Below are positions 1 to 64,000 of a stretch of 64,000 nucleotides of DNA, piece by piece (position 1 is the stretch's first letter; every line of letters begins with the position of its first letter). This stretch comes from Monosiga brevicollis MX1 (lineage: Eukaryota > Opisthokonta > Choanoflagellata > Craspedida > Salpingoecidae): contig NW_001865039.1 in NCBI RefSeq assembly GCF_000002865.3, positions 1,144,504-1,208,503 on the forward strand. Reading direction: 5' to 3'. The position numbers and the translations under genes are program-made. The notes under the pieces are model-generated. The model was not told the DNA's origin. It was given only the letters and a program-made list of their open reading frames with translations, and did no database searches.

Positions 1-106
1 CATACGTCCTCCTCAATAAGACCGCAATGCGGCTTGTTGCGTGGTGCACAATCCGTGGTGGACCTGACTCTTGGCCCATGACATGGCGTGGTGATGTTGG
101 ATACAG

Positions 107-1117
107 GTGTACGGCTTCTATGATGAGTGCATGCGTAAGTACGGCAGCCCAACCGTGTGGCAACTGTGCACTGAGGTCTTTGACCTCCTGAGCCTGGCTG
201 CAGTCATCGACGATAAGGTCCGTGCCCAAGTCAGAGGCCGGCATTTTGTGTGCGAGAACCATTGTAGCACACGCTAATTGCTCCCGTGTTCCTCAGATTT
301 TGTGTGTGCACGGAGGCTTGTCACCCTCGATCCAATCCTTGGATCAGATCCGCACTATTGAGCGCCAAGTGGAGGTTCCCTCTGAAGGCCCCATGTGTGA
401 CCTGCTTTGGTCTGATCCCCATGGTGAAGGTGCGCCTCTTCGTCTCTTGCCGAATCAAAGGTTCTGGTCCCCCAAAGTCCACGTGCGCGTACGCACACGC
501 CGTCCGCCGCCCCTGCACATGATCTGATCCTTTGCCCACAACCACCCACCCTGGGCACTCCCCCATTCAACCAATTAGAGCAAAGTGGCTGGTCTGTCAG
601 TCCACGGGGTGCTGGATTCTTGTTTGGCCCAGACGTGGTGGAAATATTCAATCAACAGAATGGCCTTGGTCTAATTTGCCGCGCTCATCAGCTCGTGATG
701 GAGGGTTTCAAGTGGCATTTTCAACAACAAGCCTGCACTGTCTGGTCGGCTCCCAATTATTGCTACCGGTACGCCCAGCGGCGTGGTATACGCTTGGTCT
801 TCGTGGCGATCTTGCTTGCCTTTGTGATGACTCGTTTCCACCTGTCGTACTTGCACGTGTGGTATCCACCCTCAAACGGCTTCACTCCTCTCGGGTCTTA
901 TTTGTGCTAGGTGCGGCAATGTTGCGTCGGTGCTGCGCATCGACGAACACCTTGATCACAAGTTTGTCATCTTCCAAGCCGCGCCAACGGTGGGTGCCAG
1001 CATTGCCACTGGTTTGGTGAATGAATTTGAGATGGGACTCGTCCTAACAAACGTTCGTCTTGTTCGCAGGAAATACGCCACGCCGGGCAGCGCACGGTTC
1101 AAGATTACTTTTTGTGA
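107..1117 (+). CDS. PPP4C: Protein phosphatase 4 catalytic subunit (3' part)
   Basis: Ser/Thr phosphatase of the PP2A-like group and catalytic subunit of PP4, which acts in DNA repair, centrosome maturation and splicing-complex assembly. Exons read as 107-217, 297-423, 579-768, 911-989 and 1070-1117, all closing in phase. Visible motifs are [55 protein letters not shown] and [13 protein letters not shown], which carry metal and phosphate ligands, and the methylatable C-terminus DYFL followed by TGA at 1115-1117. Residues such as [11 protein letters not shown] and [11 protein letters not shown] match PP4 better than PP6 or PP2A (from memory of the families). The N-terminal half, with the GDxHG and GDxVDRG motifs, lies left of the window. 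Bases 1-106 look like intron. Confidence 0.93.
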
Positions 1118-1199
1118 TCCATTCTTAAACATCACCCTCGCAACCCTGATGACATGCGCGCCATTCCACACACCGCTCTGGGCCAATACAACCGTGGCT

Positions 1200-1290
1200 C
1201 AGCCACGAGGGGAGATGCTCCTCTATTCACCCTACGTTGATCACACACGCACACGCGCACACACGCACACACACCCTGCCGTGCCTTGTC
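1200..1290. repeat. CA-rich simple repeat
   Basis: An interrupted (CA)n/(CACG)n tract, about 1243-1274, lies in the short spacer between the convergent PPP4C and coiled-coil genes. It is ordinary microsatellite sequence. Confidence 0.7.
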
Positions 1291-1367
1291 ATTTGTACTT
1301 TTCATCATCCGTTTCAGTCAATTCAGTCAATCAATTCTTCCCGTCACTTCTAGCAGCCGTGCCGTTC

Positions 1368-1935
1368 TTAGCTCGCAGTGGTTGCTGCCGTTGTCGATGC
1401 GGCTGTAGTCGCTTGCGCTGTTACCTGTGCACGAAGATTGTGAAAGGAGGTTGTCTCACGTAGCGCCTGTAGTCTACTCTGCAAGTCCAGCTCCATGCGC
1501 CGCAACTCGCGCTCCTCGTCCTCGAGCTGTTCCAAGGTTTCGTGATCCACATCTAGGCCAGCCAGTGCTTCCCGACACTGATCTAAACGCCCCTCAAGCC
1601 ATAGCCGCTGCGCAGAGGGTCCGATGGTGACCATTCATGTCCAGCAGGTGAGCCGTGTCAAAGCCAACAAAAGCCGAGAGCAATACCATCCGCCATCAAC
1701 CCTCAAACCTCGCTTCGTTCACGAGGCCGCCTCAGCACTTGGGTCGAGCGCATGCACGGTCAGCAACAACGGGGATGCTTACCTTGGTCTCCACAGAAGG
1801 CAAAGCTGTACGGTCGAGACAACAGGCCATAAACGCATGGACGTCTGGCGCCAGATTTGTTATGGCCTCGAGCGAATCGTTTATCGGGGCCTTGGGCGCC
1901 TCGTCAACTGAGGTTGCTGGAACGGTGTCTGCCAT
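1368..1935 (-). CDS. Small coiled-coil protein, possibly Mediator subunit 9-like
   Basis: Two exons (1783-1935 and 1368-1607, minus strand) join in phase 0 through a GTAAGC donor and a CTGCGCAG acceptor, giving about 130 residues starting MADTVPATS. The second exon is a charged amphipathic helix (residues about 52-110, with a QLEDEERELRRMELDLQSRL-type heptad pattern), followed by an Ala/Thr-rich tail. Length and helix layout resemble Mediator subunit 9, but no diagnostic motif was seen, so this is a guess. It is convergent with PPP4C, whose stop lies 250 bp away. Alternatives are a BLOC-1-like or kinetochore coiled-coil subunit. Confidence 0.6.
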
Positions 1936-2480
1936 GTCTCCTGGTCACACTCCAGCAGAGAGAGGATAAGCCTTGAACGCCTCAGTCTTCTTCCTTTACC
2001 GAGTCAAGGCATCCAAGCACCCACACTGCCACACCAGACTGGACCAGACGGGATCGAACTCGGCATGAACCAGGGTCAAGACTCCACCAACACCCCCAAA
2101 AGCGAGAAAAAAAAAAAAAAAAGTTGAAGTCGAGTCGAGTCATCAGCTTGAAAAAAAATGCGAGACAACACAAGTCAGACGATCAAGACAAAAGGCAAAC
2201 GTCACAGACGCAGAGATCCAGATAGAGACTGAGACAAAAGCAGAGATAGGCGACTGCGCAACAAACTGCTTTCGTGTTGAAGGAAAGCAAAATCAGAGAC
2301 AAGGACGGAAACTGAAACCGGGACAGAGACAAGGCAGAAACGTCGTCATATTTGTTCTTCAAGCACACTGGCTACGGGCTGCACGCGTTTGGCAGTCCAT
2401 GCCCCGATAGTTGGTCGAGCCCCTCGGTCTCTCTACTTCCGAGGTGCCTTTGTACACGCTCTTTGCGTGCCTCATATTAG
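1936..2480. other. Spacer between divergent genes
   Basis: About 545 bp separate the start of the minus-strand coiled-coil gene from the first recognised MED26 exon. The spacer holds an A17 tract (about 2105-2122) and purine-rich AGAGAC-like repeats (2210-2340). It should contain both promoters and the first MED26 exon or exons, but no coding segment could be fixed here. Confidence 0.6.
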
Positions 2481-3852
2481 CAGGTCCTCGTACGCAATTC
2501 CGTACCGGTGCAGTTGCAGGCGACCCGACGCGAGAAACCCTGCTCTGAGCTGAGCTCAAGTCGTGTCGAGGTCGACTTCGGCAACGCCACCTCTACTGCG
2601 CCGTTGGCCACAGAGAGTGATGCTGAAGCTGCGCTGAGCCCAATGGAGGAAACCGTGAACCATGTCCTTGGCCTCAAGGCCGTTTTGGACGTGGCTGCCA
2701 ACGTATGTGCAGTGGACCACGAGGATTGCCCCGCCTTTTGTCTGCCTTCCGACTCGCGCCCAAGCTGCTGGGCATCACCCCTCCGAACGCTCAACACCCC
2801 TGCACTCTGGGTCCACAGGCCGACGAAGAAACTCCCTTTGATGAGACCGCGGTCACCCAAGCTCTGCGAGACCTGTCCAAGATTCCCATGACCATTGAAG
2901 CGCTGCGCGCTACCAAGATTGACACCACTCTGGACGAGCTCAAGGCACGGATACCTGCCACTGCCCGGGAGTACGTACTTTTTCCCTGATGCGCTCGACC
3001 TGGCAAAAGCGTGCGCCTTGATTGTTGCTGCCTACCTGGCAAAAGCGCACGCCTTGATTGTTGTTGCCTGCATTATCCTGGTTGTCCTACAGTGCCGGGG
3101 ACTTGCGAAAACAGCTCAAGCATGACTTTCGCCAGCTGAAGCGAGAATATCGCCGGGTGAGTACACATCCTTACTGACCGTGAGACGCGGTGCATGCCTT
3201 CCCCTCACAACTCGACCTTGCCAATTTCCCCGGTCCATGCAATGTCGCTTTAGAACCCCAACAGCTTCAGTTCGCCGCGCTCCGACATCAGCTGGACTGC
3301 GATCCGTCAGCTTCCCGAGGACGAGCTCGGGCGCGCCGGCATCAAGCTGACATTGCGTGGTACGTTATGTTTTCAGTTCCTCTGGAGGCTCATGCATCCC
3401 CTAGCATTGACATAACCTGCCGCCAGCTCGCCATGCTGCTCGTGGTGATGTCTGCTGCCATCATCTGTGGCTTGTCTTCCCTGACGCGTGCTGATCACGA
3501 TGACACCCTAGGCATACCATCGTACCCACGCTCCCTCTCGCCCACATCTGTGGAGCAGGTTAATGACGACTTGGCCAGCCTGCCCGCTGAAGTTGGCCCT
3601 GCAGCTGCGACTTCAGAAGCAGGTGGAGCTGGCTACCAGGGGTCAGACGCTCGTGCTGCCATCTCAGGGCTGCCACCACCGACACAACGCCCAAGGATTG
3701 ACGGCTACTACCACGAACATCGCTGGCAGTCCTGGCGCTCCCATGTGGCCCTGCGCTACGTGGACCCCACCCGCCCACCCTTACCCTACGTGACCCCCGC
3801 CGTCATCAACACCAAGCCCATGGTGTTGATTCAGCCTTACGTCGTGCTATGA
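2481..3852 (+). CDS. MED26: Mediator complex subunit 26
   Basis: Mediator subunit that links Mediator to elongation factors at Pol II promoters. Exons read as (2481)-2702, 2819-2970, 3093-3156, 3254-3359 and 3512-3852, with consistent phases. Exons 2-3 encode a TFIIS N-terminal (LW) domain: ALRDLSKIPMTIEALRATKI, then LDELKARIP and AGDLRKQLKHDFRQLKREYR. The C-terminus ends DGYYHEHRWQSWRSHVAL...VLIQPYVVL, which matches the conserved MED26 C-terminal motif (GCYDxxGxWYxWTxC...LNILPYVCL) used to dock on Mediator. The linker is short and Ser/Pro-rich. The protein is about 290 residues, roughly half the human length. The first exon is open upstream to an acceptor near 2480. The only ATG in this exon is at 2642, so the true start is unresolved. 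Confidence 0.8.
2999..3070 (+). repeat. 36-bp tandem duplication inside MED26 intron 2
   Basis: A unit beginning ACCTGGCAAAAGCG occurs twice head to tail (about 2999-3034 and 3035-3070) with very few differences. It lies wholly within the intron between the two LW-domain exons, so it does not alter the protein. Confidence 0.75.
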
Positions 3853-4201
3853 ACATCTTGCAACCCGCTGGAATCTGCGATTCTCTGCTGGCGACTGTCG
3901 TCTGGCATCTTCCAAACTTGCGGTGGCGCCGAACCCACGACAAGGGTGCAGGCGGCGACCCATCGTGAAACAAAAAGAATTTAATGTTGTTTAACCGTCC
4001 TCTTTTTTTCGTGTCCAGCTGGAGGTGACTCTCGGGTAGACGCAAGCTTACGCCCACAGCACCGTCATTGCGTGCTCAAAAAGTATATGGTCGATTTTAA
4101 GCATCTCGTTGGTGCATGAGGAATTAGTCAGAAGAAGAAATGCGAGAATTGCCGCCGTGCGGAGAGCACTCCTTCCTTGGCTTGGCTCAAGCCAGGAAAG
4201 C
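3853..4201. other. Convergent 3' spacer
   Basis: About 350 bp lie between the stop codons of MED26 (+) and NDUFAF5 (-). Only 3' untranslated sequence is expected, and no conserved reading frame was seen on either strand. Confidence 0.6.
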
Positions 4202-5994
4202 TCAAGCCACGGGGTTGCTGGTCGGATTGAACTGCTCCCCAAGGTCTCTCAACGATGCAGTCGCACTTCCGCGAGCAGCAGCTTTGGGCTGAACGACCAG
4301 CAGCGAGGCACGAACAATACGTCAGACCATACGGCAGCCCAACAAATGAAGAGCAAAGGCCAGGAATAAAGATAAAGACGCACCTGAGAGGGTGCGGGCT
4401 TCCAGCCGACCATATGAATGACTTGAAAAGTTGCAGGGATGGTCCCATCTTCATTGCCGTAGACCGCTACCATGTGCACGCAAAAGAGTCAACCCGGCGT
4501 GTCGAGTGCCTTGAGGCCTGCACCAACGCTGCTTCAAACATCAAGACAGACTCACATTGATAAATGGCAGCTGCAGCATGCATAGTATCACGGCCCAGAT
4601 GGGCTTGCCGCCGAAGCCCCTGGAGCATACGGACGTGGAAGGCACGACAGCTGGGCTGAGGTACGCAGTCGACACTTTGCCAACATTGGACGAGGAGCTT
4701 TGAGCCCACGCCACTCAAGCCAGAGCAAGAAAAGGGTCGTACCGCATTGCTCTCGCCCATGCCACGCAAGTCCTCCAGTAGCTCGTACATGGAAGGAAAC
4801 GCCACGACAACTTCATCGACGTCCTGCCGAGCGCAAGATGTCCAAAATCAAATTCGGGATCAGATCTGACAATCGAGCACCCGTGACTGCACCCATGCCC
4901 CCTCATTTCCCGAGCCGTTACAACTGACAATGGTCAGAAGGTTGAACCCGGCTTGCTGCATCAGGTTGCCCACATCCCGAACTTCCGTAAAAGGTGAAAC
5001 GCGGGGAGCAAATCCCTGTTTGGCGTGGAGTAGAGTAGCGTAGACCGCACAGACGAGAGTGAAGCTATGAGGTTGTGGGTGATAGACCAAAAGGTGCAGG
5101 CGCGGGCCGGATATGCTAAGCTACACGTACGCCACGGCGCTCGATTTCTGCCATTTGCAGCGAGCTGCGCAGCTCATAGAGGGTGTCACCGCCAAACATG
5201 GCACCCACAAAGGGGGCATCGGGCTTGAGCACGCGATGGACCTGGCCCAAGGCCTGAGGAAGCAGATTGACCCAGTGCAGCGAGAGCGAGCTCACAACCA
5301 AGTCAAAACTGTTTTCTGCAAAGGGAAGCGATTCCTCGTCGGCGTGTACTTGCAAATGTTGATCCCGGCCCTCGGGCAAGGAATGGGCCAGCATTCCCTC
5401 GGACAGCTCGAGCTGCACGAGCTCGCCGGCGCCTTCGTCATCCAAGTGCTAAGGGCACGCGAGATAGGAAAGCGAGATAAAGGTATCCATCTGAGCAAAG
5501 GCAACGCCGGCCTTGTGCAAGCTTGTACTCTGCTGCCTCCATGGAATTGGGCCTTATACGTGCCGGGTACCCTGAAACCCAACACACCTCGCCAATGTAG
5601 CCCCGACCGGCCCCCAGGTCTAGCGCTCGGGGAAAAGAACGCTTGATGTCATAGACGCGGTCACACACACGCCAGGCCACCTCGCGCTTCAGCATCTCGT
5701 ACTGGCCCACCTCAGGGTCAACGCTCTATTCACACATGGGAGGGACGGGGTGATTTCTTGTCAGTGAGCCGTGAGACGCGAGAAAGAGCTGATGCACGGG
5801 CTGGAGCCAGCAGCACGTACAGCGCGGTTTCGTTGCAGGCGTTTGCTGTGTCGGTCAAACACGGCGGGCTGAGCCTCAGCCCCGCCTGTCGCCATACCAC
5901 GCCAGCCCTGCCTCACCCATCTTGGCCCACACCGCAACCCCCGACCCACTGCCTGCCATGCCAACACCAACTTCATCGCACCTCCTCGCCACAT
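4202..5994 (-). CDS. NDUFAF5: Arginine-hydroxylase NDUFAF5, complex I assembly factor
   Basis: Mitochondrial SAM-methyltransferase-fold protein. The human orthologue hydroxylates an arginine of NDUFS7 early in complex I assembly. Minus-strand exons are 5821-5994, 5588-5725, 5131-5448, 4929-5015, 4743-4823, 4556-4619, 4384-4466 and 4202-4288, all in phase. The N-terminus ([20 protein letters not shown] and on) is Arg-rich, as in a mitochondrial presequence, followed by [14 protein letters not shown]. The SAM site is [13 protein letters not shown]. Family blocks follow: [70 protein letters not shown] and [16 protein letters not shown]. The end is [16 protein letters not shown]. Start choice between ATGs at 5994 and 5976 is open. 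Confidence 0.93.
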
Positions 5995-6384
5995 GACCTC
6001 AAAAGAAGAAAACAAGAAAAAAAAGAGAGAGAGAGAGAGAGAAAGAGAGACGTGGGACTGGGGCATGTTTTTCTGACATTTAGGTCGTCCTTGCTCTGTG
6101 TGTGTGTGCTTTCAACAACAAAGTTTTTTTGGGGGGCGGAGAACAAGCGAAAATTTTGGGTTTTTCTGCTCTTGCTGCTCTTGTGTGGGCAGGAGTCGTG
6201 GCAGCGAATTCAAGCTGTGCTGGGTGGAGCGTGGGGCTGGTGGCCTGCGATTTGGACTGGTTGCCAAGTGGTGGTGTTGAAGTTTGACCGGTAAAAACGC
6301 GCAGCTAGCAAGTGGTCGCACGTGAAACGCTCACTCGCATTGACTCGGCCCGCTGGCCCTTCAACGCTATCGGCATCGCACACC
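5995..6384. other. Divergent promoter region NDUFAF5 / Tudor gene
   Basis: About 390 bp between two divergent starts. It holds a (GA)n tract on the + strand (about 6024-6052) directly upstream of NDUFAF5, then a G-run and T-rich stretch. Both promoters must lie here, but no TATA box stands out. Confidence 0.6.
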
Positions 6385-8532
6385 ATGAGCTGGCTACGGC
6401 CCAGTGCCTATGCTCCCTCCGGTGAGAAGCGCGAAAACCTTGCACTGGGTGCTCATCACTTCCATCGCCTGGCTTTTATTCATCCCTGGCTTTGACTTGG
6501 GTTTTTTTGCAGGCTGGCAACGTGGGGATGCGGCACGGCTACGCAACGACGACGGCCGTGTTTTCGAGTGTCTCATTGACGACGTAGACGAAGGTTTGTA
6601 CTTTTGTCATCCTCGTCATTTTGGCCGTCGAGACCGTGGGCAACACTGCCCTGTTCCCAGTCTCTCGGACCCTGGGTTAATTTACCGGGAAGCTGACCGC
6701 GCATCATCCTCACGCAACACAAACACCTACATCAGATCGAGGAGAGGCCACCGTGTACATTCACGCTCTCCGAACGACAGAATCCGTGCCCTTGGCGGAT
6801 CTCCTTTCTCCTGGTGCGCCTGGCATGCCATGAACCCATCTCGACAGCCTTGCAATGCGTTTTTCTCGTGGAACAGGTGGCTCATGGACCACGACATCAT
6901 AGCTGATGAAGCTCCTCCACCCATGCGCCGCAAGGGCGGGCCGGCTCATCGACCACCTGCTCTGGGCCTCGAACCCACAGAGCGGTACAGACTCTCCCCC
7001 TCCCTGATTCGCTTATCAGCACCGACCTCACCATGGCACTGCACAACTTGTTTTGTTCTAGGTGGTTTGACATGGATCCAGCGCCCAGCGACCTTCGCCC
7101 CGTGGATGTCCCACATGTAGAACCTTACTTTCGACGTCAACGGCCTGCCTCAAGCATCTTTAGCGACAGCATTCACCTACGACCGGCGCGTGCTGCACGG
7201 CATCGCCCCACCCGCCGACAGGATGATGATGACTTTGACCCCATCCCCCCCTTGCCAAGCCAACCGCCTCCCCCCCTGCCAAACTCAAGGCACCACCTTG
7301 AAGAAGATTCATCCGAGAGTGATGCAGGCTCGATCAGTCGTCCTCCTACACTGCCGCGTGACATGACGCGTCCAGCTGAACGCACACGCTCCTCGCGCCG
7401 CCACAGATCAGTGGCCTTTCAGGACCAAGCCATGAGTGAGGAGTCCGATTCAGAGCTGAGTGATCCACCCACACCCTTGATGGGTAGTCACCTTGCCAGT
7501 GAATCAGATGATGATGACACATATGGGCATGCGCGCGGTGTGTCTTCTCTTCAGGACTCGCGCGACAATTTCCCCCCTCCCCCGCGTGAACCTGCTCCTC
7601 CCGTACCCTTGCGCTGGGATGACGAGCCCCTGTCGCAACCGCCTCCGGGCGCTCAGGTACAGCGTGGTGGCCAGTGGGCGCAATCACGAGCCACTGCGAC
7701 CAAAAGTGATGCTGCCGAGTCATCACGATTACTGCAACAGTTCCGCGGCTACGGTGGTCTTGAAGCAGCTGAGGCACTTTCGGACGCGGCGAGCTCATCG
7801 GAAGATGGTGATGGTGCTCAGAGTCCGCCCATGCCAATTGCCGCGGCCACCATGCGTGAAGTTGAACTCGAGGTCTTTGACGAAGGCGAGCTCACGGATG
7901 ACGAAGATGATGAGAGCATCATTCTTTTTGACGACGATGAAGATGAAGCCGACGAGGATGATGCAGACAGCATGCGCCATCACGCACGCAACACCGGGCA
8001 AGCTTTAGCCTCACACCAGGAAGAGTTTGAGTATGACGATGAGGAAGATGAAGACGAAGAGGGGGAAGGTACAGACTCGGACGATCGAGACGGTGCTGAC
8101 GACATGGACGTTTTCGAGAGTCGCACCTCGCGCGACGAACCTGCCGACATCGTCCCAGCCCACTCCCCTCGCAAGAGCACGACATCAGTTTTTGCCGATA
8201 GCCCAGGCACAGAAGTGCTTCTTTTGGCAGAGCGTGTGTCGCTCGGTGCCGAGGATGACAGCGACGGTGCGTGCTAAAATGTGTCCCCCGGCCTTGGGAT
8301 CACAAGTTCGACTGTTGGTTGTGATGATGGCCATTCAACAATAATTGTGTTGGAGTTTTTGTGGCGAAAAGCGAACCTTTGTCACTTGTGACACCTTGAG
8401 TCCCCACACGCACTCACCACGCTGTACGTGTCCTCTTGCCGGGACGCAGCGGAACGCAATGACGTGGCTGAAACACCGTTGGATGGCGCGGAACAGCAGG
8501 AGGATCACGTCGCCGTTGCGATGACCCGGTAG
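6385..8532 (+). CDS. SMN/SPF30-type Tudor-domain protein with acidic low-complexity tail
   Basis: Exons 6385-6421, 6513-6593, 6736-6813, 6903-6984, 7062-8266 and 8450-8532 join in phase to about 521 residues. Residues about 13-65 form a Tudor domain of the SMN type: WQRGDAARLRNDDGRVFECL, then DDVDEDRGEATVYIHAL and the end LADLLSP. This aligns with SMN (W-KVGDKCSAIWSEDG...LSDLLSP), which binds dimethyl-arginine on Sm proteins. The rest is predicted disordered: a Pro/Arg-rich part (PIPPLPSQPPPPLP), then long Asp/Glu/Ser runs (DDEDDESIILFDDDEDEADE). No C-terminal YG box and no Gemin2-binding N-terminus were found, so it is not a full SMN. A role in snRNP or splicing biology is inference. Confidence 0.78.
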
Positions 8533-8695
8533 GCAAGCGTTTCTAGTCGCCACTGGTCTCTCAATCTTCCACCAGCGTTTCACCGTCGATGCCTACCATT
8601 GTACATGCAGGCGCCGCCGTCTTTCTACCGACCATACACAGGGGCGAACCTCTCGCACCGTCCGTCGCAAGAGCCAGGGCTTTGCTCTTGGGACA

Positions 8696-11600
8696 ATGGA
8701 CACAAAGCGGCGACAATCCCAGGCCACCGCCAAGCCTACATTTCTCAGCAAAAGTACGTTCATCCACTTTCACACGCTACCGTGTACTTCAGCCCTTTTC
8801 CCTAGGAGTGACTCATTTATGTTTCTGCACACCCCCTCAATTTCAGATCCCAATGCGCCTCCATACCCCCCCATCCGGTACGATGCATTCTGCAGCACCC
8901 CTTGTTTCCCTTCAATTTGCTCTCCCCATGCGCTGGCCCATCTTCTCAGAGGCCACAAAAAGATCTTGAAACATGCCATGTCACCCAACCCAAAACAGGC
9001 TTTTTGGCGTCCTTGGCGGTTTGCACTTGACTCATTTATCGCCCATTCGCCCAATGCTTGTACGTTTCGTGGCTCAGGTTTCGTCTGGATCGTGTGCGAC
9101 GAGCTCGCGATGAGCAGTTGTGGCTTAACAACGACGTTTTTGGGCACAATGATGTTGAGCCTTATGCATGGTTCCAAGTTGGTTGGCCCATCAGCCCCTC
9201 GACCACCACCGCTCAAGCAAAGTCCGAGTTGGCGCTCATTGCACTGTTCTTTGTGATACCGCTTTGCGTTTGCAGTGGATTGTTGACTTGACGTTTTTTC
9301 GCGGTGAGGCAGCTGTCACCGATCGACCAAAGCACCAAAGTGGCTCCCCGAGAGCCAATTGCTCACCTGATTTTCTTGGTGGGGTGCAGCATCCTTGGAC
9401 CGCATTGCCGCCGCTGCAGGCAGTGCCATCATTGGTTACTTTTATTACCACGTCTACGTCTTTTGGTTGACCTTGGTGTCATCGGGGTTGCTCATGATCT
9501 TGGTCATGGGTTGGCTGGGCATTCGGGACAAGGACAATCTCACGTCAACTACCGATGTCCACATCAGTGTCGGAAACCAGATTCTGACGGGTCGCGGTGC
9601 CTTCCAAGATTCAGAACTCTTCTATGGGTGAGCATCGTGCCCGCCAAGTCAATTGGCAATTATTTCGTTCTGTTGAAGCTCATGTTTTTGGCTCTTCAAG
9701 CTTTTGGTTTGATTCCTCATCCTCACGCTGGCCACATGTCTCTCGTCGTCTTGGCTCCTCGTTCTAGCTATTACTCGTTGACTTCAGAAAACTTCAACTT
9801 GGCCTTGGCATATTTCCTTCTCCTGCCCACTGTCATGGTCGTCGTTCTGCTTCAGCTGCTGTACGCGCTTGAGCGTTCCTTCCAAAAAGACAGCCCCTCA
9901 AACGAGAGCTCCTCGCTGAACCCCTTTGGGGCGTTGGTTTTTACATCCTGGAGCCACTCCATCAGTCGACTTGACGTTGTGCGCCGTGCACATTCTGCCT
10001 TCAAGTGCGTTGGGCGAGGCAACCGGCCTGAATTAAACCGCCTTCATCGCTTGTCTTCTGCGCAAGTGCACGGCCAGCCTGATCCATTGCTGTGGGCCCC
10101 TTGGTTCCCTGCAGAGTCCGCTCCCGCGAATTGCTCAACCAACACATCAACCTTGCCGTCGCCCCCATGCTGGCGGGCTGCATCCCTGCACCAACAACGC
10201 GCCTGGCGGTAAGCCAATTAGCTATCGCATCCGTGCCACCATGCGCTCCTCCCTGCCCTTGCCTCATCGTCCCTGCTTCGCCACAAACTGTGGGGCGGCT
10301 GATGTGCGGGCCTACGTGGTAGAAAGTAGCATATACGGCACTCAGCACTGCTGTGCTTATGGGCGTCTCGGGGGCCGGCGCTTTTGGCATTTTTGAACTT
10401 CAGGTACGTCAACCCTAGTAGGATTTGCCGTGTATACTCGAAGAAACAAAGCCAACAAGCCCCTTGAGCGCACTCACATGCATGGCCTCTGATATGCTAC
10501 ATACTGCTAGAACTATGTGGGACGTACATCAGAAGTCGATGGGCTGTGGACGGTGATTAAAGTGCCTTTTGTTTTGACAATGGCGATGGTGGCCTTTCCC
10601 ATCTGCGTGCGCATCTTGTCTACCTTTGTATATTTTGACGAGCCCAACCGTATTCTGCAGTACGATGCCGCGCCCCTTACTCGCTGGGCCGACATTGACA
10701 TGGTTTTTGGTGACGTGCCACTGCCTCATTCGGTGATGCTCCACTACGTGCAGCTGGGAACTGAGCGTCTCATTGTTGGGCTGCGCGGGTATTGTGGGCA
10801 CATACATTGTCAACTTTTTGCGCCTGCACCCCGTCTCCACAACCACGTGCTGGGAGACCCGGACAGGGCAAGAATTCTATCGGCTCTTTGTCCTCGACGT
10901 GTTTGTGCGAGGTTGGTTTTGACACAATGCCATGTCTGTTTAAGGGGCCGAGCATGCAAGATTGCGTGAATTTGTGACTCTCGTTCGGGTATCTGTCTGC
11001 TTTAGTCGGCCTCGACCTTTTGCTCCTAGCCTGGTCAGCCCTCACCGTTAGCTTTGGCGCCAACCCACCCTCCTTCAATGTGACGGGCTACGTCTTGGGC
11101 ATCTTTTACCGTCAGGTTTGTGTGTGCTGCGCTGAAACCCACGAGCCATGGTGGCTAACGCCTAAGCTTTTGGCCGGAATGCAAACCGTCCGCTTTGCAT
11201 TCACCCTTTGGGCACCGCTGGTAGGCCATCGTTTGGATGGGATTTGCCATGAGTCCGTTGTTGCCCATGCTTGCACTCCTCGTGTACTTGGTGGAGTTTT
11301 TCATTCGTCAGCGCCAGGTCTGTGTCGAGTTGCCATGCGTCAACTTGAAGCAAGGCTGGCAATCTATACCGGCTGTGTGATGCAGCAAGGGAGATTTCAT
11401 GTACAGACATCTGCCTGATTCTCCTGCTTCTTTTTCGACTCTGTGTGGGGGGCTGCCCTTGCTCTCTCAAACAGATTTTTAATTTCCCGGCCGAACCCAT
11501 CCGTTTGTTCCATGTGACGGACCTCACGTACAAATCGTACGTTGGCGCCGCACCTTGTTGTCTAAAATAACCACCCGGATGTACTTTTTCTCGTAGGCTT

Positions 11601-12112
11601 GCGCACTCACGCCACTCTGTTATGCTTGCCCTCTACGCTTGCCCTCCGCTGTTGGCGGGATTGGACTTGGCTGGCTTAGCTATTTATTTGTCGTGGCGTT
11701 GCTTTCCATGGCCTGCGGCTGCTTCCTCATTTTTGTTCGAGAGATTGGGTCTTGTGGGCCATTTTACGCAGTCACGCAGCAAGAGACTTTCAACACGACG
11801 GGGGTCGAGATCAAACGCATGTATGACATTGTTGACTATGCTGTTGCGCGTGGTGATAGGGGATTTCGCAGTTTGTGGGAATTTTTGTTCAGCCGCGGCG
11901 TGGTAGTCCCCATTTTGCTCGTCTGTGGGGCATGGATGTTGTACGTGCGCTCGCGATTTCATGCTGAGACTCTGCGCGTTGCGGAGCTGTCCGACTGGCT
12001 GGCACATGAGCGTGCTTCGACCCGCGAATATGTGCGGCGCTATGCGCAGATCAAGAGGCAACGCATGCAGCGCCTCGAGGAGCAGCGCAAATCCACTGCA
12101 CATGAAAAATGA
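8696..12112 (+). CDS. Transmembrane channel-like (TMC) protein
   Basis: Multi-pass ion-channel family whose animal members TMC1/2 form the hair-cell mechanotransduction channel. Diagnostic blocks occur in order: IGYFYYHVYVFWLTLV (TM1), ELFYG|YYSLTSENFNLALAYFLL (exon join 9627/9768), FTSWSHSISRLDVVRRAHSA, KVAYTALSTAVLMGV (10323-10403), CWETRTGQEFYRLFVLDVFV (the TMC signature, about 10847-10910), FNVTGYVLGIFYRQ, AIVWMGFAMSPLLPMLALLV and EIGSCGPF (about 11740-11760). A charged C-terminal helix follows (REYVRRYAQIKRQRMQRLEE). The start at 8696 (MDTKRRQSQ) is the likeliest. Exon joins near 10720-10790 and 11540-11660 could not be closed in one frame. Alternative splice sites or sequence errors are possible there. 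Confidence 0.87.
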
Positions 12113-12569
12113 GTTGAGTGTGTATGTGTGTATTGCGTTCTCTGTTCGGTTCTGTTCTTGCTCCAAAGCCCGAGGCTTGTGATCTGGCTTGCTCAGTCGC
12201 ATGAGTGAGTCCAGGTCGGTGCGCATTTGTGTGTCAGATTTGGCTGTTTTGCAGTGTGTTGTTCCCACGGATTGACCTACCCAGAGGCCCCTCGACGGCT
12301 TGACTGGGCAAGATCGAGGTGATTACAATTTATATCAGAAAGACTTGACGAAAAAGCAGATTGTCATGATGTCAGAAACGATCCCATTGTTTGACAGCTC
12401 ACTCTCAATTACAACTCGGTTGTAAATCCGCATGAAATGGCAACCAGACCAAGCACGCCTGATCTGACCGTAAGATCCCTTCAGTCAAGAAAATTAAAAA
12501 ACGGCACCATGGCAGATTGCACCAGCGAAGCCTCGTGCTCTACTTGAAGTGCTGCAAACCTCGGACACA
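12113..12569. other. Convergent 3' spacer
   Basis: About 455 bp between the TMC stop and the stop of the minus-strand Ser-rich gene. Nothing coding or structured was recognised. Confidence 0.55.
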
Positions 12570-15546
12570 TCACGCGTCACTTTCGTCCGTCAGTCGCTCC
12601 GCAATCATGCGTTGCAAAGCATATGCGTCCTCCACACGCAGAATGAGTTGCAAGAGGCCATTGTGCTTTGAGCTGTGAACCGCCAACTCGAGATGCTCCT
12701 TATCGCGTGCAAAATAGCTGGAGCATAAGGAAGCCAAAAAAACAAAGTGAGACTGCTGCAAACACGACCTCCACGATCCGCTCCAGCAAGCAGAACAGCT
12801 CAAGTCGGTTCCCTAGCCTCACAACGTACCGCTCAATGCCACTCAGATACCAATCGTGGAAGCTGGTTTTGCGTTGTAACCGTACAAGCTTGTCTGTGAC
12901 ATGCAAAATTGCGTTCCCATGCAAATCTGCACGAGAGGGACCGGGGGACGATGTCCGACGCGAGTTCACGTCAAGGCGAGCAGGCACGAGAAAAGCAGTT
13001 GACACACGAATCTCCTATACCTCTGACAATCACACTGCGTCGCCAACTTACTGTGCTGGACAGATGTAGCAGTGCGCAAGACGACAGTAGGTATTGATAG
13101 CATCCTACACAAAAGAACAGTGAGAGCAAAAAAAGAACACTGTAGCATACGGGCCAGAGCCTTGACAGTGGGCCGAAAAGGCACGTTAGAAGTAAAACTG
13201 GGCAAACTTACATGGAAACATTGGCACTGATCACCTGAGGCAAGGGTGGGAGAAATGATGCAGAGGGCAGCACATGAACCAAAAGCCCAGCAAGTCGAGA
13301 TGAAATAAGACGGTGTCAAACAGCAAAAACTCGCTCTTGCCCTTGCCCCCCACGCCCCCCGGTGCCCTCTCTCGACAGTTGGCTCGTAGTGGCCACGCGG
13401 AGCAACCCGCATGTGGTGTCAGCGACATCCTATCAAGGCAGAATACGAACCGGCTTGTAGGGCGATAGGTTGAGAGAGGAAGAGTTGGAGGGGCTTAGCG
13501 TGCTGGACGGGCTAAGAATTGCCGAAGTATGCGTCGGTGAACTGGTGCTCCGCGCAGTAGCACTCATCACCGAGGCTGGACTTGGAGGAGCCAGAGCTGC
13601 CGAGTCGGAGTTGGCATGCTGCAAGACGGGGTGGTGAACATCGGTCAGCGAGCGCCGCTGTGGCAGCTGCGGTGACGATATTCTTCGCGGTTGCGCCATG
13701 GCTGGCAAGTGTGGCGAAGAAGAAGAGTTGAGATTATGAAACATTTGTAGACGGTGATCGCGGGCCTGGGACGAGTCGGCGCTCGGGGGACGCGGTAGCA
13801 GCTTGCGCTCTGCACTGTCATCATCGGTGCTTTCCATGCTGATGGTTGTCCGACGGCGCCCCTGTCTTCGCAGGGCACGCGGAGGGGAAAGCAATGCGTT
13901 GACTAGCCCACGACGTTGCGATGTACTGGTGGGTGCCGTAGGTTGCCTAGTAGGCGTGTAAGACAGGCGAGAAGCAAGATCTGCGACGTGAGCCAAACGG
14001 AAGGAGCAGCGGTTCTCATCGCCATCATGACAGAGCGCTGCGAAAGGACCAATATAATAATAACAATAAAAAAAAGGTGAGGACGTACGCCTGTGAGCGA
14101 TCGCTGGACCGTGATGAGGAGGTGGAGATGGCGTCGCGAGATCCCGATGGGGTACTGGGCCGGCTATCGGCTGAGGGAGGTCGGTCGTTCTCCGCGTCTA
14201 CGCTTGATAGGCCTCGGATGTGTTGTAAAAGTGGCGTATCCACAATGTGAATGTCCTGGCCATTGTCAACACGGATAATCTCAAAAGGCAGCAGGACGCG
14301 AGACCGAAGGACGCTCCAGAACACCACCATACTAAACAGGCCAATCCAATCAAAACGAACAGAGCAAAGGCCGTCGAATGAAGAGATCGAGCATGAGATG
14401 GGTACGGATAGGCCGAGGACTCAAGAACATGGCTGCGTGGAAGTCGCGTGTGGGCTGGGGCTATTAAGACAAAGGGCGGCATCAAACCTGAGGTTGTCAC
14501 AAGCCGGCGAGGCTACTTCCGTTGGAGCAAGCAGCAAGGGCATGTCCAAATGGGAGGCAAGGACATCAAAGCAAAATTGCAAACGCGCCGCGGGTGAATC
14601 GGCGCCTGGGCCGCCCTCGATGACATGCAGGGCCACACGGAGAAATTCCTCAAACAAGTGACCATCACGCCAAGCTGTAGTCAGGTTATCAGCCTGAAGA
14701 TTTCAAGTGCGAGACGTGCAAAGTATTTGAGCATGGTGGCTGATGAGAGCAGTGCATGCGAGAGGCAGCTTGACGGATACCGCCCACGGCACCAACAGGG
14801 TGTCAGACGGCGTTACCAGCGAGGCGAACCTGTGCTAGGGGCGAATCTGGGGCCAAGGTTTGAATCCAGGCCAGGATGAGCTTCTCTGGTCCGCTGCGCA
14901 TGGGCTCAATGGCCAAACGCAGGCGGTGGTGATTCTGATAGAGCTCATAATGGGTGATCACCTTGAAGAGGACGGCCGTGAGCGTGGGCTCATCCACAAT
15001 GGGGTGCCGCAGCTCAGGCAGCAAGAGACCATCGATTTTGAACAAAAGATAGGCTTGATCACGATCCTCCTCTTGTGTCTGTGGCGAGTTGGTGCGATGC
15101 AACGGAGGCCGCGGCGGTACGCCGACAAGTGGACATGGAACCCAGGTTGGATTGTGAACGAGCAAAGGCATGTGAGTCTACGCACGGCAACCCAGATAGT
15201 CTGATTCTACCCGTCCATCCCACTCTTTCCACACAACCCGCATTGTGTGTCGCCTATGTCACTGACCAAGCGCGCCTTGAGCCGAGTCGGTTTGCTCTCG
15301 CTGAGGGTCTTGGCCAGCAGCATCAGACGACGTTGGTGAAGCAAAAACTCGACCAGCGATAGCCTACAAGAGTGAATGTCCAGGGAACAGCGCAAGAAGA
15401 AGTGAAACAGGGGCCGCAGACACTTGGATAGGGTCGACCCGCAAGCTGTGCGCGCACTCATTGGAATCAGCGCTGGCGTCCGTTGTAGCACCCCGATGGT
15501 CGAGCAGGTGGCGGCACCATCGAAGCAGGATACAGCTCAACAACAT
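12570..15546 (-). CDS. Unidentified multi-exon protein with helical N-terminal half and Ser/Pro-rich linker
   Basis: Not recognised with confidence. Minus-strand coding segments, from the 5' end: MLLSCILLRWCRHLLDH (15546), SLVEFLLHQRRLMLLAKTLS, an exon at about 14819-15080 (AYLLFKIDGLLLPELRHPIV), an exon starting near 14697 (AWRDGHLFEEFLRVALHVI), and one near 14320 (LLPFEIIRVDNGQDIHIVD). About 170 residues of Ser/Pro/Arg-rich linker follow (13433-13996). The C-terminal exons read SEFLLFDTVLFHLDLLGF, KTSFHDWYLSGIERYVVRL and LELAVHSSKHNGLLQLILRV, stop at 12570. The helical repeats suggest a HEAT-like or Golgi/endosome scaffold, and the C-terminal beta pattern looks PH-like. A distant CLEC16A relationship was considered but not shown. 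Exon joins are only partly fixed, and two genes are possible. Confidence 0.5.
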
Positions 15547-16097
15547 GGCGGCGGAGAGCGCTGGAGTTGAACTGGGAAATCACAGAGAATCCCAGCCCGG
15601 ATCCTCAAAGCCTTGAAACACTCCAAGTGAAGCAGACAACGGTAGTTCCGCCAAGCTGTCCACGTTATTGTCACCGCCCTCTCAGCACCCGCCGTCGCGC
15701 TGCGCGTCGCCTCTCGTCTCTGCCATTCTGTCTCTAAACCATTCAAGCCCTCAACTTTTGAAAAAAAAAAAAAAAAAAAACGAGAGAGAGAGACAGAGAG
15801 AGAGAGAAAAAAAAAAACCACACAGCAATCGGACCGAGCCGCGCGAGCGGATCAAATGTCAGATTTCTAACGACATCGCTAAATCTTGATTTCGGGCATG
15901 CGATGGTTGTTGATCAGGATGTGTGGGCTCGCCGATGGCACCAAGGTGACCAAGAAGCTGACTTTCCTCCAGAGTGGCAGTGGCTGCGCAATGCGCCGAG
16001 GCATACGGGGTCAGCTGACTAGGTTCAATTTTTTTACCTTGAAAGAACAAAAACACTTGACACCAACGAGGAGACACCAGCAAGCGGGACAAGGGCT
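15547..16097. other. Spacer with A-run and GA tract
   Basis: About 550 bp between the RagC/D stop and the start of the downstream minus-strand gene. It contains A18 followed by (GA)n/A-rich sequence at about 15761-15820. It presumably carries the RagC/D 3' UTR and the next promoter. Confidence 0.6.
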
Positions 16098-18640
16098 CTA
16101 TTGGCGGCTCTCAATGGCGCGCTGGTGAACCTTGAAAACCTGCTGAATGGCATCGCGAAAGCAGTGGAAGTTGTAGTCGAGGATCCCTTGCTTCTCTGCC
16201 GGGTCCTTGGACACCAGGCAGACCAGCGCCAGATATCTACAAGTGCACAACGGTCAGTGAAACGGAGGGCGCAGCTCGAGGACCTTGAAGAACATCTCGG
16301 CTATAATCCAATCCTGGTCTCGGCCACCTTCCATGCGAGCCGCTACCCTTCCTGTTTTATGTACCCATGCAAAGAGTCCCTGCAAGCTCTGCCCACGCAC
16401 TTGTTTACTTCACGCAAGTATAGAACGTTGCCGTTGCTGAGTTTGATGACGGAGCTAGACTTGACGTCGTATGCACTTGCGGTCCCATCATCGCCCGTGC
16501 TGGAGCACCGATCCAAAGAGAAAAAAAGGAAATGTCAAGATGAGGGACGGACTGAACCTCATCGAGTACAAGGAGCAGCAGGCATAGAAACCAGCTGTCC
16601 GCCAGGTACGCACCCGTAAATGCAAGACACGTCAATGACCACGTCAATAATGTCTGAACACAACTCATACGACTTCATATCCACGGGTGTGCTAGCCACG
16701 CCCAAGCAGGCCACACAATGAGATGTGACGTTTTTTTTGTTTCCTTCGGGCTAAGTGCAAAGGACATGACCGTGGGCAACCACAGGGTGTAACGCTAAGA
16801 ATACAGGTCTTACCTGTCGGTCGCAATGTAAATTTTGCTAACAACGTCGAACAGGAACGATTTCTCAATGCCACACTTGTTGTTGAGGGTGTTGAGGAGG
16901 TTCTCGAGCATGGGCAGCTGGGGGATCAACTTTTGAACCACCTTGCTAAAGGCCTCAAAGATAGAGTGGTCATAGATGCTGGTCAAGTAAAAGCTATTGG
17001 CAAAAAAATCACACAATTGTGAGCTTTGTTGTGACGCCCGCGGACACTGTGAGCGATCGGGATTCGAAAACAAGGGGCTGGGGCCAAAGGGAGTGTAGGA
17101 TGGAAAGCAACAAGGGCGAGATGGGACACAATCGGAAATCCTGCGTGGCAAGAAGAAGGTGCTGTCAAGAGCCCCCACCTCATGTGGATTTCATCCTCCA
17201 AGCCATCATGTTCCAGCTCTTCCTTGACACGTTCGTGGATGTCGCGAGTAACGTCAATCTTGTTGTCGTCGCTCAGGCCATCAACTTTGTGAATGAAGAC
17301 CTCAAAGGACATGTCCTTGTTGATCTGTGCATCAGAGTGAAATGAGCTAGACACAGATGGCGACGCAAACTTTGGCCCAACGCACAAGCACCTTGCGTAC
17401 CTGGTGGGCCCGCACCACTGTTTGGTGCAGGCGCGCAAGTGGCTCGATGTACTCGTCCTGAGTATCAGAGCATGGGTGATCAACAGAGGCCAGTCATTGA
17501 GAGCCAACCAGAGAGGCAACAATCTGGCATGGACGGTGGCCATGGACGGTAAGGATGAAAGAACGGACCTGAGCATCGATAACAAAGACAAGTGCTCCGC
17601 AGCCACCAAAGATGACTTCAGCATCAAAAGCTGGGTCAAAGAAGTCAATCTGGCCAGGGAAATCCCAAATCTGCGCGAAAGCAGCGTCGGCCAAGTCAAT
17701 AAATGAGTCACGCCAAGCCTCCAAAAAAAGCCAGATACACGCAAGCAAGCATTGAGAGTCCGCAGATGGACGTCTCGCAGCTTGAACAACCAAGCCGCAC
17801 CTGAAACTGGACAAACGAACTGTTGGAAATCTCTATTGATACGGTACAACCAGACCCAGCATTGACCAGGTGAGATGGAGGATGATCGTGGCATCCTGAT
17901 CGTTGGGGTCAGGATCCAATTCAAAGGCCAATTGAAGGGCGAGCAGCCGGTTATGGTGGTCACGCACCGTCCTTCACCACATGGTTGGTGGTCTCAAGGA
18001 ACAGGGTTTCGTTCGGAGACATCTTGTGAAAGACAACTTGCTGGATGGATGACTTGCCCGACCTATGCGAGCAGGGCAAGAAAAAAGCAAAGAGGGGACA
18101 TGAAAGGCTGGCCACATGCTGGAACTTCAACACAATTGCCGCCATGAACAGACAGATGGCGGTCTAGCAGAAACTCCTGCTTGCGGGCCAAGACCTTGTC
18201 CTGAACCTTACCGCTTTTGGCCCATGAGCAATATCCGGGGCTTGGTGTCGCTGAAGTTGCCTCGCACGTTGCTTGCACCAAAGCTGATGAACGAGAGAGA
18301 GATGGGGACCCAAGGCAAGCATTCGTAAGTTTATGTTCCGAAGACATGGCCCAACGCGACTGAGAACGGCACTGTGCATCGACCCACTCGCTGTCCGCTT
18401 GAAAGGCCACATTGAAATCCTGGCCACGGGGATCGTAATCGTACGCCTAGCATGTGGCATTGTGAGGCCATGACCAGGCAAACATCCTCAGTGACCCTGC
18501 CTGCGCCTGCCTGATGCACCATTCCCCGGGCAGAAACGAACCATCGTGCTGGTTGAGAAGGCAATCGAGAATCGAGGGATGTGGGCCTTGACTAGATCTA
18601 AAGCGGGCACAGCAAAAGGCAGTGCCAAGCAATCAGTCAT
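16098..18640 (-). CDS. RRAGC: Rag GTPase C/D (mTORC1 amino-acid signalling)
   Basis: Small GTPase that pairs with RagA/B on lysosomes to recruit mTORC1. Minus-strand exons are 18212-18283, 17964-18062, 17801-17819, 17569-17670, 17401-17457, 17179-17324, 16814-16993, 16614-16691, 16401-16454 and 16098-16236. G1 is MGQKRSGKSS (an RSGKSS P-loop like the human RagC LRRSGKSS). [13 protein letters not shown] is G3 and [13 protein letters not shown] is G4. The C-terminal roadblock part has [53 protein letters not shown] and [13 protein letters not shown], ending RAIESRQ. A 19-nt micro-exon encodes SFVQFQ before IWDFPG. The N-terminal exons upstream of 18283 (perhaps starting MTDCLALPF, about 18640) are uncertain. 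Confidence 0.93.
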
Positions 18641-19103
18641 CTGCACATCGTGGTTCGTGGCCGCGCTAACACGCTCATTCACACATGCGCGCACACTCGA
18701 AAAAGCCGAAAAATCAATCTGTTAAGGACACTTCAGGGTGTTCTCGCCTCTGTTCTGGTGGTCCAAATCTGTTGCTCCAACCATCCTCACTCACAAATGC
18801 ACACCACACACATATCACGATACCAATGTTGGCTCCAGTGCCACTACACACGGGCTGCCGTTTGTTCCTCCAGACCAACCTGCTGCTCGCCCAAGAGTCA
18901 AAACTACTCGTCAAGCTTCCCCTCTCTCTCTCTCTCTCTCTCTCTCTCCAGCACACGTTCGCTTCTGCCACTTGATGCTACCACTTGTCAATCAGTGTGG
19001 TTTGTCAGATTTTATTTTCTCGATGAATTTTTTTTTTTCAAGTTTATTTCTGATTTGCTCTTGACATGTGAAGCACGACGGAGCATGAGGACATGAAACA
19101 GAC
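18641..19103. other. Spacer with (TC)n tract
   Basis: About 450 bp between the RagC/D 5' end and the Pontin stop. It contains (CT)n at about 18920-18949. No coding evidence was seen. Confidence 0.6.
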
Positions 19104-22322
<3,219 letters not shown>

Positions 22323-23763
22323 ATGGAAGAGCAGCGCGTGACACGACGTCGAACACGCGCCATCACCAGCCTAGAGGAGGAGCGACGTGCTCATGATCCC
22401 CCTGTTGTGATTGGACGATCCCCGCGCGTGCGCGTGAATCACACGCCCACACGAAAGAGGGAACCTAGCCCGATTGAAGCTAGCCCGCTTCAACAAGAAG
22501 AAGCGGCATCCCCACCTGTACCACTCTCGGCACCCATCACTAGCACCCCGCGCAAACCCGCAACTTTACCGGCCACCACACCCTCGCCCACGCCCACGCC
22601 CGTGTCTCCACCTCCTGCGCAACTAAGCGCTACCCCCTCGCCCCGGGCTCGCCGGCGGCGTGGCTGGTGGCGAGCCGTACGCAGCTTCTTGGAGGACTAT
22701 GCCATGGACTATGAATGTGCGTCATTTCCCCGCACATCCCTTTGTCATTCGCTAGCCTCGCCACAGCTCAGGCATCCACATCAGCGCCATATTAAGCCAT
22801 AGATTCATGGAAGCACCGATACATACTGCTTTGACAAATTGGTGTGCTTGCATAGCTCACACACATGTTGCCTGCTTCTGTGTCCCATGCTGTGCCCAAC
22901 ATTTGACAGATTGGTTCTTCATTCTGGTGGGGCTGGTGTTATCTGGCATCGCCTTGATCCTTGCCATGGAAACCATGGTGCACTTCAATTTGGCTTCCGA
23001 GGGTTATCAGAAGCACGGCATTCTCCACTTTGCTGCTGAACACTTGCCCGACGCCATCTTGGCCACCGTCGCTGCCATACCCGCATATCTGCTCAGCGTA
23101 TATGCCGATCGCAAACGCAAAATGGCTTTTGCCCGCCTCGAGTTTTACAAATGCATCAACTTCTCCCTCAACTGGTTTGAGCATCCCCGTGGCGAGCGCA
23201 CCCTTTACTTCTCCACCCTGCTTGAACAGAATCTGACGGAGATGACCTACAATAACCCACTAGTCAACGACTACGTCCTGGAGGCGGCCGCTCAGACAAC
23301 GGAGGACGATTGCCTGATGTTTGCTGACCCAGGCATGGAGGACAGCGAGCGAAAGCAGCTCTACACCCCCATCATGAAGGCTGCTCAAAATGCAGTCGCC
23401 TGCCGATTCGGCCAAGGCGCACTTCATCGCGTGGCAGGCAATGCCACTCATTGCGTCACCCTCATCATGGCGTTTACCTGTGAGCGTGGCCCTCAAGTGC
23501 CCCAGACCAAGATTCGCATCATGCTCTGCGAAGACCAGCTCTTGCGTGAAATTCAGTCATACACCACTCAGCATGGAGCACAAGCCCAACCGCCGCGCTT
23601 CCTCACACCGTCCCATGCGCCACGCTGGAGCACGCTCTGTCAAATGGCCCGGGTGCATGCTGAGCACCCTCGCATCCTGCCCAAAGTGCGCATTTATCTT
23701 CCCCGCAGTGCTGAGGCAGACAAGTCCCCTCGACGCCTCTTTAGTCAGAACCTTTTGGGATAA
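22323..23763 (+). CDS. Unidentified membrane protein with basic Pro-rich N-terminus and two TM segments
   Basis: Two exons (22323-22716 and 22910-23763) join in phase 1 to give 415 residues. Residues 1-110 are Arg/Pro/Thr-rich and look disordered and cytosolic (TPRKPATLPATTPSPTPTP). They are followed by RARRRRGWWRAVRSF, which could bind membrane. Two hydrophobic helices follow: WFFILVGLVLSGIALILAM and a weaker ILATVAAIPAYLLSVYA. The remaining 240 residues form a soluble-looking domain with conserved-looking stretches such as LYFSTLLEQNLTEMTYNNP, LVNDYVLEAA, CRFGQGALHRVAG and VTLIMAFTCERG, ending KVRIYLPR...SQNLLG. The family is not recognised. The open frame and clean phase-matched intron support it as real. 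Confidence 0.8.
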
Positions 23764-24183
23764 CAGCAGGCGGGCTCGTGGACTTGATGGCCATCGAACA
23801 GGATGCGCTCGTTTTCGATTTTAAAGGACGACACTGTCAAATGCCACATGTTCATATAAGCATAACGAAGCGCGAGGTACCGGCCCTCCGATGCAGATTT
23901 GCAAAATCGCTGCACGGACTTACAGGGCAACATCTTCATCCCAGGAAGTTAAAATTGATGTGTGTGTGAGATGACTTGTGCTGCGCTGTGCGTTTTTTTT
24001 TCCGTTTGAGTTCACAGCTACGCAGCCCAAGTTCAACCCAGTCCAACAAAACTCAGGAAGGGAGGCCGCGTATGCCCAGAGCAGATCCGTTTAATATGTA
24101 CATCCGGATGTAAGACGGAGAACATCGAATCGTCTTCCTGCGGTTTTGTCAGACAATTTGTACTTGGGGATCGAGTTGTGGAC
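23764..24183. other. Spacer
   Basis: About 420 bp between two tandem + genes. A T-rich run occurs at 23992-24003. Nothing else was recognised. It should hold the 3' UTR of one gene and the promoter of the next. Confidence 0.55.
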
Positions 24184-26109
24184 ATGGCGATGCAGCCCGG
24201 GCGACCAGCGACCTTTGTGGAGGGCTTCCATGATGAGGAGGCCGTGAAGAAGATGCCGTATCGGTAGGTCTGGGTCGTATCGCGCGAGAAAGGGCATGAA
24301 AGGTGCTTGACTGGCAGAGAGTCTCAGAGTACGGATCTGATGTCGTTTGCTGTCATGGACATGGACATGACAGGCAGCTGAGCCACACCGGGTGGACAGT
24401 GGCGCCACTGGCTCTGGGTGGATCGGCATTTGGTTCCGTGTTTGGAGACACCTCTGATACGGAGAGTGCGGCTGTCATTCGCTCCGCCATACAGCGAGGT
24501 ACTTGTTTGCATCAGTGAATGCTAAAGCAATGTCTTGACAGCTGTACCGTGCGACATCCGATCTCAGAGTCACCATTCTGTTCGAGCCTGACTCAGGCAT
24601 TAATCTGGTCGATACGGCACCTTGGTATGGTCACGGCAAGAGCGAGAGGGTCCTGGGACAGACTTTGCCCCACCTACCCCGCGACAGCTTCTACCTCATG
24701 AGCAAGGTGGGACGATACAAGCCCAACGTGCAGGAGATGTTTGACTTTCGCGCCGAGCGCGTCCTTGCTAGCATCGACGAGTCCCTTGAGCGCCTTGGCG
24801 TGGCCTATTTGGATGTTGGGCAGGTATGGTCCACGCTGGCCCTTAGCTGGGTAAATGTTTGCCTCGTGACACCAGGGCTGGTGTACCGGGGATCAGCTCA
24901 CGGCCTCGAAATGCGGGGCGGCCTCTTGTGTTGATCTGCCCTTGCTATCGTAGGTGCATGATCCCGAATTTGCGCCCTCGCTTGATTTGATCTGCTCTGA
25001 GACACTTCCTGCTCTGCTCAAGGCCAAGGAGGCCGGCAAGATCCGCCACATTGGCATCACGGGTAGGCCTCAACAACAATTTTGTGGTGCTCGACTTGAC
25101 TAACCCCTGGCACAACAGAATGCTCACCGACGGGGCATGGCGGGCGTCTACCCTAGGTTATCCTCTGGATGTGCACCATTATCTGGTCGAACACAGCCCT
25201 GTGCGCATTGATACGGCTTTGACGTATTGCCACTATACCCTCAATGATTCAACGCTACTGGAACATTTGGACTTTTACGCTGCCCACGACATTGACGTGA
25301 TCAATGCCAGCGTAGGTCATTTGAGCACGACCCCGTGCCCGAGCTCGACTTGAACACCTCTTTCTACTTCGCTCTCTCTCTCTCTCAATCTCGATCACTC
25401 TGATCTCTCTTCTTGTTGTCCCTCGATCAACCCGTCTATCCTTGCGCTTGTTCGGCGTGCCTTTGCCATAATATATATATAGGCCCTCTCGATGGGCCTA
25501 CTAAGCACCGACGGGCCACCAAGCTGGCATCCGGCAGGGCCGGCCATCAAGGCCGCGTGTCAGGACGCGTTGGCTTTGTGCCAGGTATGACACCGCCGGC
25601 CTGGGGCTGGAGCGCGCTGTGCATGCTTTCTCTAGCCTCACTTTGCGGCAATCGGGTTGATTCGTTGTAGAGTCGTGGTGTCAACTTGAGTCGGTTGGCC
25701 TTACACTACAGTCTGTCCAATCCCCGAATCGCCACAACGCTGGTATCCACGGCCCACTTGGCGCAGCTGGAGGTAAAGCCTGCGCACGCGCTTTTGGCCA
25801 CTCAGTGACGCTCGCCTCGTGTGTGCTGAACCCGGCCTGTGTTGGTAGGCCAACTTGGACGTGTGCCTTCACGGGTTGGCGCCGGTCGAGACTAGCACGC
25901 TGGATGAGCTGTGCACTGGCGTGTTTGGGTGCGTGGATCAGGCTGCACGCGGTGTGCTGCGCCGTTTTGCTTACTACACGCGCTGTGCTCGTGTACTCAT
26001 GCGCTCAACGGCTCGACCTAGGTCTTTGCATGGAAAAGAGACGTGGGAGGGTGTCGAGGTTGACAACTACTGGAAACAACTTGGACAACGCCCAAATGTG
26101 ACCTCGTGA
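24184..26109 (+). CDS. Aldo/keto reductase, L-galactose dehydrogenase-like
   Basis: NAD(P)-dependent oxidoreductase of the AKR superfamily. Its closest known group includes plant L-galactose dehydrogenase of ascorbate synthesis and its animal homologues. Nine exons (24184-24263, 24374-24498, 24597-24823, 24954-25062, 25157-25311, 25483-25584, 25671-25772, 25849-25928, 26022-26109) join in phase to 355 residues. N-terminus: FVEGFHDEEAVKKMPYRQLS, then LALGGSAFGSVFG. The AKR catalytic tetrad is visible: Asp in NLVDTAP, Tyr in PWYGHGKSE, Lys in LMSKVGRY and His in GQVHDPEF. Later blocks are KIRHIGITGYPLD, INASALSMGLLS and the typical end KETWEGVEVDNYWKQLG. Substrate is inferred from family only. 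Confidence 0.92.
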
Positions 26110-26915
26110 TCAAAACGTATTCTCTTTTGGGTGCTTGTTTGCTTGTTTTTTGTCCCCGCCCCCCGCGTCCTTGAGAGTGATCGCTGCCAACAGTGTGTGT
26201 ATGGCGTTGTACAGGTTATCTGCGCGGCGCTGTCAATCCTCTTTGTGTCCGTGTGCTCGCTTTAAACGAAAGACCAAGATCTTGAGAAGTTCTCGATCAG
26301 GTGCATCCGCTTCATCAATGATTCGATTTTTTTTTATCTTAACTCTCGATAAGAACATACTTTTTAACATTACAATAATTGACTGCCTGTTGAATGTTTT
26401 TGCTCGAATCGTGTATGACCGTCATCGATCCAGAACCAGAGCCATGCAGGTGTTGGACTTCTCAACAGACAAACCCATAGCAGAGCGGACTCGCTCCACA
26501 ACATCGCGCACTCACATCCAAATGAATCGAGAAATTGAAACAAATTTGATGGAAATTCAACCAAAAACCCCGAAAAAATGGCAGTGAGACAAAATTTCGC
26601 TGACATTTTCAGCCGCGCCAGTTGAGCATTTCCAGCGTCCGACACGAACGGACACAACACCACTTCTCGCTTCGCGCGGGATTGAAAGGTGGGAGCGACG
26701 CCGTTGCCAGTGGCTGTCCAACCCGGTGTCCAACCCGAGGGAGAGCTGAGGTTAAGGGCGAGGAAAGAAGTGCGGGGGTGCTCAATTGTAAACTCCCGTG
26801 GACGCTTCAAACACAGAGGCTAGCGTCGTTGGATGTCGACGGCTCGGTGACGACCACAGGGCTACAGTCTAGCTTCAGTGAGAACGGCGGAGTAGCGGCA
26901 GTTGCAACTAGTGGG
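26110..26915. other. Spacer upstream of OCRL
   Basis: About 800 bp between two tandem + genes. The AT-rich part (26280-26600) is poorer in GC than its surroundings. The frame upstream of the chosen OCRL ATG is open from about 26622 but has no in-frame ATG. It is read as 5' UTR unless an upstream exon exists. Confidence 0.5.
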
Positions 26916-29900
26916 ATGGCGCTCGCGTCATCCCATGGCAGTTCCACATCTGCGGCATCTCTGACCGATCTTGTAAGCTGTTAAACCCCTGTGCTGACAC
27001 TCGAGGGCCGACTCGACCCTGCCTCCCACGCCCAGCTCATCGAGGCTGTGTATCGCTGCCTTGCTCGCTGTCGATAGGCCGACTCACTGGCGCTCGTGCC
27101 CTGCCAAGAGATTGGTCACAACGACACGTTTCGCAGCATCGAGCTTTTGCGTAGCACGTGAGTTTGGGCCCGCCCCTCTGCAATTGTGCGGCAGGCAGAC
27201 GCCACTGCAAAAAAAGCTCTTGTGGATATTCGGTGCATCGAATCTCATGCCGAACCAACGCCGCACACCCACGTCTGTGCACGCGCTCACACACCCACGT
27301 AAACACACAGAGGGGGCACCATTGAATATGGCTTGTACGTTGGCATTTTGGATGGTGATGCAGTCATGCCGGAAACCATCCGCCCAACGGTACGCCTAGC
27401 TCAACCCAGACACGGCGAGCCCACTCCACATCGCATGTTTTAAGTCGCCTAGGAAAGACGAACGCCGCGCCTCGCATAATCCCTGGTGGTTGTAGCTGGA
27501 CTATGGCCTTGCTATCGGCTGTGAGTCGACGATCGAAATCGAAGGTAAATCTAGAGCGCCACCTGGCACCCCAATCCCGAGTCAGGCTCTGCACTGACAT
27601 GCTCAATTTGACGGCGCCCAGAGCATTCCGCAAGCGAGGCATTGTTGACCATCTCGGGCCAGACCATCCAACCTGGTTCGTATCGCATCAATGCAAAGCC
27701 AGGCGTCGTTGTTCGTCCGAATAAACTGATCATGTCCTTGGCAACGACACCTCGCTTTGCACATAACACACTCCAAGGGGGCATTCGGTTGATTCAGCAG
27801 AAGCTGTACCGATTTGCGCTGGAGCACCGTCCCATGGTGGACCGGCTAGTCGAAGCATTTGCCCAAGGTACCCGCGTCACTGCATTGGCTGGCTCCCCTC
27901 GACCTGATGGTCCCTCGTAAAACCCGTCTCACGTCCCCACGTGCGCACAGCCAAACAAGGCCAAGTCGCTGGCGACAACACCCACGTCTGGCTGTACAAC
28001 AGCATTTGCCGACGCTTCAATCGTCGGGCGTCGTCCAGCATCAATGCCAACTGGCACCGTTCTGTTTTGCGTAAGGTCATATCGCACCAATCCTGGGCCG
28101 CCTGCTCAGCTCCAACACCGTTGACCCCGACACCATCGCGCGATCGTGCATGTTCCATGACAGTATCACTGGACGAGGATGACCCCGAAGGGGAGGAAGC
28201 CGAGGCGACAACAGCCGTGGCTGAGGACGATCGGCTCTCCTTTGCCGCACAGCGCGGCCTGTCCTTGAGCGATACCAAGATCCAATCCTGGAAGGAAGCG
28301 TGGATTCGCAAGCAGATGCAGACCAGAGAGTCAGAGTTTACACAGACCGAGCCGTTGTCGGTCGCCATTGGTATGTCGTTTCTGTGGGCTATCTGCCGAC
28401 TGTGCCTGCCATACTATGCCGTCCATAAAGTGCTCAACCTAAAGCTGCACCGCTGGTGGTACCTCCTCTCAGGCACTTACAACGTGAATGGGCGTCGTCC
28501 CGTTGACGAACATGGGCCTGTTGACCTCTCACCCTGGGTAGCCCAGGACGACCCTGCCGATCTCTACGTGTTTGGGTCGGTATCGGTTTGCCTTTGGACA
28601 CGCTGTCGCCCGCAGCAATGCCTCACACGGTCGACCGTGTGGTGCCATGCTCTACCCACAATCATAGGTTCCAAGAGTTGGATTTGAGCAAAGAAGCCTT
28701 CGTGTTTTCAGACACCAAGCGCGAGGAGGTTGGTGCAAAAGGCACTTGAAGCGGCATACCTAGTGTCACTCATTAAGCATGTGGCTCATAGGAATGGTCA
28801 GAGGCGCTGGCCAAGGCACTGCCCCGTTCCGAGCGCTACGTTCGGGTTGGTTTCATGCTTTCATGTTGACAGCATGCGCACCATGTGCTTGGTGGCGAAC
28901 TCTCCGTGATACAACTTTTTGTTTTCCTTCCACGCTCTCCATCTCATCGTTTCATATTGGGCAACTCATCTGCTCGGGCAACGTAGCTCAAGTCACGCCA
29001 GCTTGTGGGCATGCTCATCGTCGTGTTTGTGAAAGCTCGTTGGACGCCTTACATTACTCGTCTTCATTCTGATGCCGTGGGATGCGGCGTAATGGGCGTT
29101 TTGGTACGGCTTTTTCTCAAATTGGTCAATCCAAGGTCAAGGCCTTTGATCAACTCGTCTGTACGCGGTCTGATCCACGGTTCGCCGGTTTGTTGCTGTC
29201 CCTAGGGCAACAAGGGTGGTGTTGCTATTAGTTTGACGATCAAAGACACTGACATTTGTTTTGTTGCCACACATTTGGCGGCCCACGACGATGCGGTCGC
29301 TCGCCGCAATCAGGCACGTATGCGCCACTGACTTTGTTCGCGCAGGATTGGTGGCATGGCACAGTTGCTTATGGCGCTGGCCACAATCTGTCATTGAGCC
29401 GTCCCACAGGACCATCATGAGGTCATCCGTCGGCTTGGCTTTGAACGCATGGGGCCAGGCATCCGCAGTTTACAGGGTAAGTCTGCTGAATGCGAGAACA
29501 GGTTGCTTGCAAAGGGGTGGAAACGCGTAAGCGTTTTTGTGCGTCATGGTCGAGACCTCATGTGTGGTTTCGCTTGCGTGTTGGTATGGCGGCAGAGCAC
29601 GATTATTTGTTTTGGTTGGGTGACCTCAACTACCGCATCGATGCCCCATGTATGTCGAGTATTGCCGATGCTTGTAAACCTTTCTTCGGCTTGACCCTGC
29701 ACGACCCATCGCGAGGTTGTGTCGAGTTGTGTCGAGTTGTGTCGAGTTGTGTCGAGTTGTTTCGTGTTTTCTTGTTAATGTTTTAATCGTGTCGGACACA
29801 ACAGATGCCAGCGTGCGTCAGTGGGTGGAGCAGCAAAATATGGAAGAGCTCATCAAGAACGACCAGCTCAAGGCTCAACAGACTGCAGGTCTTGCCTTTG

Positions 29901-32447
29901 TGAGGTTCAAAGAGCCACCGATTGAATTCATGCCAACCTACAAGTTTGATCCTGGCACGGACACATGGGACACCAGGTGGGCTGGTCACAACCGTTCTGT
30001 GGGTGTCCATATCCAATGACATGCTATGACTTCCGGCCTTGGGTCGAAGAAACGGCTCTGGCCTCTTGACTGACTGCTCTGCTCGTGGAATCCAGTGAGA
30101 AACAACGCACGCCTTCGTACACGGACCGAATCCTCTACTATGAGCCCGATGAGGGGCAGCGCTCCTCCGTCAACAAGGTGAGATGGTCACGTCTTGCTGC
30201 ATGGTTGTTGTCCTGCAGTCGTGAGGGTTGCAGTTTGTTGGCCCAGTGCGGCGTGTCCGGTTCTTCACGTGCGTCTGGCCGTGGTCATAGGTGGCTAACA
30301 TTGAGTACACTTCCGTGCCTGAGCTGCGCGTCTCGGACCATAAGCCCGTTCGCGCGCGCTTTCTGATTCAGGTTTGGCACCATCCTGACGCCATCAAGTT
30401 CGTTGAGGTGTAGCAGCCTGCTCAACGCCTTTCTTGCAACTCTGGTATCTTTTGCAGGTGGCCTCGGTCATTGCAGACAAGTATCGAGAAATTTACGTTT
30501 CAGTATTGCGCCAACTGGACGCCCTTGAAAATTCAACCATGCCCACGATCGAAGTGGATACCCAACAGGTTTGCGCATGTGCTGTCATGTCTGCTGTGAT
30601 CCGTCCACCCACGCGATTGTGTTTGCGTGGTGAATAAGGCCATTTGATCGGCTGTCATGGCTGCTCACACCCACGGTGCTTATTAGTTTGACTTTGGCGA
30701 GTGCAAATTTGGATTCAACAAGTCTCAGTCCTTGACAATTCGCAACACCGGGCCGGTGCGTGCTTCAAAAACGGCCAGGCACATAATTTTCTCGAGACTC
30801 ACACCAATATTACAACCGCGTCATGGCTCTTGTTTCGAATCGCAAATGCAAGCGCAGGTGGCTGCCAGCTTTGACATTGTGACAGATCATCTCGAAACAG
30901 GCACTTTACCAAAGTGGCTACTCGTGGATGGCGGTGCCAATGTTATTCTTCAAGGGCAAGAGGTGTGCAAAGTTTTTGCGAGTTGTGGCTTACCCAGCTC
31001 GAGCACTTGAGCAAAATATTGACCAGGACCAAACTCCAACACCGTAGGCCAAGTTACGATTTACCGTCCGAATCAGCGTGGATGCCGCAGCCGACCTGAA
31101 CGTGGGCAAGGTCCGTCATAGAGGAAGGGCGGGTATCACAAAAGGCCTGTTTGGCACATGTGGCGTCGTCTGTAAATTTGGATCTAGTTTGATCACACTG
31201 TTGCGCTGGATCTGTTTTGTCCTATCAGGATGCGATCCACGTCATCCTCATTCTGCGCGTTAAGAATGGGAAAGACTTTTTCATTACCATCGGGGGCACC
31301 TATGTGCCGACGTTTTTGGCGCGCACGCTGGAGGATTTGACATATCTCAACGTTCCTGCACGGCAGCATCCACTTGAGCCCATTGTGCGAAAGGAGGCGG
31401 GCATGCACGTGCCCAAGGAAATTTGGCTGCTCGTCAATCGTTTGTTAAAGGACGGCTTGAATAACGTACGCTCTGCCTACTGGCTTGTTATGAGTGTCGC
31501 GCTTTTGGCAATCCTGGGATGGGGTTTTGTCTTTTGGTACCCGCAGGCGCTGTGGTGTTTAACGAGCTTGGCGGGTGGTAGACATCATTGTTTTACATTC
31601 AAGGCAAGCCGGAGGAGGTGGATAGCATCATTGAGGCCTTGGATACAACGCTTGAGTTGCCACCCGGTTTGTTGATTGAGTGTTGGGGACGGGAGCCAAT
31701 GTGCATTGTTTCAGTTTGAAAGTGATATTTGCCTACTGTGGAGCGGGCTGTGCAATGACTCGGCGTGGCAAATGGTGTTCATTGCCACCGTGTGTGTGGG
31801 TGATTGGCGACTAGACATCTCCATTGAGGCCGTAGCCACGACATTGCTGCACGTGTTAAACAGCTTAAGCGAGCCGGTGATCCCTCGTCAGCTGTATCAG
31901 CGGTGCATGGAGTGCGCCCATGCGCCCATGCTCTGCCAGCAGGTTGGTTTGGTACAGGCTGGGGTCACTATGCATGCTTGTTGAGGGACAAGCTCATCAT
32001 TGCGTCTTGTCACTGATGTGGTTGATGGTGGTGATCAACTAGTTGGTCGCTGAATTGCCTGCTCCTTCTCGGTACACGTTTGAGTACGTCATGGCATTGC
32101 TACGCGAGATTATCGCGAGCCACGAGAAGAAGCAGAGTGTCATCAACATTTTCGGTACGGTTGGCTAGGTTGTGTCGAGCTTTAGCAGAGACATTCTCTC
32201 ACTGAGCAGAGTATCGCTAACCATTGCGTTGCGCGGACGGGTTTCTAGCCGCCATGTTCGCGCCAATTTTGCTCAAGAGTCCACGGAGTGGAAGCGTTCG
32301 AAACCGAAACAGCGTCATGGGTGAGTGTGTGATCGGATTTGTGAGGCCATGAGAAAGTCGCCGGCTGGCTGACAATGTCGCGCGTGTGTACCATGGTCAA
32401 CAGATGACCAGCGGGCCATTGAATTTGTGCGCACCTTTTTGCACTAA
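26916..32447 (+). CDS. OCRL: Inositol polyphosphate 5-phosphatase OCRL/INPP5B (5-phosphatase, ASH, RhoGAP-like)
   Basis: Type II 5-phosphatase that removes the 5-phosphate of PI(4,5)P2 on endosomal, Golgi and ciliary membranes. The gene has about 20 exons. The start ATG 26916 (MALASSHGSS) splices at 26972 to DSLALVPCQEIGH. An N-terminal region of about 250 residues is beta-rich and unassigned. The phosphatase domain begins IGTYNVNGRRP (28473) and has FQELDLSKEAFVF, RQLVGMLIVVFV, GNKGGVAISL, FVATHLAAHD, WLGDLNYRID (about 29613), PPIEFMPTYKFDPGTDTWD, TPSYTDRILYYEP and RVSDHKPVRARF. The ASH domain follows (FDFGECKFGFNKSQSLTIRN...FFITIGGTYVPTFL). The RhoGAP-like domain (VPKEIWLLVNRLL...SEPVIPRQLYQRCMECAH...LPAPSRYTFEYVMALLREI...APILLKSPR) ends DDQRAIEFVRTFLH, TAA at 32445. 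Confidence 0.93.
29710..29765 (+). repeat. 10-bp tandem repeat in an OCRL intron
   Basis: The unit GTGTCGAGTT is repeated about four times (29716-29760) in the intron after the WLGDLNYRID exon. It is a non-coding minisatellite. Confidence 0.8.
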
Positions 32448-32769
32448 GTCCAACCGGAAGGTGGTGATGTGAATTTGGGCGCGATGGGCCATGGGCCTGG
32501 ACTGTTTCGGTTTGCCGCGTGATCAGAATGGAAGCCGTCAAAGAAGTGTGATGGTTCAGGTCTGGTGTTACGCCGATGCACACCACCATGGTCTCTGTGC
32601 GTACACATTACTCTCTCTTTTGTCGATTCAGGGTGGGAGGCGGGTTCACAGTACACACGGGCGGGGGCGGTCAGGTTTCTACAACTACGGGCCCATCTCC
32701 ATCGTCCTCGTCGTCAAAGTTCCAACTGTAGTAGGCAGACAACAAGCTGCATGATGGCGAGGGTCGAGG
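32448..32769. other. Convergent 3' spacer OCRL / AAR2
   Basis: About 320 bp between stop codons of converging genes. No coding sequence was recognised. Confidence 0.55.
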
Positions 32770-34296
32770 TCAATGCATGGCGGCGACAGTTGAGGCTCTG
32801 GCCGCGGGGTGGGATTTGAGGCGGTCGGACGTGTAGGCGTACCTTTTGAATTGGTGTGCGTGGGTTCGGACGTGCTGGGCCACGTTGTCGGTGTGCTCGG
32901 CATGGGCGAAGAAGGCTTCGAGGGCGTGCACTAGAAAATTGTTGCTCGCCACGATATCGAAAAAAAAGTCGCTGGGGGTTTCTTTGAGTTGATAGTGCAG
33001 GACGCCTGTGATGACAAGAGGGGCAGGGTAAGACATTGAGGGCATTGGCGCGGCGGTTGATGAAGGACGAGCAAGCGCCTCCAGCCAGGGGGTGTGAAGA
33101 AGCAAGTGACAGACCCATGAAGTCAATGTAGAGTTGCGGGTGATCTGCAATGGCTTGACCCGAGTTGCAGAGAAGCGCGACGAGCTGCTTCCAAGTTTCA
33201 AACGCCTCGTATACTTGGCCCACAAGGAAGCAGACAAAGGCATACTGGAGCTCAGCAAGCAGCTCGTTGGGGTCTACCAGGGCTCGCCACCAAAAGTGAG
33301 GCAAGCCGGAGTGAAACAAGAACAGAAACCAAAACGAAGAAAAAGCAAAAACGATGCAGCTAATACTGTGTCTGCGCGCGTTGAGACCCAGTCGAGAGCG
33401 AGCGGGTGAGCGACTGACCGTGGGCAAAGTGGGACGTGAGCACTTGCTGGAGGGTGTAGGAGCGGTCGAGACTGTGTTGGGTCACCTGGGCCGGGGTGGC
33501 TCCAGGTGGAAAGAGGCGGCGGGGTACTTGAACAAAGGGAATCTGTACGGTCGAGGCCGGACGCATGTCACGCCAAGCATCTTTGTGGGTTTCGAAGATG
33601 GATTGAGCGGGTGTGGCGGGTTGTTCCTCGGTGCCAGCAGCGGCTTGGTCGGGTCGGTCGCTGCGGCGGCTGGTCAAGACCTGCGCGCCTTCGAGCTCGG
33701 TGGCCGAGCTGATGTATTCGCAGGTGGGTTGCAAACGTGCCAGAGTGGCGCGAGTGATTTTCGAGGTCAGGGAGATCCATGTGGACAGGGTTTCTTCGAG
33801 CGGGTAGGCAGCGAGGTAGGGGTCGAGGCCAACGTAATCATCGCGCACGCGCTGTTGCTGGTCGGCGTCAGCGTGTGTGTTGACAATGTGCTCTTCAGTT
33901 GGGTCCCACTTGAAAATGAGCACGTCGCCTGGCGCTGTGTGGACAAAGTAGCCGATGCGTGGTCCCAAGTGTTGGCCGTGCTCGCTTCGGCTCTGCCGCG
34001 CACTACGGCGGATCAGGGGGTTCGTTGGAAGGGGTGAGGTCAGAGTGGAGAGGGCGTAGCAAAAATGGGTACATCTTTTTTTTTTTTTTTCAGGGGGCAG
34101 CATAGCGAGGACAATGTGCACGGTGGTACCTGCAGAAGACGTAGTGAACGCCGGCGGGAACGAGTTTGACCCCTTTGAAGCGTGCTGCCGTGTGCCATGA
34201 TTTGTAATCAATACCAAACTCTGATCCCACGGGTACATCAAGGACCAGGACCAAGGCCCCACTGCTCAAGATTTGCTCTGGCTGCAGCGACTCCAT
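32770..34296 (-). CDS. AAR2: AAR2 splicing factor (U5 snRNP assembly)
   Basis: Cytoplasmic U5 snRNP assembly chaperone that holds PRP8 until BRR2 replaces it (established for yeast and human). Minus-strand exons 34130-34296, 33419-34002, 33115-33273 and 32770-33005 join in phase to 381 residues, against 384 in human. N-terminal beta domain: LVLVLDVPVGSEFGIDYKSW, FKGVKLVPAGVHYV and GPRIGYFVHTAPGDVL. Then LAAYPLEETLSTWISLTSKI, and in the C-terminal helical domain LFPPGATPAQVTQHSLDRSY, ELQYAFVCFLVGQVYEAFE, WKQLVALLCN and ETPSDFFFDIVASNNFL. A Gln/Ala-rich insert lies around residue 190. The start at MESLQPEQIL fits the family, and the open frame further upstream is not needed. Confidence 0.95.
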
Positions 34297-35431
34297 CCCA
34301 CCGTTCAAGAATTGGGACCCCCTATAGTTCCATGCACCAGCGCCCCCCAACGTCTCGCCAACGCGCGCGCTCGTGTCGTCGTCGTCGTCGTCGTAGTCCT
34401 CAATCGACACAAAATATCTGACAAATCGAACATCTGACAACCACCGCTCTGTTCGTGTGTCTGCAACAGATGGAAGTATAACTATAACCACACTTTAAGA
34501 AGTTGTGCCCAAGCGGTTCGTCGTTGCGTGCGGTTTGGCGTCCATGTGACAAGAGAGAGAGAGAGAGAAGAGAGAGAGAATGAATAGAGAAGAGAGAGAG
34601 AGAGAGAGAGAGAGTCCAACTCCTAAACTCCTCCTTTAGCAAGTTTCACCCACAAAACGTCTCTCTGTCTCTGTCTCTCTCTCTCTCTAAAATCCAAAAA
34701 AAAAAAAAAAGTCGTTGTTGTTCAGCACATGTTGGCTCGATTTCATTTTTTGTGCCTGTGCCCTTTCCCATTCTCGCCGCTTTTGCGCTGTTTCCGCTAG
34801 CTTCCCGGTCTTCTGGATCGCCTCTTGTCTTGAACAGGCTGGGCAGGCGTCGTCTTTGCTATTCCCTTCTTCTTCCTCATCGTGCGCGTTGGGCTTTTGG
34901 CTCTTTGCTTCCAAGAGGTGAGGAAGAGCCCCAAGCCCCACCAGTTCCGCGTGCGACGCTCGTTGACGACGACCGATCGTCCTGCACTTTGTGCTCACTG
35001 CTCCTCGTTCTCGTTCTCGTGTCGACAGCCCCGTATCTCAAACCGCACCAACACCATTTCTAGCTTGTGTTCGTTGTGTAGCCCCATCCCCCACCCATTG
35101 TCGCCGGCCACCGTGCCGCCCCGACGTGGCATGATTGCCGCTCGCAAATCATGGACGTGACAGTCTGACCGGCCTAGCGTGGTTCAATAGCCACATCCTT
35201 TGCCCTTGTGATCCCTTGTACAGCCACGGGCTACGTTCCGGTTTGAGTCATCCCCCTTGACTCTTCTTGACTCCCCCTTCTTCATCCTCTACCTGTTTCA
35301 AGGCTACAAACCCTTGAGCAGAGTGATGCGTCAAGCCTAAGGCCTCGACGTGTGGGTCGACAGGAAGCGTGACGTTATCGGCTCAATCAATACAGCACGT
35401 TGCGTTGCACAGCGTGGCAGTTTCCGCAACA
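34297..35431. other. Long spacer with GA repeats between AAR2 and the RasGAP gene
   Basis: About 1.1 kb. It contains (GA)n/(AGAG)n tracts at 34551-34615, a (CT)n tract at 34660-34688, and A15 at about 34696. Open frames exist on both strands between 34710 and 35160 but show no family signature. They may be UTR, or an unrecognised 5' exon of the RasGAP gene. Confidence 0.5.
34551..34615. repeat. (GA)n microsatellite
   Basis: Interrupted GA dinucleotide tract just upstream of the AAR2 5' end. Confidence 0.85.
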
Positions 35432-38400
35432 ATGGACGCGACTCTGCCGGGCTTGTGCCGACGTCCGCTGCCCCGATTCCACGACGAAGATCATGCTCTA
35501 TTGCTGGAACTGCCCGAGCCCCGTGCCAATAGCAGCCTCGCCAGTGCGGTGACCATCCCCCTGCGCTTTCGCCTATTTTGGGAATCGGTACGGCACCAAG
35601 GCTGGACATGCCAGATGGCCTGCTTCCCCCGTTTCTTCTGCTGGGCGCCGTTGCTATAATCTCGATGGCCTCCTTGGCTCATGGCCGTGCATGCCGTGCT
35701 ACTGCAGGGTGCGGATCAAGGCTGGCGCGAAGCCTCAGCCCATGCTGCCAGCTTGTATGGTGCTCTGGCCCAAAGCGACTTTGACATTCTTTTAGCGCTT
35801 TGCCAGCGTAGGTGCAAGGAATCACAACCTCACACTCCTGCCTCCCGGGTGACCTCTTGTCAAGTTGCTCATTTTGTCTTTTTTGGGTCTTTGCGCATGC
35901 TCGGCTACCTTGGACGCAGACGATGATGAATTTCTGACGCCAGAGACCTGCCGGGCTCTATTGGCCATTTTGGATGTCGGTGGCGGTCTAGAAACCTTCT
36001 TTACGCGTTTGATCGAACACGAACTCCAGAGCATCCACTCTGTGCGTCAACCTCTTGCGTGCTCCTGGCCCCCTTGCCTTCTTGCTGAATATTTGGCAAT
36101 GCTCGAGTACAGGTCTCATTGTGGCTTCAACTTCAATGACGCTGACATGCTGTTAGGCCGAAATGCTGTTTCGTGCCAACACGGCAGCCACGCGACTCAT
36201 CTCAGCCTATTTTCGCATGACGGGTCGCTCCTTCATGCAAGCCGCCCTCGTGCCATCCATTCAGGATGTCTGCAACTCAGTTCCTGTCGACGGTGAGTCG
36301 ATGCCGACTGTTGGATAGCATCCCTTGTCAGCTTTTTGTGGGCGCGAGGGAAAGGGTTTCTCTCCAAGCGATGGCCATGTCTGCTCACATTATCACGCGC
36401 AACGCGCTGTTGTTTCCTCTCGTGCAGCTGACGCCAACAATCAGCTCTCCAGCACCGTCATTTCGGCATGCCAGGTTCGACGAAGCTGCATTCACAGAGC
36501 TTTGCTTTCCATCATGCATGCGCCACAGCGGCCAACCTGACTATGGAAACCTCTCGCTTGCGTTCTGCTTAGACCATCGCCGACATGATTACTCAAAATG
36601 CCGTGCGCCTCACGGGCTCTATGCGCAATCTGCTGGCGCTCATGTATCGTTATGTGGATGAAAAGTTTCCCGGGCACGGCGTAACCGTCATCCGTTCCGT
36701 CATTTTTCTACGCCTACTCTGTCCTGCCATCGTCAATCCCGTGCAACATAGCCTCATTGTACGTGTTGGTCACCACATGCGACGTTGTGAGGAACCACAC
36801 AGAAAATACATACAACTGTCGCTTGATCGACGTAGCTGAACATACACGTAGTCCTCGCCTTGTAAAGGCAATGTTTTTCAAAAGGAGTGAGTCTACCAGC
36901 GCTCACCTGCTTGTAATCATTCCCCACGCGCAGGATCGAAGCCCCGAGCGGGCTCACTTTCGTTCCTTGACAGCCATTGCCAAGCTGCTGCAGCAACTCG
37001 CCAATGTGACCGGTGCGTGCGAGCACGCGTGCATCCGTGACGAGGCTCAGGCTGAGACGACGCTCGAATCTCACGCGCCTTGCTCGTTGTTGATCCTCTC
37101 AGGGACCACGGACATCAAGGTACCGGCCTCAGTGGAAACGAAAGCAGCCCGCAATTTCTTGCTGCAAAATCGCACTGCCATGGTGCGTTTTCGTTTTGTT
37201 TTGTGCTTGCGTTTTGCGCCCTGGCATCGCCACTCGAACCGGGCACCGGTTGCGCCTCAGCACAGAGTGCCTCGTGCTGACTTGTGACGGGCCATTTGCT
37301 TTCTTAGATGTCATTTGTGGAATACTTGGTCGAGGCGGATGGTGAAGCTAAACTCGAGCCCGATAAGGCCTGCTTCAACGCCAGCATGGCCCTTCACATC
37401 GAACCTGCACTTTGGGTATGCAGTGCCTGTCGCTTGGTCAACCGGTATGTACCGTCCGTCCCTTCAGAGCAAGTCGCGCAATCGATGAGCATATCCTCCA
37501 CTGAGAGAGCCCACACTTGTTTCAGAGAGGCCTCTTTCCGTGATTGTGATTGCACGATCGCCTCACTCCTGCCTCAATGCCCTTTTGCTATGGCGTATGC
37601 TGTCCGTCATCCAGGCTGCATCGGCGACAATGTTTTCGATGTCATCACCCCTGGATCAATCAACCAAGCCGACGCTCGTATCATGGGTGAGTGACTCGCT
37701 TCTCCGTGGATTACTGCAGCTTGTGTCGTCATGATCGTCAAGTCACGTGTCTCTTTTTTTCGGTGGGGCAAATGTTTAGTCATCCTCTCGATGTGGCGGC
37801 GGGCATTGTTGCGCGATCCATTGCACCACATTTGCCATCTGTTTTGACCGAGCTGGGCGAGCGTCCTGCCGTGCGAACTACCATCACGTTCACTGCCAAG
37901 GTCCGTTTAGCCTTCTGCTCGGTCTCACTGGCTGTGGCTGTATGGTGTTTGCTGTCTTGCCGGGTGTCGCTTGGCGCATCTGGCCGCACATGTGTACATC
38001 TGCTCGAGCTCAAAGGGTCGGTTTTGCTTCTAGGAACTGTTGCTGGAAGCTTCAGCGGCAGCATCACGGGCATCGTCTGAGGGCGCATCAAGGCGCACGA
38101 GTCGACAAAGTGGCTTGGGCACAGCCCAAGCTACCGTTCCAGACTCCTCCAACACCTTTGTGCGTCCGAGCTGACCTCGTTCCTCGTGCTTGTTTTGGAG
38201 TCGGACCCCTTTTCCTACCGTGAAGTTCATGCATGGGAGTTGTGCTCACGTCGTCTGCACCTGCGTTGCATTTAGGTTCTGGTGGCGCGGCTGCAGGAGA
38301 TTGTCCTCCGCGATGATGCCATCCTTTTGCGTGCCTTGATGCGCAAGCCGTCAGCTCAAGTGCGTGTTTGTCGCAGTGTGTGCGCGTGTGTGACGCTTCC

Positions 38401-39917
38401 TGCCAAATCGTGGGGTGGAGGCGACTCGGCTCGTGTTGCCAGCATCTCATTTCCGGTGGCCATCCTTGGTTCTGCTCGTCGCGATGTAGCGCAACTTTCA
38501 TCAGGTTACGCTGGTGGCCATGTCACGAGGAGTCGGACTGAGCTTTGTTCGCCACGCTTTGTTGGACACGCTGCCCACCATCCCTGGCGATGCGCTGCGC
38601 TTCCTGGTCGATGTCCTCTCTCACGACGGCAAGGCAGCAGGCGAGGTAGCGGGATCACCGGCCTTGGCTCACGCTCGCCAAGCCTTGGTTGTGCTCCGAT
38701 CTTACTTGATCATGATGCTGGCCAAGCCTGCTCGTCGTATGCTGCACCATCCGCGCGTCCTCAGTAACGGATCAAGTCGGAATCCCTCCAGCGGCGCAGT
38801 GCCCACCTCGGATCTTCTCTCGGACTCGGCTGCCACCGTTACCGATGCCCCATCTGCGACCCCAACAGCGATGGGTCGACCCTCGCCTTCTCCACGTGCC
38901 TTGAGGGAGGTCGGAGAAGCTGTTGGAAGCACGGACGGGGGAGAGACGGATGCCTCCGACTCGTTGGGTGATAGCGGCTCAACTTCACCTCGCACAACTC
39001 CCGTGGTGGCTTGGCTGGAGCGCGTGGCGGCGAGCTTGCGCGCAGACCCCATTGTCTCGACCAGTGTGGCATGTCTTGGCTCGCAAACCGGTCTCAGCAC
39101 GGCATCCTGGTTACGTCTCATGGCTCAGCAGGCGGCTCTAGCTCAAATCGAGCTGGAACAGGCGCGCCTGGTCAAGGCCTGCGGTTGGGTACCGCCAGTT
39201 GTCTCCCCCCCGGTCAGTCGCGGGCCACGGAGTCCTTCGGCGGGGTTCAACACAGGTGGCAACGGCAGCGAGGGAGCTGTGCCTTCTTCACAGGCTGTGA
39301 GCGATGATGAAGCCGATGCGATGGAGGACGATGACGTGAGCGGCACCGAGTCAGACTTTTTGTCTGAGGGAACGCGATCGCCCTTTACCAGTCGCGGCCC
39401 CACCCGGGCGCCTTCGCGCATGGGCTCAAGCAAGGCTGCACGCGGTGGTGCGGCAGTCTCGGAGTTGCAAAAGTTTCGGGTGGTGCTGCATGGTGAAGCG
39501 GTGCGGGCCTGGTTGGCTGAAGTGGATCAGTCTTCCGAGCCCATGGCGCTAGCTCCGCCCATGGCGGCGTGGGGTGTTGCGCAGCGCGAGATGCTGCGCA
39601 CGACGCAGCGCCCGGGCTGGGGCCGATTGGAGCAGCGTTACACGATGAACATTCGTCAAGGCATATTGCAAGAATTTCATGACGTGTGTACTTGCCTACC
39701 TGAGCAAGCCATTGCTGAGACGCTCGCCCACACCGACGTGGCACGTCTGCACATTGTCTTGCAATATTTAGCGCCTGATGGGCGATTGAGGTGTGTTGGC
39801 GGTTGCTTTGGGAATCCTAGCGCGGGCGAGTGGGCGAGTGGGCAAGTGCCGTCAATCGTGTCAGGCGGTGTGCTCACGACCAGTTGTATTGTGCATCGCG
39901 CATGTGTGTGTGTGTGC

Positions 39918-39977
<60 letters not shown>

Positions 39978-40197
39978 CAATGAGGAGGCAAAAGAAGTTA
40001 GTTTCTGGCCGACGGCCACGCATGTGCAGGTGTCCAGTGCTCCGATTAGTCGGGCCACCAGCATGGAGGATCTGGGCCCTCGTCGACGGGCTAGTACGCA
40101 CTGCAGTGCCTATTCGGAGCGGAGCTCCGAGGCGCGTAGCCCACGCACTACCACTGCAGTGTTGACAGAGGACGTTACACCCGTCCGCCGCAACTGA
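35432..40197 (+). CDS. RasGAP-domain protein with long Ser-rich C-terminus
   Basis: GTPase-activating protein for Ras-like GTPases. First exon 35432-35587 (MDATLPGLCRRPL...RFRLFWES). GAP domain pieces in order: REASAHAASLYGAL, FLTPETCRALLAIL, AEMLFRANTAATRLISAYFR (about 36150-36215), MITQNAVRLTGSMRNLLALM, and SVIFLRLLCPAIVNP, which is the RasGAP FLRxxCPAIxxP signature. SPERAHFRSLTAIAKLLQQL comes next. The arginine of MLFRAN fits the catalytic arginine finger. C-terminal to the GAP domain, about 38500-39790 is one long exon: helix-rich RHALLDTLPTIPGDALRFLV, then Ser/Thr/Pro/Asp-rich linker, then YTMNIRQGILQEFHDVCTCL. The last exon 39978-40197 follows an intron holding a (GT)n tract. The subfamily (neurofibromin, RASA or SynGAP) could not be assigned. 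Middle exon joins are approximate. Confidence 0.8.
39902..39975 (+). repeat. (GT)n microsatellite abutting a 3' splice site
   Basis: A (TG)n tract of about 70 bp, with two GC interruptions, ends immediately before the TAG acceptor at 39975-39977 of the last RasGAP intron. It takes the place of a normal polypyrimidine tract. Confidence 0.9.
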
Positions 40198-40800
40198 TTG
40201 GGTGTTCCATTTGCGTTCGTTTTTTTGCTTTCCCTCTCTCCGCGTCTCGTCAGACGCAGACGCTTGATTTTGTCAAATGTGCTGTCAATTGCGTCAGCCG
40301 TCTCTGTGTGATATTTTGTCTTGGGAGTCGGTGCTGTTTTGTCATGCAGCTGGCCATCGTTTACTTGAGCGGTGGCATTATGTTTGTGCTGTCCTGGATG
40401 ATCCGCTGTTTCTCTTGGGTAGCAAGAGGAGCTAGAAACAGTTTTTATGCGAGTGTGTAGGGCGTGTGCGTATGCGTCTTTCGATCATGTTGTTGAGAAG
40501 CACTGTATTTTGCTTGTCTTAGTTAGCTTTCTATGGTCTGATCCTGCGTATTTTGATATGGTCGACGTGAAGATCTGAGGCGTAGGGTGTTGTCGTGTTC
40601 GATCCGTACTAGGAGATTGTGCCCCTTAGGAATGTAGGTGTAGGCATACCGTAGGCCTAGGTGGAGAATATTAGGTGTTGCTTTGGGCTAGAATAGAAAT
40701 TAGACCCCGTTCAATCCTCAAGTCCAACCTGTTGAGTCGGTGACGTCTGAGCCAAGACAGAAGAGAGAGAGAGAGACAGAGAGACAGAGCGCGCGAGAGA

Positions 40801-40834
<34 letters not shown>

Positions 40835-41390
40835 GATGAGAGAGAGAGTTGAAGGACAAAGACAAAAGGTTGTGAACTAGCTTGTTTCGCTTGTGGGAAT
40901 ATTTGAATAATTTTCGGTAAGTTTCAGGCATCAAAATGATTCAAAATGACAGACTTGGCAACTAAACCTTGTCGCTTTTGGCTTTTTTCGATTATTTTCT
41001 GTCTTTGAGAAGAAGCTCTGAGTTGATCGCCACCAGCAGCGCGCGCATATCGGTGAGCGACACCTTCTCTGCTGGCAGACAGGCTGGGGTTGTTGCAGTT
41101 GGATTGAGGTGGGACATGGACTGATAAGATCCGTGTTCGCCTCTTCCGAAAGTATTTGGGCCTTTGGCACACCTCTTGACGCGCCACGGGTCTGAGTGGG
41201 TCTGGGCATGGATGGACCCAGGCTAGCCTTGCTCCTTGTCCAGGATGGGGGCTCATCGATGTTCTGTCGGTTCTTGTCCTTGCTTGTAGCTCTGGGTCTT
41301 TGCTGTAGGGTGTGTCGCAGCCCCTCAAGTGTACTTTCCGAGGAAGGATCGCTGTTGATCCGCCGCGTGTCGTGAACATTCGCCAGCATC
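40198..41390. other. Spacer between RasGAP and Tctex1 genes
   Basis: About 1.2 kb. It has a (GA)n tract at 40764-40852 flanked by AT-richer DNA. A minus-strand open frame of about 190 codons at 40931-41512 overlaps the Tctex1 5' end. It is Gln/Ser/Arg-rich without any recognised domain and is not annotated. Confidence 0.5.
40764..40852. repeat. (GA)n microsatellite
   Basis: Interrupted GA tract of about 90 bp in the spacer downstream of the RasGAP gene. Confidence 0.85.
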
Positions 41391-42371
41391 ATGGAAGACT
41401 TTGAGGGTGAACAGGATGTGAGTCGACATTGGCACCCTCTGGCTAGAAAGTCCGACTTCTGGCCCCAGGCGTCCTCGTCTGCGTGACGAAAGTGTGCCCT
41501 CTGCTGTGTCATTTTTCCTCATCTTCTGGCCATGGATGAGTAGACTGCCTTTTCCGTGGAGGACGTGAGTGCCATCATCAAGGAGGTGCGTAGTTGTGTG
41601 CCCACTAGTCTCCAGTCTATCCCTGTCATTGTCGTCCAGTTGGGCATCCGCGGTGGAGACGGGTATGACCAATTGCCTGATGTACGATCTTCCTTGCTGC
41701 TGGTGCCTCCAGTCGATTGATCAGAGCATTGGCCAGAGCTCGTACCAACACTCCAAGGTCAACCAGTGGACATCCAATGTGGTGGAACAGTGCCTTAAGC
41801 GCCTGACTGGGCTGGGCAAGCCCTTCAAATATATCGGTACGTTTGAGAAATGGCGTGTCAACTCCGGGGTCCGAGGTTCCGAGGCTCCGAGGTTCTGGGC
41901 GACACGGTCAAAGTGTTCCCCGGGCCTTGCCAACGATGATTGGTCTCGAGCCGTTGGTTGGCTCTAGATTATGTTTTGTTCTGCGTGTCCGGTGATGGAA
42001 TGACAATTTGCCGTGGACAAGGTACCTCACCCCCTTCTTCTTGCTGACCTTGTCTTTGGCATGACACAAGTGCACTGCGTCATTTTGCAAAAGAACGGTG
42101 CAGGCTTGCACACTGCATCATCCTGCTTCTGGGACAACTCCACGGATGGTGAGTCGCTAGCACCTGGCTTTGACCGTTGTGTAGCCTTACAATGTTGTTT
42201 CACTTTCTCCTCTCTGAGTCTACCAAACTTGACGGCTTCTTGAGTTGTTTTGGAGCGGCTTTTTTGCTGACGGGCTGGTTGACGGGGATTTACTTTTTAG
42301 GCTCGTGCACGATTCGGTGGGAAAACAAGACGATGCACGTGATTGTCAGTGTCTTTGGCCTGGGCATCTAA
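41391..42371 (+). CDS. DYNLT1: Dynein light chain Tctex-type 1
   Basis: Light chain of cytoplasmic dynein (and ciliary dyneins in protists), binding the intermediate chain as a homodimer. Five exons (41391-41417, 41544-41585, 41713-41836, 42071-42148, 42301-42371) join in phase to 113 residues, the same length as human DYNLT1. Sequence blocks: [75 protein letters not shown], and [20 protein letters not shown] ending GI. The first exon is only nine codons. Confidence 0.97.
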
Positions 42372-42888
42372 GGCCACCGGCTGGTCCAGGTGTAGCGCAC
42401 CCATCTTGTCTCACGTCCCGGCAAAGCGTGTCCGGTCCTTTCTCGTTCCATCATTTCCTCTTGTCTCTTCATCGGAGCCGTCCATGTCGCTGCTCCGCCA
42501 CGAACACATGTTTGTTTCTTGTGTTGCCGCGCCAATTGTACATGGCGCGAGCGCGCAGCGCTCGATTATGGCGTCTATATCCAGCGAGTGCCGTGCGACC
42601 GAACCTTGTTGATGTGGCGCATGGGCAGCCACTCTGGTGCTGCATAATTGAAAGAAAAAATGCTTGTCAAAGAATCATAATATTTTTGTACCGCCTTAAT
42701 TTTTGATTTGCCTACTGCGGCAGCAGACCATGTTGCACGGGGCGCTGTCGCAACGTGAGCTCGTGCTCAGGGCTCTGCTTGCGTCATTGCTGAGACTCAA
42801 CGGTCGAGCGTTTATGGAACACTTTGATACTTTGGCCTTCATCTTGGCGATTGTTAGGGAGTACAGGCCGTTGCGCAGGGCCAATCAC
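42372..42888. other. Convergent 3' spacer Tctex1 / RNF113
   Basis: About 515 bp between converging stop codons. An AT-rich patch occurs at 42650-42700. Nothing coding was recognised. Confidence 0.5.
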
Positions 42889-44271
<1,383 letters not shown>

Positions 44272-44448
44272 GCCTCTGGTTTCGCGACGAGTTCCAGCAC
44301 TGTGCCCTCCTGCCTCGAGCACATCAAAGTCGCCGTCAGACACACACGTCCAACAACTCGGCGACCAAAAAAAAAAAAAAATCGTTCTTTGTCGTGTTGT
44401 TGGAAAAAAGTTGTCAGAAAATCGATGGTGCAAGGTGCTACAGCCGTC

Positions 44449-44459
44449 TATATTTAAAA
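44449..44459 (+). promoter_or_regulatory. TATA-like element upstream of 5S rRNA
   Basis: TATATTTAAAA lies 18-28 bp upstream of the first 5S base. Upstream TATA-like elements help position Pol III on 5S genes in some eukaryotes. Its role here is inferred from position. Confidence 0.55.
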
Positions 44460-44476
44460 TTAAGCCCGAATATGTC

Positions 44477-44595
44477 GCCAACGGTCATACCACATGGAAT
44501 ACACCGGCTCTCGTCCGATCGCCGCAGTTAAGCCATGTTGGGCCATGCTAGTACTATCGTGGGTGACCAGATGGGAATACATGGTGCTGTTGGCC
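44477..44595 (+). rRNA. 5S ribosomal RNA
   Basis: About 119 nt beginning GCCAACGGTCATACCAC and ending GGTGCTGTTGGC. The termini pair (GCCAAC with GTTGGC) as helix I. Eukaryotic 5S landmarks are present: CATACCAC, CTCGTCCGATC, the internal promoter A box (CGCAGTTAAGCCATG), GCCATGCTAGTACTATCG, and the C-box region GGGTGACCAGATGGGAATAC. A T6 run at 44604-44609 would terminate Pol III. It appears as a single dispersed copy between protein genes, not in an array. Confidence 0.95.
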
Positions 44596-44603
44596 TCCTG
44601 TTA

Positions 44604-44609
44604 TTTTTT
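44604..44609 (+). terminator. Pol III T-run terminator after 5S rRNA
   Basis: TTTTTT about 10 bp past the 3' end of 5S rRNA fits the usual Pol III termination signal. Confidence 0.75.
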
Positions 44610-44763
44610 GCCTCCTCTGACTCGTTCGTTTGACGGCGCGCCTCTTTGTGCGATCCTTTTCTTCATGCGCGCATGCGATTTTTTTTTTTTTTTTTGTTGG
44701 TGCAGCGGCTTGATTTCCTTTGTGCTCAATTACTTGATTCACGATGTGAATGCTCTACCGTCA

Positions 44764-45035
44764 TCAGACAGCGGTGAGCCAGGCAAGGTTGTCTTCGGTG
44801 CGTTGACGAGGTCGGTATTCGGCGCCAATGTAGCCTTGATAGCCTAGCTCGTCCAACGTGCGATAGAGATGGTCAAGGTTGACCTCGCCGTCTGCGGTCA
44901 CTGGCTCATGGCGACCCGGAAGCTGCGACACTTGCACATGGCCCAACACCTCTCGCGTTCGGCGTAGCGTCTCCGTCAAGTTGCCGTGCGTGAGTTGTGC
45001 ATGGTATACATCCTGTCATTCAGTTGTGGTCATTG

Positions 45036-45112
<77 letters not shown>

Positions 45113-46238
45113 AGAAGAAGAAGAAGAAGAAGAAGAAGAAGAAGAAGAAGGAGAAGAAGAAAAAGAAGAAGAGAGAAGGAGAGAGGGGGATACGGGCGCA
45201 GGAACAGGACATGAGATTGTTGTAGCGGTAAGAGGTTTCACAATTCGGGAAGTTTCACAATTCGGGAAGAGTGTCATGGGGTTATACGGCGCGCGCGGTA
45301 CGAACAAATTGATATTTCAGATTCGGGCGTCCCACACGCGCAATCAAATCGAGGGCTTGGTCAACGTGCTGCAGGAAATAATCAGCCATGGCCGCTGGGC
45401 AGATTGGTTCAAGCGTCAAAACCACGTTGGCCTGTGAACAGCCCAGTCATTGTTCAAGAGAGCGCGCGTGAGTGTGATCTCTGTACCATGCATGGGTGTG
45501 GTGGCCTCAGTCTACGCCCATGTCGGCCATCTGGCACGAACCTCGGCTGCCAAAGTAGTTGCCATTGCCAGGTTTTCAGCCATGACAGCCGTTTGCTCTG
45601 CCAAATCAGCACCTGCTACCCGGGGCCCACTCATGATGTGCAACCTGGAAAAAGGCCCAGCAGACAGGTAAGCAGAGGCATCACGCAAGCAATGCCCATG
45701 TCTGTTGATGTTTCCCGGTTTGGACAGAGTGGTTGCAGCACCCATACTTGGAGCAATCAAGGGCCTTGCAGTACTCCAGGGCGCGTTGAAGACCCTGCGC
45801 AAACTCTTGCTTCTGTTATTAAGGTGCTCGTGTGAGCGTTCGGGAGTCCGGGCATTGGCTGCGGTTGGGTATATGCGCATGTATGTTTAAGGTAGAGCTA
45901 GCTTCTTACCTTGGCCGGATGGGCGGCACAGCCGGCTTCGCCAGCGTTGGCTGTGCAGAAGAAGACATGGCGATGCGAACCAGTGATGTCAATGTGTGAG
46001 GTCGGTGAAGCAAACAAGATGTAGCGGGCAGCCCATACGTACTCTTGGGCGTGTTGATGAGGGCGCACGTGAGATTGGCAGTTTGGAGAGCGGTGCGAAC
46101 AGCGGCGGGATCAAGCTCATAGTGCTCCCAGGCAAACTCGACAGCTCGGAAGCCATGTTCGGCTGCGGCCCGGAATCGCTCCAAGAAAGGCAGCTCTGTA
46201 AAGAGAAAGCTCAGATTGGCTGCAAAGCGCGGCGCCAT
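44764..46238 (-). CDS. HYI: Hydroxypyruvate isomerase-like TIM-barrel protein
   Basis: Putative hydroxypyruvate isomerase (interconverts hydroxypyruvate and tartronate semialdehyde). Minus-strand exons 46043-46238, 45910-45950, 45748-45812, 45542-45644, 45306-45431 and 44764-45012 join in phase to 259 residues (human HYI 277). Motifs: RFAANLSFLFTELPFLERF, GFRAVEFAWEHYE, CALINTPK, QEFAQGLQRALEYCKAL, LHIMSGPRV, VVLTLEPICP (metal-ligand Glu), DVYHAQLTHGNL (Asp/His ligands), LGHVQVSQLPGRHEP and GYQGYIGAEYRP (Glu). The ATG at 46238 (MAPRF) aligns with the family start. An upstream in-frame ATG at 46265 is possible. The last intron holds a long GA/GAA microsatellite. Confidence 0.93.
45039..45175. 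repeat. Compound (GA)n-(GAA)n microsatellite in an HYI intron
   Basis: (AG)n from about 45039 to 45108, running directly into (GAA)n to about 45175 with a few interruptions. It lies in the 293-bp last intron of HYI. Confidence 0.95.
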
Positions 46239-46850
46239 CGTTGCGAATGTAGAAGCCAGACTCAACAGGGCAATCTGCGCTGAAAGTAGGTTATCACGGC
46301 AAGCGCCTCACCCAGTGTGACGCTAGCGTGATGGCAGATGATGCCTGCTGCAACACGAGCAGGAATCGCTGATCTGGCGCGACGCCAATCAGTTCCTGAT
46401 TAAACAACAAAGCCTCCTACTTGCACAATAAACAGCCCGCCGATGCGTGTACCTTCTCCAAAGTCGGGTGTAGGCACACTATTCCGCTGCTACTGGTTCT
46501 TGTCCCCCGGCTACCGCCACAGCACGTCGCCAAGATAGCACCTGCCACAGATTGTGACAACGCCCAGTGTCGAAATTTGGAAAAGTGCCAATGCTGACAA
46601 TTTGAACCTTGGAGGTTTCCGTCTGAATTTCGAGCTGGAGCCCTTGTTGCAGGCCATCGGCGAGGTCGGTGAGCAAGGTGTGGTGATGATTGAGCAGCGC
46701 CAATCATCATCAAGGCAGAGGTAGACAAGTAAACGAATGTGTTGGATCGCAGGGCGAGGAGTGGTGGTATTTTTTAGCTGCCAACGACGAGAGAAACCAG
46801 CTTGTGCAACTATATCTCAAGACCCCACACCAATTGACCCCTGTGCCATC
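46239..46850. other. Divergent promoter region HYI / small protein
   Basis: About 610 bp. Open frames on both strands lack recognisable features. The + frame just before 46851 reads AANDERNQLVQLYLKTP and then stops, which could be part of an unrecognised upstream exon. Evidence is too thin to annotate. Confidence 0.4.
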
Positions 46851-46929
46851 ATGAAGGTATGCACCGAGGCTCGTTTGGCGAGCCGGTGTGTATGAACAAC
46901 GACTGTGTCGACTTGAGCTCATTATTCCT

Positions 46930-46976
<47 letters not shown>

Positions 46977-47198
46977 CCCAATCGCTAGCAAACATACGAG
47001 GCCGTGCAAAAGGGCGTGCCTGCCCAGTCCAACCTCCACCTGGAGCTCGAGACCCAGGCGACGCAGGAACAGTTTGAGCGTCAAGTTCGCTACGTGATCG
47101 CCGGCGAGCGCAATATCGACGAGTCTAGCATCACCTCCATTGAAGTCGACCGTACACACAGCCCTCAACCCTTGATTGTCTATCAGATTGCTGATTAA
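46851..47198 (+). CDS. Small unidentified protein (71 aa)
   Basis: A two-codon first exon (ATGAAG, 46851-46856) splices across a 132-bp intron to 46989-47198, giving MKQTYEAVQKGV...IVYQIAD, TAA at 47196. The protein is acidic with a predicted alternating helix/strand pattern (HLELETQATQEQFERQVRYV, ITSIEVDR). No family was recognised. The coding look (third-position bias, no low complexity) supports it, but the start exon is uncertain and it could be the end of a longer gene. Confidence 0.55.
46931..46976 (+). repeat. T46 homopolymer
   Basis: 46 consecutive T residues, ending 12 bp before the acceptor AG at 46987-46988, so they act as an extreme polypyrimidine tract. Confidence 0.97.
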
Positions 47199-47483
47199 AA
47201 GCCAAGCTCTGCGCCGAACGCTTTGCAGGTCTGGGTTGTTTATGGAATTTGTTTAATGAATTGACTGATTCTTTTGAAGAGGAGTGGTATTTTTTTTGGA
47301 ACAAAGGCAGCAAGATGTCGACTAGGAACACACGTTATCATAAACCTCAGCCCACTGCACATTCCACACCAAAGCACAGTCAAACACGGGCAGACGGTGC
47401 CGTGTGTATGCACAAAGCCTGTTACCAATATTCTCATACCACTTCTCAGCACGCTACCCTCCTCTTCCATGGTCCATGAAAAC

Positions 47484-50238
47484 TCAATGACGAATGGGCA
47501 TGGATATGGGAAAGGTCTGGTCATTCCACTCCAGTTGCATGTCGATGCTGGTCGTTGAGACGCGCTGCACTGTTGCTGTGGGAAAGCTACGCGCCCAATC
47601 GTGCAGTGGTCGGTAAATGATGATCCAGCCAGTGGTTGTGACGCCTGCCGGTATTTGGCTAGAGTACATGGCGGTGGTCGAGGGCGAGTACTGGTCATAC
47701 ACGGGCGAGAACCAGCCCTGTGGGTACGGATCCATTTGACCTGCCACCAGCCATGCCTCGTCCTGGCGCGTCAGGTTCACAGCAAATGGTATCACGTGCA
47801 CCCGGCCTTTACGACCCCGAATGTCGACAACTTGATTGGTCTGATTGAGAAACACCTCCATGCTGGGGTGAGTGTGCCACAGCGTCGTCATGTTGCGCAC
47901 ACGGTCGGTCACAATCTGGTCCACCACGACCCAGGCCACGTTGCGTTGATGCCACACGCTGCGAGCATGGCTGGCATTGCCTTGAATGTCAGCAAACGTC
48001 GTGCTTGCAGCCCCAAAGTCATGGTCCAGCGCCAGTTCATAGTCGACGCCAGCGCTCAGCGGGGTCGTGGCAACGGCTGGCGTTTGCACCTGATTGGCGT
48101 CGTCCAATTGAACGATATTGTGGCCCCGTGCGTGCGTGGCATAGCCCCGAAACTTGGCGGCCAAGTCTCCAGAATAAGCGAAACGACCAGCGTCCACGAG
48201 GAACATCTCGTCGTTGGCCCGCACAGACAGGTGCAATTTGTCGTGGTGTCCATGTCCAGAGGAGGAGAAAGGGCCAAGGTCGAGCCACGCCCAGGTACCA
48301 TCTGAAGTCAGCCAACCCAAGACGTTTGACAACAGCAGAAGGTCAGGCGCGCGACGAATAGGGGTGCCACGGGGTTGGATTAGAGAACGCACAGCCCCAC
48401 GTACCAGAGCTGTAGTTGCTACGCATAATGAGTTGCCCCGACCAGGGGAACATCGAGGATGGCCCGTGCCTTGAAGCGTTTGGAGGTTGGGTGCCTGCAG
48501 CACCGTTGGTGGCTACGTAGAGCCAATCGCTGCGATTAAAGATGGCACTGGCCTCGATGATGTAGTTGCGGTTGTTTTGAAGATCACAATCGCTGTTGAT
48601 GGGAGCATTGCCTTGCTGGTCCATGTTGTAGGCCAGGTAGGTATGCATGCGCTCTAGCGTCGCATAAATTTCTGGCGCCACAGGTCGGTGGCCGAGTTGA
48701 CTAATGTTGTAAAAGTTTTGAAAATTATCCGTGGCAACCTACCAACCACCGTGGCCAGTCGCCTGGCCTCATGAGTCCTTTCGACCTCCCGATGCTAGCT
48801 TACCAAGGCATCGAACTCACAGGTCCCCGAGATGCACCCGTACCTTGTGATAGCTGCTCGTCTGCTCGTTTTCCACGCCGTCAGGGTAGACGTTCTGTTG
48901 CATATCGGCCAGAATGCCGGCACTGGTGCCGGCGTACCAGCTCGAGCTGTTGGCAAGCTCAGGAACGGCGACGCTGAGTGTCGCTAGTCCGTTGTATTGC
49001 ATGCTACGCCAATTGGCATTTCCTTGGTTGCTGTACTTGCTGAGGAAGTCGCCGTGCTCAGCCATGACCCAAAGCGCCGACAATTGCGACACGTTGCCAA
49101 ATTGTGGCGATCGCAACAGAGCATAAAAGTCTGCCACAGAGCATTTGTGAGCTATGCGGGTCGCTTGAGGGCAAGCCAAAGAGAGCGTCGATGCACCACC
49201 ACACGTACTGTTGGGCCAAGCTGTGAACATGCGGATGCCGGCCTCGATGGTGCGCCATTGCCCCGAGTTAACGTCTGCGTGCGCCTCGGGGACATGGTCG
49301 GCCCAATCACACACGAGGTTCGCAAAGAGTGTGCTGTAGATGGTGTTGCCTGATTGCAGATGATACATGTGCAGTGAGAAAAAACTTCAGAAGCAGGCAC
49401 GCTTCAACCAGCACGAAAAGACCAGCCGATGGTCGAGCGGTCCAGCCGTGTCTTGCCTGTCTGGAGCCACGCTTGTCGAAGCGAGTCGAAGATGGCATGT
49501 CGATTGAGGGCATACATGTACTCGACATCTTGTTGTGGGCCCGTAAAGTTCCAATCAAGACCTGTGGGGCATGGGGCTTGTGAGGACGTTTTTGCACGAT
49601 ATCAAGGTCGAGGCAGCGCCAGCTTGAGTCTGACCAACCGCCATCGGCCAAGCGAGGCACGTGGGCCGCCACGGTGTAGAACGTGTAGGTGTCATTCAAA
49701 GCTGCATCTGCAGCTCCACCGGATCGGTTCTGTGAAGGCGACGGGAGAACGTCTGTCCGCCACCAGGCACCATCCGGGCTGTTTTGATAGTAGGCCAGCA
49801 GGTGGTCCGCTGCCAGTATCCACTGCTCTGCCTTGGCCGCCTGCTCGGCAAAGGACACACCAAGCAGGTGAGACAAGAAAAAAAAACAGAAAACCAACAA
49901 CCAAAAAGAAGGAATCAGGAATAGTTTCCCAGACTCTTGCGACGATCTGGCAAGCGCAGCCTGACATCAAAGACGCGGGCACACAGCTGCCGGCAGTGCG
50001 ATTGCACACTCACTTGTTCCACGGCCTCGAGGCCCGGGTACGAAAGGTTTACGAGAGCGAGTAGGCGCTGGACCCGTGCTTCGTCCCAAGACGTAGAACA
50101 ATTGTAGTGGGCCGCCCCCAGCACCGTCTGGATCTGCAAGACCGCCAGTAACACAACGACAGCCCCCACCCCCAAGACACCTGCTCCGCTTCGACAGGGC
50201 CACCCCCGAACAGTCATGTTGTGCTGCTGCGATGTCAT
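47484..50238 (-). CDS. Secreted or membrane-anchored heparinase II/III-type polysaccharide lyase
   Basis: Seven minus-strand exons (50014-50238, 49588-49840, 49409-49561, 49209-49349, 48844-49151, 48405-48738, 47484-48301) join in phase to 743 residues. Residues about 20-42 form a signal peptide or anchor (GVLGVGAVVVLLAVLQIQTV), and N-glycosylation sequons are frequent. An alpha-toroid part follows: LDWNFTGPQQDVEYMYALNR, NVSQLSALWVMAEHGDFLSK and RSMQYNGLATLSVAVPELAN. The C-terminal heparinase II/III-like beta domain has WAWLDLGPFSSSGHGHHDKL (catalytic-type His cluster) and FLVDAGRFAYSGD. The family eliminates across uronic-acid bonds of acidic glycans. The exact substrate is not predictable. 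Intron content shows long residence in this genome. Confidence 0.87.
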
Positions 50239-50444
50239 GTTTCAGCTTTTTTCTTGGAAAAAAAATCATCAACAAACAAACCACTAAACCGAATCATGCT
50301 GACAATTTTGTCAGCAAAAAGTGGTCTGCCCCATGAGGAGGTGATTCGAGTTGTGTGTGTGTCAGCGGCATTTCGGCAGCGGGTTGGTCAACCTTGGATA
50401 GGAGCTCGTGTGGGGACGTAGTGGTTGGTAGATGGGGTAGAAGC
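50239..50444. promoter_or_regulatory. Short divergent promoter region lyase / AFG2B
   Basis: About 205 bp separate the two divergent start codons, so both promoters are compressed here. No TATA box is evident. Confidence 0.5.
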
Positions 50445-53400
50445 ATGGCGGGGGCGGAGGCTGCAGCAGCGTTGCTGCTGCCCGTTCCGGCCAGTGATGC
50501 TGGTGCGCAACGCTGTCGTCTTGGTGCACACGTGCAGGCTGCGTTGGGCCTGCAGCCCCTGGACCTAGTTGTCGTGGCCTGGCCTGATAGGGATGTCGAC
50601 TTTGATGCCGGCGCTGATGTGGGTGGGCTGGAACCGCCCCAGTCTAAATGGCGGGCGTGCTGCTGCCGCGTTCATCCCTGGCCCCCCTCCCAGGATCCTG
50701 CCGCTGTTGCGCTGGCTTGTGCTGTGGATACAAGCCTCACCTTTTTTCTGTCCACCGAGCTCCGGGATGGCCTCACATGGCGAGCCTTGGCGGATGACCT
50801 CCTCATTGCCACGCCTGCGCTGCCCAGTGTAGCCTCAGTTGCCTCAGTGGTAGAGATTAGCGTGTCTGGTCAGGCAGCTGAACCGACGCACCGCCTTGAG
50901 CAGCGCCTGCAGACGCTGTGCCATGGCCTCTTGCTCTGTGGCGAGCAGCCCCACAGAGTGAGCACCGTTCACCAGCAGCTCTTGGCCTGCAGCAATCTCA
51001 GGCATTTGTGCGTGAGCCATCCACGCGATGCAAAAGCCACGGCCTCTGCGACGGCCTTGCCCGTTATCTATCGCGTCGGATCCGCGACAGCAGTGCGTGT
51101 GCGCAGCGCCCAGTCCGTGGTCGGCACTCCAGACCCGAGCCGTTTGTTGTCGCTCAGCTGCCCTCTGGCCGGTTTGGATGGCCCCTGGCGCGAACTCTTG
51201 AGTGCTCTTGCGTAAGACTGCACCGGGTGCTCCATTTGAGCACCATTGACCCTTTGATCTTCCTTGCTTTGGTCCATTCCGCCTCACCGTCATCCGCTTG
51301 GGCCGTCATAGTTTGCCCATCCTATCCAAGGCTGCAGACACCACAGCAGCGACAAGCCTATCCGTGGGCGTGTTGCTTGCCGGTGAACCCGGTTGTGGCA
51401 AAACTTCCCTTGTCAGCTCACTTGCAGAAGCGCTTCACCTCCCCTTATTCGTCGTACGTTGACTGGCGCGGTTGTGCGCACGTGTGAGAGAATCCCATCA
51501 TGCGCTCACGTATGATCCCGCACCCAAACCTTGAAACCCCACTAGATTGAACCAAGCATGTTGTTTGGGTCTTTTATTGGAGATGCAGAAACCAAGCTTC
51601 AGCAGCTCTTTGAGCAGGCTCGGGCACAGGCTGGTGCGCAGCCCGCGGTCATCTTTCTGGACGAAATCGATGCCATTTGCCCCAAGCGCGTGGATGGCCG
51701 CACGGGCGAATCGCGCCTCGTAGCCCAGCTTCTCACACTTCTCGACGGGATTGATAGTCAGCGTCGCCAACAAGTACGTGCACGGTCATGACCTTGGTCG
51801 TACATGCAGATGACCTTGAGTAGTCATCGAAATTCATGGCCGCGTCCGCCTGGCCCATGGAAATAGCTCATCATAATCGGTGCCACCAACCGACCCAATG
51901 CTTTGGACGCGGCGGTGCGCCGACCCGGCCGCTTGGATCGCGAGATTGTCATCCCACCCCTGAACCGTACGTTCTGTCTCTTGCTCGAGGCGATGCCCAA
52001 ACTTGCTTAGAGGGCTAGGATAGCTCATCGTGGTGCGCTCCGGCGATCAACGTGATCGGTGCTAGACGAGGCACGGCTGACCATATTGCAGCGCTTGCTG
52101 AGGGCGACGCCGACAGATGCCGACTTGCAACTAGCTGCGCTAGCAGAACGGCTCCAAGGGTACGGGGTGTAGCGCGCTGCCTGTGTGAAATCAATCACTC
52201 CAGAGGTGCACATTGCCTCATGACAATCTCCAACTGTGCTGTGCTGGGTGGACATGTAGCTTCGTGGGTGCCGATGTGGCCGCTTTGGTGCGAGAGGCGA
52301 GCCTACACGCCGCGCGCCGAGGACGCCAGACAGTCGGCCATGCCGATTTCATCGCCGCACTGGGTGTCGTGGTTCCGGCTGGACACCGCCGAGACTATGT
52401 GGATGTTCGCCCCACGGCCTGGGAAGACATTGGCGGCTTGGAGGCCGTTAAAGAGGAGATCCGCCAAGCCATAGAATGGCCCTTGCATTATCGTGAGGCC
52501 TACGAACGACTGCAACTGCAACCCCCGCGCGGTATCCTACTCTATGGTCCGCCGGGCTGTTCCAAAACGACCATGGTGCGTGTCGACCACCCTCGGCTCC
52601 GCACGAGGCTTACCCATGATTTTTGCTCATTGGCTTTGTCGGCATTTGGGGTGGTCACAGGCCCGGGCCGTGGCGTCATCAGCCCACGCAACCTTTTTTG
52701 CCGTCAACGGCGCGCAAATCTTTTCCCCATATGTTGGCGACTCGGAAGCGGAGTTGCGCCGCATCTTCCAGCGCGCGCGCGCGTCAGCCCCATCCGTCAT
52801 CTTCTTTGACGAGGTATTGTTTAGGGCTCTCACTATAAAGTCCATGTGCGAGGCTTTGTGCACCCCCTCATTGCTGTGCGGTTGGCCAGGTGGATGCGCT
52901 GGTGGGGCGCCGAGATGGCGAAGGCTCAAGCGTTGCAGCGCGGGTGAGTGATGATGCGCACCTCTTCCATCCGCGCTGAAGCGGCCCGATTGCATGTGTC
53001 ATGTGTGTGTATGCACCTGCGCCAGCTCATCTGCCTGGTGTATCCCTCCGTCTTCCCTTACTCTCTTCAATTTTGTACAGGTCTTGTCAACGCTTCTCAA
53101 CGAGATGGACGGCATTGAGAGCGCAGGCAACGTGATGGTGCTGGCGGCTACCAATCGGCCCGACCAACTCGACGCCGCCTTTGTGCGCCCGGGCCGCATC
53201 GATCGCGCTATTTACATTCCACCTCCGGTAAATGCCTCGCGGTGGCACCCCATTCATGTATCAGGTCGAGTTGGTGCGATGCTTGACCGCACACGACTTG
53301 TGGGATTTTACTTTTTTTTTTTTTTTTTTCTTAGGATGGGCCAGGACGTCGTGCGATCATCACCGCAGTATGCCGGACGATGCCCGTGGATTGGGCCGCC

Positions 53401-53768
53401 ACCGATCTGGCTGATCTGGAGGCCCGGACTGCAGACTGGACTGGTGCAGGTATCAGGCCGGATTGTTGCTTGCGACGATGGTCTCGCGACTGTCTGCTGC
53501 CCTCTTCTTGTTGCTTGGCGCTCGAGAACACAGAGAGTATCCTCATGGTTTTCTTGACTGCGACTTGTGATTGCCATCTGTAGATGTCAAGTCACTTTGT
53601 CAGGAAGCGGCATTGGCATGCCTGCGACGGGGTGGTGCCAAAATGGAGCAGCAGGATTTTGCGTCTGCCTTAACCGTGGTTTCGCCCTCGCTCAGCCGCG
53701 ACGACCTCCAGTTCTATGCGAACCTGCGCGTTGCAGCCCAGCACACGATGCTTGCCTCCTCCGCTTAA
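50445..53768 (+). CDS. AFG2B: AFG2B / SPATA5L1 tandem AAA+ ATPase (60S ribosome maturation)
   Basis: Cdc48-like double AAA ATPase. The human protein forms the 55LCC complex with AFG2A and acts in 60S maturation. Exons 50445-51211, 51312-51453, 51546-51773, 51867-51966, 52066-52159, 52260-52575, 52661-52813, 52890-52943, 53081-53227, 53335-53449 and 53584-53768 join exactly to 766 residues (human 753). The N-terminus shares [15 protein letters not shown] with human SPATA5L1. AAA1: [12 protein letters not shown] (Walker A), [12 protein letters not shown] (Walker B), [13 protein letters not shown] and [13 protein letters not shown]2: [64 protein letters not shown] and [12 protein letters not shown]. 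Both sites look active. Ser replaces the usual Gly or Ala in the second P-loop. Confidence 0.95.
53312..53329 (+). repeat. T18 run at a 3' splice site
   Basis: T18 followed by CTTAG, forming the polypyrimidine tract of the acceptor at 53333-53334 in AFG2B. Confidence 0.9.
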
Positions 53769-54286
53769 GTGTGGCGAGGCCAATAAATCTGACATTCAGA
53801 TCAGCTATCATCTTGGGAGTTTTTGAATGGCTGAAAACAATTAAATCCTGATCATAACAATTCATTTCCGGGCCGCCTTGGCAACGTCAGGACAACAGTT
53901 TCTCTCTTGTGCCGTCGGTCGCGCTTCTGTTGATTGATTGATTGATTGATTGATTGACCTGCATCTCGACGGTCGCCGCCTCGGCCATACGAGCTTGGCA
54001 CGGCTCGAACCAGCGTGCTTTGACAGAAGGAAGAAAAGGACGCATTGCTACCGCTGGACAGCCAACAATGGCTTCTCTCTCCAGGTACCACGGCCCTTGC
54101 TCTTCAGGGTTCATGATATGATGAGCCAGGGGCGCAGAAGGGGGAAGGGAGAGGCATAGGGGGAACGTGCCAAGGCGCAAGCCCGCAGGGTCCCAGGTTC
54201 CAGACCTGCCTAAGGGATTGCAGGGAAAGGTGCCTTTTCAAACTCGAAGGAGCAAGCTCATTGTGTGACTGTGCAGCACCCGCAGG
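53769..54286. other. Spacer AFG2B / CCDC151
   Basis: About 520 bp between two tandem + genes. It contains a (TTGA)7 tandem repeat at 53930-53957. It should hold the AFG2B 3' UTR and the CCDC151 promoter. Confidence 0.6.
53930..53957 (+). repeat. (TTGA)7 tetranucleotide repeat
   Basis: Seven head-to-tail copies of TTGA in the spacer downstream of AFG2B. Confidence 0.95.
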
Positions 54287-56191
54287 ATGCCTGCCCCACC
54301 CGACGAGTCGGCAGACGACATGAAGCGCAAGCTTGCCCTCTTCGGTGAGTACCAAGGCCTGTCAGGAAGAGCACGCTTGGTCTCCGTTTTACAAATTCTG
54401 TCGTGCTCACGGCGGATGCAACTTTTTTTGCTGCACTCGTCCAGAGGGGGACAAGCGTGCGTTTTACGAGAGCTCGCAGCGGGAGATGAACGACAACCGC
54501 GCTGAAATTACTCGTCTGCGCAAGGAGAACAAAACCATGGCTGCACAGCTCAAGCAGCTCAAGAAGCCTGCTGTGGCTCATCGAGCTTCAGGTCCCGTTG
54601 CCCTCACCCAGGGCGAGATTCAGACGGTCGTCAAGAAGCGCAACACGCTTCGCCACCAGATCAAGCAGGCCAAGGCCAAACACGAGGCCCAGCTCAAGGT
54701 GCTGCGCGAGCTCGAAGTCGAGGGAGACTTTGTCAACAATGAAGGTGGGGCTGCTTCGAGTGAGATGCAGCAGATTCGGCGTCTGGAGAACAACCTCGAC
54801 AAGGCCAACATCAAGGCACAGGAGGCACAACACATCAAGCAGACCTATCTCAAGATTATTGATCAGCTGCAGAAGGATCGCCTTCAGTTCGATCAAACCA
54901 TTTCAGGCCTTGAGAAGACTCTCGAGGGACGCAAACAAGAGCTTGCCCAGCTCGAGGCGATGTGCCAGGATGCCTGCGCGGCCCGGGATGCTGCGCGCAA
55001 TGCCCTCGCCCAGAAGGAGATTGAACTGGCCGACCAGCGCAAGGCGCGTGAGACAGAAAAGGCACAGCTCTCGGCCCAGGTGGAAGAGCGGCGGCGTCAA
55101 TACGAGGCCATGGAAAAGCGCTTGCGCATGGCCTCAGCCAGTCAAAATCGCAAAAACGCCGGTGGGTATTTGTGTTTGCCATGTTGCGCCGCAGTCCTGT
55201 CCTTCCCGTTTTGTCTCAGCGCTCTGTCACTCACGCTGGCTGGACGCCGTGCCATGTTTTGCCTTGCCATTTTGCCAGCGGACACGGACTCGTCCAAGAC
55301 ACAGGAGCGTTTGATGACGTACGAGGAGGCGATGGCTCGCATCCGCGACGCCACGGGCGCATCGGACGTCCACGAAGTCGTACAGCGTTTCATGAACCAG
55401 GAAGAGTCACAACGCCACTTGCAAAAGCTTCAGCAAGAGAACCAAGCCAAGCTGGCCGAGCTCCGTGAGGTGAGGCAACACATCTGGGTAGGCATTGGCC
55501 TCGTCATTCTTGGCGCCGCTTTGCTGATGGGAGGGGCTGTTGCTTTGCACCTGGGCGTGCTGGTCTGCAGGAACACGCTCGCAAACAGAAGCAATTTGAG
55601 GCCCTCAAGTATTCGGGAGAGGCCCGCAACACGGGCAACCAACGCATTCTCAACGAGTTTGAGAACCACCTTAATGCAGCACAAACCCGCCACCGCGGGG
55701 CCAAGGAAACATCAGATCGCCTGAACAAAACGTTGGTGGCTCTCACGGCCGGCATTGACGCCTTGTACGCCAAGCTGGGCGTGCTCAAGCCCGTCAAATT
55801 TCGCGCTGCCAACAACGTCATGGACAAGCTTGTGGAGAGTCAGCTGCGTCTGAAAACCTTGCACGAGGAACTCGCCAGCCGCAAAACGGAGCTTCCCGAC
55901 GGTCTGCAGGGCGAGAGCATACCTCGCATCCTGCCCCAACACAATACTCGTGTTAACCTCAATGACACGGTCGACGGTATGTTGTTGGTAGCAGTCTTCC
56001 CGATCGCCCATCGCCTCTTGACAACGCGCCACGCTTTCCCTCACGCCCGCTGTGCCCTGGTCCCCATTTGTACTACAGGCGAAGAGGAAGAGGACGAGTT
56101 TGATGACGATGAGTTCATGTCTCGAGACGCCATCAAGCGCCAAGCGCAGACCGTGGTGGAGGCCAAGGCCGACAAGAAGCGCGTCATCTAG
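54287..56191 (+). CDS. ODAD3: Outer dynein arm docking complex subunit 3 (CCDC151)
   Basis: Coiled-coil protein that helps dock outer dynein arms on ciliary doublets. Exons 54287-54344, 54445-55161, 55279-55469, 55571-55976 and 56079-56191 join in phase to 494 residues. Matches to CCDC151: EGDKRAFYESSQREM (human EGDRKAFFESSQ), ITRLRKENKTMAAQLKQL, RNTLRHQIKQAKAK, IRRLENNLDKANIKAQEAQH (human [20 protein letters not shown]), MARIRDATGASDVHEVVQRF (human VKDATGTDETHSLVRRF), ALKYSGEA, and the end EEEEDEFDDDEFMSRDAIKR. The N-terminus is shorter than in vertebrates. Expected in a flagellated cell. DYNLT1 in the same window also serves dyneins but is not adjacent. Confidence 0.93.
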
Positions 56192-56477
56192 CTAGCTTCT
56201 TGGATCCGACAATTTTCTTGCCTGCGTGCAGAATTGCGCGCCAGGCGTTTGAAATAATCACTTATCCCTAAGCGTCTTTCCTGTTTGTTCTCGCCCTTGA
56301 ATCGCATCAACTGTCACCCTTCTTTGCTCATTGTTCTTGGCAGCATCAGCCTAGTTGATCGGTCATGGTTCTCCTTGAATCAATATCTGGTTCTCAATTA
56401 AAAATTTAATGTCATCGGAAGCGCCTCAAATGCTCAACCCGCCAATGAGCAATAAAGCCATCCAAACGGGCCAGGCC
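56192..56477. other. 3' region of CCDC151
   Basis: About 285 bp, AT-richer than the coding DNA and including TTAAAAATTTAA. Nothing else was recognised. Confidence 0.5.
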
Positions 56478-56756
56478 TCAAGACGGCGCGGTCGTACCGC
56501 CTTGTTGGCCACGCTGCAGACGGTTGCCAATGGCCCAATGTTCTAGTTGTTGCCGCAGTCGCACCGCTCGCACCGCATCTTCCTGCTCTGCTTTGGCCTG
56601 AGCCGTCAGGGGCAGCACGTCGTCGCTCTTCCCCCAGCGCGGCCAAAATCGCCACCTTCGAGGCCATCGACGAAACATGCTAATCCCCGCACCAATGAGC
56701 AAAAAAGCGAGCATCAACGCCCACCCCCAAGCGATCCCGGCCCCGCCTGCTGCCAT
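56478..56756 (-). CDS. Possible small single-pass membrane protein
   Basis: An open frame of 92 codons from ATG (56756): MAAGGAGIAWGWALMLAFLL begins a clear hydrophobic helix (residues about 3-25). Trp/Arg-rich FRRWPRRWRFWPRWGK follows, then a charged helix (AKAEQEDAVRAVRLRQQLE). It resembles small ER or mitochondrial inner-membrane subunits in layout, but no family was recognised. The Arg/Trp stretch could partly reflect GC-rich composition. No intron or conservation evidence is available. Confidence 0.45.
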   Translation of the reverse strand: MAAGGAGIAWGWALMLAFLLIGAGISMFRRWPRRWRFWPRWGKSDDVLPLTAQAKAEQEDAVRAVRLRQQLEHWAIGNRLQRGQQGGTTAPS

Positions 56757-57011
56757 TGTCGTTATGAAGCAGGGGTCGGACGCCGAACCGCATCCACCCA
56801 CTGCCCTCGTTCTTAGTCATCCAAAAAAAAAAAATGCTTGGAAAGATCTGACATTTGATGAGGTGGTGATAAATTTTTTGACAAGCAAACAACACACAAG
56901 AAAATCATCATCATCAAAGGGAACACTGCCTGGAGCTGGATTCATCTATGGGGATGCATCTATGGCCGACGCTGGGGAAACAGCTTGAAAGCAGAACTTG
57001 CTTGTGTGAGT

Positions 57012-60000
57012 CTACCCAAGATCTGCCAGCATAATGCTGAGCTGCTCCTGAAGTGACCCTCCCAGCGCCTCAGGTTTGTCACCCAGGTTGAGGATGCGAA
57101 ATTCTTCGGCGGGATACATCCCAGCAAGGGCTGTCTCGAAGGCATCCGTGTATGAGTTGATGTGCACAAAGGTGAAACGCACATTTTTCTCTTTCAAGAG
57201 ACGCATCGCGTTTTGAACTCGGGTGAGGTGGGACTGGCCATGCTTGGGAAAGCCCGCGGGAGGTCCAGCAGGGTAGCTATCACCCGAGCTCACGAACGGT
57301 TGGCCGTGTTGAGGGGCATCAGCCACGAGACATAACAACTTCATGCTCTCTGCCCGCCAGCTGAAAGTCTCCGCAATCAATTCTAACGCAGTTGCCGGTT
57401 CTTCGGGGCCATCACCGCCGCCGGTGGCCACCTGAGCGTTGATTTTAGCGATGACCTGTTGCACATTGGTTGTCAGATCGATCGAATCGACCAAGTTTGG
57501 GCCGTCACTGTAGTCACGATAAGCCACAAAGCCAACACGAATACGGGGTGACGCCAGTTCTCCAAAGCGCTCGCGAACTTGATTTTGCACGTGCTGAACA
57601 ATCTGTGCCAACTGGCTTTTGCCCGCTGCGATCCATGAGCCCATCGATCCCGTGCAATCCATTGCAAGAGCCAGGTCGACGTCCACGTTGAAGGTGCTGT
57701 CAGCTCCCCGGGTCAGCTCGACATGGATTTCCGTCAGCTGATTCGCCTCCGCCTGGGCTGCAAGCGTGGCCGTCATGGGGCTAGGCTGGCTCAAGACACG
57801 CTCAACTTTTTCAAATAGATCGTCGGGGGCTGGTGGAAGGACTGAATCGTGAGAACTTTGCGTGCTGCTGATGGGTGTGTTTGCGTTGAACTGCGATAAC
57901 AGTGCGTCGAGACCACCAGTTAATTCAAAAACAGAAGGCGCTTCAATGACATTCAGCACCTCGGCCTCACGATGTCTTGGGCTAGTGCCGAGCTTGAGGC
58001 GAATCACTTGCACACCGTGTTGGGCAGCATAGTCCTTGGCCGAAGGGGTGAGCCAATTGTTGCCGTCATCTCCCAGCACAAAAAGAAAGCCGGTCTCGTT
58101 TGCCAGCGTCGATTGGACAAGCATATCTACCCCGGCACAAATGGCTTGGCCCAAAGGTGTTCGGCTAGCCCCAGCAGTGCCGGCATGGGCCAGCAAGTGT
58201 ACGATGGCCGATTTCACTTTGTCGTCCAGACGCTCACTGGCCTCCTTGGCCAGCACTACATCGTCATTGCCAAACCCGTATACGAGTGCATCATGAATGC
58301 CAAAGTTTGTCAAGGCTTCTAGCAGCGTGATCACGGCCTCTGCTTGACGAGCGTGCATGTCATCTAGGTTGGTAGACTCTGACATATCACAGGCCAGCCC
58401 AAACTTGTAGGCCGGCCGTCCTTCAGGTACATAGCGTTGCCAGTAGTCCTGGGAAGTCCAGTGGGTGGCCTTGCACTGCATGAGGCGCTGAGGATCAATG
58501 CTTTTGCCTGTCTTAAATCCGGTGCGCTTGCGAACGGATGACTTGGCATTCAGGCGTTCCTCGAGCACATCGGCAATTGCGTTGATGGGCAGCGATAAGT
58601 CGCGGCGTGCTTGTGCCCACCATTCAAGCGCCTGAGCATCTACGTCCACCGTTTGTCGATGCTCGATATGCTCGCGCTCGAGAAGTGCCAATTCTTTGGA
58701 AGTTAGAAATGGCGTTGGACGCAGAGACTGTACAGTTTGGGTCGGCTCAAAGTGCACCAGCGTGTCTCCCTCGTTTCGTCGGAACTTGGGCAGCCACTGC
58801 GTTGTCTGAAGCTGTGCATTCGTGGAAGTGTGGGCCGAGCTCAACCGAGGCTTCGGAAAGGCGGGGCACGGCTGAGTAGTGACTTTTTGACGCAACAAGT
58901 GATCTCTGATTCGATGAGCAAAAAGCTGACCAAGCATTCCTCCTAGCTTGTTTGCCACCGCAGGTTCGATAACTTGCAGTGCCATGCGATCTTCAAAAGC
59001 TGTTGCCATTGAGTTCGAATCCTCGGACGTGGAAGCGACCTGCAAGCAGGTGCAATGCACGCCTTGCTGACGAACGTCTCGCAACACCTTGGTCAAGCTA
59101 GACTCGGCCTCGGATTCCAAAACGCGAGCTTGTCCCGAAATGCCATCGCTCACAAGCATCATACACTGCACATACTCCGTCTGTACAGCTGTGTCAGCTC
59201 GATTGGCACGCAGTTTGCGCAGGTGCCGACCGGCACTGGACACGGCGTCGGCGATGGCCGTACCAGTTTGCTGGAAGGACATACGCAGCAGGACCTGCTC
59301 AATAACGTCCCAGGATGCAGGGACGTCAAAACCCTTTAGAAGAGTCAATGCGCCGGGTCCGGCAAAACGTAAGACGGCCGTGGGTTGCTCCAGGCGGCGA
59401 AGAGCTTCCAGAAGCAGGCCAACCGCAAAACGTGCAAGAGCCCCTTCTTGGCCACCCATGGAGAGAGAATTGTCTACGACCAACACAAGCTCCAGAGCAA
59501 CGGAGCGGCCAGGCTTGTCTTGAAGGGCTCGTGTAATGCAACGTGTGAGATCAAAGATCTGGTCCTGAGCAAGCCCACTCAGCTTTGCAATCCAGCTCTG
59601 GTAAAGATCATCACCGTCCATGGCGTCGGCCAACTCGATGACGTTCAGTTTGGCGTCCGGATCCAGCAAGCCCACTGCCCGGACGACCTGCCTGCCTCGT
59701 GTGCGACGAAATTGTTCTTGTGCAGCTCGAAGCAAATCTCCATTGAGCTCTACTGCAACGCGCTGAGGCGCACGCTTTTCAGAGCCGAGCGATGCTTCAA
59801 AGGCAATGTGTTGCACCTTGCTCAAGTCTACGGCGGGTCCAGCAGTGCTAGCATGCGTCGCGGCTCGCTCGCTCACAGCCTCCACAACACGCGCGCTACT
59901 ACTCAGGGCAGCACGCAGGGCCTTACTCTCCAGCACGGTCGCATGGGACACAGGTTGCGCTAAATCATCTTGAGGTGCAACGTTGGTGTGCGGCCTTGCG

Positions 60001-63000
60001 TGTGAGCGCGATCCTGCAAGTCGCTCCAGCTCTTGTTTGGCGCGCTGCTCATCTCCCAACTTCTGTAGGCGTGAGTTTTGCACATCATGGAGCTGCTTGT
60101 ACTGGCGCTGCGCTCGCTTGATGGAGGTTGCTGGATGCCGGGGCGTGTCAAAGGCGGGGAGCTCAGCCTCCGACGCTTCGGCATCAAGCCATGCAAAGCC
60201 TTCGGATGCACATATACGCGAGGCCGGCAAAGCCAGCCAGTTTTGCCACCGTGCAAATTGCTGGGCTTCATTTTCGCTTAACATCGGTGGGGCGAGGCTC
60301 AAAAAAGTGTGATAGATTTCATGCCTTCGCGTTGCGGTCAAGCCCTCGAGCAAATCGCGCAGGTGCTTTGATTGAAGCTGCGAGAGTCGCAATGCCGTCT
60401 TTGTATTCCACAGATATGTCAACAGCCGCTGCCATAGCAGTTGAGCAGGTCGATCATGCAGAGTACTGGCTACGAGACCGTCCATTTTATGCAAAAGGGC
60501 CTGCATGCTTTGCTCATTGCATTCAATAAACTGGCACAAGGCGCTGAGAGACTCAAGGGGCTCTCCAGCGGTCGACTGCCACGGCACGGTTGGCCCACAA
60601 AGGTCTGTTTCAGGAGTCAACGAGACGCTCGTGCGTGCCAGCTCCTCGCGCAAAGTCTCAAGATGCACTTGCGTCGGAGGTGCAATCAATACGCTAATGG
60701 CACGGTCGGCCCACGCGACGAGGAGCGGTTTCTCATCATTACTGTTGCTGTCTGGCGGGTGATAATCATGGCTTGGCTCATCCCAGTTGCTGTGCAAGGT
60801 TGGCGTAGCCATTGAAGCATCTGTGTGCGGCATGTCAGGCATCTGTAAAAAGGGCAGCTGATGGCGCGCGGTTGCAGGTACATTAGGCCATTGCCAGCGG
60901 CTTGCGCAAAGTAAAGCTTGAACTTCGGGCCAGACACCGTTCTGGAAAATTTGAGCCAGTTGGACTTTGCGCTGTTTTTCTTGGCAAAGCTTGGCGAAGC
61001 TTGCTATTTTGGGCTGAGCGGCCAGGTCGGCTTCAGGAGGCAACGGAGCTCCTGTCAAGGGGTGAGCAAGGCCGTCATGTGCGCACTTGAGAATGCATTT
61101 GCGGCAAAAGACATGGCCCGCAACATCAATTGGATCAGTTGGAATATCCATGCAGATGGTGCACTCGAGATCATTGAGCTCATCGGACGAAAAATCGTGT
61201 GGAGATTGGCGTGGGACTTCGCTTGCAAATGTGCTCAAGATGGCGATTGTAGGTACATCATGCAACATTAATGTCGTGGCTTGGCAAATATCATCAACTG
61301 GCCACCAATCGCAAGAAACCAGTTGCGATAATGGCCGGGTCAAGTCATCCAGGCATTGCAAGGCAATATTGTCTTGCAAAAAGCAGGCCAAGGCGTGCGC
61401 CTGATCGATAGCATTGGTCGATAAAGTCAGGTTTGTCACAGCCTCCCAGGTATCATTGGTCAAAAGTTGCAAGGAAATGAGAAGCTCTTTTGCTGTGTTG
61501 TGCACTTTGAAGGCTTGCAGCGGCTGCAGCTGTTGTGTGAGCTCTTCGTGGTCGAGGCCGCGGACTGCAATGACAAAGTGCAAAGCTGCGGCCATGCCCC
61601 GGTCTGCAGTTGCAATTTTCTTCTTTTTGTGTTTCTTCTGGTTTTTCTTCCCTTTCCTTGCCTTTTTCGCGGGTTGGCTGCCTTTGAACGCGCTTGCCAC
61701 GGCTGCCACGGCCTTGGTCATCAAACCTCTCAGCCCCGCCTTTTGTGGCATAGCCGCTTGAAGCAAGGACTCCTCTTCCACATGTGCTGCCTCGATGTCT
61801 TTGCCGTCCTCCTCATCTAATCGTGAAGACGAAATCTGAGCGACCACGATGGCCAGGGCTTGATGACACGGCTCGTTTATGGCCAACAGCGCCTCTGCAG
61901 CATCAAATAGTTCATCCAACAGCGTCTCGTCGTGTGAAGTGCTGGGCTTGGAATACTGCATAATTAGCCGCAACAGCATCCAGGCTAGACTTGTAGGTGA
62001 GTTTCGATTTTCCAAGACGTCCTTGAGTTTGTCGCGCTCCTCTCCTGACAAGAATCTTGTGTCCTTGAGCGCTACGAGCACATCTTGAAGGGTGCGTTGA
62101 GGCTTGTCCACTTTAAAAAACTCACACACTGTTTGTACGACGTCAGAGGACTCTGCCTCCAGCCACGCTGGGATGCTGCTCACAGCACCAAGGCCGACCA
62201 GCCCAACCCATAGTGCCCGCAAAATGCTCTCTAGCTGGTCATCTGCTGAGGCTTTCAGACCGCGTCGAGCGAGCTCAACAGACCGCGAGAAGTGAGATTC
62301 AGGCCCAACAATTGCACCACCAATGCACAGAATGGCTTCATACCAGCTCTCTCGTGAGTTCTCATGCTCTGCAACCAGTAACATATTGGCCTCTTCCGAT
62401 GTCAGTGTGACACCCAGCTTGCGATTGCAGTACAAGACCAACAAGTCAGCCTCGAGCTCCTTGCTAAATGCTTCATCCAAGATTCGGGGCCACATCGGGC
62501 TCAATTTGAAGCCAACAAGGTCGTCAATGATCGCTTCCGTCGACTTTTCCATGAAGCGGTACCATCGACTTTCGTCCAGCTTCAAAGCTTGTTGCACTTG
62601 CGCAATTGACGTAATGGGGCAGTGCACATCGTTTTGCAAAGCGCGTAGACAGCATTCGCGCCGATCTGTGTTACTGAGTGCTAGAGCAGTCAAAGGATAC
62701 TGACCCGGGTCATCAAGGACCAGCGCGCGAATTTTCTCCTTCAACTGTGGTAGAGATAACTCTTCATCCCTCTCCCGCCATCGATCGACGTGAGGAGATG
62801 CAGCGCCCGTCAGTTGCAAGGCCAGCAAATAGCCTTGAACGACGCTGTCAGGACTCCAAGCGTCAGCAGAAGCAAGGATGGCCTGGTCAGTTGATAAGTC
62901 GTGCTCAGTAAGTTCAGCGAGCAAGTTATTTGTTGTACTCTTAGACCAGCGTTGGGGTTCAAAGCCAAAGGCGTTTGTCAAGGCTTGCGAAGCCTCCTTG

Positions 63001-63998
63001 GAAACGGTGCCATTGCATCCACTGAGAGCCATCAAGACGCCGTCTTCAAAGTTATCACTGCCTTCTGCAATAGCAGCCGTGTATGAGCGTGGGACGCTGG
63101 GCTGGGGCATGACGGCCATCTGAAGTGCAAGATGATAGATTGCTGGCCCAGACTCGCCATGCTCATTTGCGACCACTTCATTCGTGGTCAAACGCAGCAC
63201 AATTTGATACAGCATGTTCATCGGAAGCTGGTCAAGGGCGCGTTCCAGTTGTTTCTCCCACTCCTTTTGGTTCTCAGGCAGCTTCAAATTTATAGTGAGC
63301 GGACGGCTTCCTTGCGGCGGGATTTCAAGCCGGTTTGTCAGCCTGATTGACTTGATCAGGCCAAGTTTGGTGACCTTGATGGCGTGGTCGCCTGCTTCGG
63401 ATTCCGCGTGGGCGCGCCTGGCATTTGCTGAACAAGCTTCGAGACACAAGTCAATCTTGACAACAAGTGGGGAGCCACCGATGTTTTGTAGAGCCAAAGA
63501 CGGAGAGCACGAGCGAGTCAAGGCGCCCAAAGACCAAATTTCAGGTAACTTTTCCAGTTCTGGTTGGTGCAAAGTCACTCGTAACTTCAGCTTGAGCTCT
63601 TTGTTGACCGCGGTCGTTACAACACTGATGTCAAATTCACCACCGCGTTCTTGAAGTAGACGGCAGTGAAGTTGAATCTTGCTCATCTGATTTGCGGAGA
63701 TTGTGCGCGTGGATGTGGGCAGTTGAGCCTGGAGACCAGGCGATGTGGACACGTGAAGAAGCTGTGCGCTACAGGCACCTTTGTTCTTGATGTTCAGCTC
63801 GAGATCAAAACCTTTCAGGGCATCATTCACTTCAAGTTTGCACACGTTCTCGCGTGGTGAGAGCAATGTAAGCTCGGTGCCCTCAAATTTCGACCTCATT
63901 CGCCAGTCGACCCGAGGTGTCGAGGGATCGTTGGTCCACACGTTGACAGATTGGTCGATGGGAAAAACAAAGTGACGCCACCCATCCACCTCCAACTT
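57012..63998 (-). CDS. Giant intronless RING/U-box plus triple vWA-domain protein (5' end beyond window)
   Basis: One uninterrupted frame of at least 2,327 codons, open to the right edge without a clear ATG, so N-terminally partial. Residue numbers count from the edge. About 1-270: beta-rich Ig/ASH-like segments. About 300-940: helical, unassigned, with a Lys-rich run (KKARKGKKNQKKHKKKK, about 775-795). About 942-990: RING/U-box-like finger LECTICMDIPTDPIDVAGHV, FCRKCILKCAH, LTGAPLPPEADL. About 1495-1700: vWA 1 (LVLVVDNSLSMGG, perfect DxSxS MIDAS). About 1865-2060: vWA 2 (GLACDMSESTN). About 2105-2327: vWA 3 (LALAMDCTGSMGSWIAA, of the alpha-kinase VwkA type). Family unknown. E3-ligase and metal-dependent adhesion or assembly roles are inferred from the domains. 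Confidence 0.88.
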   Translation of the reverse strand, partial: KLEVDGWRHFVFPIDQSVNVWTNDPSTPRVDWRMRSKFEGTELTLLSPRENVCKLEVNDALKGFDLELNIKNKGACSAQLLHVSTSPGLQAQLPTSTRTISANQMSKIQLHCRLLQERGGEFDISVVTTAVNKELKLKLRVTLHQPELEKLPEIWSLGALTRSCSPSLALQNIGGSPLVVKIDLCLEACSANARRAHAESEAGDHAIKVTKLGLIKSIRLTNRLEIPPQGSRPLTINLKLPENQKEWEKQLERALDQLPMNMLYQIVLRLTTNEVVANEHGESGPAIYHLALQMAVMPQPSVPRSYTAAIAEGSDNFEDGVLMALSGCNGTVSKEASQALTNAFGFEPQRWSKSTTNNLLAELTEHDLSTDQAILASADAWSPDSVVQGYLLALQLTGAASPHVDRWRERDEELSLPQLKEKIRALVLDDPGQYPLTALALSNTDRRECCLRALQNDVHCPITSIAQVQQALKLDESRWYRFMEKSTEAIIDDLVGFKLSPMWPRILDEAFSKELEADLLVLYCNRKLGVTLTSEEANMLLVAEHENSRESWYEAILCIGGAIVGPESHFSRSVELARRGLKASADDQLESILRALWVGLVGLGAVSSIPAWLEAESSDVVQTVCEFFKVDKPQRTLQDVLVALKDTRFLSGEERDKLKDVLENRNSPTSLAWMLLRLIMQYSKPSTSHDETLLDELFDAAEALLAINEPCHQALAIVVAQISSSRLDEEDGKDIEAAHVEEESLLQAAMPQKAGLRGLMTKAVAAVASAFKGSQPAKKARKGKKNQKKHKKKKIATADRGMAAALHFVIAVRGLDHEELTQQLQPLQAFKVHNTAKELLISLQLLTNDTWEAVTNLTLSTNAIDQAHALACFLQDNIALQCLDDLTRPLSQLVSCDWWPVDDICQATTLMLHDVPTIAILSTFASEVPRQSPHDFSSDELNDLECTICMDIPTDPIDVAGHVFCRKCILKCAHDGLAHPLTGAPLPPEADLAAQPKIASFAKLCQEKQRKVQLAQIFQNGVWPEVQALLCASRWQWPNVPATARHQLPFLQMPDMPHTDASMATPTLHSNWDEPSHDYHPPDSNSNDEKPLLVAWADRAISVLIAPPTQVHLETLREELARTSVSLTPETDLCGPTVPWQSTAGEPLESLSALCQFIECNEQSMQALLHKMDGLVASTLHDRPAQLLWQRLLTYLWNTKTALRLSQLQSKHLRDLLEGLTATRRHEIYHTFLSLAPPMLSENEAQQFARWQNWLALPASRICASEGFAWLDAEASEAELPAFDTPRHPATSIKRAQRQYKQLHDVQNSRLQKLGDEQRAKQELERLAGSRSHARPHTNVAPQDDLAQPVSHATVLESKALRAALSSSARVVEAVSERAATHASTAGPAVDLSKVQHIAFEASLGSEKRAPQRVAVELNGDLLRAAQEQFRRTRGRQVVRAVGLLDPDAKLNVIELADAMDGDDLYQSWIAKLSGLAQDQIFDLTRCITRALQDKPGRSVALELVLVVDNSLSMGGQEGALARFAVGLLLEALRRLEQPTAVLRFAGPGALTLLKGFDVPASWDVIEQVLLRMSFQQTGTAIADAVSSAGRHLRKLRANRADTAVQTEYVQCMMLVSDGISGQARVLESEAESSLTKVLRDVRQQGVHCTCLQVASTSEDSNSMATAFEDRMALQVIEPAVANKLGGMLGQLFAHRIRDHLLRQKVTTQPCPAFPKPRLSSAHTSTNAQLQTTQWLPKFRRNEGDTLVHFEPTQTVQSLRPTPFLTSKELALLEREHIEHRQTVDVDAQALEWWAQARRDLSLPINAIADVLEERLNAKSSVRKRTGFKTGKSIDPQRLMQCKATHWTSQDYWQRYVPEGRPAYKFGLACDMSESTNLDDMHARQAEAVITLLEALTNFGIHDALVYGFGNDDVVLAKEASERLDDKVKSAIVHLLAHAGTAGASRTPLGQAICAGVDMLVQSTLANETGFLFVLGDDGNNWLTPSAKDYAAQHGVQVIRLKLGTSPRHREAEVLNVIEAPSVFELTGGLDALLSQFNANTPISSTQSSHDSVLPPAPDDLFEKVERVLSQPSPMTATLAAQAEANQLTEIHVELTRGADSTFNVDVDLALAMDCTGSMGSWIAAGKSQLAQIVQHVQNQVRERFGELASPRIRVGFVAYRDYSDGPNLVDSIDLTTNVQQVIAKINAQVATGGGDGPEEPATALELIAETFSWRAESMKLLCLVADAPQHGQPFVSSGDSYPAGPPAGFPKHGQSHLTRVQNAMRLLKEKNVRFTFVHINSYTDAFETALAGMYPAEEFRILNLGDKPEALGGSLQEQLSIMLADLG

Positions 63999-64000
63999 CA

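Follow-up and report, generated by a model that had tools for sequence, protein, structure and literature searches.

The window (the whole 64,000-nucleotide stretch of DNA that was analysed, G000:C56:1144504-1208503) contains the C-terminal third of one midasin-like AAA protein, hereafter the giant, which occupies positions 57012..64000 on the minus strand. The giant frame is open across the window edge; it stays open through all of the neighbouring stretch L003, and then to position 4455 of stretch L004. In total, the stopless frame is 7147 codons in length and reaches 1222958 on G000:C56, or 78455 in extended coordinates. At the local base composition, the probability of such a stopless run is ~10^-128. 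Upstream of this long exon, four further exons are in phase; their borders, each with a GT donor and an AG acceptor, were hand-chosen for an open frame. Several acceptors of the long exon are compatible with the open frame; with the preferred one, the predicted giant is 7323 aa in size (807.9 kDa). The whole-genome searches covered 39.5 Mb in 57 contigs of a probable choanoflagellate, and eukaryotic genes, such as dyneins and midasin, were identified in the same genome by Pfam.

One plus-strand gene (window 55469-57014), which is coiled-coil-rich by eye, is located tail to tail with the giant; the stop codons of the two are ~820 bases apart. Directly upstream of the giant, the minus strand carries frames with many PDZ-like repeats, recognized by eye. 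These frames are at about 5900-10000 of L004 and 1-6053 of L005 (G000:C56 about 1224400-1234560), and they look like a giant multi-PDZ protein.

The features of the giant are given below, from the N- to the C-terminus. ORF numbering is that of the 7147-residue long frame, and the domain borders were set by eye.

57012..64000, minus strand: the part of the giant frame inside the window, open across the window edge
ORF 75-664, minus strand: helical-looking region, judged by eye and not by a predictor
ORF 665-2990, minus strand: six AAA modules (Pfam AAA_5; P-loop and Walker B by eye)
ORF 2991-4470, minus strand: helical-looking region after the ring, judged by eye and not by a predictor
63081..64000 (whole region ORF about 4470-5125), minus strand: distal part of a beta-rich-looking region, by eye
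61617..61667 (ORF 5597-5613), minus strand: polybasic stretch of 17 residues, position from sequence
60969..61172 (ORF 5762-5829), minus strand: half-RING finger and, after it, an LTGAPLP tail (Pfam; residues by eye)
58896..59498 (ORF 6320-6520), minus strand: vWA 1 (DNSLSMG), generic VWA by Pfam, with weak CobT_C
58416..58643 (ORF 6605-6680), minus strand: pre-MIDAS element of midasin type with TGK, TGFKTGKSIDPQRL (alignment with the genome's own midasin; PDB)
57876..58415 (ORF 6681-6860), minus strand: vWA 2 (DMSES), MIDAS-like, joined to the pre-MIDAS element (PDB)
57126..57683 (ORF 6925-7110), minus strand: vWA 3 (DCTGSMGSW), VWA_4 (Pfam)

Three pieces of the giant frame were searched against NCBIfam, and nothing was over the cut-offs. 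For the beta-rich-looking region, the Pfam scan of the in-window part gave 0 families; beyond the window, Cep192_D6 matched with an E value of 0.015 and ASH with one of 0.2, each well under cut-off. This region is possibly ASH/Cep192-like, a very weak assignment. The polybasic stretch (residues 5597-5613) is a candidate nuclear or nucleolar signal, a role it may play in the giant.

The original prediction, made from the window alone, had asked whether an AAA module lies past the window edge and suspected a partner of the MoxR/midasin type. Such a module is indeed present in the same chain, as a set of six. AAA_5 matched the giant with 71.8 and 111 bits (Pfam cut-off 22), and six P-loop/Walker B sites were located by eye in the one chain. 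In phmmer searches against the PDB (E 0.1 or better), midasin accounted for all five matches of the L003 AAA piece (best 1.3e-32) and for five of the eight matches of the N-terminal L004 AAA piece (best 1.6e-35); the other three were bacterial NorQ/CbbQ, with E values of 0.0035 or worse. Dynein and RNF213 were absent from both of these match lists. The genome protein searches were performed with the C-terminal 2328 aa and the two AAA pieces, on either side of ORF 3152-4818; they recovered the giant itself and the midasin locus only, with no further copy of the giant. Apart from itself, the L004 piece has one match in the genome (E 3.8e-14, 33% identity) and half of the L003 piece has five (best E 1.9e-9); every one of them is in the canonical midasin locus. 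The suspected kinship is thus borne out by the AAA_5 modules, with midasin nearest in both the PDB and the genome.

C49, around 1083000-1100800: canonical midasin locus, with AAA modules, midasin lid, acidic region, pre-MIDAS and MIDAS

Compared with the six modules of the genome's own midasin, the giant modules reach Smith-Waterman z values of up to 31.8 (200 shuffles each), whereas the comparison with dynein (three modules) and an RNF213-like frame (one module) gives 6.6 at most. By raw score, four of the six giant modules (3, 4, 5 and 6) pair best with their equally numbered midasin counterparts; modules 1 and 2 best match midasin modules 2 and 3. By z, the cut giant module 6 is closer to midasin module 2 (29.0) than to midasin module 6 (26.8). 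When the module order was permuted, the identity order ranked 55 of 720 and was not favoured. A tree of 16 AAA module rows resolves just one pairing, that of the two sixth modules, giant and midasin (84/76).

By eye, both Walker A and Walker B are kept in giant modules 1 and 3 only; Walker motifs are lost in modules 2, 4, 5 and 6. The Walker A-to-B spacing is 280 residues in module 4 and 185 in module 6 of the giant; in the own midasin, the same modules span 97 and 176 codons. Since this spacing is just 65 residues in module 2 of the giant, the module-2 insert (AAA2H2alpha) is missing. As reported for yeast Rea1, this insert is autoinhibitory (PMC11603028); the lack of such a plug suggests that docking of the MIDAS domain would not be blocked in the giant as it is in Rea1. 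Between ORF 2991 and 6605, no 60-residue window of the giant is above 28% D/E, so this part contains no long acidic region. As a control, three of five own-midasin pieces ahead of its MIDAS reach 37-50% D/E. The giant does possess one acidic-serine stretch (up to 33%), which is located within module 4.

Midasin is a ribosome-assembly motor. The giant could be a second one, a duplicated MDN1 that strips UBL factors from pre-ribosomes and uses its finger and extra vWAs as scaffold. The midasin kinship, the MIDAS domain with its pre-MIDAS element and the polybasic stretch, which could serve as nuclear signal, are all consistent with this role. However, the canonical MDN1 locus is already present in the genome, the giant is strongly diverged, and it has neither the autoinhibitory module-2 insert nor the long acidic region; we regard such a role as unlikely. 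The relation to midasin is itself strong, and, judged by its sequence, the giant is best described as a diverged midasin paralogue.

Within the window, three vWA domains of different kinds were predicted to follow the finger. By eye, each of them possesses a DxSxS or DxTxS motif (DNSLS, DMSES and DCTGS). In the whole frame, vWA 1 (window-frame residues 1504-1659) matched PF00092 with 40.3 bits (cut-off 23.8) and PF13519 with 39.4 bits (cut-off 27), two stretches being summed in each case; the segment alone gave 27.6 bits for PF00092, over the cut-off, and 24.3 bits for PF13519, under it. Against the PDB, the two matches of vWA 1 at E 1 or better include no vWA. When searched alone, vWA 2 has no Pfam vWA match, and just DUF1194 was seen at a sub-threshold level. 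Against the PDB, vWA 2 matched the midasin MIDAS (6qt8), with an E value of 0.0035 for the whole frame and 4.9e-4 for the segment; for the segment, the match after it is at E 0.46. vWA 3 matched VWA_4 with 23.9 bits in the whole frame, under the cut-off of 27, and with 29.5 bits as a segment, over it; it is the sole VWA_4 match found in the genome. Any mutual likeness of the three domains is below detection (z 0.2 to 1.1). The predicted domain order, with three unlike vWAs, holds. For the 908-aa segment with all three vWAs, AlphaFold2 from single sequence gave a mean pLDDT of 36.7, too low for a structural reading.

It was vWA 1 that had been taken as the midasin/MoxR-partner type, and this assignment needs amending. 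Compared with the own-midasin MIDAS as bare domains, vWA 1 (z 4.9) does score higher than vWA 2 (z 2.3); however, the pre-MIDAS element sits with vWA 2. Because bare vWA 2 scores below vWA 1, the MIDAS assignment of vWA 2 rests on the joined element: pre-MIDAS and vWA 2 together gave z 12.6 against the own midasin, and a tblastn E value of just 0.98. With these modest scores, vWA 2 and the preceding TGK element resemble a MIDAS domain with its pre-MIDAS. Likeness to midasin across the whole length, which the original prediction had held against a new architecture, is seen in the AAA ring and in the MIDAS portion, and not in the remainder.

The weak relatives of vWA 3 are bacterial vWA proteins, with 13 plasmid records; the top-ranked of the ten listed is 34.5% identical. 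These bacterial matches, the presence of several vWAs in one protein and a weak match to bpMoxR of the MoxR-vWA-beta-propeller systems (E 7e-5; 22.4 bits by Pfam, under the cut-off of 27) would fit a eukaryotic counterpart of bacterial MoxR-vWA conflict systems, in which a gated sensor built from the AAA part and several vWAs restrains an effector, here a ubiquitin-type finger. Midasin, however, is far closer to the giant than any MoxR, and Pfam scans of the giant found no propeller and no effector domain. We consider this counterpart highly improbable. The ubiquitin-coupled surveillance role that the original prediction offered as speculation is neither favoured nor contradicted by these results.

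The finger had been described as RING/U-box-like with a U-box-like tail. In the whole frame, zf-RING_UBOX (PF13445) matched it under the cut-off (E 0.001, 19.4 bits against 25.2); the cut segment is over it (E 6e-6, 26.6 bits), covering profile positions 1-26 of 39. Zinc site 1 is complete (C5765, C5768, C5784 and C5787). By eye, zinc site 2 keeps one of its four ligands, H5781, and the third Cys of the finger is replaced by Ala; the terminal CxxC pair is absent, with an HPLTGAPLP stretch in its place. Located nearby, C5791, H5793 and H5798 could act as stand-in ligands. The U-box model PF04564 found six places in the genome and the finger was not among them, by which U-box membership is ruled out. 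Of the description, the RING-type match of the cut segment and zinc site 1 stand, whereas the finger is a half RING and the U-box model is negative. A basic linchpin residue is a criterion of RING/U-box E3 ligases; by eye, no basic residue was seen at that place of the finger. AlphaFold2 from single sequence gave a mean pLDDT of 46.0 for the finger (101 aa), again too low for a structural reading. The finger is possibly an E2-recruiting module.

Two frames in the genome were labelled RNF213-like, an assignment inferred from the RZ finger, RING and P-loop that the C31 frames carry:

G000:C31:36335-50041, minus strand: RNF213-like frame of 4569 aa, with RZ finger and complete RING (Pfam)
C31:232536-258731, plus strand: RNF213-like frame of 8732 aa, with RZ finger

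The two share 93.5% identity across an alignment of 3987 aa. In the longer frame, the first 4744 residues are unaligned; three plus-strand frames are open together there, and this stretch is probably a repeat.

Like RNF213, the giant could be an immune E3, in which an AAA core and a ubiquitin-ligase module mark intruders; both are giant AAA chains with a RING-type finger, and few ATPase sites are competent in either. The comparisons argue against this. RNF213 is missing from the PDB matches at E 0.1 or better, and blastp of the giant against the 4569-aa frame gave nothing better than E 0.54. The RZ finger (PF20173) was found at four places in the genome, three of them over the cut-off and none at the giant locus, and a separate giant with RING and RZ finger is present on C31. 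We consider an RNF213-like immune function very unlikely; membership of the giant in RNF213 is ruled out by the PDB lists, the PF20173 search and the blastp comparison.

The AAA_5 search of the genome gave 24 matches, best candidates only being scored: 3 in the giant, 7 in the C49 midasin locus, 11 in dynein heavy-chain frames, 1 ClpB-like, 1 VWA8-like by eye and 1 on C54 without a class beyond AAA_5. Pfam classified a first set of nine segments (7 dynein, 1 ClpB-like, 1 midasin) and a further three (2 dynein, 1 AAA_5 only); the remaining matches were assigned by their position in the same frames or locus. A genome-wide family of such giants was rejected, as the matches elsewhere are midasin, dynein and other AAA classes. 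The VWA8-like place, another AAA-vWA protein, is on the minus strand of the giant's own contig (G000:C56:1416001-1426000). The C54 domain (G000:C54:1006851-1007288, minus strand) is located in a 2507-aa frame; from a short piece, Pfam did not assign it to dynein, midasin or ClpB.

All in all, we think it reasonably probable that the giant is an AAA+ mechanoenzyme of the midasin kind, composed of ring, lever, MIDAS grip, finger and extra vWAs. The sequence itself displays the parts from which such a machine would be built: a single open frame that encodes six AAA modules with midasin as their nearest relative, the pre-MIDAS element with vWA 2, two further vWAs, and a finger with zinc site 1. 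That the modules assemble into a ring, that force is produced, what class the client belongs to and that an E2 is recruited are what we infer from them. The six AAA modules would form one pseudo-hexameric ring in a single chain, and the long post-ring region would be the lever. vWA 2, as a MIDAS-type domain, may grip the client, probably via a ubiquitin-like fold as the MIDAS of midasin does. ATP use, probably in modules 1 and 3, would then pull the client from a larger complex; the half-RING finger could bring an E2 or other partner to the held client, and vWA 1 and vWA 3 might bind further clients or the ring. Reports on related proteins describe that the midasin MIDAS holds UBL domains by catch bonds (PMC8837202), that the midasin linker generates force (PMC11603028), and that MoxR-clade AAA proteins act with vWA co-chaperones, dynein apparently excepted (PMC7159879).

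The combination of an AAA motor, a ubiquitin-ligase-like finger and extra cargo-type domains suggests a complex-extracting, possibly ubiquitin-marking machine. That the midasin paralogue was recast as an extraction-coupled ubiquitin ligase, whose finger modifies the MIDAS-held client or its partners while they are being pulled, is a tentative proposal and, in our judgement, rather unlikely. If true, the AAA-giant-plus-E3 plan, known otherwise from RNF213, would have arisen a second time and independently, in a close relative of animals. Reuse of the ring-plus-MIDAS machine for a different task would be demonstrated by a diverged giant midasin that bears a ubiquitin-type finger and three vWAs. 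Such a protein would also allow an independent comparison with RNF213 on how AAA mechanics are joined to ubiquitin enzymes, and it makes testable whether MIDAS domains hold ubiquitin-like folds outside ribosome assembly.

A single-protein scan with the window-frame protein, which detects close relatives only, found none in viral and genome contig collections, and the architecture was not found described in the titles and opening lines of open-licence literature. Among known systems, bacterial MoxR-vWA systems (RavA-ViaA, NorQD and bpMoxR) and the giant are alike in coupling a MoxR-clade AAA to a vWA. The bacterial systems consist of separate proteins with one AAA module, and none is known to have a ubiquitin-type finger in the same chain.

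RNF213 (mysterin) is, like the giant, a very large single chain that joins AAA modules to a RING-type finger. RNF213 is not known to have a vWA. Its AAA modules are too distant from those of the giant for detection, and the giant is absent from the RZ-finger matches. Different from the half RING of the giant, the RING of RNF213 is reported to be complete, with two zincs; among its AAA modules, only AAA3 and AAA4 are described as competent ATPase sites (PMC7311170).

Midasin (MDN1/Rea1) shares the following with the giant: six AAA_5-type modules per chain, inserts in modules 4 and 6, a long post-ring region, and a MIDAS-type vWA preceded by the TGK element. The giant is bigger (about 7320 aa against nearly 5000), its sequence is strongly diverged, and it coexists with canonical MDN1 in the genome. 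Unlike midasin, the giant has no insert in module 2 and no long acidic stretch ahead of the MIDAS; it adds the finger and two extra vWAs, one of them after the MIDAS-like domain. The catalytic motifs of yeast midasin are reported to be intact in modules 2-5 (PMC11603028); by eye, the giant keeps Walker A and B only in modules 1 and 3. The midasin-type machine itself is known; what appears to be new here is a diverged giant of this type with E3-like and vWA additions.
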